From: Thiohalocapsa sp.
Lineage (GTDB): Bacteria; Pseudomonadota; Gammaproteobacteria; Chromatiales; Chromatiaceae
Reading direction: 5' to 3'
DNA length: 47,312 bases
Assembly (NCBI GenBank): GCA_021736785.1
Contig: JAIPFF010000044.1
Location: forward strand, 1 to 47,312
The notes under the pieces are model-generated. The model searched no databases, was not told the DNA's origin, and saw only the letters and a list, made by a program, of their open reading frames with translations. Position numbers and translations under genes: made by a program. Below, in pieces: positions 1 through 47,312 of the stretch; the stretch's first letter is position 1, and each line of letters opens with the position of its first letter.

Positions 1-1
1 C

Positions 2-196
2 GGCGCCCGCCGCATTCCCATCGCGGCGATTCTGTTTTGGGGCGGTATGGGCGTCGGCGTGCTGCTCAGCACGATCACACCGGAAGACAGCGAGACGTCT
101 TACCGTTATGTGCCGATGACAATGATCTTCCTCGGCGTGCTGTGGTTCGCGGCGACCGAGTTCATCCTGCTGCTTCGCCACCGCAAGCGGGGCTGA
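2..196 (+). CDS. C-terminal end of a small membrane protein (partial)
   Basis: The reading frame is open from the window edge to the TGA at 194-196, so only about 64 C-terminal residues are visible. They contain two hydrophobic stretches (around IAAILFWGGMGVGVLLS and MIFLGVLWFAATEFILLL) separated by a short polar loop with acidic and tyrosine residues, then a basic tail (RHRKRG). This fits two transmembrane helices ending with a cytoplasmic positive tail. I do not recognise the family. The gene is convergent with glycogen phosphorylase. Confidence 0.5.
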   Translation, partial: GARRIPIAAILFWGGMGVGVLLSTITPEDSETSYRYVPMTMIFLGVLWFAATEFILLLRHRKRG

Positions 197-246
197 TCCG
201 CGTCGTATCGGTAAGGGGCAGATGCCGCGAGGCTTGCCGGCCCCGG

Positions 247-2784
247 CTAGCGCGCCAGCGGCCTGATGCCCCAGACGCCCTCGGCGTAATCGGCTACCGA
301 GCGGTCGCTCGAGAAGCGGCCCATGTTGGCAGTGTTCAAGATGGACATCCTCGTCCAAGCCTGCTGGTCCTCGAAGCAGCGTGCCGCATCGGCCTGCGCG
401 CTCAAATAGGCCGAGAAATCCGCCAGCACCAGATAAGCATCCCGATTCAACAGACCGTCGACGAGCTCGCCATAGCGCGCGGTGTCGCCTCCGCAGACCG
501 CGCCGGAGCGCACCAGATCAATGACGCGCTTGATGCTCGGGTCCGATTCATAGAAATCCCGCGGCCGGTAACCCGCTGCCCGCCGCGCGGAGACTTCCGC
601 CTCGCTTAGGCCGAAGACGAACATATTCTCCTGCCCGACCGCGTCGCGGATCTCGATATTGGCGCCGTCCATGGTGCCGATGGTCAGCGCGCCGTTGAGC
701 GCGAACTTCATATTGCCGGTGCCCGAGGCCTCGGTGCCGGCGGTGGAGATCTGCTCCGACAAATCGCTGGCCGGGAAGATGCGCTCGGCCAACGACACCC
801 CGTAATTCGGCACGAAGGCGAGCTGCAGCACATCGCGCACCGCGGGATCGGCGGCGACGAAGCGCCCCACGTCGTTCGCGAGCCGGATGATCTGCTTCGC
901 GGCCCGGTACCCCGGGGCCGCCTTGCCGGCCATCAGCACGGTGCGCGGCGTATGCCGGGCGTTCGGGTCGTCCTTGATGCGCAAGTACTCCGCGAGCACA
1001 CGCAGCACATTCATTAACTGGCGCTTGTATTCGTGGATGCGCTTGACCTGCACATCGAACAGACTGTCGGGATCGAGCCGGATGCCGTGGCGTGCCTCCA
1101 GGTAGCTCGCCAGCACGCGCGCATTGAGCCGTTTGATGCCGGCCCAGGCATCGCGGAACGCGCTGTCTTGGGCGAGCGGCTCCAAGTCGGTCAAGGCCTC
1201 GAGGTCCGTTATCCAGCGCTCGCCGATGGCCTCCGTGATCAGCCGCGCCAGCGCCGGATTGGCCTGCAGCAGCCAGCGGCGCTGGGTGACGCCGTTGGTG
1301 ATGTTGCGCAGCTTGCCCGGCCAAAGGGCATGGAAGTCGCTGAACAGGTCACGTTTGAGCAGATCGGTATGCAGCGCCGCGACACCGTTGACCGAGTGAC
1401 TGCCCACCAGCGCCAGATTCGCCATCCGCAGGCGCTTGCCGCCGCCCCAGCCGTCGTCCTCGAAGATCGACATTCGCGCGGCCCGCTCGCCGTCGCCGGG
1501 CCAGCGCGCGGACACCTGTTCCAGGAAACGCCGGTTGATCTCGCCGACGATGTCGAAGTGCCGGGGCAGCAGCGAGCGAAACAGGTCCGCGTCCCAGCGC
1601 TCCAGCGCCTCGGGCATCAGCGTGTGGTTGGTATAGGCGAACACCCGGGTGCAGATATCCCAGGCGGCGTCCCAGCCAAGACCGTGCTCGTCCATCAGCA
1701 GGCGCATCAACTCCGGGATCGCCACCACCGGATGCGTGTCGTTGAGGTGAATCGCCACCCGATCAGGGAGCTGTTCCAGCCCGCCGCCTTCGGCCAGCAG
1801 CTCGCCGACGATCCGCGCGACCGATGCGGCGACGAAGAAGTATTGCTGCTTCAGTCGCAGTGCCTTACCCGCGCTCGACTCGTCCCCCGGATACAAAACC
1901 TTCGAGATTGTCTCGTCGCGCGCCTTGTCCTCGACCGCTCGGATGTAGTCGCCGTCATTGAAGTAGGCCAGGTTGAAGTCGTCGCCGGAAACGGCGCCCC
2001 ATAAGACCAACGGGTTGGAGACACCGTTGCGGTATCCCGGCACCAGGGTCTCGTAGGGTACGGCCCAGACCTCTTCGCTATGCGCCCAGCGCGCCGCGAG
2101 CTTGCCATCGGCGTCGTGGGTATAGTCGCTATGGCCGCCGAAGCGCACCAGCACCCGCTCGTCGGGACGCGGCGTTTCCCAGGGATTACCGCGATAGAGC
2201 CAATTGTCGGGCCGCTCCACCTGCTCGCCGTCGCGGATCTCCTGGCGGAACATGCCGTATTCGTAGCGGATGCCGTAGCCGCAGGCCGGATAGCCGCGAG
2301 TGGCCAGCGAGTCGAGGAAGCATGCAGCCAGCCTGCCGAGGCCGCCGTTGCCCAACGCCGCATCGTGCTCTTGCTCGTAGAGGTCCTCCAGCACGACGCC
2401 GAGCGCGTGGACACCTTCGCGCGCGTCCTGCTCGAGATCCAGGCTCAGAACCGCGTTCTGCAGCGTGCGCCCCACCAGGAATTCCAGAGAGAGATAGTTG
2501 ACCCGCTTGGCCCGCTGCCCGCGACGACGTGCCTCGGTGTCGAGCCAGGCGTCGATCTGCCGGCGGCGGATGCCGAGCGCCAACGCCAGGTAGCGATCGT
2601 ACGCGGGCGCATCGTCGAGCTCGCGGCCGACCGCCAAGCGCAGCGACAGCAGGCACTCGTCGGCCATCGACAGCGGCGGGTGCGCCGCGCCGGCATGCCG
2701 GGCCTTACCCCGCCGGGGCGAATCGGCGCGACCGCCATCGGAGACCGCGGTAGACGTTCCGTCGAGAGTCTCGTCGCTGCCCAT
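247..2784 (-). CDS. glgP: Glycogen/starch/alpha-glucan phosphorylase
   Basis: Cytoplasmic enzyme that releases glucose-1-phosphate from alpha-1,4-glucans using pyridoxal phosphate. The 845-residue product has the family's usual length and signatures: the N-terminal YLSLEFLVGR segment, GNGGLGRLAACFLDS, the glucan/PLP region VKRIHEYKRQLMN, and the PLP-lysine segment EASGTGNMKFALNGALTIGT, where the lysine after GTGNM is expected to form the Schiff base. A GTG ten codons upstream (2814) could extend it; I prefer the ATG at 2784, which sits about 9 nt after a purine-rich GGGCGGGA. It stands alone and reads away from the nif operon. Storage-glycogen use is plausible in an autotroph, but nothing local links it to the neighbouring genes. 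Confidence 0.95.
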   Translation of the reverse strand: MGSDETLDGTSTAVSDGGRADSPRRGKARHAGAAHPPLSMADECLLSLRLAVGRELDDAPAYDRYLALALGIRRRQIDAWLDTEARRRGQRAKRVNYLSLEFLVGRTLQNAVLSLDLEQDAREGVHALGVVLEDLYEQEHDAALGNGGLGRLAACFLDSLATRGYPACGYGIRYEYGMFRQEIRDGEQVERPDNWLYRGNPWETPRPDERVLVRFGGHSDYTHDADGKLAARWAHSEEVWAVPYETLVPGYRNGVSNPLVLWGAVSGDDFNLAYFNDGDYIRAVEDKARDETISKVLYPGDESSAGKALRLKQQYFFVAASVARIVGELLAEGGGLEQLPDRVAIHLNDTHPVVAIPELMRLLMDEHGLGWDAAWDICTRVFAYTNHTLMPEALERWDADLFRSLLPRHFDIVGEINRRFLEQVSARWPGDGERAARMSIFEDDGWGGGKRLRMANLALVGSHSVNGVAALHTDLLKRDLFSDFHALWPGKLRNITNGVTQRRWLLQANPALARLITEAIGERWITDLEALTDLEPLAQDSAFRDAWAGIKRLNARVLASYLEARHGIRLDPDSLFDVQVKRIHEYKRQLMNVLRVLAEYLRIKDDPNARHTPRTVLMAGKAAPGYRAAKQIIRLANDVGRFVAADPAVRDVLQLAFVPNYGVSLAERIFPASDLSEQISTAGTEASGTGNMKFALNGALTIGTMDGANIEIRDAVGQENMFVFGLSEAEVSARRAAGYRPRDFYESDPSIKRVIDLVRSGAVCGGDTARYGELVDGLLNRDAYLVLADFSAYLSAQADAARCFEDQQAWTRMSILNTANMGRFSSDRSVADYAEGVWGIRPLAR

Positions 2785-2915
2785 CGATGCGTCCCGCCCT
2801 TGTCTGATTGGCACCCCGGTCGGATAAACGTAGACGCCGGCGGCACGGCAATCAGTGCGTCAGTGCACAAATTCGAGAACACGGTCCCACAACCGACAAT
2901 CGTCCCGTCTGCGCT

Positions 2916-2931
2916 TGTAGGAGTTCCAACA
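2916..2931. promoter_or_regulatory. NifA upstream activator site (TGT-N10-ACA)
   Basis: TGT at 2916-2918 and ACA at 2929-2931 are separated by exactly 10 bases, the NifA consensus. The site centre lies about 98 bp upstream of the transcription start predicted from the sigma-54 element at 2996-3011, which is a usual NifA position. The match in sequence and spacing is seen directly; NifA binding is inferred. Confidence 0.75.
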
Positions 2932-2995
2932 TCAGACGCGACGAAGACCAACCAATACGCTTAAAAAACAAACCTCTATATCAAGACAAAAACAC

Positions 2996-3011
2996 AGGCA
3001 CGCAGATTGCT
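2996..3011 (+). promoter_or_regulatory. Sigma-54 promoter of the nifB operon
   Basis: The sequence AGGCACGCAGATTGCT matches the RpoN consensus TGGCACG-N4-TTGCW except for its first base. GG at 2997-2998 and GC at 3009-3010 are 10 bases apart, as required. Transcription should start near 3022, about 57 nt before the nifB ATG. Together with the TGT-N10-ACA site upstream it makes a standard NifA/sigma-54 promoter. Confidence 0.85.
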
Positions 3012-3078
3012 TTCGCCTCTGCAGACGTTCCACTGCGCCGGCCGCTCCGGCGCCACCATCGATTCGAGGGGAAGCGTA

Positions 3079-4608
3079 ATGGAGTTGACTGTCGTGAAAA
3101 CCGACGGCGCCGCGCCTGCAGCCGGCGGCTGTGCCTCCAGCGGCTGCGGCAGCAGCTCTGACAAGCTCGCGCACTTGCCGGAGGCGATCCGGGCCAAGGT
3201 CCACAATCACCCCTGCTTCTCGGAGGAGGCGCATCACCACTATGCGCGGATGCATGTCGCCGTGGCGCCCGCCTGCAATATCCAGTGCCACTACTGCAAC
3301 CGCAAGTATGACTGCGCCAACGAGTCGCGCCCGGGCGTGGTCTCCGAAGTCCTGACGCCGGAGCAGGCGGTGAAGAAAACCCTCGCCGTAGCCGCGGCGA
3401 TCCCGCAGATGACAGTGCTCGGCATCGCCGGCCCCGGCGACCCGCTGGCGAATCCCGAGCGGACCCTGGCGACCTTCCGCGAGCTCTCGGAGAAGGCACC
3501 GGACATCAAGCTCTGCGTCTCCACCAATGGCCTCGCGCTGCCGGAGTTGGTCGACGAAATCTGCGAGCACAACATCGATCACGTCACCATCACCATCAAC
3601 TGTGTCGACCCGGAAATCGGCGCGAAGATTTACCCCTGGATCTATTGGCATAACCGCCGCATCAAGGGCGTCAAGGCAGCGCGCATCCTGATCGAGCAAC
3701 AGCAAAAGGGGCTCGAGATGCTGGTCGCCAAGGGCGTGCTGGTGAAGGTCAACTCGGTGATGATCCCCGGCGTCAACGACACGCACCTGAAAGAGGTCAG
3801 CCGCATCGTCAAGGCCAAGGGCGCGTTTCTGCACAACGTGATGCCGCTGATCGCCGAGCCCGAGCACGGCACCTTCTTCGGCATCATGGGTCAGCGCGGC
3901 CCGACCCACGACGAACTGCAGGCCCTGCAGGACGAGTGCGCCGGCGACATGGCGATGATGCGCCACTGCCGCCAATGTCGTGCCGATGCGGTCGGCATGC
4001 TCGGCGAGGACCGCGGCGACGAGTTCACACTCGAGAAGATCGCCGACATGGAAATCGACTACGCCGCCGCCATGGAGCGCCGCGCCGCGATCCATGCCGA
4101 GATCGAGGCCAACCGCGCGGCCCAGCGCGAGCAGCGCAACGAGACCTTCGTCTCCATCGCCTCCATCAAGCGCTCGGCGGCGAGTCCGGCGGCGGACATC
4201 GAGCGCATCGAGACGCGGCCCGTTCTGATGGCCGTCGCCAGCGAAGGCCATGGCCTTGTCAACCAACACTTCGGCCACGCCCGCGAGTTCCTGATCTACG
4301 AGGCCAGCGCCATGGACGTGCGCTTCGTCGGCACGCGCAAGGTGGATCTCTACTGCAGCGGCGGCGACACCTGCGGTGATGCCGACAGCACGCTGTCGAA
4401 GATCATCCGCGCGCTGGACGGCTGCGAGGCCGTGCTCTGCTCGAAGATCGGCTATGAGCCCTGGGGTGAGTTGGAGGCTGCCGGAATCATGCCGAACGGC
4501 GAGCACGCGATGGAGCCCATCGAGGAGGCAGTCGCCGCGCTGTACCGCGAGATGGCGGATGCAGGGCAGCTCGCGCCGGCGGCCGAAACCGCATCGCTCA
4601 GCGCCTGA
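3079..4608 (+). CDS. nifB: Nitrogenase cofactor biosynthesis protein NifB (radical SAM)
   Basis: Radical SAM enzyme that builds NifB-co, the [8Fe-9S-C] core of the nitrogenase cofactor. With the ATG at 3079 (purine-rich GAGGGGAAG just upstream) the protein has 509 residues. The SAM [4Fe-4S] motif is Cys66-x3-Cys70-x2-Cys73 (CNIQCHYC), followed by the NifB-typical NRKYDC. Further conserved segments are GIAGPGDPLANPE and the MPLIAEPEHGT region. The C-terminal ~110 residues (from about RPVLMAVASEGHGLVNQHFG) form the NifX/NafY-like cofactor-binding domain of long-form NifB. The N-terminal CASSGCGSSS stretch is typical of proteobacterial NifB. It is first in a nine-gene operon. Confidence 0.97.
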   Translation: MELTVVKTDGAAPAAGGCASSGCGSSSDKLAHLPEAIRAKVHNHPCFSEEAHHHYARMHVAVAPACNIQCHYCNRKYDCANESRPGVVSEVLTPEQAVKKTLAVAAAIPQMTVLGIAGPGDPLANPERTLATFRELSEKAPDIKLCVSTNGLALPELVDEICEHNIDHVTITINCVDPEIGAKIYPWIYWHNRRIKGVKAARILIEQQQKGLEMLVAKGVLVKVNSVMIPGVNDTHLKEVSRIVKAKGAFLHNVMPLIAEPEHGTFFGIMGQRGPTHDELQALQDECAGDMAMMRHCRQCRADAVGMLGEDRGDEFTLEKIADMEIDYAAAMERRAAIHAEIEANRAAQREQRNETFVSIASIKRSAASPAADIERIETRPVLMAVASEGHGLVNQHFGHAREFLIYEASAMDVRFVGTRKVDLYCSGGDTCGDADSTLSKIIRALDGCEAVLCSKIGYEPWGELEAAGIMPNGEHAMEPIEEAVAALYREMADAGQLAPAAETASLSA

Positions 4609-4639
4609 GCCTCCTGACCCGACTCTCACGACACGAACC

Positions 4640-4659
4640 CTCCCGCGCGCGCGCGGGAG
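4640..4659 (+). repeat. Perfect GC palindrome between nifB and the ferredoxin gene
   Basis: Positions 4640-4659 form a perfect 20-nt palindrome, CTCCC followed by alternating GC and ending GGGAG. It lies 31 nt after the nifB stop and directly before the ferredoxin ribosome binding site (AAGGAG). In RNA it would fold into a strong hairpin without a U-tract, so it is more likely an mRNA-stability or processing element than a terminator. Confidence 0.6.
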
Positions 4660-4676
4660 AGTAAGGAGCCGTATTC

Positions 4677-4955
4677 ATGGCATACCAGATCATCGAAGGC
4701 TGCGTGAATTGCTGGGCCTGCGAGCCCGTTTGTCCCAGCAACGCGATCCAGGCCGCCCGGCCCCATTTTCTGATCGACGCGGGCGCCTGTACCGAATGCG
4801 ACGGCGATTACGCCGATGCCCAGTGCGCAAGCATCTGCCCGATCGAAGGCGTCATCCTCGACGGCCGCGGCATCCCGGTCAACCCGCCGGGCTCTTTGAC
4901 CGGCATACCGCCGGAGCGCATGGCCGAAGCCATGGCGGAGATTCAGGCCCGCTGA
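4677..4955 (+). CDS. fdxN: 2[4Fe-4S] ferredoxin of the nifB operon (FdxN type)
   Basis: Small 92-residue low-potential electron carrier. The first cluster motif is Cys9-x2-Cys12-x2-Cys15-x3-Cys19. The second is Cys38-x2-Cys41-x8-Cys50-x3-Cys54; the longer x8 loop is the pattern of nif-associated (FdxN/NifB-linked) ferredoxins. Strong AAGGAG ribosome binding site 10 nt before the ATG. In diazotrophs this ferredoxin follows nifB and is thought to support NifB-co synthesis by supplying electrons or clusters. A palindrome separates it from nifB. Confidence 0.92.
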   Translation: MAYQIIEGCVNCWACEPVCPSNAIQAARPHFLIDAGACTECDGDYADAQCASICPIEGVILDGRGIPVNPPGSLTGIPPERMAEAMAEIQAR

Positions 4956-5017
4956 CGTCGGAGCGCGCAGCCGCCTCGCCGTTCAGCGCCCCCGCAGCCG
5001 ATCAGGAGTCACCGTCG

Positions 5018-5269
5018 ATGCTTGTCGTCCACCCCGCCGCAGCGGTCCGCCCGGCAAACCGCATCCCCTGCGCAGGCGCGCAATCACCGGCGCGCCCGCT
5101 CGGGCTGCTGCGCTGGTTTGTCGCCGCCGATGCGGTGCGGCGATTCCTGCAATGGCATGCGGGCCTGGCGCGCCCGGCACACGGCGGATGGCTGCCTGCA
5201 CGGGCCTGGCGGCGCCAATCGGCGCTGATCTGCCTGCGCATGGCGGACGACGCGGAGGGACACCGATGA
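5018..5269 (+). CDS. Small uncharacterised protein in the nifB operon (83 aa)
   Basis: Begins at the ATG at 5018 with an AGGAG 8-9 nt upstream and ends by ATGA overlap with nifO, so translational coupling supports a real gene. The 83-residue product is basic and rich in Arg, Ala and Trp; its middle (LLRWFVAADAVRRFLQWHAG) could form an amphipathic helix. It has two Cys and no motif I recognise. No signal peptide or membrane segment is evident. Its place between fdxN and nifO suggests an accessory nitrogen-fixation role, but no function can be assigned. Confidence 0.65.
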   Translation: MLVVHPAAAVRPANRIPCAGAQSPARPLGLLRWFVAADAVRRFLQWHAGLARPAHGGWLPARAWRRQSALICLRMADDAEGHR

Positions 5270-5724
5270 CCACGGTCGTGTTCTACGAAAAGCCGGGCTG
5301 CCTCGGCAACGCGAAGCAAAAACAGCTGCTGGCACGCAGGGGCCATTGTCTGCATGTCCGCAACCTGCTCAGCGAGCCCTGGACGGCCGAGCGCCTGCGC
5401 CGGTTCTTCGGCGAGCGTCCGGTGCGGCAATGGCTGAATCCGAGCGCACCGCGCGTGAAATCGGGGGAAATCGACCCCGCGGCGCTGGACGAGCCCACGG
5501 CACTTGCACTGATGCTTGCAGACCCGCTGCTCATCCGCCGCCCGCTGTTGGAGACCGAGTTCGGGCGCTGCGCGGGCTTCGAGCCCGGACCTGTGCTGGA
5601 TGCACTCGGGATGCACATCGCCGCCGGCGAGGATCTGCAATCGTGCCTGCGCGAGCAGGCCGGCGGATCGGCATCGGCATCGGCGCCGACCTGCGACGAC
5701 CTCGCACGGAGCGAGCGGGCATGA
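5266..5724 (+). CDS. nifO: NifO-like ArsC/thioredoxin-fold protein
   Basis: 152-residue protein of the ArsC/Spx fold. It opens with the strand TVVFYEKPGC and has one cysteine at position 12 where arsenate reductases carry the active Cys, then a helix beginning LGNAKQKQLL. Later segments such as RRPLLETE are typical of ArsC-like proteins. In Azotobacter the ArsC-like NifO lies in the same nifB-fdxN-nifO-nifQ order and has been linked to nitrogen and molybdenum partitioning. It overlaps its upstream neighbour and the flavodiiron gene by ATGA, so all three are co-translated. Confidence 0.82.
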   Translation: MTTVVFYEKPGCLGNAKQKQLLARRGHCLHVRNLLSEPWTAERLRRFFGERPVRQWLNPSAPRVKSGEIDPAALDEPTALALMLADPLLIRRPLLETEFGRCAGFEPGPVLDALGMHIAAGEDLQSCLREQAGGSASASAPTCDDLARSERA

Positions 5725-7061
5725 CGATGCGCCCGACAGGCAACATGCCCGAGACTGCCCCGACGCAGAGCGGCGATGCCGTGGAAATCGCCGACGGCGT
5801 CCATTGGATCGGCGCGCTGGATTCGGCGCTGCGCAGTTTCGACATGATCCTGCGCACCGCAAACGGCACCACCTACAATGCCTATGCGGTCCGCGGCGCG
5901 CACGGCGTGGCCGTCATCGACACCGTCAAGGCCGAGTTCTCCGGCGATTTCTTCCGCCGCCTCGAATCCATCGCGGACTATGACGAGATCCGGTTCATCG
6001 TCCTGAATCATTTGGAGCCGGATCACACCGGCGCGCTGCCCGAGCTAATGCGCCGCGCGCCGAACGCCCGGCTGATCATCTCCAAGCGCGCCCCGGCCAT
6101 GTTGAAGGCGCTGCTGAAGCCCCCCGGCGACGACAACTTCGACTACGACGTGGCCGATACCGGCGACGAGATCTCCCTCGGCGACCGCACGCTGGGCTTC
6201 CTGCACACGCCCTTCCTGCACTGGCCGGACACCCAGTGCAGCTATCTGGTCGAGGAGCAGATCCTGTTCTCCGGCGATGTGTTCGGCTGCCACTACTGCG
6301 ACGACCGCTTGTTCAACGATCGGGTCGGGGACTTTCGGTTTTCGTTCGACTACTACTATGCCCACATCATGCGGCCCTTCAAACCGCATGTGTTGGACGC
6401 GCTGAAGCTGATCGAGCCGCTGCCGCTGAAGCTGATCGCACCGACGCACGGGCCGATCCTGCGCGACCGCCCGCGCCGCTACGTCGCCCGCTACCGGGAG
6501 CTCTCGACGTCGGGCGATTGCTTCGAGCCCGGCGCCGAGCACCGCTCGCTGATCGTCTTTTATTTAAGCGCCTACGGCAGCACGGCGCGCATGGCCGAGG
6601 CGGTTTGCGCGGGTGCCGAGTCCGTGCCCGGCGTGCGCGTCTCCCTCTACGACCTGGAGGGCGGCGAGATAGACCCCTTTGTCGATTTGATCGAGGCCGC
6701 CGACGCGCTGGCATTCGGCTCCCCCACCGTCAACGGCGATGCGGTGAAGCCCGTTTGGGACCTGCTCTCCTCGCTCGCGGTGGTCAGCCTGCGGGGCAAG
6801 ATCGGCGCCGCCTTCGGCTCCTTCGGTTGGAGCGGCGAGGCGGTGCCGATGATCGAGGACCGCATGCGCGGACTGAAGATGCGCGTGCCCGTGCCCGGCC
6901 TGCGCGTCAAGCTCATCCCGACCGACGACGAGTTGGCGCAGGCCCGCGATTTCGGCAGCCGGCTGGCGCTGGCGATGACCGGCGGCGGGCACTCGCCGGA
7001 CGCTCGTGGCGGCGACGCGGCGCGAGGCGAGCGCGTGATCGACTTCGCCGACCTCAAGTGA
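5721..7061 (+). CDS. Flavodiiron protein (FprA-type A-type flavoprotein)
   Basis: 446-residue cytoplasmic enzyme that reduces O2 to water (or NO to N2O). The N-terminal beta-lactamase-like domain has all di-iron ligands: HLEPDH (His, Glu, Asp, His), the His in TPFLHWPDT, the Asp in FSGDVFGCH and the His in APTHGPIL. From about residue 275 a flavodoxin domain follows (LIVFYLSAYGSTARMAEAV for FMN phosphate, then FGSPTVNGDA and FGSFGWSGEA). The start overlaps the nifO stop by ATGA. Placement inside a nifB operon implies that it scavenges O2 near nitrogenase or in microaerobic cells; that role is inferred. No C-terminal rubredoxin or flavin reductase module is present, so it needs a separate donor, perhaps one of the neighbouring ferredoxins. 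Confidence 0.93.
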   Translation: MTMRPTGNMPETAPTQSGDAVEIADGVHWIGALDSALRSFDMILRTANGTTYNAYAVRGAHGVAVIDTVKAEFSGDFFRRLESIADYDEIRFIVLNHLEPDHTGALPELMRRAPNARLIISKRAPAMLKALLKPPGDDNFDYDVADTGDEISLGDRTLGFLHTPFLHWPDTQCSYLVEEQILFSGDVFGCHYCDDRLFNDRVGDFRFSFDYYYAHIMRPFKPHVLDALKLIEPLPLKLIAPTHGPILRDRPRRYVARYRELSTSGDCFEPGAEHRSLIVFYLSAYGSTARMAEAVCAGAESVPGVRVSLYDLEGGEIDPFVDLIEAADALAFGSPTVNGDAVKPVWDLLSSLAVVSLRGKIGAAFGSFGWSGEAVPMIEDRMRGLKMRVPVPGLRVKLIPTDDELAQARDFGSRLALAMTGGGHSPDARGGDAARGERVIDFADLK

Positions 7062-7132
7062 CGCGCGCCGACCGCAATCAACACCTGTCACGACAACGAG
7101 CGCCTCAGGCGCAGCGATGGTTCCGACCCTAA

Positions 7133-7450
<318 letters not shown>

Positions 7451-7535
7451 GGACGCGCGGGCCGGTCAACCCCGCCCGCGCACCCGTACCGGGCCCAGTG
7501 CCCGTCCCGTCAATCGCAACGAGAGAGCACACCGC

Positions 7536-7883
7536 ATGGCACTCGTCACCTTTTCAAACCCGGACTACAAAGACAAGACCGTCTACGCGGTCGCCGGCAG
7601 CCACACAGAAACCCTGCTCAAACTGGCCAAAGAGCACAAGGTACCGGTTCACTTCGACTGCCAGGACGGCGAATGCGGCCACTGCCTGGTGCGCGTCACC
7701 AGTGTCGACAAGAAAGCGCGTATGGGCTACCACCTGACCGAAAAGGAGCGTACCGTCCTGAAGGAGCTCGGTAAGCTGACCCAGGACGACATCGACCGCC
7801 TGTCGGTAGACGACATGCCCAGCGAATGGCGTCTGGCCTGCCAGATGATCGTTCGCGACGAAGACGTCCTCGTGGAGTACTGA
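7536..7883 (+). CDS. Shethna FeSII-like [2Fe-2S] protective ferredoxin
   Basis: 115 residues with cluster ligands Cys42, Cys47, Cys50 and Cys102 (FDCQDGECGHC ... RLACQ). Features closely resembling Azotobacter FeSII (recalled from memory, not aligned) are the ECQDGxCGxCLV core, the long insertion with LTEKERTVLKELGKL, the PSEWRLACQMIV segment and an acidic DEDVLVEY end. FeSII forms a complex with nitrogenase that shields it from oxygen (conformational protection). The long loop between Cys50 and Cys102 is what distinguishes it from the previous ferredoxin gene. It lies 3 bp before nifQ. FeSII function is inferred from similarity. Confidence 0.82.
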   Translation: MALVTFSNPDYKDKTVYAVAGSHTETLLKLAKEHKVPVHFDCQDGECGHCLVRVTSVDKKARMGYHLTEKERTVLKELGKLTQDDIDRLSVDDMPSEWRLACQMIVRDEDVLVEY

Positions 7884-7886
7884 GCC

Positions 7887-8489
7887 GTGGCGCCGTCGGC
7901 GAAGGTCAGGCCGGTCAGCGGCGCCGACGATGCCGCGGAAGCGGCGGTTCGGCTGCATGCGCTGCTCGCGGCGCATGCGGCCGGTTACGGCAATGACCAC
8001 GCCTTTGCGTGCATGATCGCCAGCCTCTGCACCGGCGCGGGCGCAATGCCGGATTGGCTCGGCCTGCAGCCGCCGGCGTTCTCGCGGCTGATGGCGCTGC
8101 ATTTCCCCGGGCTCGACCTGTCCGATCTCCCGCGCACCGGGCGCCCGCTGGATGGCCGGCGGAACGACGAGACCACGGAGCTTGTCAGACTCTTGCTCAT
8201 GGACAAGGCCGGCGACTCGCCGTCTGAAGTCTGGATGGCGCACGTGATCGCCGCCGGCTGCATGGCCAGCGATCACCTGTGGCAAGACCTCGGGCTCTGG
8301 GACCGCGACGAGCTCACGGCACTGATGCGGCGGAATTTTCCGGCGCTCGCCGCAAGGAACGTGAAGGACATGAAGTGGAAAAGGTTTCTGTACAAACAAC
8401 TGTGCGAGGCAGAAGGGATCTACACCTGCCGCGCACCATCATGCGAGGCGTGTACGGACTACCATGCTTGTTTCGGCCCTGAGCTCTGA
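7887..8489 (+). CDS. nifQ: NifQ, molybdenum donor for FeMo-co synthesis
   Basis: 200-residue iron-sulfur protein thought to deliver molybdenum, as a Mo-Fe-S cluster, to the NifEN/NifH assembly site. The family signature Cys-x4-Cys-x2-Cys-x5-Cys is at the C-terminus (Cys181, 186, 189, 195: CRAPSCEACTDYHAC), preceded by KDMKWKRFLYKQLCEAEG. A second conserved block is GCMASDHLWQDLGL with the typical 'DHLWQDLGL'. Starts with GTG 3 nt after the preceding stop, so it depends on translational coupling. Confidence 0.94.
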   Translation: MAPSAKVRPVSGADDAAEAAVRLHALLAAHAAGYGNDHAFACMIASLCTGAGAMPDWLGLQPPAFSRLMALHFPGLDLSDLPRTGRPLDGRRNDETTELVRLLLMDKAGDSPSEVWMAHVIAAGCMASDHLWQDLGLWDRDELTALMRRNFPALAARNVKDMKWKRFLYKQLCEAEGIYTCRAPSCEACTDYHACFGPEL

Positions 8490-9435
8490 GATCCGAACCG
8501 AAATCCTGTTGTTGGCCGGTGACGCCGGCGGTGATGCGGTCAGGCGCCGCGCCATGGGTGCATACCTGGGCCTCGCGGTCGGCGACGCCCTCGGCGCGAC
8601 GGTGGAGTTTCTGACGCCCAACGAAATCCGCTCGCAGCACGGCCAGCACCGCGAAGTGATCGGCGGCGGCTGGCTCCGGCTTCGAAAGGGACAGGTCACC
8701 GACGATACGGAAATGAGCTTGGCGCTGGGCGCCAGCATCCTGGCGAACGGGGGCGTCGACCCGTTGGCGGCGGCGGAGGCCTTCAGCGACTGGATGCGCC
8801 ACAAGCCGGTCGACATCGGCAATACCGTGCGCCGCGGCATCGCCACCTTCCGCCGCACGGGCGTTCCGGAAATGCCGCAAAACGAATTCGACGCCGGCAA
8901 CGGTGCCTGTATGCGCTGCCTGCCCATCGCGCTCGCGACCGTGGGCGCCGATGCCGACCAAGTGGATGCCTGCAATCAGTGCCAGGCCCACGTCACCCAC
9001 AACAACCCCACATCGGATGCCGCGACGCTGTGCGTGATCCGGATGGTGCAGGCGGCGCTGCTCGGCGGCGACCGCAACGACCTGAAACTGCTCGCGGATG
9101 CGCTTGTCGCCGAAGACGCGGCCTTTACCTACGACCGCAAGCGCAGCGAGAATCCCAGCGCCTTTATCGTCGATACGGTGCGCGCCGTCTTCCAGGCGCT
9201 GTTCGCCACCGACAGCTTCGAGTCGGCGTTGATCGACGTGGTCAACCGGGGCGGCGACGCCGATACCACCGGCGCCATCACCGGCATGATCGCGGGCGCG
9301 CTCTACGGCCCCGCCGCCATCCCGGCCCGCTGGGTCCGCCACTTGGACAAGAGGATTCGCCACGCCTGCATCGAGCAGGCACAGGAGCTGACCAAGCTCT
9401 CCCCGTTGTATGCGGTGTGCCTTCAGCCCCGCTGA
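8464..9435 (+). CDS. draG: ADP-ribosyl-dinitrogenase reductase glycohydrolase (DraG)
   Basis: Removes ADP-ribose from NifH and so reactivates nitrogenase after ammonia or energy switch-off. The 323-residue product has the di-manganese ADP-ribosylglycohydrolase motifs TDDTEM near residue 80 and GGDADTTGAI near residue 260, together with GAYLGLAVGDALGATVEF, GGGWLRL and DAGNGA.MRCLP, close to Rhodospirillum DraG as I recall it. The only good ATG upstream of the conserved core is at 8464, inside nifQ (26-nt overlap), giving about 20 extra N-terminal residues; an ATG at 8554 would truncate the first helix. The ADP-ribosyltransferase partner DraT is not in this window. Confidence 0.93.
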   Translation: MLVSALSSEIRTEILLLAGDAGGDAVRRRAMGAYLGLAVGDALGATVEFLTPNEIRSQHGQHREVIGGGWLRLRKGQVTDDTEMSLALGASILANGGVDPLAAAEAFSDWMRHKPVDIGNTVRRGIATFRRTGVPEMPQNEFDAGNGACMRCLPIALATVGADADQVDACNQCQAHVTHNNPTSDAATLCVIRMVQAALLGGDRNDLKLLADALVAEDAAFTYDRKRSENPSAFIVDTVRAVFQALFATDSFESALIDVVNRGGDADTTGAITGMIAGALYGPAAIPARWVRHLDKRIRHACIEQAQELTKLSPLYAVCLQPR

Positions 9436-9495
9436 GCGAATCGAGCCCGTCGCGGATCGAGCCCGTCCGGGCGACAGCCCCGTCCCAGACGACAG

Positions 9496-9528
9496 CGGGG
9501 CGTCGCCCCGTCCGCTATAGCGCTATAG
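9496..9528. repeat. Hairpin and palindrome between convergent draG and panD
   Basis: The 128-bp gap holds a CGGGGC-GTC-GCCCCG hairpin (9496-9510), then a perfect 14-bp palindrome CTATAGCGCTATAG (9515-9528). Neither is followed by a T-tract on either strand. They may act as a weak bidirectional terminator between the convergent genes. A short GATCGAGCCCGTC motif also appears twice in this gap. Confidence 0.4.
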
Positions 9529-9563
9529 AGGCATGCGGCCAGCCCGCAGAGCCGGCGCGAGCA

Positions 9564-9944
9564 TCAGGCCGCCTGCGCCGGGATACTGTCGCCGGTGCCG
9601 ATTACCTCGTTGTGCTCGTTGCAATAGACGAGCTTCGGCTTGAAGGCCGCGGCCTGCTCCTCGCTCATGCCCACATAGCAGCAAATAATTACGCGGTCGT
9701 CCGGCGATGCCTTGTGCGCGGCCGCGCCGTTCACGGAAATCACCCGCGAACCGGCCTCGGCTCGAATGGCGTAGGTGCTGAAGCGCTCACCATTGGTGAG
9801 ATTGTAGATGTGCAGCTGCTCGTACTCTCGGATGCCGGCCAGACGCATCAGATCCTCGTCGATGGCGCACGAGCCTTCGTATTCCAGCTCGGCTTGAGTG
9901 ACGCGGGCTCGGTGCAGCTTGCACTTAAGCAACGTCAATTGCAT
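9564..9944 (-). CDS. panD: Aspartate 1-decarboxylase
   Basis: Makes beta-alanine from aspartate for pantothenate and CoA. The 126-residue pro-enzyme has the self-cleavage site Gly24-Ser25 (EYEGSCAID), which gives the pyruvoyl group, and the family segments [14 protein letters not shown] and [18 protein letters not shown]. The start at 9944 is set by a GGGAGGTT ribosome binding site 9 nt upstream; the open frame further upstream has no such support. It points the same way as panC-panB, separated by 193 bp without a clear terminator. Confidence 0.96.
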
Positions 9945-10137
9945 GTCCAGTAACCTCCCGGTGGACGAGATCGCGCCTCGCCACTGAAATTTTTCGGTTC
10001 GGCAACGCCGCAGGGCGGACGAATTCCCCATTTTGCTGCGCTGCAATATGACGCTATTGTCTCAGCGCCCATACGGGCGGTGCAACCGAAAAACCGCACC
10101 GATGCGACGCTGCCCGGGAGAGAAGCCGACCGGTGCG

Positions 10138-10998
10138 TCACGCCGGTTCGTCGGGCAGATCCACATCGAGATTGTCGATCAGCCGTGCCTTGCCCAACCA
10201 GGCGGCAGCCAGAATCACGAGCGCCCGGTCGCCGACGACCGCGGGAGCCAGATCGGCACGCCGGCGCACACTCACGTAGTCCGGTTTGAAGCCCGCGGCC
10301 GAGAGCTCGCGCGCCGCATCCCACTCGGCGTCCGACGGGGCATCGCCCGCGCGCAGGCGCTCGGCCAAGCGCCGCAGCGTGCCGTAAAGGGCCGGCGCCG
10401 CAGCGCGCTCGTCGGCGCTCAAATAGCCGTTGCGCGAGCTCATCGCCAACCCATCCGGCTCGCGCACGATCGGCACGCCGACGATCTCGATCGGGAAGCA
10501 CAGTTCCGCCGTCATGCGCTGAATGACCATCAATTGCTGAAAATCCTTTTCGCCGAACACCGCCATGTCCGGCTGCACGATGTTGAACAGCTTGGCGACG
10601 ACCGTGGCGACACCCTGAAAATGACCGGGCCGGCTGGCGCCGCAGAGGACATTGCAGAGCCCCGGCACCTCGATCAGCGTCTGGCGTTCGCGGCCCTGCG
10701 GATAGACCTCCGCCTCGCTCGGCGCAAACAGACAATGGCAGCCGGCCGAGCGAAGCGCCTCGGCGTCCTCGTCCGGCGTGCGCGGATAGGCGGCCAAGTC
10801 CTCGCCGGCACTGAACTGCAGGGGGTTGACGAAGATGCTGACGACGACGCGATCGGCACCGGCCAATGCCCGGCGGACCAGCGCCAGGTGTCCGGCGTGC
10901 AGGTTGCCCATGCTGGGCACCAGGCCGATGCGCAAGCCGGAGCGGCGCCAGTCGGATACCAGGGCACGCATCGGGACGATCTCGTGGATGCTCTGCAT
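10138..10998 (-). CDS. panC: Pantothenate synthetase
   Basis: ATP-dependent condensation of pantoate with beta-alanine. 286 residues with the nucleotidyl-transferase HIGH-like motif in PSMGNLHAGHLALV, the FVNPLQF segment, VFGEKDFQQLMVIQRM (KMSKS-like/pantoate site) and SSRNGYLS. The substrate-entry motif reads PSMGNLHAGH where PTMGALHEGH is common. It lies 63 bp downstream of panB on the same strand. Confidence 0.97.
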   Translation of the reverse strand: MQSIHEIVPMRALVSDWRRSGLRIGLVPSMGNLHAGHLALVRRALAGADRVVVSIFVNPLQFSAGEDLAAYPRTPDEDAEALRSAGCHCLFAPSEAEVYPQGRERQTLIEVPGLCNVLCGASRPGHFQGVATVVAKLFNIVQPDMAVFGEKDFQQLMVIQRMTAELCFPIEIVGVPIVREPDGLAMSSRNGYLSADERAAAPALYGTLRRLAERLRAGDAPSDAEWDAARELSAAGFKPDYVSVRRRADLAPAVVGDRALVILAAAWLGKARLIDNLDVDLPDEPA

Positions 10999-11061
10999 AG
11001 CGGCTCCCTCGGTCAGTGGTGCGAAGCAGGCGTGCTCATCGGGACCGCCCGCATAGCTGTC

Positions 11062-11865
11062 CTACGCCAGCGTCTGCTCCGGCCCCGGGAAGGAGCCGCC
11101 GCGCACGTCCTCGACGTAGCGCTCGACCGCAGCGCGAATATCGCCACTGTCGGCCAGAAAATTCTTGCTGAAACGCGGCGGCCGGCCCGGCGTCAGTCCG
11201 AGCATGTCGTGCAGCACCAGCACCTGCCCGTCGCAGCGGTTGCCGGCGCCGATGCCGATCACCGGGATTCGCAGCTCGGCGGACAGGGCGGCCGCAAGCT
11301 CCGCCGGCACGCACTCGAGCACCAGCATGGACGCACCGGCCTGCTGCAGCGCCAGCGCGTCCGCGCGGATAACCGCGGCACCCGCATCGTCGCGCCCCTG
11401 ATAGCGATAACCGCCCAGCTGATGGACCGATTGCGGCAGCAGTCCGAGGTGCGCGCACACCGGCGCGCCGAACTCGGTCAGCCGCCGAACGGTCTCGAGC
11501 ACGGCGGCCCCTCCCTCGAGCTTGACCATCGCGGCCCCGCCCTCGCCCATCAGCCGCGCGGCCGCATCCAGGGCGCGCTCGATGGTCGCGTAGCGCATGA
11601 AGGGCATGTCGGCGATGACCAGCGCCCTTTCCCGCACGCGGCTGACACAGGCCGTGTGGTAAACCATATGATCGAGCGTGACCGGCACCGTGCTCGGCTG
11701 CCCCTGCAGCACCATACCCAGCGAGTCGCCGATCAGCAGCACATCGACGCCGGCGCCCTCGAGCACACGGCAGAAGGCGGCGTCGTAACAGGTCAGGCAG
11801 GCGATACGCTCGCCGCGCTGCTTCATGGCCATCAACGTGGCGGCGGTGATGCGGTCCGCTGGCAT
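11062..11865 (-). CDS. panB: 3-methyl-2-oxobutanoate hydroxymethyltransferase
   Basis: First step to pantoate: hydroxymethyl transfer from methylene-tetrahydrofolate to ketoisovalerate. 267 residues from the ATG at 11865, which has a GGAGAA ribosome binding site. Signatures: LTCYDAAFCRVLEGAGVD, IGDSLGMVLQG, ALVIADMPFM, MVKLEGG and PVIGIGAGNRCDGQVLVLHD. Located between folK (59 bp) and panC (63 bp), so folK-panB-panC probably form one unit. Confidence 0.97.
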   Translation of the reverse strand: MPADRITAATLMAMKQRGERIACLTCYDAAFCRVLEGAGVDVLLIGDSLGMVLQGQPSTVPVTLDHMVYHTACVSRVRERALVIADMPFMRYATIERALDAAARLMGEGGAAMVKLEGGAAVLETVRRLTEFGAPVCAHLGLLPQSVHQLGGYRYQGRDDAGAAVIRADALALQQAGASMLVLECVPAELAAALSAELRIPVIGIGAGNRCDGQVLVLHDMLGLTPGRPPRFSKNFLADSGDIRAAVERYVEDVRGGSFPGPEQTLA

Positions 11866-11924
11866 CGGTTCTCCGGGGTGGTGTCGATCGCTGCTTGGCT
11901 GTCCGCACTGCGCGGACGGAATCA

Positions 11925-12476
11925 TCAGGATAGTGCGGCACGCGGCGGCACGCCAGAACCATAAGTATCGGCTGCAAGCGGTTCGATCCCGTCATCGCCG
12001 CAGCGCCTCAGCAACTCGGCCAGCACACCCTGCCCCGGCACCAGCAGTGTCGGCGGTGCGATATCGAGCAGTGGCACCAGCACGAAGGCTCGCCGGTGAA
12101 TCTCCGGATGCGGCAGTGTCAGTCCGGGCTGACGGCTGTTCAGATCGCCGTGCAGCAGCAGATCTAGATCGAGTGTCCGCGGCCCCCAGCGGCGGCCGTC
12201 GCGCACCCGGCCGTGGGCGCACTCGATGCCCTGCAGCGCCTCCAGCAGCGCCGGCGGCGTGAGGGCGGAATCGAGGCGGACCGCGGCGTTCACGAAGTGC
12301 GGCTGATCTTGCGGCCCGAGCGGTGCCGTGCGATAGAGTCGCGATACCGCCCCGAGGCGGCTTTGCGGCAGCGCGGCCAGTTCACCAATGGCATGCTCGA
12401 CCTGGCGCGCGGGGTTGTTCAGATTTGCGCCGAGGCCGATGTAGACCACGGCGGTGGCGCCGGCGGCGTCAGCCAT
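11925..12476 (-). CDS. folK: HPPK, 2-amino-4-hydroxy-6-hydroxymethyldihydropteridine pyrophosphokinase
   Basis: Folate biosynthesis enzyme that transfers pyrophosphate to hydroxymethyldihydropterin. 183 residues with the family hallmarks YIGLGANLNNP, SRLYRTAPLG, QPHFVNAAV, the signature RRWGPRTLDLDLLLHG (two Asp for Mg-ATP) and LPHPEIHRRAFVLVPL. The start codon overlaps the pcnB stop by 8 nt, indicating translational coupling. The pcnB-folK-panB order is common in gammaproteobacteria. Confidence 0.96.
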   Translation of the reverse strand: MADAAGATAVVYIGLGANLNNPARQVEHAIGELAALPQSRLGAVSRLYRTAPLGPQDQPHFVNAAVRLDSALTPPALLEALQGIECAHGRVRDGRRWGPRTLDLDLLLHGDLNSRQPGLTLPHPEIHRRAFVLVPLLDIAPPTLLVPGQGVLAELLRRCGDDGIEPLAADTYGSGVPPRAALS

Positions 12477-13848
12477 CGCCGCCTCCGGCGGCGGGTTGCG
12501 GCCCGCCCTCGGCGTGCGGCGCGTCGTCGCCGGTGGAACCCGCATCGGCCTCGCCGGCGGCGGGCTTGCGCTTGCGCCGGCGCGGGCGCTTCTTCTTGGT
12601 GCCGCCGGTCATGCGCAGGCGCTCGCCCGCGTCCACCGCCTGAAATCGTGTCCACCACTCGGCGATCTCGGTATCCACCTCGCCGGCCTCCGCGCGCAGC
12701 AGCAGAAAGTCGTAGGCGGCCCGAAAGCGCGGATGCGTGAGCAGGCTCAACGGGCGCTTGCCCTGGCGGCGCTCGAGACGCGGCTGCAGCGACCAGATCT
12801 CGCGCATCGGCAACCCGAATCGCTTCGGGATGGCAACCGTCTGCTGCTGCCGGGAGGCCACCTCGTGGGATGCCGATGCAATGGCCTCGGACCAAGACTG
12901 ACCCTGCTCGAGCAGCTCCGCATAACGCAGACGCGCCGGCTCCCACATCAGCACCGCGAACAAAAAGGCCGGAGCGACGGGCTTGCCATCGAGGATACGC
13001 TGATCGGTATTGTCGAGGCCCCTGCCGACGAAGGTGATCGGGAAGGCGTGCTCCTCGCGCGAGAGTGCGATCTCCGTGCCCGGAAACAGGTGGGCGAACA
13101 GGCCGTAATGGCGCAGTTTCTCGAACGCGTGCAACGCGTAACCGGAATGGAACAGTTTCAGGATTTCTTCGAACAGACGTGCCGGCGGCACTTCGCCGAG
13201 CAGTGGCGCCAAGCGCGGTAACGGCTCCTCGCAGGCCGGGTCTATCATGAAGCCGAGCTTGCAGGCGAAGCGCACGGCACGCAGCATCCGCACGGGATCC
13301 TCCCGGTAGCGCGCCTCGGCGTCGTCGCCGATCAGCCGCAGGCGGCCGGCCTCGATGTCCGCCAGGCCGCCGGCATAGTCCACCAGCGAGAAGTCCTCGA
13401 TATTGTAGTAGAGGGCATTGACCGTGAAATCCCGCCGCAGCGCGTCCTCGGCGATGGTGCCGTAAACGTTGTCACGCAGGATCATGCCGTTCTCGACGCG
13501 CCGTGCCTCCTCGTCCGGGTCGGACAAGCTTCCGCCGCGGAAGGTGGCCACCTCGATGATCTCGGGACCAAAGAAAACGTGGGCCAGGCGAAAGCGCCGG
13601 CCGATCAGCCGACAGTTGCGGAAAACACTGCGCACCTCTTCCGGGGTGGCGTCGGTGGCAATGTCGAAATCCTTCGGCTCGTGACCGAGCAGCAAGTCCC
13701 GCACGCCGCCGCCGACCAAGTAGGCCTGATGGCCCGCCTGTTTGAGGCGATACAGCACTTTGAGCGCATTCGAGCTGATGTTGCTGCGCGAAACCGTATG
13801 CTCGGGGCGCGGAACGATCAGGGGTTGGAGCGTGGTCGTTTGATGCAA
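12469..13848 (-). CDS. pcnB: Poly(A) polymerase I
   Basis: Adds 3' poly(A) tails that destabilise RNAs. 459 residues, close to the E. coli length. The catalytic head is YLVGGGVRDLLLG followed by KDFDIATDATPEEV (DxD metal ligands), then CRLIGRRFRLAHV and EVATFRGG; the neck region has the tRNA-nucleotidyltransferase-like REDPVRMLRAVRFA. The C-terminus is a long basic tail (GGTKKKRPRRRKRKPA), usual for PcnB and absent from CCA-adding enzymes. First gene of the pcnB-folK-panB-panC run. Confidence 0.96.
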   Translation of the reverse strand: MHQTTTLQPLIVPRPEHTVSRSNISSNALKVLYRLKQAGHQAYLVGGGVRDLLLGHEPKDFDIATDATPEEVRSVFRNCRLIGRRFRLAHVFFGPEIIEVATFRGGSLSDPDEEARRVENGMILRDNVYGTIAEDALRRDFTVNALYYNIEDFSLVDYAGGLADIEAGRLRLIGDDAEARYREDPVRMLRAVRFACKLGFMIDPACEEPLPRLAPLLGEVPPARLFEEILKLFHSGYALHAFEKLRHYGLFAHLFPGTEIALSREEHAFPITFVGRGLDNTDQRILDGKPVAPAFLFAVLMWEPARLRYAELLEQGQSWSEAIASASHEVASRQQQTVAIPKRFGLPMREIWSLQPRLERRQGKRPLSLLTHPRFRAAYDFLLLRAEAGEVDTEIAEWWTRFQAVDAGERLRMTGGTKKKRPRRRKRKPAAGEADAGSTGDDAPHAEGGPQPAAGGGDG

Positions 13849-14000
13849 GCGGCCGGAACTTCCCTTAAGGCTGCCGGGGGACGCGCGCCAACGGAGCGGC
13901 GGACGGAGCGGCGAACGGACCGGCTCCGGGCCCTGCCCCGTGCCGGCGGCGCGCTCGACCCGGCGTGAATGAATCGTGACAGTTATCGCTGCCGCAAAGC

Positions 14001-14028
14001 TTGAGCAAGCGGCGAATTCACGTATAAT
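14001..14028 (+). promoter_or_regulatory. Sigma-70 promoter of the tRNA-Glu gene
   Basis: TTGAGC (14001-14006) and a perfect TATAAT (14023-14028) are separated by 16 bp. A GC-containing discriminator (ACGCG) follows, as expected for stringently controlled stable-RNA promoters. Transcription would begin near 14035, about 17 nt before the mature tRNA end. Confidence 0.75.
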
Positions 14029-14051
14029 ACGCGATTCTGAACGACGCTTCT

Positions 14052-14126
14052 GCTCCCTTCGTCTAGCGGTTAGGACGCTGGCCTCTCACGTCGGTAACAG
14101 GGGTTCGAATCCCCTAGGGAGCGCCA
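14052..14126 (+). tRNA. tRNA-Glu (anticodon CUC)
   Basis: 75-nt cloverleaf with encoded CCA. The acceptor stem GCTCCCT pairs with AGGGAGC, the discriminator is G and CCA is at 14124-14126. The T arm is AGGGG-TTCGAAT-CCCCT. The anticodon loop CTCTCAC puts CTC at positions 34-36; its stem CTGGC/GTCGG contains two G-U pairs. The overall sequence resembles E. coli tRNA-Glu, which has UUC, so this is a CUC isoacceptor for GAG codons. Confidence 0.93.
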
Positions 14127-14134
14127 CTCGCAGA

Positions 14135-14168
14135 TGCCCTGTCATGCGGCCGCATGACAGGGCATTTT
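14135..14168 (+). terminator. Intrinsic terminator after tRNA-Glu
   Basis: A perfect 30-nt palindrome (arms TGCCCTGTCATGCGG / CCGCATGACAGGGCA) starts 9 nt after the tRNA CCA end and is followed by TTTTCG. It would fold into a 15-bp hairpin with almost no loop, or about 13 bp with a 4-nt loop. It also faces the convergent P-II-like gene that ends at 14274. Confidence 0.8.
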
Positions 14169-14273
14169 CGTCTCCGGCACCCAGCGCCGAAACCAGACCC
14201 GCCGAGATTTGGCCCGGAAATATCTGGCCCGCCGCCATCGCGCGAAACCCCACCGCTCCGAGCCGGGGCAACG

Positions 14274-14642
14274 TCATCCCTTCGGCCGTTCGACCTCGAA
14301 CCCTTCCGCAAAGGGCATCATCGGATGGCCGCGGCAGACCTCTTCCATGAAGATAACGCCTTGATGCGGATCGCCGATATCGCCGGCGTCGAAGAGGAGC
14401 TTGAAGACCTCGTCGGCCCGGCTCGCCTCGACCAACGCCATGACGACGTCGCGCTCGATCCAGACCAGCGTGCCGGGACGTTGACCGCGACGATCGGTGC
14501 CGCGGGCATGGTGGTGGGTCGCCGACAGCACGCCGGCGTGCTCCTCCACCAGCTTCATCAGCTCCAAGCCGCGCCCGCTCATGACGATGGCGGTAATCAG
14601 CTTCTTCTCGACACCGTAACCGATGTGTCCGAGTACGCTCAT
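14274..14642 (-). CDS. P-II-like signalling protein, second copy
   Basis: 122-residue ferredoxin-like-fold protein (KKLITAIVMSGRGLELMKLVEEHAG ... WIERDVVMALVEASRADEVFKLLFDAG). The pattern of strand, helix, exposed loop with HHHARGTDRRGQRPG, strand and helix is that of P-II-like trimers. The loop lacks the canonical uridylylated Tyr of GlnB. It overlaps the preceding P-II-like gene by ATGA. It probably senses a small molecule and regulates the DUF1538 membrane protein two genes upstream; this rests on gene order only. Confidence 0.75.
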   Translation of the reverse strand: MSVLGHIGYGVEKKLITAIVMSGRGLELMKLVEEHAGVLSATHHHARGTDRRGQRPGTLVWIERDVVMALVEASRADEVFKLLFDAGDIGDPHQGVIFMEEVCRGHPMMPFAEGFEVERPKG

Positions 14643-15022
14643 TCGCGGCGCTCCGCGTGCACGCCGAAACGGGCTGCGATGTCGTGAGGCACGTAAGTGG
14701 CCATCTTCTCCAGGCGTGTCAGCCAAAGAATGCCCATGCCCGGCGTGTCCATCTTGGCGGTGACGAAGACACGCTCGAAGATATGATCCGCTTGCTCGTT
14801 GGGGACAACGATGTAGATGATCTCCTTGTCGGTGTCCACGGTCAGCCCCAGGATGCCCATGCGCTTTTGCCGGATGCCGCTGCCCTGGGCGTGAAAGACC
14901 GTCGCGCCCTGGGCACCCGCCTCCATCGCCACCCGGACCACCGTGTCGGCGGTTCCCCGCTGCACGACGGCGGTCAGCAGCGTCACACCGGTCAGGACGA
15001 TCAGTTCGTTGCTGGCGCTCAT
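14639..15022 (-). CDS. P-II-like signalling protein, first copy
   Basis: 127-residue P-II family-like protein. The core TLLTAVVQRGTADTVVRVAMEAGAQGA is followed by a loop (GSGIRQKRMGILG) and VDTDKEIIYIVVPNEQADHIFERVFVTAKMDTPGMGILWLT, which matches the usual P-II layout and the C-terminal 'PGxGIxW' segment seen in P-II relatives. The start (15022) overlaps the DUF1538 stop by ATGA, and its own stop overlaps the second copy by ATGA, so three proteins are made in a coupled manner. Confidence 0.8.
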   Translation of the reverse strand: MSASNELIVLTGVTLLTAVVQRGTADTVVRVAMEAGAQGATVFHAQGSGIRQKRMGILGLTVDTDKEIIYIVVPNEQADHIFERVFVTAKMDTPGMGILWLTRLEKMATYVPHDIAARFGVHAERRE

Positions 15023-16728
15023 GCGGATATCCTCGTGAAGCGGCGGGTCTTGAAATCGGTCCAGAGCCCGGTGGCCAGCACCGACACGATGGGCCCCACC
15101 GAGCACATGGCGAGGATGCCGAAGCCCTCGGCCACATCGACCACCTGCCCCAGGCCCATGCCCAACGCCATCAGCAACGGCACCGTCACCGGTCCGGTGG
15201 TGACGCCGGCGCTGTCCCAGGCCAGATTCACCATCTCCTCGCGCGACAGGACCGTCAGAGTCAAAGCCAACGTGTAGCCGATCACCAGCAGCACCCACAG
15301 CGGCAGGTCGAACAGGATGCGACTGACGCCGAGCGTCGCGCCGCAGCCGACACCGATGGCCACGGCGTGCAGCAGGGTGCGTTTGCGGAAGGCGCCGTCG
15401 GTCAGGTTCTCCACGGTCATGCCCATGGCGTTCAACGCCGGCTCGGCGACGGTGGCGCCGTAGCCCACGGTAAACGCAAACACCAGCGTCGCGGAAATGC
15501 CGAGCGCATAGGGATACAGCGCCGGCGCGCCGGTCTGCCAGTGCGGGGAGAAGGCCCACGGGACGTTCACGCCGGCCTGCTCGCCGAGGCTCACGAGGCC
15601 GGCCGTCAGCCCCATGTTGAACAGCGCCATACCGGCAATGGCCATGGTGACGCCGTAGATAAACACATTGCGCTGGCGAATCCTGCGCCGCAACAGCAGC
15701 ACCTGCACCAACAGCAGCAGCAGCAGCAGCGGCACGATGGCGCGGAACGCGCCGATGATCTCCGGGTAGGGACTCTCCCGGTGCCAGCTATCCGCGCGCT
15801 CCGACTGCATCGGCAGCAGTGCCTCGGCGCCTTGCCCGGTGAGATAGAGCGCCACGCAAAGCACCGCGATGATCGGAAACAGCGACGCCAGCGTGACGAT
15901 ACCGAAACCGGACAGCGGATTGTCGCTGCGCCCGGTGGACGCCGCCACGCCGACGCCGACCGCCAGCACCAACGGCACCGTCACCGGCCCGGTGGTGATG
16001 GCGCCGCAGTCCCAGGCAAGGCCGATGATCGGCGCCAGATCAGGCTGCTGCGCGGCCCACACGGTGAACAATAGCGTCGGCGGCACGATGATCAGCACCA
16101 GGACCTTGAGCCGCCAGCCGAACATGAGCCGCAGCATGCCCAGGCTGACGGCAACGCCGACGCCGGTGGCAACCGCCATCACCAGCCATAGCGCATAGGG
16201 TCCGAGCAGTTGGCGCAGCCAGGGTGCACGCTCGCCGGAGACCGCGGCGGCGGCGGCTTGCAGCGCGCCGATGGCCGGCTCGGCGAAGGTCGCCGCGGCA
16301 CCCAGCAACAGGCTGAAGCCGAGCAGCACCGATGGATGCATCTGACCCGGCATGTGGAAGCCGACGTTCTCGGCGAAGGGCATCAGGCCGCGCTTGACCC
16401 CCTCCATAAAGAACATCAGGCCGATAATGACGGCCGCCATGCCGAGCAGAACGGTCTCGGTGCTGAGCAGCGAACTGCGCAATGCCAGCGCTTGGAAGGC
16501 GATCAGCAGCATCGCCAGCGGCACCACCGCGCGCAGCTGCTCGGCGAGCCGGACCGAGATGTAGGGAGTCACTAGACGATGCAGATCCACGGCCCGCAGC
16601 CGCGGGGTTAGCGGCCGCTGCCTTTCGGCCTCGAGGACCGCGGAGAAATCGACTTGACGTCGGTGGCGCTTGATCGCACCGAGATAAGAGCCGTAACGGA
16701 TCTCGCGCTCGCTCAATCTGTCGGTCAC
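15019..16728 (-). CDS. DUF1538 integral membrane protein (two-repeat, transporter-like)
   Basis: 569 residues with about twelve hydrophobic segments arranged as two homologous DUF1538 halves. Each half has an FAEPAIGAL or VAEPALNAM motif and a glycine-rich stretch (LAWDCGAITTGPVTVPLVLA, residues ~240; LAWDSAGVTTGPVTVPLLMA, ~510). Some DUF1538 proteins (UmpA/UmpB, as I recall) were reported as Na+/H+-type antiporters; here both halves are fused. The annotated GTG at 16728 overlaps its own GGAGG; a TTG at 16716, 9 nt after GGAGG, is an alternative start. Two P-II-like genes follow with ATGA overlaps, so P-II gating of transport is the likely theme. Confidence 0.85.
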   Translation of the reverse strand: MTDRLSEREIRYGSYLGAIKRHRRQVDFSAVLEAERQRPLTPRLRAVDLHRLVTPYISVRLAEQLRAVVPLAMLLIAFQALALRSSLLSTETVLLGMAAVIIGLMFFMEGVKRGLMPFAENVGFHMPGQMHPSVLLGFSLLLGAAATFAEPAIGALQAAAAAVSGERAPWLRQLLGPYALWLVMAVATGVGVAVSLGMLRLMFGWRLKVLVLIIVPPTLLFTVWAAQQPDLAPIIGLAWDCGAITTGPVTVPLVLAVGVGVAASTGRSDNPLSGFGIVTLASLFPIIAVLCVALYLTGQGAEALLPMQSERADSWHRESPYPEIIGAFRAIVPLLLLLLLVQVLLLRRRIRQRNVFIYGVTMAIAGMALFNMGLTAGLVSLGEQAGVNVPWAFSPHWQTGAPALYPYALGISATLVFAFTVGYGATVAEPALNAMGMTVENLTDGAFRKRTLLHAVAIGVGCGATLGVSRILFDLPLWVLLVIGYTLALTLTVLSREEMVNLAWDSAGVTTGPVTVPLLMALGMGLGQVVDVAEGFGILAMCSVGPIVSVLATGLWTDFKTRRFTRISA

Positions 16729-17171
16729 CTCCCATGCTCGGGGATAGCAGTATGAAATCCGGTCGCGTACGAAAGTCGCGGCACGACGCGACCGGGGACG
16801 CTAGCATCGCCGGCGCCCGCAAGCAAGCACCGGCCCGGGCGAAGTACCGCGCAAGCGCCGTCAATCGAGTCCGCGGGGACGCGCACCGGGAACCGCGGCA
16901 AAGCGAAACGCGCGGCCGCGAGGGACCTGTCCGCCGTGGCGGCGACGGGTACCGTGGAGAATGGCCGCCGGTTCGCGAGCGCGGCCGCGGCGTCGGCCTG
17001 ACGTTTGATGGGCTCGATAGAGGAAAACACCCGTCCCTCAACGGCGGCGCAGTCGCCGAGGGCATCGATCGACGGATCGGACGTACTGCTGAGCGCGATG
17101 TCTTTCAGCATCGGCGCCCGCTGGCCCTTGGAGCTGTGCGTAATGAAGTCGATGGAAGCATGTGCGCCCAT
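16725..17171 (-). CDS. Possible small ORF upstream of the DUF1538 gene
   Basis: 148-codon frame beginning with ATG at 17171 and ending at a TGA that overlaps the annotated DUF1538 start. The first ~70 residues (including APMLKDIALSSTSDPSIDAL and SSIEPIKRQADAAAALANRR) look protein-like. The rest is rich in Arg, Pro and Ala and GC3 falls, so coding is doubtful. A perfect CCGGTAA-N7-TTACCGG dyad ends 8 nt upstream of the ATG. I know no homologue. It could be a real gene, a decayed gene or chance. Confidence 0.25.
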   Translation of the reverse strand: MGAHASIDFITHSSKGQRAPMLKDIALSSTSDPSIDALGDCAAVEGRVFSSIEPIKRQADAAAALANRRPFSTVPVAATADRSLAAARFALPRFPVRVPADSIDGACAVLRPGRCLLAGAGDASVPGRVVPRLSYATGFHTAIPEHGR

Positions 17172-17178
17172 GGGACCA

Positions 17179-17199
17179 CCGGTAAAAGATCGTTACCGG
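17179..17199. repeat. Perfect dyad CCGGTAA-N7-TTACCGG
   Basis: CCGGTAA (17179-17185) and TTACCGG (17193-17199) form a perfect 7-bp inverted repeat with a 7-bp spacer, a typical size for a transcription-factor operator. It lies just upstream of the doubtful ORF at 17171 and about 450 bp upstream of the DUF1538 gene. Confidence 0.55.
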
Positions 17200-17273
17200 C
17201 GCCGGGCGCAGGCTCCGTGCCAGCGCACCCCGGGGCCGCATTTCGGCGGGTCGGCGCGGTCTTCGGGCACGCT

Positions 17274-17325
17274 TTGGCAACATTGCCCCGAAAGACCGAG
17301 CGTCAGTGTCGACAATGTTGGCCAA
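17274..17325. repeat. Interrupted inverted repeat TTGGCAACATTG ... CAATGTTGGCCAA
   Basis: The left arm 17274-17285 and right arm 17313-17325 match over 12 bases with one extra G in the right arm; the spacer is 27 nt. No T-tract follows on either strand. It could be an RNA hairpin at the 3' side of the DUF1641 transcript or a protein site. Confidence 0.5.
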
Positions 17326-17517
17326 TTCGGCGCCCGGGCCGGCGCCGGAGTGGGTGGGGGCCGGTCGCGGCGGGCAAACGCCGCGCCGCCTTGGCCGGAC
17401 GACACATAAAGCCCGGCCGTGCGGCCACCGGCAACCGTTACCGAGCGCCAATCCGGCGCCTTTCCGGCGACCGATTCAGTCAGCGGTCGGGAACGGTGTC
17501 GGCTGCCGGGCCGATCA

Positions 17518-17955
17518 TCAGCCGCCGCGTCGGTGAATCTCGCGCATGCTGTCGCTCAGGCGCGCGCCGATCAGCGACATCAGGCGCAGCCCCTCTTGCG
17601 TGCCCGGGTCGCTCAGCAGTTTGAGCATGCCGGCGATACCGCCGCCGGCCGGCGGCGCGGTCGCTAGGTCGCGACTGGCCGCCGTAAAGGCGTTGGACAT
17701 GCTGATCAGAAACCGCTGATTTTCCGGCCGATCCATCTCCTGCAGCAGATGCACCAGTCCCTCGTTGCGGGTCAGGCGGTCCAGCAAGGTAACGCCTTCG
17801 CTGAAGGCGCCCGCGGCACGGGCGATCATGTCGTCGGACAGTGCATCGCGCGCCGCGGAGACCAGCGTGCCCAGTTCGACCAGTTGCTGCAGGTCGTCGG
17901 AGTTGAACGTCGCGACCGCATCGGGCAGCGCCTCTGACGAGGTTTCGATAGTCAT
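17518..17955 (-). CDS. DUF1641 family protein
   Basis: 145-residue, mostly helical, acidic protein. The segments DDLQQLVELGTLVSAARDALSDDMIARAAG, GVTLLDRLTRNEGLVHLLQEMD and GGGIAGMLKLLSDPGTQEGLRLMSLIGARL match what I know of DUF1641, often next to sulfide:quinone oxidoreductase-like or formate dehydrogenase genes. AAGGAG lies 8 nt before the ATG. It follows the SQR-like gene after 11 bp and is last in the dsrE-tusA-sqr-DUF1641 run. The function is unknown; a partner or anchor of the flavoprotein is plausible. Confidence 0.8.
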   Translation of the reverse strand: MTIETSSEALPDAVATFNSDDLQQLVELGTLVSAARDALSDDMIARAAGAFSEGVTLLDRLTRNEGLVHLLQEMDRPENQRFLISMSNAFTAASRDLATAPPAGGGIAGMLKLLSDPGTQEGLRLMSLIGARLSDSMREIHRRGG

Positions 17956-17966
17956 GGGGAGGCTCC

Positions 17967-19100
17967 TTAAAGTAGTCCGCGGACGCTGGTCCAGTACATC
18001 TTGTTGTACGACGTCTTGAACCAATGCATCGCCTTGTTCGGCGCCTTCAGCAGCGGCGGATTCTCGTAATTGAACATGGCGTAAGTGGCACTGTCGCGGC
18101 CGGTCTCGATAAAGCAGTAGACCTTGCCGTCGTACTCACAGACAGGCGCACCGATCTTGACCGTCGATGCGATGTTCTGCGCCACGACCTCCGCCTCGAA
18201 GTGGGCCGCGGAGCCGGTTTTGCTGACCGGCAGGTTGGTGGTATCGCCGATCACGTAGACGTTGTCGTATCCCTGCATGGTCAACGTGTGACGATCGGTG
18301 GGGATCCACCCGCCGACGCCCATCTCCTGCTTTTCGATCACTTCCATGCCCCGATGCGGAGGCACCGCGATGAGCAGGTCGTATCGCGTCTCCGTGCCTT
18401 CCTCGCTGTAAACGATCTGTTGCCGCGGATCGACCTCTCTGACATTGAACAGCGTCTCGTACTCGATGCCCATGCGCTCGAACTCGGGCAGCGCCCATTT
18501 CGCCACATTCTCGATGGTATGGATGCGACCGATCGGATAGTGATATTTGATGTGAACCTTGTCGCGGATGCCCCTGGCGACGAAATAGTCGTGCAGCGCG
18601 AATGTGACCTCCACCGGTGCGATGGGACACTTGTGCGGTACGCCGACGACGATGGCCACCGTACCTTCCTTGAATTCCCGCAGCGCCTTGAACATTTTCA
18701 CGGCGCCGGCCTCGGAGTAGAAGGTCTCGCCGCCTTCGTTCAGGCCCGGAATCTCCTGCGGCACGATCCGCGAGCCGGTGGCGATGACCAGTACGTCGTA
18801 GTCGTGGATACGGCCATTGGCGGTCTTGACGCGCTTGTGATCCAGCTGGAACTCCTCCACCGGGTCGACGTGGAATTCGATGCTCGATTCCAGCAGGCTC
18901 TGCTGCTTGCGATAGAGCTCATCGGGCATCATCTGGCCGAACGCCACATACAGAAGCCCGGGCTGATACATGTGCTTGTCGGACGCCGATAGCATGGTGA
19001 TCCGCACACGCCCGACGCGGATTTCCTCGGCGAGGCGCCGTGCCAGATTGTTCGCCACAATCGTTCCGCCGGTGCCGCCGCCAACGATCAATATTCTCAT
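17967..19100 (-). CDS. Sulfide:quinone oxidoreductase-like FAD protein
   Basis: 377-residue flavoprotein of the SQR/FCSD/NDH-2 superfamily. The FAD site is ILIVGGGTGGTIVANNLA, the second dinucleotide-fold strand is VLVIATGSRIVPQEIPG, and the C-terminal FAD motif is YDNVYVIGDTTNLP. One redox Cys is well placed (Cys158 in VPHKCPIAP). The second could be Cys321 or Cys329 (APVCEYDGKVYCF), which differs from the canonical type I spacing. The C-terminus (HWFKTSYNKMYWTSVRGLL) is amphipathic and suits monotopic membrane binding. It probably oxidises sulfide, or a sulfide-like group carried by TusA, to polysulfide and reduces quinone. Confidence 0.82.
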   Translation of the reverse strand: MRILIVGGGTGGTIVANNLARRLAEEIRVGRVRITMLSASDKHMYQPGLLYVAFGQMMPDELYRKQQSLLESSIEFHVDPVEEFQLDHKRVKTANGRIHDYDVLVIATGSRIVPQEIPGLNEGGETFYSEAGAVKMFKALREFKEGTVAIVVGVPHKCPIAPVEVTFALHDYFVARGIRDKVHIKYHYPIGRIHTIENVAKWALPEFERMGIEYETLFNVREVDPRQQIVYSEEGTETRYDLLIAVPPHRGMEVIEKQEMGVGGWIPTDRHTLTMQGYDNVYVIGDTTNLPVSKTGSAAHFEAEVVAQNIASTVKIGAPVCEYDGKVYCFIETGRDSATYAMFNYENPPLLKAPNKAMHWFKTSYNKMYWTSVRGLL

Positions 19101-19174
19101 TGCAGTCTCCTCCGGAAAGTCAAGCTGTCGGGCCTCATTGCAGTGACGACCAACGCGCGTACATGAAGCGCCGG

Positions 19175-19405
19175 TTATTTGGCCTTACGCACTTTGACAT
19201 GCCATACACCTTCCACGTTCTCACTGCTGATCAGCTCGTGCCCCACCTTTTTCACCCACTCCGGAACGTCTGCGGCGGACCCTTCGTCCGTGGAGAGCAG
19301 CTCCAATGTGTCGCCGACACTCGCCTGCTTCATGTAGGTGATCAACTCCATCAGCGGACCGGGACAAAAGGTATTGCGGGCGTCGATCGTTTTCATTTCG
19401 TTCAT
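19175..19405 (-). CDS. TusA-family sulfur carrier
   Basis: 76-residue cytoplasmic sulfurtransferase of the TusA/SirA fold. The active site is DARNTFCPGPLMELI, with Cys11 as persulfide carrier in the CPxP motif, followed by GDTLELLSTDEGSAADVPEWV and the closing HVKVRKAK. A GAGGA ribosome binding site precedes the ATG at 19405. It sits between the DsrE-like and SQR-like genes, the arrangement of persulfide-relay cassettes in sulfur oxidisers. Confidence 0.88.
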   Translation of the reverse strand: MNEMKTIDARNTFCPGPLMELITYMKQASVGDTLELLSTDEGSAADVPEWVKKVGHELISSENVEGVWHVKVRKAK

Positions 19406-19452
19406 GGTATCTATCCTCTTCGTGGCAGCGGGCGGGATGAATCGCGCGACGG

Positions 19453-19845
19453 TCAAAACGTCAGCAGCTGAGCGCCCGCCGAGTCACCGAGAAAAACCGT
19501 GAGACCGGTCGGCTCGCCGAGCTCCGGCTCGAGGTCGTCCTGGCCGAGCTCCAGCAGATCGATCGCCATGGAACAGGGCAGCAGTTTCGCATCGCCCATC
19601 TCTGCGGCGAACTTGAATAACTGCTTGAAGGGCGGAACGCCGGTGTTGCTCTCCATCAGTTCGCCGAAGTGCCCCTCCGCCGGCGCCTGCTCATCCGCGC
19701 CTTTGACGAAGTAGGCCAGCGCATTCATCGAAAAGAAGACGGACACCTCATCGCCGCTGGCCGCCGCCACGGAGGCGATCATGCCGGCCATCTGCAGCCG
19801 CTCGCGCGTTCCGGAAACGCACACAATGTTGATTCGTCGTGCCAT
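19453..19845 (-). CDS. DsrE-family sulfurtransferase-like protein
   Basis: 130 residues of the DsrE/DsrF fold. The start RRINIVCVSGTRERLQMAGMIASVAAASGDEVSVFFSM and the later segment DAKLLPCSMAIDLLEL place a conserved Cys (about residue 90, in PCSM) as in DsrE2/DsrE3-type proteins. A GACGGTCAAA-type linker of 47 bp separates it from tusA. It probably accepts persulfide from, or passes it to, TusA; membrane-bound DsrE2 is excluded because no transmembrane segment is seen. Confidence 0.85.
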   Translation of the reverse strand: MARRINIVCVSGTRERLQMAGMIASVAAASGDEVSVFFSMNALAYFVKGADEQAPAEGHFGELMESNTGVPPFKQLFKFAAEMGDAKLLPCSMAIDLLELGQDDLEPELGEPTGLTVFLGDSAGAQLLTF

Positions 19846-19949
19846 ATCGTTGCCTTGCCTCGGTGCACTATCGGTAGCGGCGGGAGCGGACCGCCCGACG
19901 CTGCTCGTAAGCAGCCGCGGTTTGCCCCGGCGCCGGCGTCGGATGCCTA

Positions 19950-20789
19950 TCAGCCCCCGCGGTGCCAGCTGAAGCGCCTGATGAGCAGCACGCAGGTGCT
20001 GTCCAGCGCATAGCCGATGGCACCGATGACCAGGATCATCGCCATCAAGTAGTCATAAGAAAGGGTCTCGCGCGCGTCCTGGATCGAATAACCCAGTCCG
20101 GATGTAACCCCCAGGAACTCTGCGGGCACCAGCACGATCCAGGCGACGCCGACCGCCAGCCGTATGCCGGTGAGCACATCGAAGGTGATCGCCGGCACGA
20201 TGATATGGGTGATCATTTGCCACGGCTTCGCGCCCAGGTTGCGAGCGACCTTGAACCAAGCCGGATCGACCTTCGCCAATCCGGCGGCGGTCGAAAACAT
20301 AACCGGCCAAACCGCGGCGATCGCGATCAGGAAGATTATCGCTTGATTCCAGGTGACGAAGACGATGACCGCGATCGGCTCCCAAGCCAGCGGACTGATC
20401 ATGCGCAGCAGCTGAAACGGGGAGTTGCTGAGCTCGCGAAAAGCCTTGCTGCGCCCGATCAGGATGCCGAAAGGCACGCCGACGACGATTGCGATCCCGA
20501 GTCCCATGCCGAGTCGATAGCCGCTGGCTGCCATCGCCTCCGGGATGGTCCCGTTGGACCAAAGACGCGGCAGCAGCTCGAGCGCCGGCAGCGGGCCGAA
20601 TTCAGCGAAATGGGCGGTATCCGGGTTCATCGAGATCGCATAGACCCCGAGCCACCAGAGCACGAACAGAATCGCCAGGCCACCAAGGAAGTTGGTCAAC
20701 GCCAGCCCCCAGCTCGCGGCGCCGGAAGCGATCGCGCCATACACCCTGGCGGTGCAGGCAATCACGTAAGGAGCTGCTTCGACCCTCAT
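19950..20789 (-). CDS. NitT/TauT-type ABC permease, copy 2
   Basis: 279-residue inner-membrane permease with six hydrophobic segments and the EAA loop region (KVARNLGAKPWQMITHIIVPAITFDVLTGIRLAVGVAWIVLVPAE). It is closely related to the permease at 24113-24940: ELSNSPFQ.LRMISPL, AGLAKVDPAWFKVARNLGA and IQDARETLSY are shared almost unchanged. No ATPase or binding protein of its own is present, so it likely shares the 26303-27142 ATPase. Its ATG overlaps the stop of the 40-aa ORF (ATGA). It is last in the scnBAC transcription unit, which argues for thiocyanate as substrate. Confidence 0.9.
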   Translation of the reverse strand: MRVEAAPYVIACTARVYGAIASGAASWGLALTNFLGGLAILFVLWWLGVYAISMNPDTAHFAEFGPLPALELLPRLWSNGTIPEAMAASGYRLGMGLGIAIVVGVPFGILIGRSKAFRELSNSPFQLLRMISPLAWEPIAVIVFVTWNQAIIFLIAIAAVWPVMFSTAAGLAKVDPAWFKVARNLGAKPWQMITHIIVPAITFDVLTGIRLAVGVAWIVLVPAEFLGVTSGLGYSIQDARETLSYDYLMAMILVIGAIGYALDSTCVLLIRRFSWHRGG

Positions 20790-20908
20790 TGCGGAGCGTC
20801 CTCGGTGCGTCTGCCGACGGCGCCGGCCGAGGGCACGCCGGGTCGGGCGCTCCGGCCCGCTCCGGGCGCTTGGCCGCGGATGTCGCGCTCGCCATTATCT
20901 TTTTTCAT
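20786..20908 (-). CDS. Short ORF (40 aa) coupled to permease copy 2
   Basis: ATG at 20908 with AGGAG 8-9 nt upstream, 40 codons, and a TGA overlapping the permease ATG as ATGA. The product is basic and low in complexity (ending VGRRTEDAPQ) with no recognisable domain. The good ribosome binding site and the coupling support translation. It may serve mainly to couple permease translation to scnC, or be an unrecognised small protein. Confidence 0.4.
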   Translation of the reverse strand: MKKDNGERDIRGQAPGAGRSARPGVPSAGAVGRRTEDAPQ

Positions 20909-21008
20909 CCTCGGTTCTCCTCTCGTGGCAGCCGCATTGCGCGCGAGCCGCGGGCAGCCGGCCTCATGACGGCCTCACCCGCGCCTCGCGCTCCCCATTC
21001 GGGCGGCC

Positions 21009-21716
21009 TCAGTGGTCGTGATGAACGGGGCGAACCGCCGGGCGAACCGGTCGCTGGGCGTTCGCGGTGATCCCGGGTCGGGGCATCGCCACACCGATCA
21101 GGCAATCGCGGGTAACGATTTCCGCCAACTGGTCCTCGCTCCAGCCATCGGTCCCTTCGGGACGCACCGGCAGCACGATGTACCGGGTCTTCTGATTCGA
21201 GTCCGCCACCCGGATCTCGATGTCCGGGTCCAGTTGCAGACCGAACTCCGCCAGAACTTGCCGCGGCCAGCGCACCAGCCGCCGGCGGTAGTTCGGCGTG
21301 CGGTACCACTCCGGCGACTGACCGAGGATCGGCCGCGGGTAGCACGAGCACAGCGTGCAGACCACGACGTGCTTCACCGTCGGAGTGTCTTCGAGCACGC
21401 GCAGGTTGCAGTAGTCACTCGGGGTGCCGAATCCCGTCGGCGGGCTGTTGATCCAGTCCACGCCCACGTCCAGGCTCGCCTTCACCCCGTCGCGAACTGC
21501 CAGCTTCTTGTATTCCGGATCCAGCCAGGCCTTTGCCACAAGCCGCGCCGCCGGCAACGGGCCGAGCGTGTGCACGTATTCGGTCCATCGCCGGTGGTCA
21601 TCGGCGCTGAACAACCCCTTCTCGATGGCCAGCTCGCGCACGGCCATCTCCAGCACCTCGAAGTCGCTGACTTCTTCAACCATCGGCGCCGGCGGGTGGT
21701 GATGATCATTCGACAT
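21009..21716 (-). CDS. scnC: Thiocyanate hydrolase gamma subunit (cobalt site)
   Basis: 235-residue homologue of nitrile hydratase alpha that carries the metal. The claw motif is Cys120-Thr-Leu-Cys123-Ser-Cys125 (VVCTLCSCYP); Thr after the first Cys marks the cobalt type, and two of the Cys are expected to be oxidised to sulfinic and sulfenic acid. Supporting segments are RAVDGVKASL-like VRDGVKASL, VLEDTPTVKHVVVC and the WPRQVLAEFGL block. With ScnA and ScnB as separate neighbours, this is the three-subunit thiocyanate hydrolase (SCN- + 2 H2O to COS + NH3 + OH-), not a two-gene nitrile hydratase. GGAGGA ribosome binding site before ATG 21716. The C-terminus is His/Pro rich. Confidence 0.92.
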   Translation of the reverse strand: MSNDHHHPPAPMVEEVSDFEVLEMAVRELAIEKGLFSADDHRRWTEYVHTLGPLPAARLVAKAWLDPEYKKLAVRDGVKASLDVGVDWINSPPTGFGTPSDYCNLRVLEDTPTVKHVVVCTLCSCYPRPILGQSPEWYRTPNYRRRLVRWPRQVLAEFGLQLDPDIEIRVADSNQKTRYIVLPVRPEGTDGWSEDQLAEIVTRDCLIGVAMPRPGITANAQRPVRPAVRPVHHDH

Positions 21717-21770
21717 TTTTCATTCCTCCGCTCCTCGATCGCAGTTCTGTTATTGGACCAACCAACCGAT

Positions 21771-22139
21771 TCACGCCGGCTCCAGCCAACGCTCCGAAAG
21801 TTCCGTCTCCACCGTATCGTTTGCGTAGAGATCGGGATAGTCCGGCCACAGCTCTTTTTGACGGAACACGATGCTGTAGAACCACTCCGGTTTATCCGTG
21901 TTGTCCCATGCCTCGTCTTCCGCTGCCGGGCTCTCGTAGACCGCCTCGGTCACCGTTCCCACCGCGCCGCGCGTGTAGACTTGGGAGCGTGTATAGAATA
22001 AATCGGGCAAGTTCCGCACCCGGACTCGATCGCCCACCTTGAACTTAGCGGGCCCCGCCTCGCCGCGAAAACACTGCGGGTCACCGATCCCCGTTGCTTT
22101 CTTGGCGTGATGCGTCAGATCGTGCTCAACCTTGCTCAT
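21771..22139 (-). CDS. scnA: Thiocyanate hydrolase alpha subunit
   Basis: 122 residues corresponding to the C-terminal half of nitrile hydratase beta. The SH3-like barrel begins FKVGDRVRVRNLPDLFYTRS, continues QVYTRGAVGTVTEAVYESP and closes with YSIVFRQKELW and the SERWLEPA end. The size and the scnB-scnA-scnC order match the Thiobacillus thioparus enzyme as I know it. The gene overlaps scnB by 14 nt. Confidence 0.9.
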   Translation of the reverse strand: MSKVEHDLTHHAKKATGIGDPQCFRGEAGPAKFKVGDRVRVRNLPDLFYTRSQVYTRGAVGTVTEAVYESPAAEDEAWDNTDKPEWFYSIVFRQKELWPDYPDLYANDTVETELSERWLEPA

Positions 22140-22563
22140 AGCGGCCTTTCACCTCATCAATCTTGTTCACCAACTCGGTCAGCGTCACATGCTGCTTGTC
22201 GACCAGGATACGCGCGGCAGTCAGCAGCCAGCGGCCGTAATAGGGCAACCCCAGGTACTGCGTCTGGCCCAGGTCCACATTCTGTCGCCGGCGGCGCTCC
22301 TCGGCGTTCCAAACACCTCGCCAGGCCAAGCATTCGCAAGTGGCAAAGGTGTTCAGCTCCCACTGCTCTTCTTGCTTCTCCTCCCACCTGATCGGAACAT
22401 CCGCCTCTCCGCCCACATCATGTGCGGAGCGCGTATAGGCGCGATACAACGCATGATCGATCTCGTCCGGATACGGAGCCTGCTGCGGCTTATGAAGTGC
22501 CGGCTGCAGGTAGGTCACCGTCTCCAGATGTCGCATGACCTGTTCTCGTGTCGACTGGGACAT
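22126..22563 (-). CDS. scnB: Thiocyanate hydrolase beta subunit
   Basis: 145 residues matching the N-terminal half of nitrile hydratase beta. AHDVGGEADVPIRWEEKQEEQWE parallels the HDVGG start of that family, and LGLPYYGRWLLTAARILVDK parallels its YYxxW helix. The ~40 residues before it (with PALHKPQQAPYPDEIDHALY) are the ScnB-type extension. ATG at 22563 is preceded by GAGGAG; the frame upstream is open but lacks a start signal. First gene of scnBAC, about 120 bp downstream of a 46-bp CynR-like box. Confidence 0.9.
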   Translation of the reverse strand: MSQSTREQVMRHLETVTYLQPALHKPQQAPYPDEIDHALYRAYTRSAHDVGGEADVPIRWEEKQEEQWELNTFATCECLAWRGVWNAEERRRRQNVDLGQTQYLGLPYYGRWLLTAARILVDKQHVTLTELVNKIDEVKGRYEQG

Positions 22564-22682
22564 GTCATCCGCTCCTCGCTCAGCAAAAAATCGAAACTTC
22601 TTTCTCATTCGAAAAGCGCTGCGGCCGAGACACCGACGCCTCCTTTCGCAACGTAACGATACTGTGCCAAGCTTTATTTTCA

Positions 22683-22728
22683 CTGTCCAAGACCAGTTTC
22701 CGATCAAGACAATAGGATTCTGTTATAG
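22683..22728. promoter_or_regulatory. CynR-like box A, upstream of scnBAC
   Basis: 46-bp element that matches the elements at 28022 and 30414. It begins CTGTCCAAGACCAGTTTCC and ends with the dyad ATAGGATTCTGTTAT (22712-22726). It matches box B at 34 of 46 positions. The dyad fits a LysR-type ATAG-N7-CTAT site. It is oriented away from scnB, as LysR sites in divergent promoters usually are, although no regulator gene follows it here. Confidence 0.8.
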
Positions 22729-23163
22729 CGTCAATGTCGGTATCCGAGAAATACATACCCCGGGCGAAAAGGCCCGGTAGGCCTTCAGTCCGTCGATGAA
22801 TCGTTATGAAAGGTAATACAGGCGCACCCGAAAAAGCCCCGGAAAAGTACAGCGAATCGAATGCAATCAGATCTGCCGTCTGGCCTGGCGCATCGGCGGG
22901 GAAACAGAAGGGCACTACGCGGCAACGAAGAAGACCGCGTCGACGCGCTCGAGAGAGCGTAGGCAGCGAGACCGCGGCCCGGGCAAGGCGCCCCGAAAAG
23001 GCGACTACTAAGCCATGGCTCCCGAAAAGCCCGCTAACATAATGCGCCGCGGGCCGGCGATAGCGTTCGACACGAGTGCCGTCCAGCGGAATCGACTCAG
23101 GCGCGGTAAGCACGCGCGCCGATCGAGGTTCGTCCAGGTCGGGAGAAGATGACGCTGTCGCCG

Positions 23164-23200
23164 AAAAAATAGACCGGCGGGCCCGCAAGCCCACCGGCCT
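23164..23200 (-). terminator. Intrinsic terminator after hupE1
   Basis: On the minus strand an 11-bp GC-rich stem (GGCCGGTGGGC with GCCCGCCGGTC, two G-U pairs, 6-nt loop) is followed by TATTTTTT. It begins 20 nt after the hupE1 stop and insulates the importer-hupE operon from scnBAC, which must therefore have its own promoter. Confidence 0.85.
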
Positions 23201-23219
23201 CAATACCGCCCCTAGAAGA

Positions 23220-23876
23220 TCAGGCAATTCCCAAGGCGAGGAAGATGCCGCCCACGGCCAGCGCAGCAAAGCCGCCGACACGCTGGGTCATGGTGCGTAC
23301 CCGCTCGGAGCGGGCCGCGACCTTGTCGAAGGCGAGAGCCCCGCCGACGATCAGGCCGTATTGGATGGCCGCGAAGCCAAGCAGGTAGGCCAGGATCGGC
23401 GTGGTTTCCGCGCCGACCACGGCTTCGCCGTAGGCATAACCGTGGAAAATACCGCTGACCGCGAACACCGCGGCCATCACAAGGGCCTGCAGCGAACTGC
23501 GCGCGAGCACGAGCACGGCACCGACAACGACGGTTGCCGCGACCAGCGCTTCGGCCAACGGAATGTTGGCGGCGCCCAAGTGCAGCAGCGTGCCTGCGAC
23601 GGTCGCGGCGATGAAGGCCATCGGGACGGTGAACCGCGCCGCGCCCTTGAGCGTAAAGGTCAGCATCGCCGCAATGATGAGGAACGCGAGGTGGTCAAGG
23701 CCGATCACCGGATGACCGAGACCCGACAGAAAGCCTTGGCCGAAGGTCTCCGGTGTCATGCCGCCCATTGGGTGATGGGCAAAAGCAGGGGCCGCGGCAA
23801 GCAGCAGGCCGGAGGCGGCAAGAAAGGGCCTGGAGGCGTATGCCGCGCGGCTGGACTTCATGGATTGGATGCTCAT
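23220..23876 (-). CDS. hupE: HupE/UreJ-family metal permease, copy 1
   Basis: 218 residues: a signal-like N-terminus ending AAAPAFAHHPMGG, then six hydrophobic helices. The family motif is LGHPVIGLDHLAFL (HPxxGxDH, metal-binding His and Asp) and a second block is GIFHGYAYGEA. HupE/UreJ proteins are nickel or cobalt permeases or metal-outlet proteins. Here the only nearby metalloenzyme needing such an ion is the cobalt thiocyanate hydrolase, so cobalt is the preferred guess. Starts at ATG 23876 with GAGGAG. A hairpin separates it from the permease upstream. Confidence 0.88.
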   Translation of the reverse strand: MSIQSMKSSRAAYASRPFLAASGLLLAAAPAFAHHPMGGMTPETFGQGFLSGLGHPVIGLDHLAFLIIAAMLTFTLKGAARFTVPMAFIAATVAGTLLHLGAANIPLAEALVAATVVVGAVLVLARSSLQALVMAAVFAVSGIFHGYAYGEAVVGAETTPILAYLLGFAAIQYGLIVGGALAFDKVAARSERVRTMTQRVGGFAALAVGGIFLALGIA

Positions 23877-24088
23877 CGCATGTCTCCTCGTAGTGGATCT
23901 ACTTCACTCTTTGATGTTTGCGCGGACTCGCCGCGGGATCGACCTCCCTGGCCGCCGTCAACGCGCTCGGCAACACCGCTTGTGCATCGCCGAGACATTG
24001 ACGGAACCGCTTCGCTATGCGGCTTGTCCTTTCTGGGCGTTCGTCGCGTTGGCGTTTGTCTCCGACAGACGTCCAACGGGCCTTTCGT

Positions 24089-24111
24089 GCTCAGGCGCGA
24101 TGCGCCTGAGC
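24089..24111. terminator. Hairpin between permease copy 1 and hupE1
   Basis: GCTCAGGCGC and GCGCCTGAGC (10-bp perfect stem, 3-nt loop) lie directly after the permease stop. On the minus strand it is followed by ACGAAAGG rather than a T-run, so it may be a partial terminator that lowers hupE1 expression or a 3' stabilising hairpin. No riboswitch could be recognised in 23877-24112. Confidence 0.6.
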
Positions 24112-24112
24112 T

Positions 24113-24940
24113 TTAGCCGGCGCCCCGCTGCCAGCTATAGCGCTTGATCAAAAACACGCAGAGGCTGTCGAGGATATAACCCATGATGCCGATGGTGAGC
24201 ACCATTGCGGTCAGGTTGTTATACGACAGCGTTTCACGAGCGTCTTGGATCGTATAGCCTAGGCCCGTGGTCACACCGAGAAATTCCGCTGGAATGATGA
24301 CGACCCAGGCGACACCGAGCGCCAATCGGATGCCCGTGAGCACATCGAACGTGATCGCCGGCATAATGATTTTGGTCAGCATCTGCCACGGCGTTGCGCC
24401 GAGATTGCGCGCGACTTTGAACCATGCCGGATCGACCTTTGCCAGCCCCGCCGATGTCGCGTAAATCACCGGCCATACCGATGCAACGGCAATCAGGAAG
24501 ATGATTGACTGATTCCAGGTCGCGAATACGAACAAGGCCACAGGAGTCCACGACAAGGGACTGATCATGCGCAGAAACTGAAACGGTGAATTACTCAATT
24601 CCCGGAATCGTTTGCTGCGCCCTACCAGTATGCCGACGGGAATGCCGATAGCGATCGCTATCAGCAGCCCGAGACCGAGTCGATAGCCGCTCGTCATCAC
24701 GGCGCTCTGGATCTTTCCGTTCGCCCAGAGCTCCGGGAACGCCTGGAAGGTCGGAATCGGCCCGAAGGTGGAAAAGCTCGCCGTCTGCGGATTGCTGGCG
24801 AGCAAATAGGCACCGAGCCACCAAAAGGCCAGCAAAATCGCCAGACCGCCGACGAAATTGGCCAGGTTGCGGCCGGAGGACTTCAGTGCCGCCCCCGCCG
24901 CCGTGAAGTCCAGGCCGGACATGGTCGCCCCCCCACTCAT
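24113..24940 (-). CDS. NitT/TauT-type ABC permease, copy 1
   Basis: 275-residue inner-membrane permease (six hydrophobic segments). The EAA loop KVARNLGATPWQMLTKIIMPAITFDVLTGIRLALG contacts the ATPase. The paralogue at 19950-20789 is very close in sequence. Its start codon overlaps the stop of the binding-protein gene by ATGA. As part of the P15K-ATPase-SBP-permease operon next to scnBAC, it most likely transports thiocyanate or cyanate; the family also moves nitrate, taurine and sulfonates. Confidence 0.92.
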   Translation of the reverse strand: MSGGATMSGLDFTAAGAALKSSGRNLANFVGGLAILLAFWWLGAYLLASNPQTASFSTFGPIPTFQAFPELWANGKIQSAVMTSGYRLGLGLLIAIAIGIPVGILVGRSKRFRELSNSPFQFLRMISPLSWTPVALFVFATWNQSIIFLIAVASVWPVIYATSAGLAKVDPAWFKVARNLGATPWQMLTKIIMPAITFDVLTGIRLALGVAWVVIIPAEFLGVTTGLGYTIQDARETLSYNNLTAMVLTIGIMGYILDSLCVFLIKRYSWQRGAG

Positions 24941-26256
24941 AACTGAATGAGCTCCGTGCGTGTATAGGGGTCGCCGGTCTGCGGCACGCTCGGGTCGTTA
25001 CGCCAGGCCGGATACTGCTCGAGCGTCTTTTTGATGTACTCGTACTGCACCAAGTCGTCGGCAACGAACTCGGGCGACAGATCGGCCAGAAAGCCGGTCT
25101 CGCCGGTCACCAAGGTATCCTTGAGCTCGGTGACCACTTGCTCCGTCGCCGAGCGGTAGGGCCAACTCTGGAAGTTGATGCGGTTCTGGCCCCACTCGAC
25201 GTGCTTGATGGCCTGCGGGTTGTCGTAATAGGCGGGGTCGTAGAACAGCATCGCGCGCTCGATGACCTCTTTCGGGAACGGCATATAGCGCGCGCCGTCT
25301 CGCGAGAGCATCTCGGCCATCTCCTGGCGGTTCTCGCCCAGGTAAAGCTGCGCCTTGACGACGGCGTTGTGTACCGCCTGCGCCCAAGCCGCGCGGTCCG
25401 GGTCCATCGCATCGGCCTCATGCATGACCACCACGCAGCAAGGGTGCCCTTTCCAGACGTCGCCGGTGAAGCGCAGGACCTTGCCGCCCGCCTTCAGCTC
25501 GCCGAGGGCGTTGAACGGCTCCGCCACGCAATAGCCGTCGATGGTCTTTGACGCCAGCGCCGGCGGCATATCGGGCGGATTCAGCACGAGGAAGTTGCAT
25601 TCGTTATCCGCCAGCGGCTCGGTTTGGGGACGAATCACCGGTGTGATGCCCGCCTCCTTCATGATCTTCTGCGAGACCACGTTATGGATCGAGTACCAAT
25701 ACGGCACCGCGAATTGCTTGCCGCCGAAGTCCTTGGGCGAATTGATGCCGCTGTCTTTGTGGACCACGACAGCGGAACCGTTGGTGTGGTCCCAGGCGGT
25801 CACCTTGAGCGGGAACTTATTGTTGTAGCGCATCCAGATCGGAATCGGGATGAGCAGGTGGGTGAGGTTGAAACGATGCGACGCGAACGCCTCGACCAGC
25901 GGCGACCAGCCACGGATCAGGGTCGGGCGCTCCGACTCGAGGCCTTCGTCCTTGAAGTAGCCCATCTCGTGCGCCACCAGCAGCGCTGCGGCATCGGTAA
26001 TGGGTATGTAGCCGATGCGGACTACCGGATCGAACTGCTTCTCTTTCGCGAAGGTGGCCGCGCTCGGTACCAGACCCGCCAACGCCGCGGCAAGGCCACT
26101 GGTCTTCAGGAATGTACGGCGACTGACGCCGGTGCCGAGTATGCCGCTGAACAGCGGATCGCTGTCGAGCACCAGCTTCGGGTCGTCGATGCCGTCGTGT
26201 TGACGCTTCAGGTGAAGGCCCGGGACCTCCAGTCCGCCGAATTGCTTTTTCATCAT
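24937..26256 (-). CDS. Tat-exported ABC substrate-binding protein (CmpA/NrtA/SsuA-like)
   Basis: 439 residues. An unusual 44-residue polar leader (about MKKQFGGLEVPGLHLKRQH onward) precedes a twin-arginine motif SRRTFLK at 45-51 and a hydrophobic ALAGLVPSAA stretch. The mature part starts RIGYIPITDAAALLVAHEMGYFKDEGLE, typical of NMT1/SsuA-like two-lobed binders, and later GYCVAEPFNALGE and WKGHPCCVVVMH. It resembles the NrtA-like protein at 38783-40279 in these motifs. Tat export suggests folding before transport, possibly with a bound cofactor. The start has GAGGA upstream; the ATG one codon later is equally possible. Confidence 0.88.
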   Translation of the reverse strand: MMKKQFGGLEVPGLHLKRQHDGIDDPKLVLDSDPLFSGILGTGVSRRTFLKTSGLAAALAGLVPSAATFAKEKQFDPVVRIGYIPITDAAALLVAHEMGYFKDEGLESERPTLIRGWSPLVEAFASHRFNLTHLLIPIPIWMRYNNKFPLKVTAWDHTNGSAVVVHKDSGINSPKDFGGKQFAVPYWYSIHNVVSQKIMKEAGITPVIRPQTEPLADNECNFLVLNPPDMPPALASKTIDGYCVAEPFNALGELKAGGKVLRFTGDVWKGHPCCVVVMHEADAMDPDRAAWAQAVHNAVVKAQLYLGENRQEMAEMLSRDGARYMPFPKEVIERAMLFYDPAYYDNPQAIKHVEWGQNRINFQSWPYRSATEQVVTELKDTLVTGETGFLADLSPEFVADDLVQYEYIKKTLEQYPAWRNDPSVPQTGDPYTRTELIQL

Positions 26257-26302
26257 CGTCAGTCCTCGTTTATGAGTCGGATGCCGGGAGAGCAGCCGGC
26301 GA

Positions 26303-27142
26303 TCAGCCGTGCTGGCCGGCCGCCTGCGGTTCGTTCGCCGCGATGGCCTCTTGGGCCGCCTCGTTCCCTTTTGGCCCCGACTTCCCCTGGGCCGCGTCCT
26401 GAAAGGCATCCATCAGGCGTGTGCGCATCGCCTGAACAGCCGGATCGTGTCGCTCGCGCGGGTCCGGCAGATCGACTTCCAACTCCGTCATGATCCGGCC
26501 CGGGCTGCCGGCCATGATCACGGCCCGGTCGGCCATGATGACGGCCTCGTCGATGTCGTGGGTGACGATGACGACGTTGAATCCGAGTCGTTTCGCGATC
26601 GAGCGCACGTCGCGCTGAAGCGCCGAGCGGGTAAACGCATCCAGCGCCGAGAAGGGCTCGTCGAGCAGCAGTAGTTCCGGCTCCATGACCAGCGACCTTG
26701 CCAACGCCACGCGCTGCTGTTGTCCGCCGGACAAGTCTTGGACGTTGTTGTCCGCGTGCGCCTCCAGGTCGACCAGCCGGATCGCCTCTTCGACCCGCTC
26801 GCGGATGCGCGCTTCCTTCCAGCCGGCAAAGCGCAGACCGGTACCTACGTTCTGCGCCACCTTCATCCAGGGATAGAGGTGCGGCGCCTGGAACATCATC
26901 ACCCAGTGCGGCGAGGGCTTTTGCACGACTTCCTCATCCAGCCGCACCGTGCCTCCGCTGGCCTGCAGCAGGCCGGCCAGGATGTGCAACAGGGTCGACT
27001 TACCGCACCCCGAGCGGCCGATGATTGCCAAAACCTCGCCGGGCGGCGACTGCAGACTCACGCCGTCGAAGGTGAGCGGGCTTTTCGCGCTGTAGCGATG
27101 TTTCAGTTGATCGATGTGAATATTTACGCCGCGTATCGACAT
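26303..27142 (-). CDS. ABC transporter ATPase (NitT/TauT type)
   Basis: 279 residues. Walker A is GRSGCGKST, the Q-loop is MMFQAPHLYPW, the signature is LSGGQQQR, Walker B is LLLLDEPFSALD and the H-loop is IVTHDIDEA. The ~40-residue C-terminal tail is Ala/Gln/Glu-rich and poorly conserved. It is the only ATPase near the two close permease paralogues at 19950 and 24113 and probably energises both. Confidence 0.93.
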   Translation of the reverse strand: MSIRGVNIHIDQLKHRYSAKSPLTFDGVSLQSPPGEVLAIIGRSGCGKSTLLHILAGLLQASGGTVRLDEEVVQKPSPHWVMMFQAPHLYPWMKVAQNVGTGLRFAGWKEARIRERVEEAIRLVDLEAHADNNVQDLSGGQQQRVALARSLVMEPELLLLDEPFSALDAFTRSALQRDVRSIAKRLGFNVVIVTHDIDEAVIMADRAVIMAGSPGRIMTELEVDLPDPRERHDPAVQAMRTRLMDAFQDAAQGKSGPKGNEAAQEAIAANEPQAAGQHG

Positions 27143-27155
27143 TGTTGATTCCCCG

Positions 27156-27545
27156 CTAGATCTGCGTCAGCCGTGCCTGGACCTGCTCCATCCGCTTGGC
27201 CAGATCGGCCTCGTCCACCAGCCCGCGACGGATCATCGAGTGCGCCAGTGCAAGCAGTTGGCGCTCAGGGAACGGAACATCCGCGTAGAGCTCCTCGCTC
27301 AGCTCGTCTTCTTCCCAGCGGCGCTCCAGCGCCGGCAGAGCGCAATTCACCTCGGCCAGCACGTCACAGGTGGCCTCGAGCGTCACCTTCCACGGCGGGT
27401 CGGGATTGGTGACGCCGTATTCGGAGGCCAGATCGCCCCAGACGCGGCCCTCTCGGCGCACCTTTTCAAGAAGACCGATCGGTCCGGTGTCCAAGCTCTC
27501 CGGGCCGCGGCCGGAGCTGCTTTCCCGACTTTGGGATTCGCTCAT
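27156..27545 (-). CDS. P15K-like thiocyanate hydrolase activator (NHase-beta N-domain fold)
   Basis: 129 residues. The helical pattern GLLEKVRREGRVWGDL, PWKVTLEATCDVLAEVNCALPALERRWEEDELSEELYADVPFPERQLLALAHSMIRRGLVDEADLAKRMEQV resembles the N-terminal domain of nitrile hydratase beta and its accessory proteins (about 130 aa, like P15K of Thiobacillus). Such proteins deliver or install cobalt in the alpha/gamma subunit by swapping. Being first in the ABC operon and divergent from the first cynR links it to the SCN system. GAGGAG-GA ribosome binding site. The exact family assignment is from pattern recognition only. Confidence 0.7.
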   Translation of the reverse strand: MSESQSRESSSGRGPESLDTGPIGLLEKVRREGRVWGDLASEYGVTNPDPPWKVTLEATCDVLAEVNCALPALERRWEEDELSEELYADVPFPERQLLALAHSMIRRGLVDEADLAKRMEQVQARLTQI

Positions 27546-28063
27546 TGGTCTCTCCTCCTCGGTAGTCGTTTTCAGTGCCCGCGGTGAACGGGCTGCCCGG
27601 CCGGGACCATCGCCTACGGCAGCGAAGCTCGCCGGGTCGTTCTCGATCTCGGTTAAACAGATGCTCGCTAGCAAAGGTTTACCCCGGCGGAATCGGCGCC
27701 CTTTCGTGTTTTCAGACCGCAATATCGAACACAATTAATCGAGCGATGCACTTGCAAGCGGGGATAACCGCACAACGTTTCATTGATGAAAAACGCCGAC
27801 TCGAAGCCCTTGCTGCACAGCGCTTGTTTAGCCCTCTAGCTGCCGAAGATTCATCTGTGGCAATGCACGATTGTGATTGACAGCAGTCACCTCTTTCACA
27901 TTAACTTCGCCCCAGCATTCCAGTGCAACGCGGTGGGCGCATTAGCGGATGTCGACTCGGGTTTCCATAGCGGGGATTAACCGAGCGATCACGTGGGTAA
28001 CTGTGCATCAGGCGCAAAGAGTTGTCCAAGATCAGTTTCTGATTGGCTCTATAGGATTCCGCT
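27546..28063. other. 518-bp divergent promoter region between the P15K-like gene and cynR copy 1
   Basis: No gene is evident. Box B covers its right end. Two similar motifs, ATTAATCGAGCGATGCAC (near 27734) and ATTAACCGAGCGATCACG (near 27977), and the related GCGGGGAT(T)AACCG near 27757 and 27969, occur as imperfect direct repeats of unknown meaning. Confidence 0.5.
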
Positions 28064-28067
28064 ATGG
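28022..28067. promoter_or_regulatory. CynR-like box B, at the start of cynR copy 1
   Basis: 46-bp element: TTGTCCAAGATCAGTTTCT at its left end and the dyad ATAGGATTCCGCTAT (28051-28065) at its right end; the regulator's ATG (28064) lies inside the right half-site. It matches box C at 38 of 46 positions and box A at 34 of 46. This position predicts autorepression of the regulator and control of the divergent P15K-importer operon. Confidence 0.85.
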
Positions 28068-29041
28068 AACGAAACATCATGTTCCCGCGCTCGATCCGCT
28101 ATCTGATGGCGGTCGCCGAGCACGGTAGCTTCACCAGGGCGGCCCAGGCGCTGTATGTCTCTCAGCCGACGCTCTCTCAGCAAATCAAGCAGTTGGAGGA
28201 GGCTTTGGATGTCGAGTTACTCGACCGCTCCGAGCGCACGGTGCGGCTGACCGAGGCCGGGAATATTTATCTGCATCATGCGAAAAAAGCACTGGGGGAG
28301 TTGGACGCGGGCCAGCGCGCGATTCACGATCTACAAGACTTGAACAGCGGCTTGCTGACGATCGGCATGACGCCCGTGACGGACTTCCTGACGGCTCCGC
28401 TGCTTGATCATTTCAATGCCCGTCACCCGGGAATCGTGATCGAAACGCTGGAAATGTCCCAGGAAGAATTGGAGGCAGGTATCGCCGACGACCGGCTCGA
28501 TCTCGGCATTGCTTTCAGTAATAGCTTGTCCGGCGGCTCGAGAGCGAACGACATCGAGCCACGCGTGCTGTTCATCGAAACGCTGAATCTGTCCGTGGGG
28601 GTCAGTCATCCCTGCGCCGGCTATCGCGAGCCGCTCACCGCCAGGGGCTTGGAGCAAGAGCCGCTCGTGCTTCTGAATGCCGACTTCGCGCTTCGCCGCC
28701 TGTTCGACATCCACTGTCTGGAGCACGAGATCAGGCCGAATGTCGCCATCGAGACCGACTCACTCAGCGCCATCGTCGAGATCGTCAGGCTGGGCCGATT
28801 GGGCACTGTCCTACCCGGCAGCATCGCCCGCACCCAGCACGATCTGCGTCTCGTATCGCTGACACCCGAGATGCCGCACCATGCGGTGACACTGGTGTGC
28901 CGAAAAGGCGCCTATAAGAGCCCCGCGTGCAGGGCATTCATGGACTTGGCCACTTACGCCTGCATCGGTGCGAACGATCAGCCTGAGCAGCATCCGCAAT
29001 TCTGGCCCGGGCGCCTATTCGATGCGTCTGACATTGGCTGA
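28064..29041 (+). CDS. cynR: LysR-family regulator, CynR-like, copy 1
   Basis: 325 residues. The winged-HTH start FPRSIRYLMAVAEHGSFTRAA, VSQPTLSQQIKQLEEAL and LLDRSERTVRLTEAG closely resembles E. coli CynR as I remember it, as do the linker GQRAIHDLQDL and the effector-domain IGMTPVTDFLTAPLL and DDRLDLGIAF. CynR responds to cyanate in E. coli; here cyanate or thiocyanate is the likely effector. It starts within its own box B. A second ATG at codon 6 (28079) fits the CynR start, but the five extra residues are also conserved in the paralogue at 30456. Confidence 0.88.
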   Translation: MERNIMFPRSIRYLMAVAEHGSFTRAAQALYVSQPTLSQQIKQLEEALDVELLDRSERTVRLTEAGNIYLHHAKKALGELDAGQRAIHDLQDLNSGLLTIGMTPVTDFLTAPLLDHFNARHPGIVIETLEMSQEELEAGIADDRLDLGIAFSNSLSGGSRANDIEPRVLFIETLNLSVGVSHPCAGYREPLTARGLEQEPLVLLNADFALRRLFDIHCLEHEIRPNVAIETDSLSAIVEIVRLGRLGTVLPGSIARTQHDLRLVSLTPEMPHHAVTLVCRKGAYKSPACRAFMDLATYACIGANDQPEQHPQFWPGRLFDASDIG

Positions 29042-29158
29042 AGATCGCGGAAGTCGACAGTCGCGGACTTGGCGGTGACGGGGCCCGCGTCCCCCAGAGG
29101 GGATGTTCCGGGGATCAGGCCGGGCCCGAGCGACCGCGCCCGATCAATCCGCGCCGGC

Positions 29159-30073
29159 TCAACCGCGGGCGACCGCCGCCCCGGGATGGCGCACTGCAGG
29201 ATCGAGAAAGGGCTTGATCGCATCGGCGGCATCGCCGGGGTGCTCTTCGTAGAACGACAGCTTGCCCGCCGGGACCCGCACCGTCGTCACATTCGCGGCT
29301 CCGGCCATCGCCTCCATCTCAAGCCTGGATTTGGCCGGCGCCTGTTCCGAAAACAGGCTCAACACGGGGACGTCGATCCGCTCCAGCGCCGACAGCAATT
29401 CCGACCGCGAGCGGAACGGGTCGAGACGCCCGGTAACGAAGCGCGCCGATGCATGGCGGGCGCCGGAGTTACGGGTAACCCGCAGCTTTTCGCGCATGCG
29501 CTCCTTGTTCAGCCACCGCGGATCTCCGTAGACATGACCCCTCGCCATCATGCCGATCACCAAGCGATTGATGTTCAGCCGATACAGCAGCGGCCCGATC
29601 ACCGGTGGATCGAAGGCTTTCGCCAATTTCGCGAACATCGGCCGGTCGCCTCGCATCATTGTCGGTAGCGGACCGCGCCAAGTGGGAGACAGCAGCACCA
29701 ACCGCTCCGACGCCGGCCCATGCTCGGCGAAATGCTTGGCGACATAGCTCGCCGCGTGCCCGGCGGCAATGACGGCATAGCTTTCCGAGACGACCTCGCC
29801 GAACAAATATCGCAGAAATTCATCGTAAAGCGACGGCCGCCAGTCGATGCGAGGCCGGTCCCGATCGCCGAATCCCGGCCAGTCTACAGCGAGGGTTTCG
29901 AATGACGAGCACAGCAGAGACTGCAGCGGCTGCATTTCGGCCCGTGTCGAAATCGAGCTCAACGCGGGCAACATCAGTACTGGCGGACCGCTACCAAGCC
30001 GGTCTATGCCCAACTCGACCCGCCGGCCTTCGCAAGACCATGCAATCGGCGCTTCAGTCACGGTGCGCGACAT
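29159..30073 (-). CDS. Alpha/beta-hydrolase-fold protein with altered nucleophile site
   Basis: 304 residues. The fold signs are PPVLMLPALSSISTRAEM (oxyanion-hole strand), LAVDWPGFGDRDRP, and the nucleophile elbow AAGHAASY. Where G-x-S-x-G is expected, Ala107 replaces the Ser; the late acid (TGRLDPF) and the C-terminal His (EEHPGD) are present. It may be non-hydrolytic, use Ser109 in another geometry, or act as a lyase/sensor. It is convergent with cynR copy 1 and lies 340 bp from box C. No substrate can be assigned; the family includes hydroxynitrile lyases and haloperoxidases. Confidence 0.75.
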   Translation of the reverse strand: MSRTVTEAPIAWSCEGRRVELGIDRLGSGPPVLMLPALSSISTRAEMQPLQSLLCSSFETLAVDWPGFGDRDRPRIDWRPSLYDEFLRYLFGEVVSESYAVIAAGHAASYVAKHFAEHGPASERLVLLSPTWRGPLPTMMRGDRPMFAKLAKAFDPPVIGPLLYRLNINRLVIGMMARGHVYGDPRWLNKERMREKLRVTRNSGARHASARFVTGRLDPFRSRSELLSALERIDVPVLSLFSEQAPAKSRLEMEAMAGAANVTTVRVPAGKLSFYEEHPGDAADAIKPFLDPAVRHPGAAVARG

Positions 30074-30455
30074 TGAAGATTACGGAACGGATGAGTGCAT
30101 ATCAGGGAAAGCCACTAGTATGCACCGATCCAAGCGATGCACTGCTTTAGCGCGTACGTTATGTTTGGACCCGGGCGAAAACGATCGCCGCCGATTCAAT
30201 TCGTTGACGAGCATCATACTTGCTTACACGAATATTGGAGATTTCTATTACTTTTCACTAATACAATAATAATCGGAATTGATTGTATTCAATATTTTTC
30301 TGCCCGCATCGATCTTTACTTTCAACGACTTAGGAAGCACCATCCAGCCGTGCGCTTTAAATTTGATAGGCATCGCCTGATTATGGTGCAAGACTATGAT
30401 GCCCCTCGCACAGTTGTCCAAGACCATATTCCGATTGGCCCTATAGGCATCCACT
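30074..30455. other. AT-rich interval upstream of cynR copy 2
   Basis: 382 bp, no confident gene. From about 30215 to 30330 the base composition is sharply AT-rich relative to the window. An AATACAAT/ATTGTATT inverted repeat (14-nt spacer) lies at 30260-30289. Box C lies at the right end. Confidence 0.6.
30260..30289. repeat. Inverted repeat AATACAAT-N14-ATTGTATT
   Basis: Perfect 8-bp arms at 30260-30267 and 30282-30289 in the most AT-rich stretch of the window. It could be a regulator site or a nucleoid-protein entry site for the cynR2 promoter. Confidence 0.5.
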
Positions 30456-30459
30456 ATGG
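30414..30459. promoter_or_regulatory. CynR-like box C, at the start of cynR copy 2
   Basis: 46-bp element beginning TTGTCCAAGACCATATTCC and ending with the dyad ATAGGCATCCACTAT (30443-30457); the regulator's ATG (30456) is inside the right half-site, exactly as in box B. It matches box B at 38 of 46 positions. Confidence 0.85.
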
Positions 30460-31424
30460 ATCGAAAAATAGTGTTTCCGCGCTCGATCCGCTACCTGCTG
30501 GCGGTCGCCGAACACAACAGCTTCACACGCGCTGCAGAGGCCCTCGCCGTCTCCCAGCCGACGCTGTCACAACAGATCAAGCAATTGGAGGAATCACTCG
30601 ACGTGCAGCTGCTCGACCGCTCGGGTCGTTCGGTTCGCCTCACCGACGCGGGCGAAGTCTATCTTCTGCACGCACGCCGCGCGCTCGGCGAGTTGAATGC
30701 GGCGCAACGGGCTATCCACGATCTTCAGGATCTGAGCCGCGGTTCGCTGCGCCTGGGTATGACGCCCATTACCGACTATTTGACGGCACCGCTGCTGGAT
30801 GCGTTCAACGCGCACTATCCGGGTATTTCGGTCAGCACACTGGAAATGCCGCAAGACGACATCGAGACAGGGGTGGCGGAAGACCGCATCGACATAGGCA
30901 TCGCCTTCACCAACACGCTGTCCTCGATGGCTTCATCCGGGAAGATCGAAGCGCATATCCTGTTCGGAGAAAAGCTCAACCTCGCCGTCGGCCACACCCA
31001 TGCCTGCGCCGAAGAACAAAGTCTGCTCAGCGCCGTCACGCTCGCGAACGAACCGCTGGTGCTGCTGAATTCGGACTTCGTGCTGCGACGCTACGTGGAC
31101 ATGTACTGCATGCAAAACGGCATTACGCCCCGCGTGGCAATGGAGACCAACTCGCTGAGTGTCATCGTCGAGATCGTTCGTCTGGGCCGCCTCGCCACGA
31201 TCCTACCGAACACCATCGCGACCGCGCAGCACGGAATTTGCTCCGTGAAGCTGACTCCGCAACTCCCCAATCACACCATTACGCTCATCTGCCGCAAAGG
31301 CGGCTACAAGAGCCCCGCCTGCAGCGCGTTCGGCCGGCTGGCGGCGGACTGGTGCGACGCGCGCGCGCAATCCCAGCCGGAGCCCGATGAAGCGCCCGTA
31401 TGCCACGGGCTATCGGACGCCTGA
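30456..31424 (+). CDS. cynR: LysR-family regulator, CynR-like, copy 2
   Basis: 322 residues, a close paralogue of the 28064 gene: FPRSIRYLLAVAEHNSFTRAA, VSQPTLSQQIKQLEESL, AAQRAIHDLQDLSRG, LGMTPITDYLTAPLLDAF, then PLVLLNSDFVLRRY and ETNSLSVIVEIVRLGRLATILP. The C-terminal ~20 residues differ from the paralogue. It probably regulates cynS or the importers together with copy 1; different effectors are possible since the effector-domain residues diverge more than the DNA-binding residues, in keeping with nearly identical boxes. Confidence 0.88.
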   Translation: MDRKIVFPRSIRYLLAVAEHNSFTRAAEALAVSQPTLSQQIKQLEESLDVQLLDRSGRSVRLTDAGEVYLLHARRALGELNAAQRAIHDLQDLSRGSLRLGMTPITDYLTAPLLDAFNAHYPGISVSTLEMPQDDIETGVAEDRIDIGIAFTNTLSSMASSGKIEAHILFGEKLNLAVGHTHACAEEQSLLSAVTLANEPLVLLNSDFVLRRYVDMYCMQNGITPRVAMETNSLSVIVEIVRLGRLATILPNTIATAQHGICSVKLTPQLPNHTITLICRKGGYKSPACSAFGRLAADWCDARAQSQPEPDEAPVCHGLSDA

Positions 31425-31455
31425 CTCGCCGCGGCCGCGCTTCGTCTCCGTGGAC

Positions 31456-32346
31456 TCAGAGTAAGCGGCCTTCGATGATCGGAACGACCCGACCGCCGAC
31501 GTCAATCTCGGCAGTGGGCGCGGCTTGGCTCACGCGAAGCATGACCAGCGACGGGCGCCGCACGGCGTGCCCCTGCTCGATGCGCAGCGTCGTTGCTTCG
31601 CTTTCCAACAGGCGGTGAGTGGCCAAGTAGGCGCCGAGGAACGCGGCGCCGTTGCCGGTGGCGGCGTCCTCGCGGACGCCGTGGGCCTCGAAAAAGAACC
31701 TGACGCGGAAGTCGTTCGCCGCGTCCTCGACCTCTCGGCAAAAGACGTACACCAGCGGCGGGAAGCCGGCTCGCGCAAGCGGCGCGAAGGCGGCCAGGTC
31801 GAGCCGGCAGCGATCCAAGGCCTCGCGGCGGCGAAGCGGCACCAATAACGCCGCCGTGCCCGCACCGAACAGCTGGACGGGCGAGTCCGCGTCGATCTCG
31901 TCCGCCGACAGCCCGATGGCGGCGGCGGCCGCTGCGGGCTCGACGGTCGTTCCGGCGATGATCACGGGAGCTCGGAACCAGGCCAGGTCGACGGCGCCCC
32001 GGGACGGCTCGAATGTCACGTCCACGGCATTCGACAACAGCTTCAATCGCACCGATTCGCGCCTCGCGCCGGCCACATGGTCCCGGATCACGCATGCCGC
32101 GCCGAGGATCGGGTGCCCCGCAAACGCGATTTCCCGCGCCGGCGTGAACAAACGCACCGTATAGCCCCCATCGTCGTCGGGCACCGGATTCACGAATGCC
32201 GTTTCGGAATAATTCATTTCCGCCGTGATTCGCTGCATTCGATCGCGCGGTAGTCCCTCGTCACACACAATCACGGGTAAAGGGTTACCCGTGTAGGGTG
32301 CTTCCGCGAAGACATCCACCATATAGAAACGTTGCGTCACGAACAT
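31456..32346 (-). CDS. PhzF-family isomerase/epimerase-like protein
   Basis: 296 residues. The family's paired folds show in FYMVDVFAEAPYTGNPLPVIV (with the NP site), MQRITAEMNYSETAFV (the Glu is the usual general acid/base), TPAREIAFAGHPILGAA and, in the second half, REDAATGNGAAFLGAYL with the phosphate-like loop GNGAA. PhzF proteins isomerise small acids; the substrate cannot be inferred. It faces cynR copy 2 and is divergent from cynS over a 762-bp gap. Its place in the cluster may be incidental. Confidence 0.88.
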   Translation of the reverse strand: MFVTQRFYMVDVFAEAPYTGNPLPVIVCDEGLPRDRMQRITAEMNYSETAFVNPVPDDDGGYTVRLFTPAREIAFAGHPILGAACVIRDHVAGARRESVRLKLLSNAVDVTFEPSRGAVDLAWFRAPVIIAGTTVEPAAAAAAIGLSADEIDADSPVQLFGAGTAALLVPLRRREALDRCRLDLAAFAPLARAGFPPLVYVFCREVEDAANDFRVRFFFEAHGVREDAATGNGAAFLGAYLATHRLLESEATTLRIEQGHAVRRPSLVMLRVSQAAPTAEIDVGGRVVPIIEGRLL

Positions 32347-33108
32347 CGAACTCCTATGCACTCGGGCTGTAATGCAGGCAGCGGCCGAACACAATCATCG
32401 ATGCTGCGGAGACTGTTTCGCACGCCCTGCGGCGGCAATGCTAGAGCAGCAAACGACTGCTTGCACGTGTTGCCGCATCGGGATCACGGTACCTGCCTGT
32501 TCGGTTCTCTCTGAGCACAGTTCCAACAAGCGAAGAGAAGCTTGCAACAGACTGTTTTATCTGTCTTTCCGCCACATCTACCCTGTTCCCACCAGCGAAT
32601 CGCGCCTGTTCCGCCGGCGCCCGAAACAACGCGTTGCGAAGTCGATGACACGGCTGCTCGTGATGCCGCAACATCGGTTTGGCAGGCTCCGCGGGGCGCA
32701 ACCAACCACGCGGGCGAAGCGGCGGTCGAGGCTGCCTCGACGCGGATGAAGGCGCAGCGGCACCGAATAAAGAAGCGCGCTTTTTGCGGATACGGATAAA
32801 AAAACCCCGCCGTTTCGTCAATTGCAATTGCGCAGAAAAACGGTATCCTTCCTATTGCGCTCAGTGACGATAGCGACAATTGCAACGCGCTTGGTGCGGG
32901 CATCAACAGCACTCACCACAAAGAGCGTTCGAGCCGCATGACGCGATTGTGCGCAAGGCGTTTTCGGCCAGTCTCCCGGAACATGCCGATCAGTGGACAC
33001 GCCAAGCAGTCGATCTCCAGGCGCCAATTGAAAAGCACGTGCCGACGGCGGCGCTTAGTTCACGCCCCGTCGCTTCCCCTTTCCAAAGTAATGAAGAGGA
33101 CGATCCTG
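32347..33108. other. 762-bp interval between the PhzF gene and cynS
   Basis: No convincing gene; several frames are open on both strands but none has a family or start signal. An AAGAAGCGCGCTTTTT palindrome-like stretch lies near 32771. A possible cynS promoter is at 32822-32849. No copy of the 46-bp CynR-like box was found here. Confidence 0.5.
32822..32849 (+). promoter_or_regulatory. Possible sigma-70 promoter of cynS
   Basis: TTGCAA and TATCCT are separated by 16 bp. If used, the cynS transcript would carry a leader of about 250 nt. A loose CTATT ... GATAG dyad lies just downstream (32852-32873). The match is moderate. Confidence 0.3.
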
Positions 33109-33549
33109 ATGACGAAAAGTGAAATGAAATCGGCGATTCTGGCAGCAAAGACGTCGAAGGGTATGACGTGGAAGGCGCTGGCCGATGCCGTCGGTCTGTC
33201 GCCGGAGTTCACTTGCTCGGCGTGTCTCGGCATGAACAGCCTGAATGCAGACAAGGCGGCTGCCTGCGCGCAAGCGTTGGGACTGGGGCCGGACATCGCC
33301 GCCGCATTGCAGGAGTTTCCGATGAAGACTTGGGACCAAGTCGTGCCCACCGATCCGCTGATCTATCGTTGGTACGAAATCGTCGGCGTCTATGGCGAAA
33401 CCATCAAGGAACTGATCCACGAGCAGTTTGGCGACGGCATTATGAGCGCCATCGATTTCACGATGAACGTCGACAAGCAGGAAGATCCGAAGGGCGACCG
33501 TGTCGTGGTGACATTGAACGGCAAGTTTCTGCCGTATAAATCCTGGTAA
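33109..33549 (+). CDS. cynS: Cyanate hydratase (cyanase)
   Basis: Converts cyanate and bicarbonate to ammonia and CO2. 146 residues. The POU-like N-domain is KGMTWKALADAVGLSPEFTCSACLG. The catalytic C-domain has YRWYEIVGVYGETIKELIHE (Arg and Glu of the active site) and DGIMSAIDFTM (active-site Ser), and it ends NGKFLPYKSW as is typical. AGAGGA lies before the ATG at 33109; an in-frame ATG at 33091 is less well placed. It is convergent with hupE2. Confidence 0.97.
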   Translation: MTKSEMKSAILAAKTSKGMTWKALADAVGLSPEFTCSACLGMNSLNADKAAACAQALGLGPDIAAALQEFPMKTWDQVVPTDPLIYRWYEIVGVYGETIKELIHEQFGDGIMSAIDFTMNVDKQEDPKGDRVVVTLNGKFLPYKSW

Positions 33550-33552
33550 GGA

Positions 33553-33584
33553 GCGCCGGGCGGGCCCATGCCCGCCCCCGGCGC
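33553..33584. terminator. Bidirectional hairpin between cynS and hupE2
   Basis: GCGCCGGGCGGGC and GCCCGCCCCCGGCGC form a long GC stem with a two-base bulge and a 4-nt loop in the 71-bp gap between convergent stops. No T-run follows, but the position suits transcription separation. Confidence 0.55.
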
Positions 33585-33620
33585 CGGCCGCGGCATGGGC
33601 CGCAGAAGATCAGCAGGGCA

Positions 33621-34265
33621 TCAGACCAAACCGCCGGCCAGTAGCGCGCCGCCGAACAGCGCAGCACCCAGACCTGCGGAGCGCGCAACCCGCACGGCCG
33701 TCTCGCGGGAACGCGCGGCGAGCAGGGAAGCTCCGGCCGCCAGGCCGGCGATCACCACGTACTGCACCAGAGAGAAGCCGATCAGATAGCCAACCAGCGG
33801 CGTGGCCTCGGCGCCGAAGATCGCCTCCGCGTAAGCGTAGCCGTGGAACAGGCCGGCAAGCGCCAGCAGCGTCGACAGCAACCGCGCGCCCGGCGCCATG
33901 CGACCCAACAGCGCGGCACCGCCGAGCAGCACGGACGCTGCGACGATCAGCTCGCCCGGCGGAAGATCGAGTCCCTGAAGATGCAGCGTCGCGCCGCCGA
34001 GAGTCCCGAGTACGAAGGCGGCCGGGGCGAGCCCGCGCGCAGCCCCGGACAGCATCGCGCTGAGCAACGCCGCCACCACCAGGAAGGCCAAATGGTCAAG
34101 CCCGATGACCGGATGGGCGAGTCCGGAGATCAAGCCTTGGCCCAGCGTGCCGGGCAAGGCGCCGTCCATGCCGTGGTGGGCCAGCGCCGGGGTGGTCGCC
34201 AGCAAGGCCATCAGCAGCAACCCGGTGCGGCCGTTCTGCGGAGAGAGTGGGCGTGAATGCTTCAT
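33621..34265 (-). CDS. hupE: HupE/UreJ-family metal permease, copy 2
   Basis: 214 residues from ATG 34265 (AGAGGT upstream; a GTG at 34274 is possible). Signal-like start (LLLMALLATTPALAHHGMDG), then six helices with LAHPVIGLDHLAFLV and LFHGYAYAEA, nearly the same motifs as copy 1. Last gene of the NrtABD-CobW-WD40-HupE operon. Its company with a CobW GTPase suggests a metal-uptake and delivery pair. Confidence 0.88.
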   Translation of the reverse strand: MKHSRPLSPQNGRTGLLLMALLATTPALAHHGMDGALPGTLGQGLISGLAHPVIGLDHLAFLVVAALLSAMLSGAARGLAPAAFVLGTLGGATLHLQGLDLPPGELIVAASVLLGGAALLGRMAPGARLLSTLLALAGLFHGYAYAEAIFGAEATPLVGYLIGFSLVQYVVIAGLAAGASLLAARSRETAVRVARSAGLGAALFGGALLAGGLV

Positions 34266-34310
34266 CGTGGTCACCTCTTGGCTATGCGTGAGTCAATCGT
34301 TGGTGTCGGC

Positions 34311-34350
34311 CTGGTTTGGGCCTGGTTTGGGCCTGGTTTGGGCCTGGTCT
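34311..34350. repeat. Short tandem repeat, 3 copies of an 11-bp unit
   Basis: Three identical CTGGTTTGGGC units (34311-34343) and the start of a fourth lie in the 212-bp gap upstream of hupE2. In the minus-strand mRNA they read GCCCAAACCAG and end about 45 nt before the start codon. This could be a slippage-prone spacer or RNA-binding site. Confidence 0.7.
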
Positions 34351-34477
34351 CGGTCCGCGCCCACCGGCCGTGATCGCGCTCTTGGGCACGACGCTTCGCG
34401 GCGGCCGGCCGCCGCCGTTGGCGCGCGCCGAGACCGGGCGCCGACGTCCACCGCGGGCAGTGCCTGCCGCCTGTCGC

Positions 34478-35602
34478 CTACGACTTGGTCTCAGCGGTGG
34501 CCGCTCGCCGCCCTCCCGGCTCCAATACCCGAAGCTGACCGTCGGTGCAGCCGAGGGCCAAGACAGCGCCGTCCGGCGACCACGAGAGCGCGGTGACCTC
34601 GGCACCGAGCACGAAGGTCAGCAGCAAGTCGCCGCCGTCGCGCCATAGGCAGACCCTGCCGTCTCTGTCCGCCGACGCCAGCAGCCCGCCATCGGGGGCG
34701 TAGGCGAGGGCCGTGACGGCCGCTTCGTGGGCGCGCAGCGGGACGGCCCGGCCGGGACCCGTCTGCGGGATGTCCCAGACGACAACGTCGCTGCCGCCCG
34801 CCGTCGCCACCCGTGAGCGGCGCGGATGCCAGTGGACGCAGCGCACCTTGGCCGGATAGCCGCGCATGGTCAGCTGGCCGCCGGCGCCGCGCTTGCCGGC
34901 GGCGGCGGGCTGGCGCCAGACCTGCAGGAAGCCGTCCTGCGTACCGACGGCGAGTGCCTTGCCGTCGCTGCGCCAATCAACGGCCAGCGGTGCCCCGGGA
35001 AAGTCCAGTAACTGCGCCGGCGCTTCGGCGCCGTCGCGCCACACGTGCAGGCCCTGATTGGCCGCGATCGCAAGCCGTCGACCGTCCGGCGCCCAGGCAA
35101 ATGCCAGCACGGTGCGCCGGGAGTCGTACCAAATGCCGGCGGAGCCCGCGTCCCGCCACAGTTGCAGGCTGCGCCCGGCCGCCGCGGCCAAGGTCCGCCC
35201 GTCCCCTGTCCAGGCCAGATGCTCGACCCAGTGCGACGACTGCATCGGTATTTCCGGCACATCACCATCGCTACCCCATAGGCAGACGCGGCCGTCCTCG
35301 CCGGCGCTGGCGACGGCATCGGTCCCGGGGCGCGGACAGAGCGCGGTGACACCGCCGTCGTGCGCCGCCAGCACGCGCAGGGCGACGCCCCCGATACCGT
35401 GCAGACGTATGCTGCCGTCGGCAGCGCCCGAGCAGAGACCGCCACCGTCCGTCCAGGCCAGCACGGTCACGGATTCGGGCAGCGCGCTGCGCCAGTCGCG
35501 CACGACAGCGTCGGCGGCCCGATCGTGCTCGCACGCGTCGCCCGCCGATCCCGGCGACGATGGCGATGGCGGTGCTTGCGGCATACCCGCTAGACCGCGC
35601 AT
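34478..35602 (-). CDS. WD40-repeat beta-propeller protein
   Basis: 374 residues with about eight WD40-type blades, for example [20 protein letters not shown]...[90 protein letters not shown] and [20 protein letters not shown]. No signal peptide, so it is cytoplasmic. Its start overlaps the CobW stop by 13 nt. It is probably a scaffold for the CobW GTPase and a target protein; WD40 proteins beside CobW and HupE genes recur in bacteria as I recall, with no defined function. Confidence 0.85.
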
Positions 35603-36993
35603 CGGCGCAAACCCTCGCTGAGCGCGGAGCGGTCGAGGTTGCGGCCGATAAAGACCAACTGGCTGCCGCGCTCGTCGTCCGTGCGCCAGGGCTGTCCGTC
35701 ACTGCCGTCAAACAGCATGTGCACGCCTTGAAACACGAAACGGTTCGGCTTGCCCTTCAGCGCCAACACGCCTTTGGTGCGGAACAGATCAGGCCCGCGG
35801 GCACGCAGCAGTTGGGTGATCCATTGCTCGAAGCGGTCCGGATCCAGGTCGCCGTGCTGTTGCACGCCGACCGAGCCGACACTGTCGTCGTGCTCGTGGG
35901 GACTGGCGTAGCGGTGCTCCTCGGCCGGCGTCAGCACCGTGCCGCAGGCGGCGCGCAGTTGCAGGTCGAACTCTTCGGGCAGGTGCTGTGTCAGCAGGAC
36001 ATAGCGGCCAGGATGCTCTATTTGGATATCGAGTGTCGCACCCGTGTCGTCGTGCACCGGCAGGCGATAGAGCGTTTCGGAGGGAACGACCGCGACGTCG
36101 CCGCCGACCCGCGTCGCCTCGCCCGAATAGAGCAGGATGCTTGCACGCTTCCAGTCCCGGAATGTCTCGTCGCGCTCGAGGCCCGGGCCGCCGATCACCA
36201 GGTCGATGCTGGGGTCCGGCCCCGCCGACAGCGCGATGCGATGCCGACCGGGCTGCAGATCGAAGAGCCCGGCCCATTCGAACGGCAGCTCCTCCTGCAG
36301 GAACTCCGGCGTCTCGGCGGCACGGACAGCCAGATCGAAGGCGCGCACGTCGAGCACGGCGCTCAAATCGACATCGCCGTTCACGGTTTCGTGCACCCGC
36401 GCCAGGCCATTCATGGCCGCGATCCGCCCGCACAGGGCGGTGCGCTCGTCGTCGTCCACCAAGTCGCACTTGTTCAGCAGCACGATGTCGGCGGAGGCGA
36501 TCTGCGCCCGGCACTCGTCGCTGTCGAGGTGCTGCGAAACATGCTTTGCATCCACCAGCGTGACGATGGCGTCCAGTCGCAGCTTCGCCTGCATCTCCTC
36601 GTCCATAAAAAAGGTCTGCGCCACCGGCCCGGGGTCGGCCATACCGGTGGTCTCGATGACGATGCGGTCGAACCGGTGCTTGCGGCGCATCAGCCGGCCG
36701 AGGATCCGGATCAGATCCCCGCGCACGGTGCAGCAGATGCAGCCGTTGTTCATCTCGAAGATCTCTTCGTCGGTCTGCACGACGAGCTCGTGGTCGATGC
36801 CGATCTCTCCGTACTCGTTCTCGACGACGGCGATGCGCCGCCCGTGCTCCTCGCTCAAGATACGGTTCAGCAGGGTCGTCTTGCCGGCGCCGAGGAAGCC
36901 GGTCAGCACGGTGACCGGCACGCGCCGGTCGGGCGCGGGGTCCGCGTCCGCGGCGCCGTCGATGGGATCGGTCTCCAATGCACATGCACTCAT
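35590..36993 (-). CDS. CobW/COG0523-family GTPase with an inserted domain
   Basis: 467 residues, longer than the usual 320-400. Walker A is [14 protein letters not shown], the metal motif is GCICC (about residues 83-87, in [15 protein letters not shown]), Walker B is [11 protein letters not shown], and LNKCDLVD is the base-recognition site. A stretch of about 130 residues (from [18 protein letters not shown] to about HEHDDSVGS) lies between the GTPase and the CobW C-terminal domain, which begins near [11 protein letters not shown]. Some COG0523 proteins are metal insertases, including for nitrile hydratase (Nha3). Its place with HupE suggests delivery of cobalt or zinc. It follows the ATPase after 21 bp. 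Confidence 0.88.
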
Positions 36994-37014
36994 AGCGATA
37001 GGCCTTCGATGCGT

Positions 37015-37941
<927 letters not shown>

Positions 37942-37947
37942 GGCGTG

Positions 37948-38778
37948 TTACTCCTGGTATTGGACGGCACGCGTCGCCGTCGCGAGCGCCATGTCCAACA
38001 GCATGCCGACCACGCCGATCATCAGAATCGAGAAGATCACGCTGGTCAGATCCAGGTTGTTCCACTCGTTCCAGACGTAGTAGCCGATGCCGGTACCGCC
38101 GACCAGCATCTCGGCGGCGACGATAACGAGCCAGGCGATGCCGATGGAGATACGCATGCCGGTCAGGATCGTCGGCGCGGCGGCCGGCAGAATCACCTGG
38201 AAGGCCGTTTGGAAGGCATTCAGCTCGTGGGTGCGGGCCACGTTGACCCAGTCCTTACGCACCGACGCCACGCCGAAGGCGGTATTGATGAGCATCGGCC
38301 AGATGCTGCAAATGAAGATGACGAAGATCGAGGACGTCTCCGAATCCTTGATAATGAACAGCGCCAGCGGCATCCAGGCCAGCGGCGAGATCGGCCGCAG
38401 GACCTGGATGAACGGATTCAGCGCCTTGTACATCAACGGCGACATGCCGATCAGAAAGCCCACCGGGATGGCGATCAGCGCCGCCAGGGAGAATCCGGCC
38501 AGCACCCGGTAAATGGAATAACCCAGCTGGATGCCGATCCCCTTGTCGTTGGGGCCGGCGTCGTAGAAGGGGTTCGACAACTCCGTCCATGCCAGCCGCA
38601 GCACATCCGACGGCGGCGGCACCCTCGCCTCCTGATCGGCGCCGCCCATCAACAGCTCGTACTCGGAAACGGCCTCGGTGGCCTCGGGCTTGAAGCTGCT
38701 CAGCTCCCATAGCCCGAGGCTGATGACGAGCAGCACCATCGACAGCAGTGCCGCTCTGATTCCAGTCGATTGAATCAT
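37948..38778 (-). CDS. NrtB-type ABC permease
   Basis: 276 residues with six hydrophobic segments and an N-terminal helix followed by a ~70-residue periplasmic loop (LLMGGADQEARVPPPSDVL). The EAA loop reads VARTHELNAFQTAFQVILPAAAPTILTGMRISIGIAW. The conserved RPISPLAWMPLALF and GTGIGYYVWNEWNN are typical of NrtB/CmpB/CynB. The binding-protein stop lies 4 nt upstream. Confidence 0.93.
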   Translation of the reverse strand: MIQSTGIRAALLSMVLLVISLGLWELSSFKPEATEAVSEYELLMGGADQEARVPPPSDVLRLAWTELSNPFYDAGPNDKGIGIQLGYSIYRVLAGFSLAALIAIPVGFLIGMSPLMYKALNPFIQVLRPISPLAWMPLALFIIKDSETSSIFVIFICSIWPMLINTAFGVASVRKDWVNVARTHELNAFQTAFQVILPAAAPTILTGMRISIGIAWLVIVAAEMLVGGTGIGYYVWNEWNNLDLTSVIFSILMIGVVGMLLDMALATATRAVQYQE

Positions 38779-38782
38779 TCGC

Positions 38783-40279
38783 TTACGCCCTTTTTATCTC
38801 GAAGCTCCGGACGTACTCATCGGGCTTGGTCCAATCGAACTCCTTACCCATGATTGTGTAGTTCTTGTAGGTCTCATCCGGCACCGGATAACCGAGCTCC
38901 TTCATGTACTTGGCCGCATCAGACGCAACATAGACCTGCTCGGCGATTGCCTTGTAGTCCACCTCGCCCTCGATATATCCCCAGCGCTTCATCTGAGTCA
39001 GGATCCATACGGCCATCGAATGCCAGGGGAAGGGGTCGAAGTCGATACGGTCCGGTACATCCATGACGTTGCCGAGACCGTCGGCAAAGCGCCCGGTCAA
39101 CACCTGCTCGATGACCGGCACCGGCTGGTTCAGATAGTTCTTGGGCGCGATCGCGGCCGAGATTTCCTTGCGGTTCTCGGCCTTCGACGAGTAGTGGGTC
39201 GCATCGACGATGGACTTCAGCAGCGCCGAGTAGGTATTCGGCAGGCTGGTCGCGAATTCATCGGAACAGGCGAACGCGCAACACGGGTGGCCGGGCCAGA
39301 TATCCTTGGTCAGGATGTGAATGAAGCCCACCTTCTCCCAGACCGCGCGCTGGTTGAACGGGTCCGGCGACAAGTAGCCGTCGAGGTTGCCCGCGCGCAG
39401 GTTGGCGACCATCTCCGGCGGCGGCACGACGCGGATTTGGATGTCCTGGTCCGGGTCGAGCCCGTGCTCGGCGACGTAATAGCGCAGCAGAAAGTTATGC
39501 ATGCTGTAGTCGAACGGCACGCCGAACTTGAAGCCCTTCCAGTCCTTCGGGTCGCGCTTGTCCTTGTGGTCCACGTGCAGCACGATGGCCTGACCGTTGA
39601 TGTTCTCGACCGCCGGCATCCGGTAAGGCGCCGCGGTGGAGCCCGCGCCGAGGGTCATGGCCAGCGGCATGGGCGTGAGCATGTGCGAGGCGTCGTATTC
39701 GCCGGCGAGCGACTTGTCCCGCGCGACTGCCCAGCCGGCGGTCTTGATCACTTCAACGTCGAGGCCGTACTTCTCGTAGAACCCCATGGGATGCGCCATG
39801 ATGATCGGCGTGGCGCAGGTGATGGGCACGAAGCCGACTTTGAGCTTGGTCTTCTCGGGCTTCGCCATCTCCTCCTTGACCGCCGCCTTGATCTTGTCCA
39901 TCGGCAGCATGGTGCCGAGCAGGCCGGCGAGGGTGCTGCCGCCGACCAGCCCGAGGAAGCTGCGCCGGCTCATGTCGTTGTGGCCGAACATGCCGCGCAC
40001 GATAGCGCTCTCGATTGCCCGGTCCATGACGTCTTCGGCGCTGTCGAAGGATTCCTTGCGGGCAGCGTCCGCCTGCATGGCCCGCGGTGCCGCGTCAGCG
40101 GTCGTCGAGGAGCCTTCGAAGACCGCTCGCTCCAGGCGGTCCGTCATTTCAGTCTCGGTGCAGTCGTACTCCGCCGAGACCTCCTCGCGCTTGAACACGC
40201 AGATCGGGCAGTTGCAGAGCGGACCGTGCTGCAGGTCGGAGTCGGCGTCGAAGGGATTGCCCAGGCTTCGGTACGGCAT
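38783..40279 (-). CDS. NrtA/CmpA-like Tat-exported binding protein with Cys-rich leader
   Basis: 498 residues. The mature region (KLKVGFVPITCATPIIMAHPMGFYEKYGLDVEV, GVPFDYSMHNFLLRYYVAEHGLDP, LDGYLSPDPFNQRAVWEK, WPGHPCCAFACSDEF) is NrtA/CmpA-like; anions such as nitrate, bicarbonate or cyanate are the known ligands. Before the Tat motif SRRSFLG (104-110) there is a cytoplasmic leader of about 100 residues with Cys22-x-Cys24-x2-Cys27 and Cys40 (LCNCPICVF). Such a long Cys-containing leader before a Tat signal is unusual. The gene is first in its operon, behind a perfect sigma-54 promoter. Confidence 0.9.
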   Translation of the reverse strand: MPYRSLGNPFDADSDLQHGPLCNCPICVFKREEVSAEYDCTETEMTDRLERAVFEGSSTTADAAPRAMQADAARKESFDSAEDVMDRAIESAIVRGMFGHNDMSRRSFLGLVGGSTLAGLLGTMLPMDKIKAAVKEEMAKPEKTKLKVGFVPITCATPIIMAHPMGFYEKYGLDVEVIKTAGWAVARDKSLAGEYDASHMLTPMPLAMTLGAGSTAAPYRMPAVENINGQAIVLHVDHKDKRDPKDWKGFKFGVPFDYSMHNFLLRYYVAEHGLDPDQDIQIRVVPPPEMVANLRAGNLDGYLSPDPFNQRAVWEKVGFIHILTKDIWPGHPCCAFACSDEFATSLPNTYSALLKSIVDATHYSSKAENRKEISAAIAPKNYLNQPVPVIEQVLTGRFADGLGNVMDVPDRIDFDPFPWHSMAVWILTQMKRWGYIEGEVDYKAIAEQVYVASDAAKYMKELGYPVPDETYKNYTIMGKEFDWTKPDEYVRSFEIKRA

Positions 40280-40405
40280 CGTTGTCCCCTAGTTGTCGAC
40301 CGGACGAGCGCGACGCCGGAAGGCCTCGGCGCTGGCCCGGTGCTTGCGTTGCTATGGATCGGTCTCGTGGAAGCGGTCCGGCAGGAACCGGCTTACATGA
40401 GCTTT

Positions 40406-40421
40406 TGCAACGGCCGTGCCA
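40406..40421 (-). promoter_or_regulatory. Sigma-54 promoter of the importer-CobW-WD40-hupE operon
   Basis: On the minus strand the sequence is TGGCACGGCCGTTGCA, a perfect match to TGGCACG-N4-TTGCW. Transcription would start near 40394, about 115 nt before the binding-protein start codon. Three palindromic sites lie 85-140 bp upstream, next to a sigma-54 activator gene. Confidence 0.9.
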
Positions 40422-40491
40422 GAGGCTGATAAAAACACTCAGGCATTGATCCGATTGGGATTTGCAGCGACTCGGACGAAACAACAATGAC

Positions 40492-40543
40492 TACGAGAAC
40501 TCGTAATTCACGACTTCTCGTAGCCAGATCACGAGGTCTCGTA
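40492..40543. promoter_or_regulatory. Three palindromic upstream activator sites
   Basis: TACGAGAACTCGTA (40492-40505), CACGACTTCTCGTA (40509-40522) and CACGAGGTCTCGTA (40530-40543) share the ACGAG-NN-CTCGT palindrome. The centres are 17 and 21 bp apart. Measured from the predicted sigma-54 start site at about 40394 they lie near -104, -121 and -142, the normal place for activator binding. They are probably bound by the product of the adjacent gene. Confidence 0.85.
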
Positions 40544-40549
40544 GCGAGC

Positions 40550-42499
<1,950 letters not shown>

Positions 42500-42606
42500 C
42501 TTAGGAGCACGGTTGACAGCCTTCAACGACGCCGGCCGCAACAGGGCCTAGAGTGCCCGCCATGGCGCTTGTCGTCTCCCACGCAGCCCGAACGGAGCAC
42601 CTACCG

Positions 42607-43044
42607 ATGCCCTCGAACAACGAGACCTTCTTCGACTTGAGCAGCTTTGCCGTCGTCGGCCAGTCGCCGGCCAAGCCCTTCCCGATCCTGAGTTACCGCG
42701 GACTCAAGAAACTGGGCAAGACCGTCTTTCCGGTCAATCCCAACGTCGCCGAAATCGACGGCGACAAGGCCTACCCGGACTTGGCCTCGCTGCCGCAGGC
42801 CGTCGAGGGCGTCATCATCGAGGTCCCGAAACAAGAGACCCGGGACTGGGTCGAGCAGGCGGCCGCCGCCGGCATCCGGGACGTCTGGATCCACATGGCG
42901 CACGATACGCCCGAGGCCATCGCCGCCGCCAAAGAAAAAGGCATCAACCTCCGCACCGGCACCTGCGCGGTGATGTACCTGAAGCCCGGCCTCTCGTATC
43001 ACAGCATCCATAAAATGGTTATGAAGGCGCTCGGCAAATACTAG
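42607..43044 (+). CDS. CoA-binding (Rossmann) domain protein
   Basis: 145-residue cytoplasmic protein of the YccU/CoA-binding type: FDLSSFAVVGQSPAKPFPILSYRGLKKLGKTVFPVNPNV, then GVIIEVPKQETRDWVEQAAAAGIRDVWIHMAHDTPEAIAAAKEKGIN and LRTGTCAVMYL (the Cys after GT is conserved in this family). Function in the cell is unclear. 107 bp after the activator gene, with the ATG at 42607. Confidence 0.85.
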   Translation: MPSNNETFFDLSSFAVVGQSPAKPFPILSYRGLKKLGKTVFPVNPNVAEIDGDKAYPDLASLPQAVEGVIIEVPKQETRDWVEQAAAAGIRDVWIHMAHDTPEAIAAAKEKGINLRTGTCAVMYLKPGLSYHSIHKMVMKALGKY

Positions 43045-43170
43045 GGGAGCCGCAGATTGGTCGGCCACCGTGGCCTAGATCGCGACACAGCCTCCGCCGC
43101 GCCAACGCCCTGTGTCACGATACCGGCGCCGCCGTCGATCATCTGCTGCGAGAGCCCGGCGGCAAGCCGA

Positions 43171-44592
43171 TCAGCCCTTGATGCAAACCAAGGGCTCCAG
43201 CCGCGCGACGCGCCGGGCCAGGCCGGCGTGCTCGGCGGCGAGCACCACCTCGCTCACGTCCTTGTAGGCACCGGGCGCCTCTTCGGCAAGGCCGCGGGCG
43301 GACGGGCTGCGAACGGCGATGCCGCGGGCGGCGAGCTCGTTCTGCACGGCCCGGCCGTGCCAGCGCTTGGTGGCGGCGTGGCGGCTCATCGCCCGGCCCG
43401 CCCCGTGACAGGCGGAGCCGAAGGCAAGCCCCATACTCTGTTCCGTCCCGACCAGAATGTAGGACGCGGTACCCATGGTGCCGCCGATCAGCACGGGCTG
43501 GCCGACGGCCCGCAGGTCCTCCGGCAGATCCGGATGGCCGGGGCCGAAGGCGCGTGTGGCACCCTTTCGATGGACATAGAGCCGGCGCTTTTCGCCGTCG
43601 ACCACATGCTCCTCGAGCTTGCAAGTGTTGTGCGAGACGTCATAGAGCAGTGCCAAATCGGCCCCGAAGAAGTCCTCGAAGACCCGGCGTGTCAGATGCG
43701 TGATGATCTGCCGGTTGGCCAGCGCGCAATTGATGGCGGCGCGCATGGCGCCAAGGTAAGCCTGCCCCAGATCCGATTGGAGCGGTGCGCAGGCGAGCTC
43801 GCGCTCCGGCAGCCGGATGCCGAAGCCCGGCGCCGCAACGGCCATCTGCTTCAGGTACTCGGTGCCGATCTGATGGCCGAGCCCGCGGGAGCCGCAGTGG
43901 ATGCTGACCATGGCGTCGCCGATAGCGATGCCGAGCGCGGCGGCGGCATCGGCGTCGTACGCATCTGTGACGGCTTGGACTTCGAGATAATGATTGCCGG
44001 AGCCGAGCGTGCCCATTTCCCCGCGCTGGCGCTTCTTGGCGAAGTCCGAGACGCGCTTCGCGTCGGCGCCCGCCATGCGGCCGTGCTCCTCGATCCGACT
44101 CAGGTCTTCCGGGCGGCCGTAGCCTTCGCCGACGGCCCAGGCCGCGCCGCCGGCCAGCATCGCATCCATGCGCCGATGGTCGATCATGATGGAGCCGGTA
44201 CTGCCGACGCCGACCGGCACGGTCGAATAGAGCGCCTCCGCAAGCTCGTCCCGCACCGCGCTGATCGCTTCGCGATCAAGTCCGGTGTGCAGTGTGCGCA
44301 CGCCGCAGGCGATATCGAAGCCCACACCGCCGCCGGAGACGACGCCCCCCTGGTCCGCGTCGAATGCAGCGACGCCGCCGATCGGGAATCCGTAACCCCA
44401 GTGTGCATCCGGCATGGCATAAGAGCCGCCGACGATGCCCGGTAGCCCGGCGACATTGACGGCCTGCTCCACCACCTTGTCGTCCATGTCGCGGATCAGC
44501 GCTTCGCTGGCGAAGATCACCACCGGTACCCGCATCGCACCGGTCGGCTCGATGCGCCATTCGGTATCGCCGTGCCGAACGAGGCCTTTCAT
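43171..44592 (-). CDS. rtcB: RNA-splicing ligase RtcB
   Basis: 473 residues. Joins 2',3'-cyclic phosphate (or 3'-phosphate) to 5'-OH RNA ends with GTP and Mn2+. Signatures are AMPDAHWGYGFPIGGVAAFD, GGGVGFDIACGVR (metal Cys), SIHCGSRGLGHQIG, HNTCKLEEH, GTMGTASYIL and ACHGAGRAMSR (guanylylated His in CHGAGR). It directly follows archease. Confidence 0.95.
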   Translation of the reverse strand: MKGLVRHGDTEWRIEPTGAMRVPVVIFASEALIRDMDDKVVEQAVNVAGLPGIVGGSYAMPDAHWGYGFPIGGVAAFDADQGGVVSGGGVGFDIACGVRTLHTGLDREAISAVRDELAEALYSTVPVGVGSTGSIMIDHRRMDAMLAGGAAWAVGEGYGRPEDLSRIEEHGRMAGADAKRVSDFAKKRQRGEMGTLGSGNHYLEVQAVTDAYDADAAAALGIAIGDAMVSIHCGSRGLGHQIGTEYLKQMAVAAPGFGIRLPERELACAPLQSDLGQAYLGAMRAAINCALANRQIITHLTRRVFEDFFGADLALLYDVSHNTCKLEEHVVDGEKRRLYVHRKGATRAFGPGHPDLPEDLRAVGQPVLIGGTMGTASYILVGTEQSMGLAFGSACHGAGRAMSRHAATKRWHGRAVQNELAARGIAVRSPSARGLAEEAPGAYKDVSEVVLAAEHAGLARRVARLEPLVCIKG

Positions 44593-44616
44593 GGACGTAA
44601 CCTTCCTGACAGGACG

Positions 44617-45081
44617 CTAGACATCCACGACGCAGCGGGCGCACCAAGACCCGTCCGAGCGCCGCGACACGGAAAGGGCGGTGTAGGTGGCCCCCTTGAT
44701 CTCCACCGCCGGGTGATGGCGCGCGGGGTCCACGGTCTCGCCCCAGATCTCCGCGCGCAGCCGGGCGCCGCTGATCCGAACCGCGAAGCGCGAAAACAGC
44801 ATGCGCTCCGTCGCCATCCTGTAGATGAGCGCGTTCAGCCAATCCACGAACAGGAGCTCCGGGTCCGGCTCGTCGCAAGTGACCATATAGCGGCGCTCGG
44901 CCCTGACGGACGCGGGATCGGCGACGATGGCGGTCAACGCCGTGGCCGCCTGCTCGAACGCCTCGGCAAGGCTCGCACCGGCACCTTCGACGCCGATATC
45001 GGCACGGTGCTCGAAATGCCGCCAGGCGGACCGGGGAGCGGCCCCGAGTGCGGGCGTAGGATGCGATAGGCACTGCACCAT
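44617..45081 (-). CDS. Archease, RtcB activator
   Basis: 154 residues from the ATG at 45081, which has GGAG 6 nt upstream. The metal site is in [33 protein letters not shown] (the Asp of HRADIG), then [24 protein letters not shown] and [12 protein letters not shown], and it ends CVVDV with the conserved terminal Asp. Archease speeds RtcB guanylylation and turnover. The 24-bp gap to rtcB indicates one operon. The 245-bp region upstream of it shows no gene and no convincing sigma-54 site. Confidence 0.93.
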
Positions 45082-45326
45082 CGTCGGCTCCATGCAACGG
45101 CCGCGGACACCGCCGTCGTCCGGCCCGCGGCAAGCCAAGCATCCGCCATACGCCATACGCGGACGAGCCTGCTCGAACGGCCGGAATCGGCGACAACGGG
45201 AGCGGCCTCTTCTGATTGCAGTGTAGCCAACGGCGAGGACGGGCATTCACCGAGTCGACGCTCGGGGATTCCCCGCACCGACGGCCCGTGGGGCATGGTG
45301 CCGGGGCGGCTCGGACTCTGCACTGC

Positions 45327-46388
45327 CTAGGACTCCGGTCCTTCGAGGCGCGCAAGGCGCTCGCGCAGTGCCTCGATCTCCCGGCTCTGGCGCTTCACGT
45401 CCTTCAGCAGAGTCGGCAACTGGGCCAGGGCCGCGAGCTCGCGCAGGGTGTCCCTCATTGCCCGCGCGGGCGTGCCGAACACCGTCGCGCCGGCCGGGAC
45501 ATCCTTGGTGACGCCCGACTGGCCGCCGACGCGGGCGCCGGCACCCACGTTGACGTGATCGGAGATGGCCACCTGACCGGCAATCACGGCGCCGGTGCCG
45601 ACGCTGCTGCTGCCGGCCACGCCCGACTGGCTGACCAGGATGACGTGCTCGCCGATATCGGTGTTGTGGGCGACCTGGACCAGGTTATCGATCTTGGTGC
45701 CGCGGCGAATCCGGGTCTCGCCGAGCGTCGCCCGGTCGACACAACAATTGCACCCGATGTCCACGTCGTCTTCGATAACGACGCGCCCGAGCTGCGGGAT
45801 CTTGCGGTGCCCGCTGCCGTCCCAGGCGAAGCCGAAGCCGTCGGAGCCGATGACGCTGCCCGCGTGCACGATGCAGCGCGCGCCGAGCACGCTCTCGCGC
45901 AGGATGCTGACATTGGCCTCGAGCAGGCAGTCCGCCCCCAGCACCACGCCGGGACCGAGATAACAGCCGGGACCGACGACGCAGCGATCGCCGAGCGTGA
46001 CGCCGGCGGAAATCACCGCGCATGCCCCCACCGCCACATCCGCACCCAGGCCAGCGCCATCGTCGACCACCGCCGACGCGTGGATACCCGAGATCCCGGA
46101 GGCCGGCGAAAAATGTGCCGCGACACGGAAGAAGCCCTGTCGCGCGTTCGGCACGCGAATCAGGCAACAGCCCTCCAGCTCCGGAAAGTCTTCCGGCACG
46201 ATCACGGCACCGGCGCGACTGCCGCGCACGGCCTGCGCCTGCTCTGTCCGCTCGGCAAAGCACAGCTGGGTCTCGCCTGCCAGCTCGAGGGTACTGACTC
46301 CGTCGAACTTCAATGAATCGGCGACGGCATGGGATGGCGGAACGGATACCTGCAGCATGCGGCAGATCTCTGCGAGGTCGAAGAGCAT
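45327..46388 (-). CDS. lpxD: UDP-3-O-acylglucosamine N-acyltransferase (LpxD)
   Basis: 353 residues. N-terminal acyl-binding domain (VSTLELAGETQLCFAE) followed by left-handed beta-helix hexapeptides (SAVVDDGAGLGADVAVGACAVISAGVTLG). The catalytic His is in LVQVAHNTDIGEH, with GSDGFGFAWD and RATLGETRIRRGTKIDN. The C-terminus is a coiled coil (REIEALRERLARLEGP). It is not in the usual bamA-lpxD-fabZ-lpxA cluster here and may be a second copy. Divergent from the peroxiredoxin gene over 219 bp. Confidence 0.93.
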   Translation of the reverse strand: MLFDLAEICRMLQVSVPPSHAVADSLKFDGVSTLELAGETQLCFAERTEQAQAVRGSRAGAVIVPEDFPELEGCCLIRVPNARQGFFRVAAHFSPASGISGIHASAVVDDGAGLGADVAVGACAVISAGVTLGDRCVVGPGCYLGPGVVLGADCLLEANVSILRESVLGARCIVHAGSVIGSDGFGFAWDGSGHRKIPQLGRVVIEDDVDIGCNCCVDRATLGETRIRRGTKIDNLVQVAHNTDIGEHVILVSQSGVAGSSSVGTGAVIAGQVAISDHVNVGAGARVGGQSGVTKDVPAGATVFGTPARAMRDTLRELAALAQLPTLLKDVKRQSREIEALRERLARLEGPES

Positions 46389-46607
46389 CGGTCTTGTCCT
46401 TGTCTTTGTGATGTGGGCGCGGCTGCGACTGGCAGCCGGAAAAAGGATCTTGCCCCGATTGAGAAAACGCAATAGCCGGCAGCGATAAACCCAATCCGAT
46501 CAAACGATTTCAGCAAAATATCAGCAATCGCTAATCTACATCCGACCTCGACGGAGGCCCCACACAACCAATCAACAGACAACCAATCAACCAGGGAAAC
46601 GATCCAT

Positions 46608-47261
46608 ATGAACGCAGACAGCAATGCCATGCCCGCCATGCCCCGCCTGAACGAGCCCGCACCGGCCTTCGACGCGCCGACCACGCACGGCCGCAAGACC
46701 TTGGAAGACTATCGCGGCAGCTGGCTGGTCCTGTTCTCGCACCCGGCCGACTTCACGCCGGTCTGCACCACGGAATTCATGGGCTTCGCCAACCGCCACG
46801 CGGATTTCCGCGCCGTCGGCTGCGAGCTGTTGGGCCTGTCCATCGACAGCCACTACAGCCACGTTGCCTGGGTTCGCAACATCAAGGAGAAGTTCGATGT
46901 GGAGATCGGCTTCCCGATCATCGCCGACCTGTCGATGCAGGTGGCCAAGGCCTACGGCATGATCCAACCGGGCGCCAGCGACACCTCCGCGGTGCGGGCG
47001 ACCTTCGTCATCGATCCGGAAGGCGTGCTGCGGGCCATGTTGTACTACCCGATGAGCAACGGCCGCTCCATCGACGAGATTCTGCGTCTCGTGAAGGCCA
47101 TGCAGACATCCGATGCCAATAAGGTGGCAACGCCCGAGAACTGGCAGCCCGGCGACAAGGTCATCGTACCGCCGCCCGGCAGCGTGGAGGAGGCCAATGC
47201 CCGAGCCGCCTCCGGCGAATACGACTGCGTCGACTGGTACTTCTGCAAGAAGTCGCTCTAA
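46608..47261 (+). CDS. 1-Cys peroxiredoxin (Prx6 type)
   Basis: 217 residues. The peroxidatic Cys is in SHPADFTPVCTTEF, followed by LLGLSIDSHYSHVAWVRNIKEKFDVEIGFPIIADLSMQVAKAYGM and the Prx6-type C-terminal extension (ISNGRSIDEILR-like MSNGRSIDEIL, NWQPGDKVIVPP). Reduces H2O2 and organic peroxides. CAGGGAAACG supplies the ribosome binding site. A palindrome at 47283-47312 follows the stop. Confidence 0.93.
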   Translation: MNADSNAMPAMPRLNEPAPAFDAPTTHGRKTLEDYRGSWLVLFSHPADFTPVCTTEFMGFANRHADFRAVGCELLGLSIDSHYSHVAWVRNIKEKFDVEIGFPIIADLSMQVAKAYGMIQPGASDTSAVRATFVIDPEGVLRAMLYYPMSNGRSIDEILRLVKAMQTSDANKVATPENWQPGDKVIVPPPGSVEEANARAASGEYDCVDWYFCKKSL

Positions 47262-47282
47262 CGCCTTGCCCGACACGGAAGC

Positions 47283-47312
47283 GCCGCTGCCGGCCCGCGG
47301 GCCGGCAGCGGC
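47283..47312 (+). terminator. Palindrome at the window edge, probable terminator
   Basis: Positions 47283-47312 form a perfect 30-nt palindrome (arms GCCGCTGCCGGCCCG / CGGGCCGGCAGCGGC), 21 nt after the peroxiredoxin stop. The T-tract, if present, lies beyond the window. Confidence 0.6.

Follow-up and report, generated by a model that had tools for sequence, protein, structure and literature searches.

A putative cyanate-uptake operon of Thiohalocapsa with a conserved predicted sigma-54 promoter and a putative three-site operator array

We analyzed a stretch of 47,312 nucleotides of Thiohalocapsa DNA (the window), in which an NrtABD-type importer operon lies opposite the gene of a PAS-PAS-AAA+-Fis protein. 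The operon is most likely a cyanate-uptake operon under a sigma-54 promoter, and the divergently encoded protein most likely binds an array of three sites upstream of it. Sequence comparison with relatives shows that the predicted promoter element and the array are conserved, that the sites keep a fixed spacing and are phased to the promoter, and that these features are linked to cyn genes. An earlier reading of this DNA had left the substrate unnamed because the cyanase gene at the operon's distal end was overlooked.

Promoter, array and activator gene

The features of the intergenic region and the activator gene are as follows.

40406..40421, minus strand: sigma-54 (-24/-12) promoter element TGGCACGGCCGTTGCA, facing the importer, with a predicted start at ~40395
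40493..40504, no strand: putative activator site 1, ACGA-N4-TCGT, from motif search and relatives
40510..40521, no strand: putative activator site 2, ACGA-N4-TCGT, 17 bp from site 1
40531..40542, no strand: putative activator site 3, ACGA-N4-TCGT, 21 bp from site 2
40550..42499, plus strand: CynF-type activator with two PAS domains, AAA+ (GAFTGA) and Fis-type HTH, from domain search, translation and tree

The element at 40406-40421 is the only sigma-54 match in the window without a mismatch and also the only one of full score (1 observed vs. a shuffle mean of 0.017). With up to two mismatches allowed, the sigma-54 pattern is not enriched in the window (10 found, 9.2 expected), so that the case for a promoter rests on the perfect site, its position and its conservation. 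An operon-facing element scoring at least 10 of 12 is found in 33 of 34 homologous regions, the window included, compared with 0.58 in shuffles; L099 is the sole region of the 34 with no good element in this orientation, and all six additional regions have one. The perfect element named in the original prediction is thus exact in the sequence, and its reading as a promoter is backed by the relatives. The RpoN gene is present in a single copy. A search of the leader against Rfam returned no RNA family, the sole match in the window at the gathering score being a tRNA at 14052, and a sigma-70 consensus scan of 32300-41000 found no promoter, that of the activator included.

L131-L138 conserve a second sigma-54-like element, which points to the activator; the window has a weak copy (TGGCCCGGTGCTTGCG, 40333), for which we make no claim. 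L145 and L146 share with L131-L138 both this second element and a GCAC-N7-GTGC palindrome between the activator and binding-protein genes, which looks NtrC-like; no perfect copy lies between these genes in the window.

The array had been described as three ACGAG-NN-CTCGT palindromes. Three palindromes do exist, but only those at 40493-40504 and 40531-40542 are exact in this form, the middle one (40510-40521) carries a mismatch, and the motif proved too narrow; with up to two mismatches it shows no enrichment in the window (32 found, 28.6 expected). We replaced it with ACGA-N4-TCGT, the form derived from and kept in the relatives, to which all three sites conform exactly. This motif occurs four times in the window, three of them in the array, versus 0.7 in shuffles, and the 5.2-Mb genome has a single location where two copies stand 17 bp apart. 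The gap from promoter to array is 72 bp; the site centers lie ~104, 121, and 142 bp upstream of the predicted +1 (~40395), in agreement with the distances given originally.

The domain search bore out the predicted PAS-AAA+-Fis architecture, with two PAS domains, AAA+ and a Fis-type HTH: PF00158 and PF02954 are above cut-off, and GAFTGA is read in the translation, so the protein has the AAA+ sigma-54 domain with GAFTGA and the DNA-binding HTH of bacterial enhancer-binding proteins. PAS and sigma-54 domains also occur together in cyn-linked L035, L051, and L060 and in nit-linked L105. The open reading frame was listed from 40487, a start that we rejected by comparison with the three nearest relatives (L026-L028), which have an in-frame stop directly after the third site and an ATG 6 bp past the array; the start corresponding to theirs is 40550. 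In some more distant loci the activator frame is open across the array. The array had been placed at the 5' end of the activator gene; it probably precedes the coding sequence, with a true start at 40550 and the end of the array 8 bp before that codon.

By its sequence the activator is CynF-like, and its nearest named relatives are from Thiohalocapsa (family Chromatiaceae). In the activator tree the window groups with three Thiohalocapsa rows (100), nested in a clade of 31 cyn rows (97); a distinct group (99) is made up of 48 rows, nit-linked and other, almost exclusively from Pseudomonas. The clade of 31 does not take in six cyn-linked activators (L033, L038, L051, L054, L060, and L101). L102 was left out beforehand, and L029 and L083 were removed because their reading began before an in-frame stop. 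The deeper joins of this tree are unsure because a quick method was used and several branches are long.

Operator spacing and phasing in relatives

A scan of genome_contigs with the activator gave 267 relatives, of which the best 80 loci were retained; in 33 regions among these 80 the activator gene and a cynA or cynS match are divergently oriented. These regions and the window make up the set of 34, from which close kin were not removed (L051 and L054 are near copies); six more loci, from the window's order, extend it to 40. At least one perfect ACGA-N4-TCGT is present in 28 of the 34 regions, at least two in 19 and at least three in 9, where shuffles gave 0.18, 0.0, and 0.0, respectively. 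In 33 of the 40 regions there is an array of three sites in which no more than 4 of 24 positions mismatch (shuffle mean 0.0), and the remaining 7 exceed this number. The spacing follows a rule of 17 and then 21, 22, or 23 bp: when any distance from 13 to 30 bp was allowed, 17 + 21-23 was chosen by 32 of the 33 regions having at most three mismatches.

The rule also held in loci that came later. All five of L142-L146, fetched by their activator matches, fit the array, two of them being close kin of earlier loci. When 274 genomes of the window's class were scanned with the array alone, two matched, the window's own and that of L147, where the array is flanked by a CynF homolog and cynA; the reversed pattern matched 0 of the 274. 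The search of other genomes that the original prediction had proposed therefore did find arrays beside orthologous activators, though as ACGA-N4-TCGT and not as ACGAG-NN-CTCGT.

The distance between promoter and array takes discrete values. In the cyn group (n = 35) the gaps are 48-49, 57-60, 68-72, and 79-84 bp; in the nit/other group 41 of 42 are 92-93 or 101-103 bp and one is 79 bp. The steps are of ~11 bp, and none of 5000 random sets was equally periodic; the peak lies at 11.0-11.7 bp rather than 10.5, with species that are non-independent samples. Eleven regions fell below the cut-offs of the phasing test (cyn L037, L042, L099, and L132, and seven nit/other), and the outlier L027 (gap 244) is omitted from the periodicity figure. 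It is as if the array and the promoter lay on one face of the DNA.

Could the two motifs be chance matches in GC-rich DNA? Their degenerate forms are as common in the window as in shuffles, which is what such an explanation would expect, but it is contradicted by the conservation of both the predicted promoter element and the array, together with their spacing, over alpha- and gammaproteobacteria, and we give it almost no credence.

Sites of the same type are also seen in Pseudomonas loci (within L043-L105) where NitA-type activators face nitB-nitrilase genes, mostly with a spacing of 18 + 22/23. In L077 the gene divergent from the activator is instead sulfite/nitrite-reductase-like, as judged by eye.

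The operon, its substrate and its metal-type genes

Reading from the promoter, the importer operon and the cyanase gene comprise:

38783..40279, minus strand: cynA-like binding protein (NMT1_2) with a long N-terminus before the twin-arginine signal
40106..40279, minus strand: module of 58 residues at the N-terminus of the binding protein, HGPLCNCPICVF...YDCTE...
37948..38778, minus strand: cynB-like permease, NrtB model above cut-off
37015..37941, minus strand: cynD-like ATPase, NrtCD model above cut-off
35590..36993, minus strand: CobW / COG0523 GTPase with CICC motif
34478..35602, minus strand: WD40 repeat protein
33621..34274, minus strand: HupE/UreJ-type membrane protein, with a 203-bp gap ahead of the gene
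33109..33549, plus strand: cyanase cynS, convergent with the operon and above the TIGR00673 cut-off

Because of the 203-bp gap, it is less certain that HupE shares the transcript. This gap between WD40 and HupE contains a perfect 11-bp tandem repeat of 3.7 copies (34308-34348).

Three hallmarks of a CynF-type operon are found here: the NrtABD-type importer genes cynABD, a sigma-54 promoter before cynA, as judged from sequence, and a divergent sigma-54 activator beside cynA. The fourth, cynS as the last gene of the same operon, is not: the only copy found in the genome is on the opposite strand, at 33109-33549, and in the region upstream of it (32301-33120) we found no sigma-54 element, and the one ACGA site there, at 32650, carries a mismatch. 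With cynS outside the operon and without a visible sigma-54 element, import and degradation would not share the promoter of the operon, a point against the switch proposed below.

Some other genes deserve mention. A LysR gene at 30456-31424 (plus strand), 1.7 kb from cynS and not adjacent to it, scores above the NCBIfam CynR cut-off (394.8 vs. 277 bits) and is a possible second cyanate regulator. In three Thiohalocapsa genomes (L109, L110, and L111) cynS lies away from the operon, a conserved TGGCACC-N4-TTGCT is found ~60 bp ahead of it, and another sigma-54-like element faces a neighboring ABC ATPase gene. Farther along the window, an RtcB RNA ligase is encoded at 43171-44592 (minus strand) beside a reading frame at 44617-45246 (minus strand) that by eye resembles archease.

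Taken as a whole, a cyanate-responsive switch of the CynF type appears highly probable to us. The activator would bind the three ACGA-N4-TCGT sites as dimers and sense cyanate or an internal cue through its PAS domains; with the array as a scaffold, the three dimers may assemble into an AAA+ hexamer, which would loop to sigma-54 RNA polymerase at 40406-40421 and open the promoter, presumably in an RpoN-dependent manner. The transcript would then cover cynA-cynB-cynD-CobW-WD40 and possibly HupE, and the cyanase encoded at the operon's end on the other strand would degrade the imported cyanate. Since the probable start codon of the activator follows closely on the array, the activator may also repress its own gene.

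Two other readings have to be set against this switch. The importer might carry nitrate or nitrite, or several anions, with an activator that answers nitrogen status rather than cyanate: permease and ATPase pass NCBIfam nitrate-transporter cut-offs, the best solved relatives of the binding protein are nitrate and bicarbonate transport proteins, the nitrate ones being closest, and nitrate/nitrite transporters of P. pseudoalcaligenes may also take up cyanate (PMC6627978, available in part). We regard this as improbable in view of the company that the importer keeps. Of 33 relatives (from the best 80 of 267 loci), 30 have the cynS gene on the operon strand, including L029, L036, and L037, which carry CobW as well; the three others are Thiohalocapsa L026-L028, with cynS elsewhere in their genomes. 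The same arrangement is seen in seven of eight further loci (L131 and L133-L138; L133/L134 were taken as the same as L036/L037 and not counted twice) and in five of another six (L142-L144, L146, and L147), the sixth stopping before it would be reached, and in the window cynS adjoins the end of the operon.

The array might instead serve mainly to autoregulate the activator gene, leaving the sigma-54 element to another activator such as NtrC. The 8 bp that separate the array from the start codon at 40550 and the GCAC-N7-GTGC palindrome of L131-L138 would fit such a division of labor; the phased distance between array and operon promoter, the lack of a perfect palindrome of this kind between the two genes of the window and the requirement of CynF for cynABDS in P. 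pseudoalcaligenes (PMC6627978, in its accessible part) argue against it, and we hold it to be quite unlikely.

The metal-type genes joined to the importer were correctly recognized in the original prediction, and are the unusual part of the operon. The CobW gene product matches PF02492 and PF07683, and CICC in its translation corresponds to the CXCC of COG0523/CobW proteins. The window's order is represented by 210 genomes; 17 of them have the activator (E <= 1e-170) and 14 have the CobW orthologue (at least 625 bits), all 14 being among the 17; in the 10 genomes of the window's genus both are present in 4 and neither in 6. The ATPase gene is directly upstream of CobW in all 14 loci (cut by the contig start in L122), and WD40 follows CobW in 13, the window included, with no WD40 match for L122. 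Weaker CobW matches of 482-490 bits in G003, G346, and G467, two of them with a WD40 neighbor, had no importer gene inside the stretch fetched. HupE is present in L026-L029, L036, L037, L131-L134, and L147 and gave no match in L135-L138 or L146. L028, from Thiohalocapsa halophila DSM 6210, agrees with the window in the order of its genes all the way from the activator to HupE.

Searched alone, the 58-residue module is found at E < 1e-20 in exactly the 14 CobW genomes of the 210; G347, G348, and G467, which have the activator without this CobW, match weakly in the cysteine-bearing stretch, and a further genome, G328, gives E = 0.0016. At the level of loci, HGPxCxCPICVF, read from seven loci first and then held in later ones, is present in 16 of 42 binding proteins, and CobW is in view for 15 of these; the sixteenth locus, L145, ends inside the ATPase gene, and CobW is on another contig of that genome. 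The motif is absent from all 26 binding proteins where no CobW is seen, some of whose loci end soon after cynS (e.g., L033, L097, and L144), so that CobW may lie beyond; the comparison of whole genomes is free of this limit. A simpler C-x-C-x2-[CH] before the twin-arginine pair was found by script in 39 of the 42 and by eye in L027, with none in L030 and L100. On a tree of the mature binding protein and permease, with the module left out, the trait changes three times and no disagreement was seen. L142 and L143 lack both module and CobW and fall in one group (99/97) together with the window and the three Thiohalocapsa rows, although where they branch within it is less sure (93/85). No Pfam model is above cut-off in the N-terminal 126 residues of the binding protein (best, a Tat signal with 14.8 vs. 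22.7 bits), and the module has no match among solved chains.

This co-occurrence suggests that metal for the cysteine-bearing N-terminus of the binding protein would most likely come by way of the CobW-WD40 pair. A more specific version, which we put forward tentatively and consider less likely than not, is that CobW and WD40, joined in some relatives by HupE, supply metal to the cyanate importer alone, a line in which CobW would dock on or load the H-x3-C-x-C-x2-C...C module and the export or function of CynA would be licensed by metal. We know of no COG0523 chaperone that matures the binding protein of a transporter, and to our knowledge the clients of CobW-WD40-type metal chaperones are mostly unknown; the module thus names a candidate client for such a pair, testable with two proteins.

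Comparison with known systems

Control of such an importer by sigma-54 and a PAS-domain activator had been thought new, but CynF-cynABDS of P. pseudoalcaligenes CECT5344 is already published: in the accessible part of that work (PMC6627978), expression of cynABDS requires CynF, is induced by cyanate and is repressed by ammonium, and a sigma-54 promoter is predicted before cynA. The window shares with it the divergent Fis-type sigma-54 activator, the ABC cyanate importer, the predicted promoter before cynA and a linked cyanase, and differs in having cynS outside the operon on the other strand and in the added CobW, WD40, and HupE genes; in our comparisons the CECT5344 sequence is represented by cynS-linked homologs in other Pseudomonas (L051 and L054). 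A 2025 survey of sigma-54 (PMC12316311, available in part) lists cyanate lyase as a target enriched in alpha- and gammaproteobacteria, and in thiocyanate oxidizers sigma-54 regulators are reported near thiocyanate dehydrogenase genes (PMC5744179 and PMC6504805, likewise). Our literature search, within the accessible parts of these sources, found neither an operator array nor a tie of CobW-WD40 to cyanate; supplementary Figure S1 of PMC6627978 may show an activator site.

NitA/nit1C (PMC11049912, available in part) has in common with the window a related divergent activator, a sigma-54 element and ACGA-N4-TCGT sites. Unlike the window, it mostly has 18 + 22/23 spacing and a longer promoter gap, and its activator faces nitB and nitrilase genes; the gene divergent from the activator in the window is that of the binding protein, and the activator belongs to the cyn group. 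The binding site of NorR differs from ACGA-N4-TCGT, and its sensor is a GAF domain for nitric oxide. It resembles our system in its three sites upstream of a sigma-54 promoter and in an AAA+ activator with its own sensor domain; according to the accessible part of PMC2941729, the three enhancer sites are essential and act as a scaffold for oligomers.

The znuABC genes are known neighbors of COG0523 genes, and subfamily 5 of this family combines a CobW-type GTPase with a neighboring WD40 gene, as does the window, a likeness judged by gene neighborhood; that subfamily is linked to znuABC, creatinase genes, and Zur, whereas the pair described here lies inside a cyanate operon (PMC2770081, available in part). 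In its promoter circuit the window follows a known type of regulator, with a variant operon. What is new is the operator rule and the link between CobW and the module, and the presence of a CobW-WD40 pair in such an operon looks new as well. For CynF/NitA-type activators the rule can be put to the test: three ACGA-N4-TCGT sites spaced 17 + 21-23 bp, at a distance from the promoter that moves by about one helical turn.
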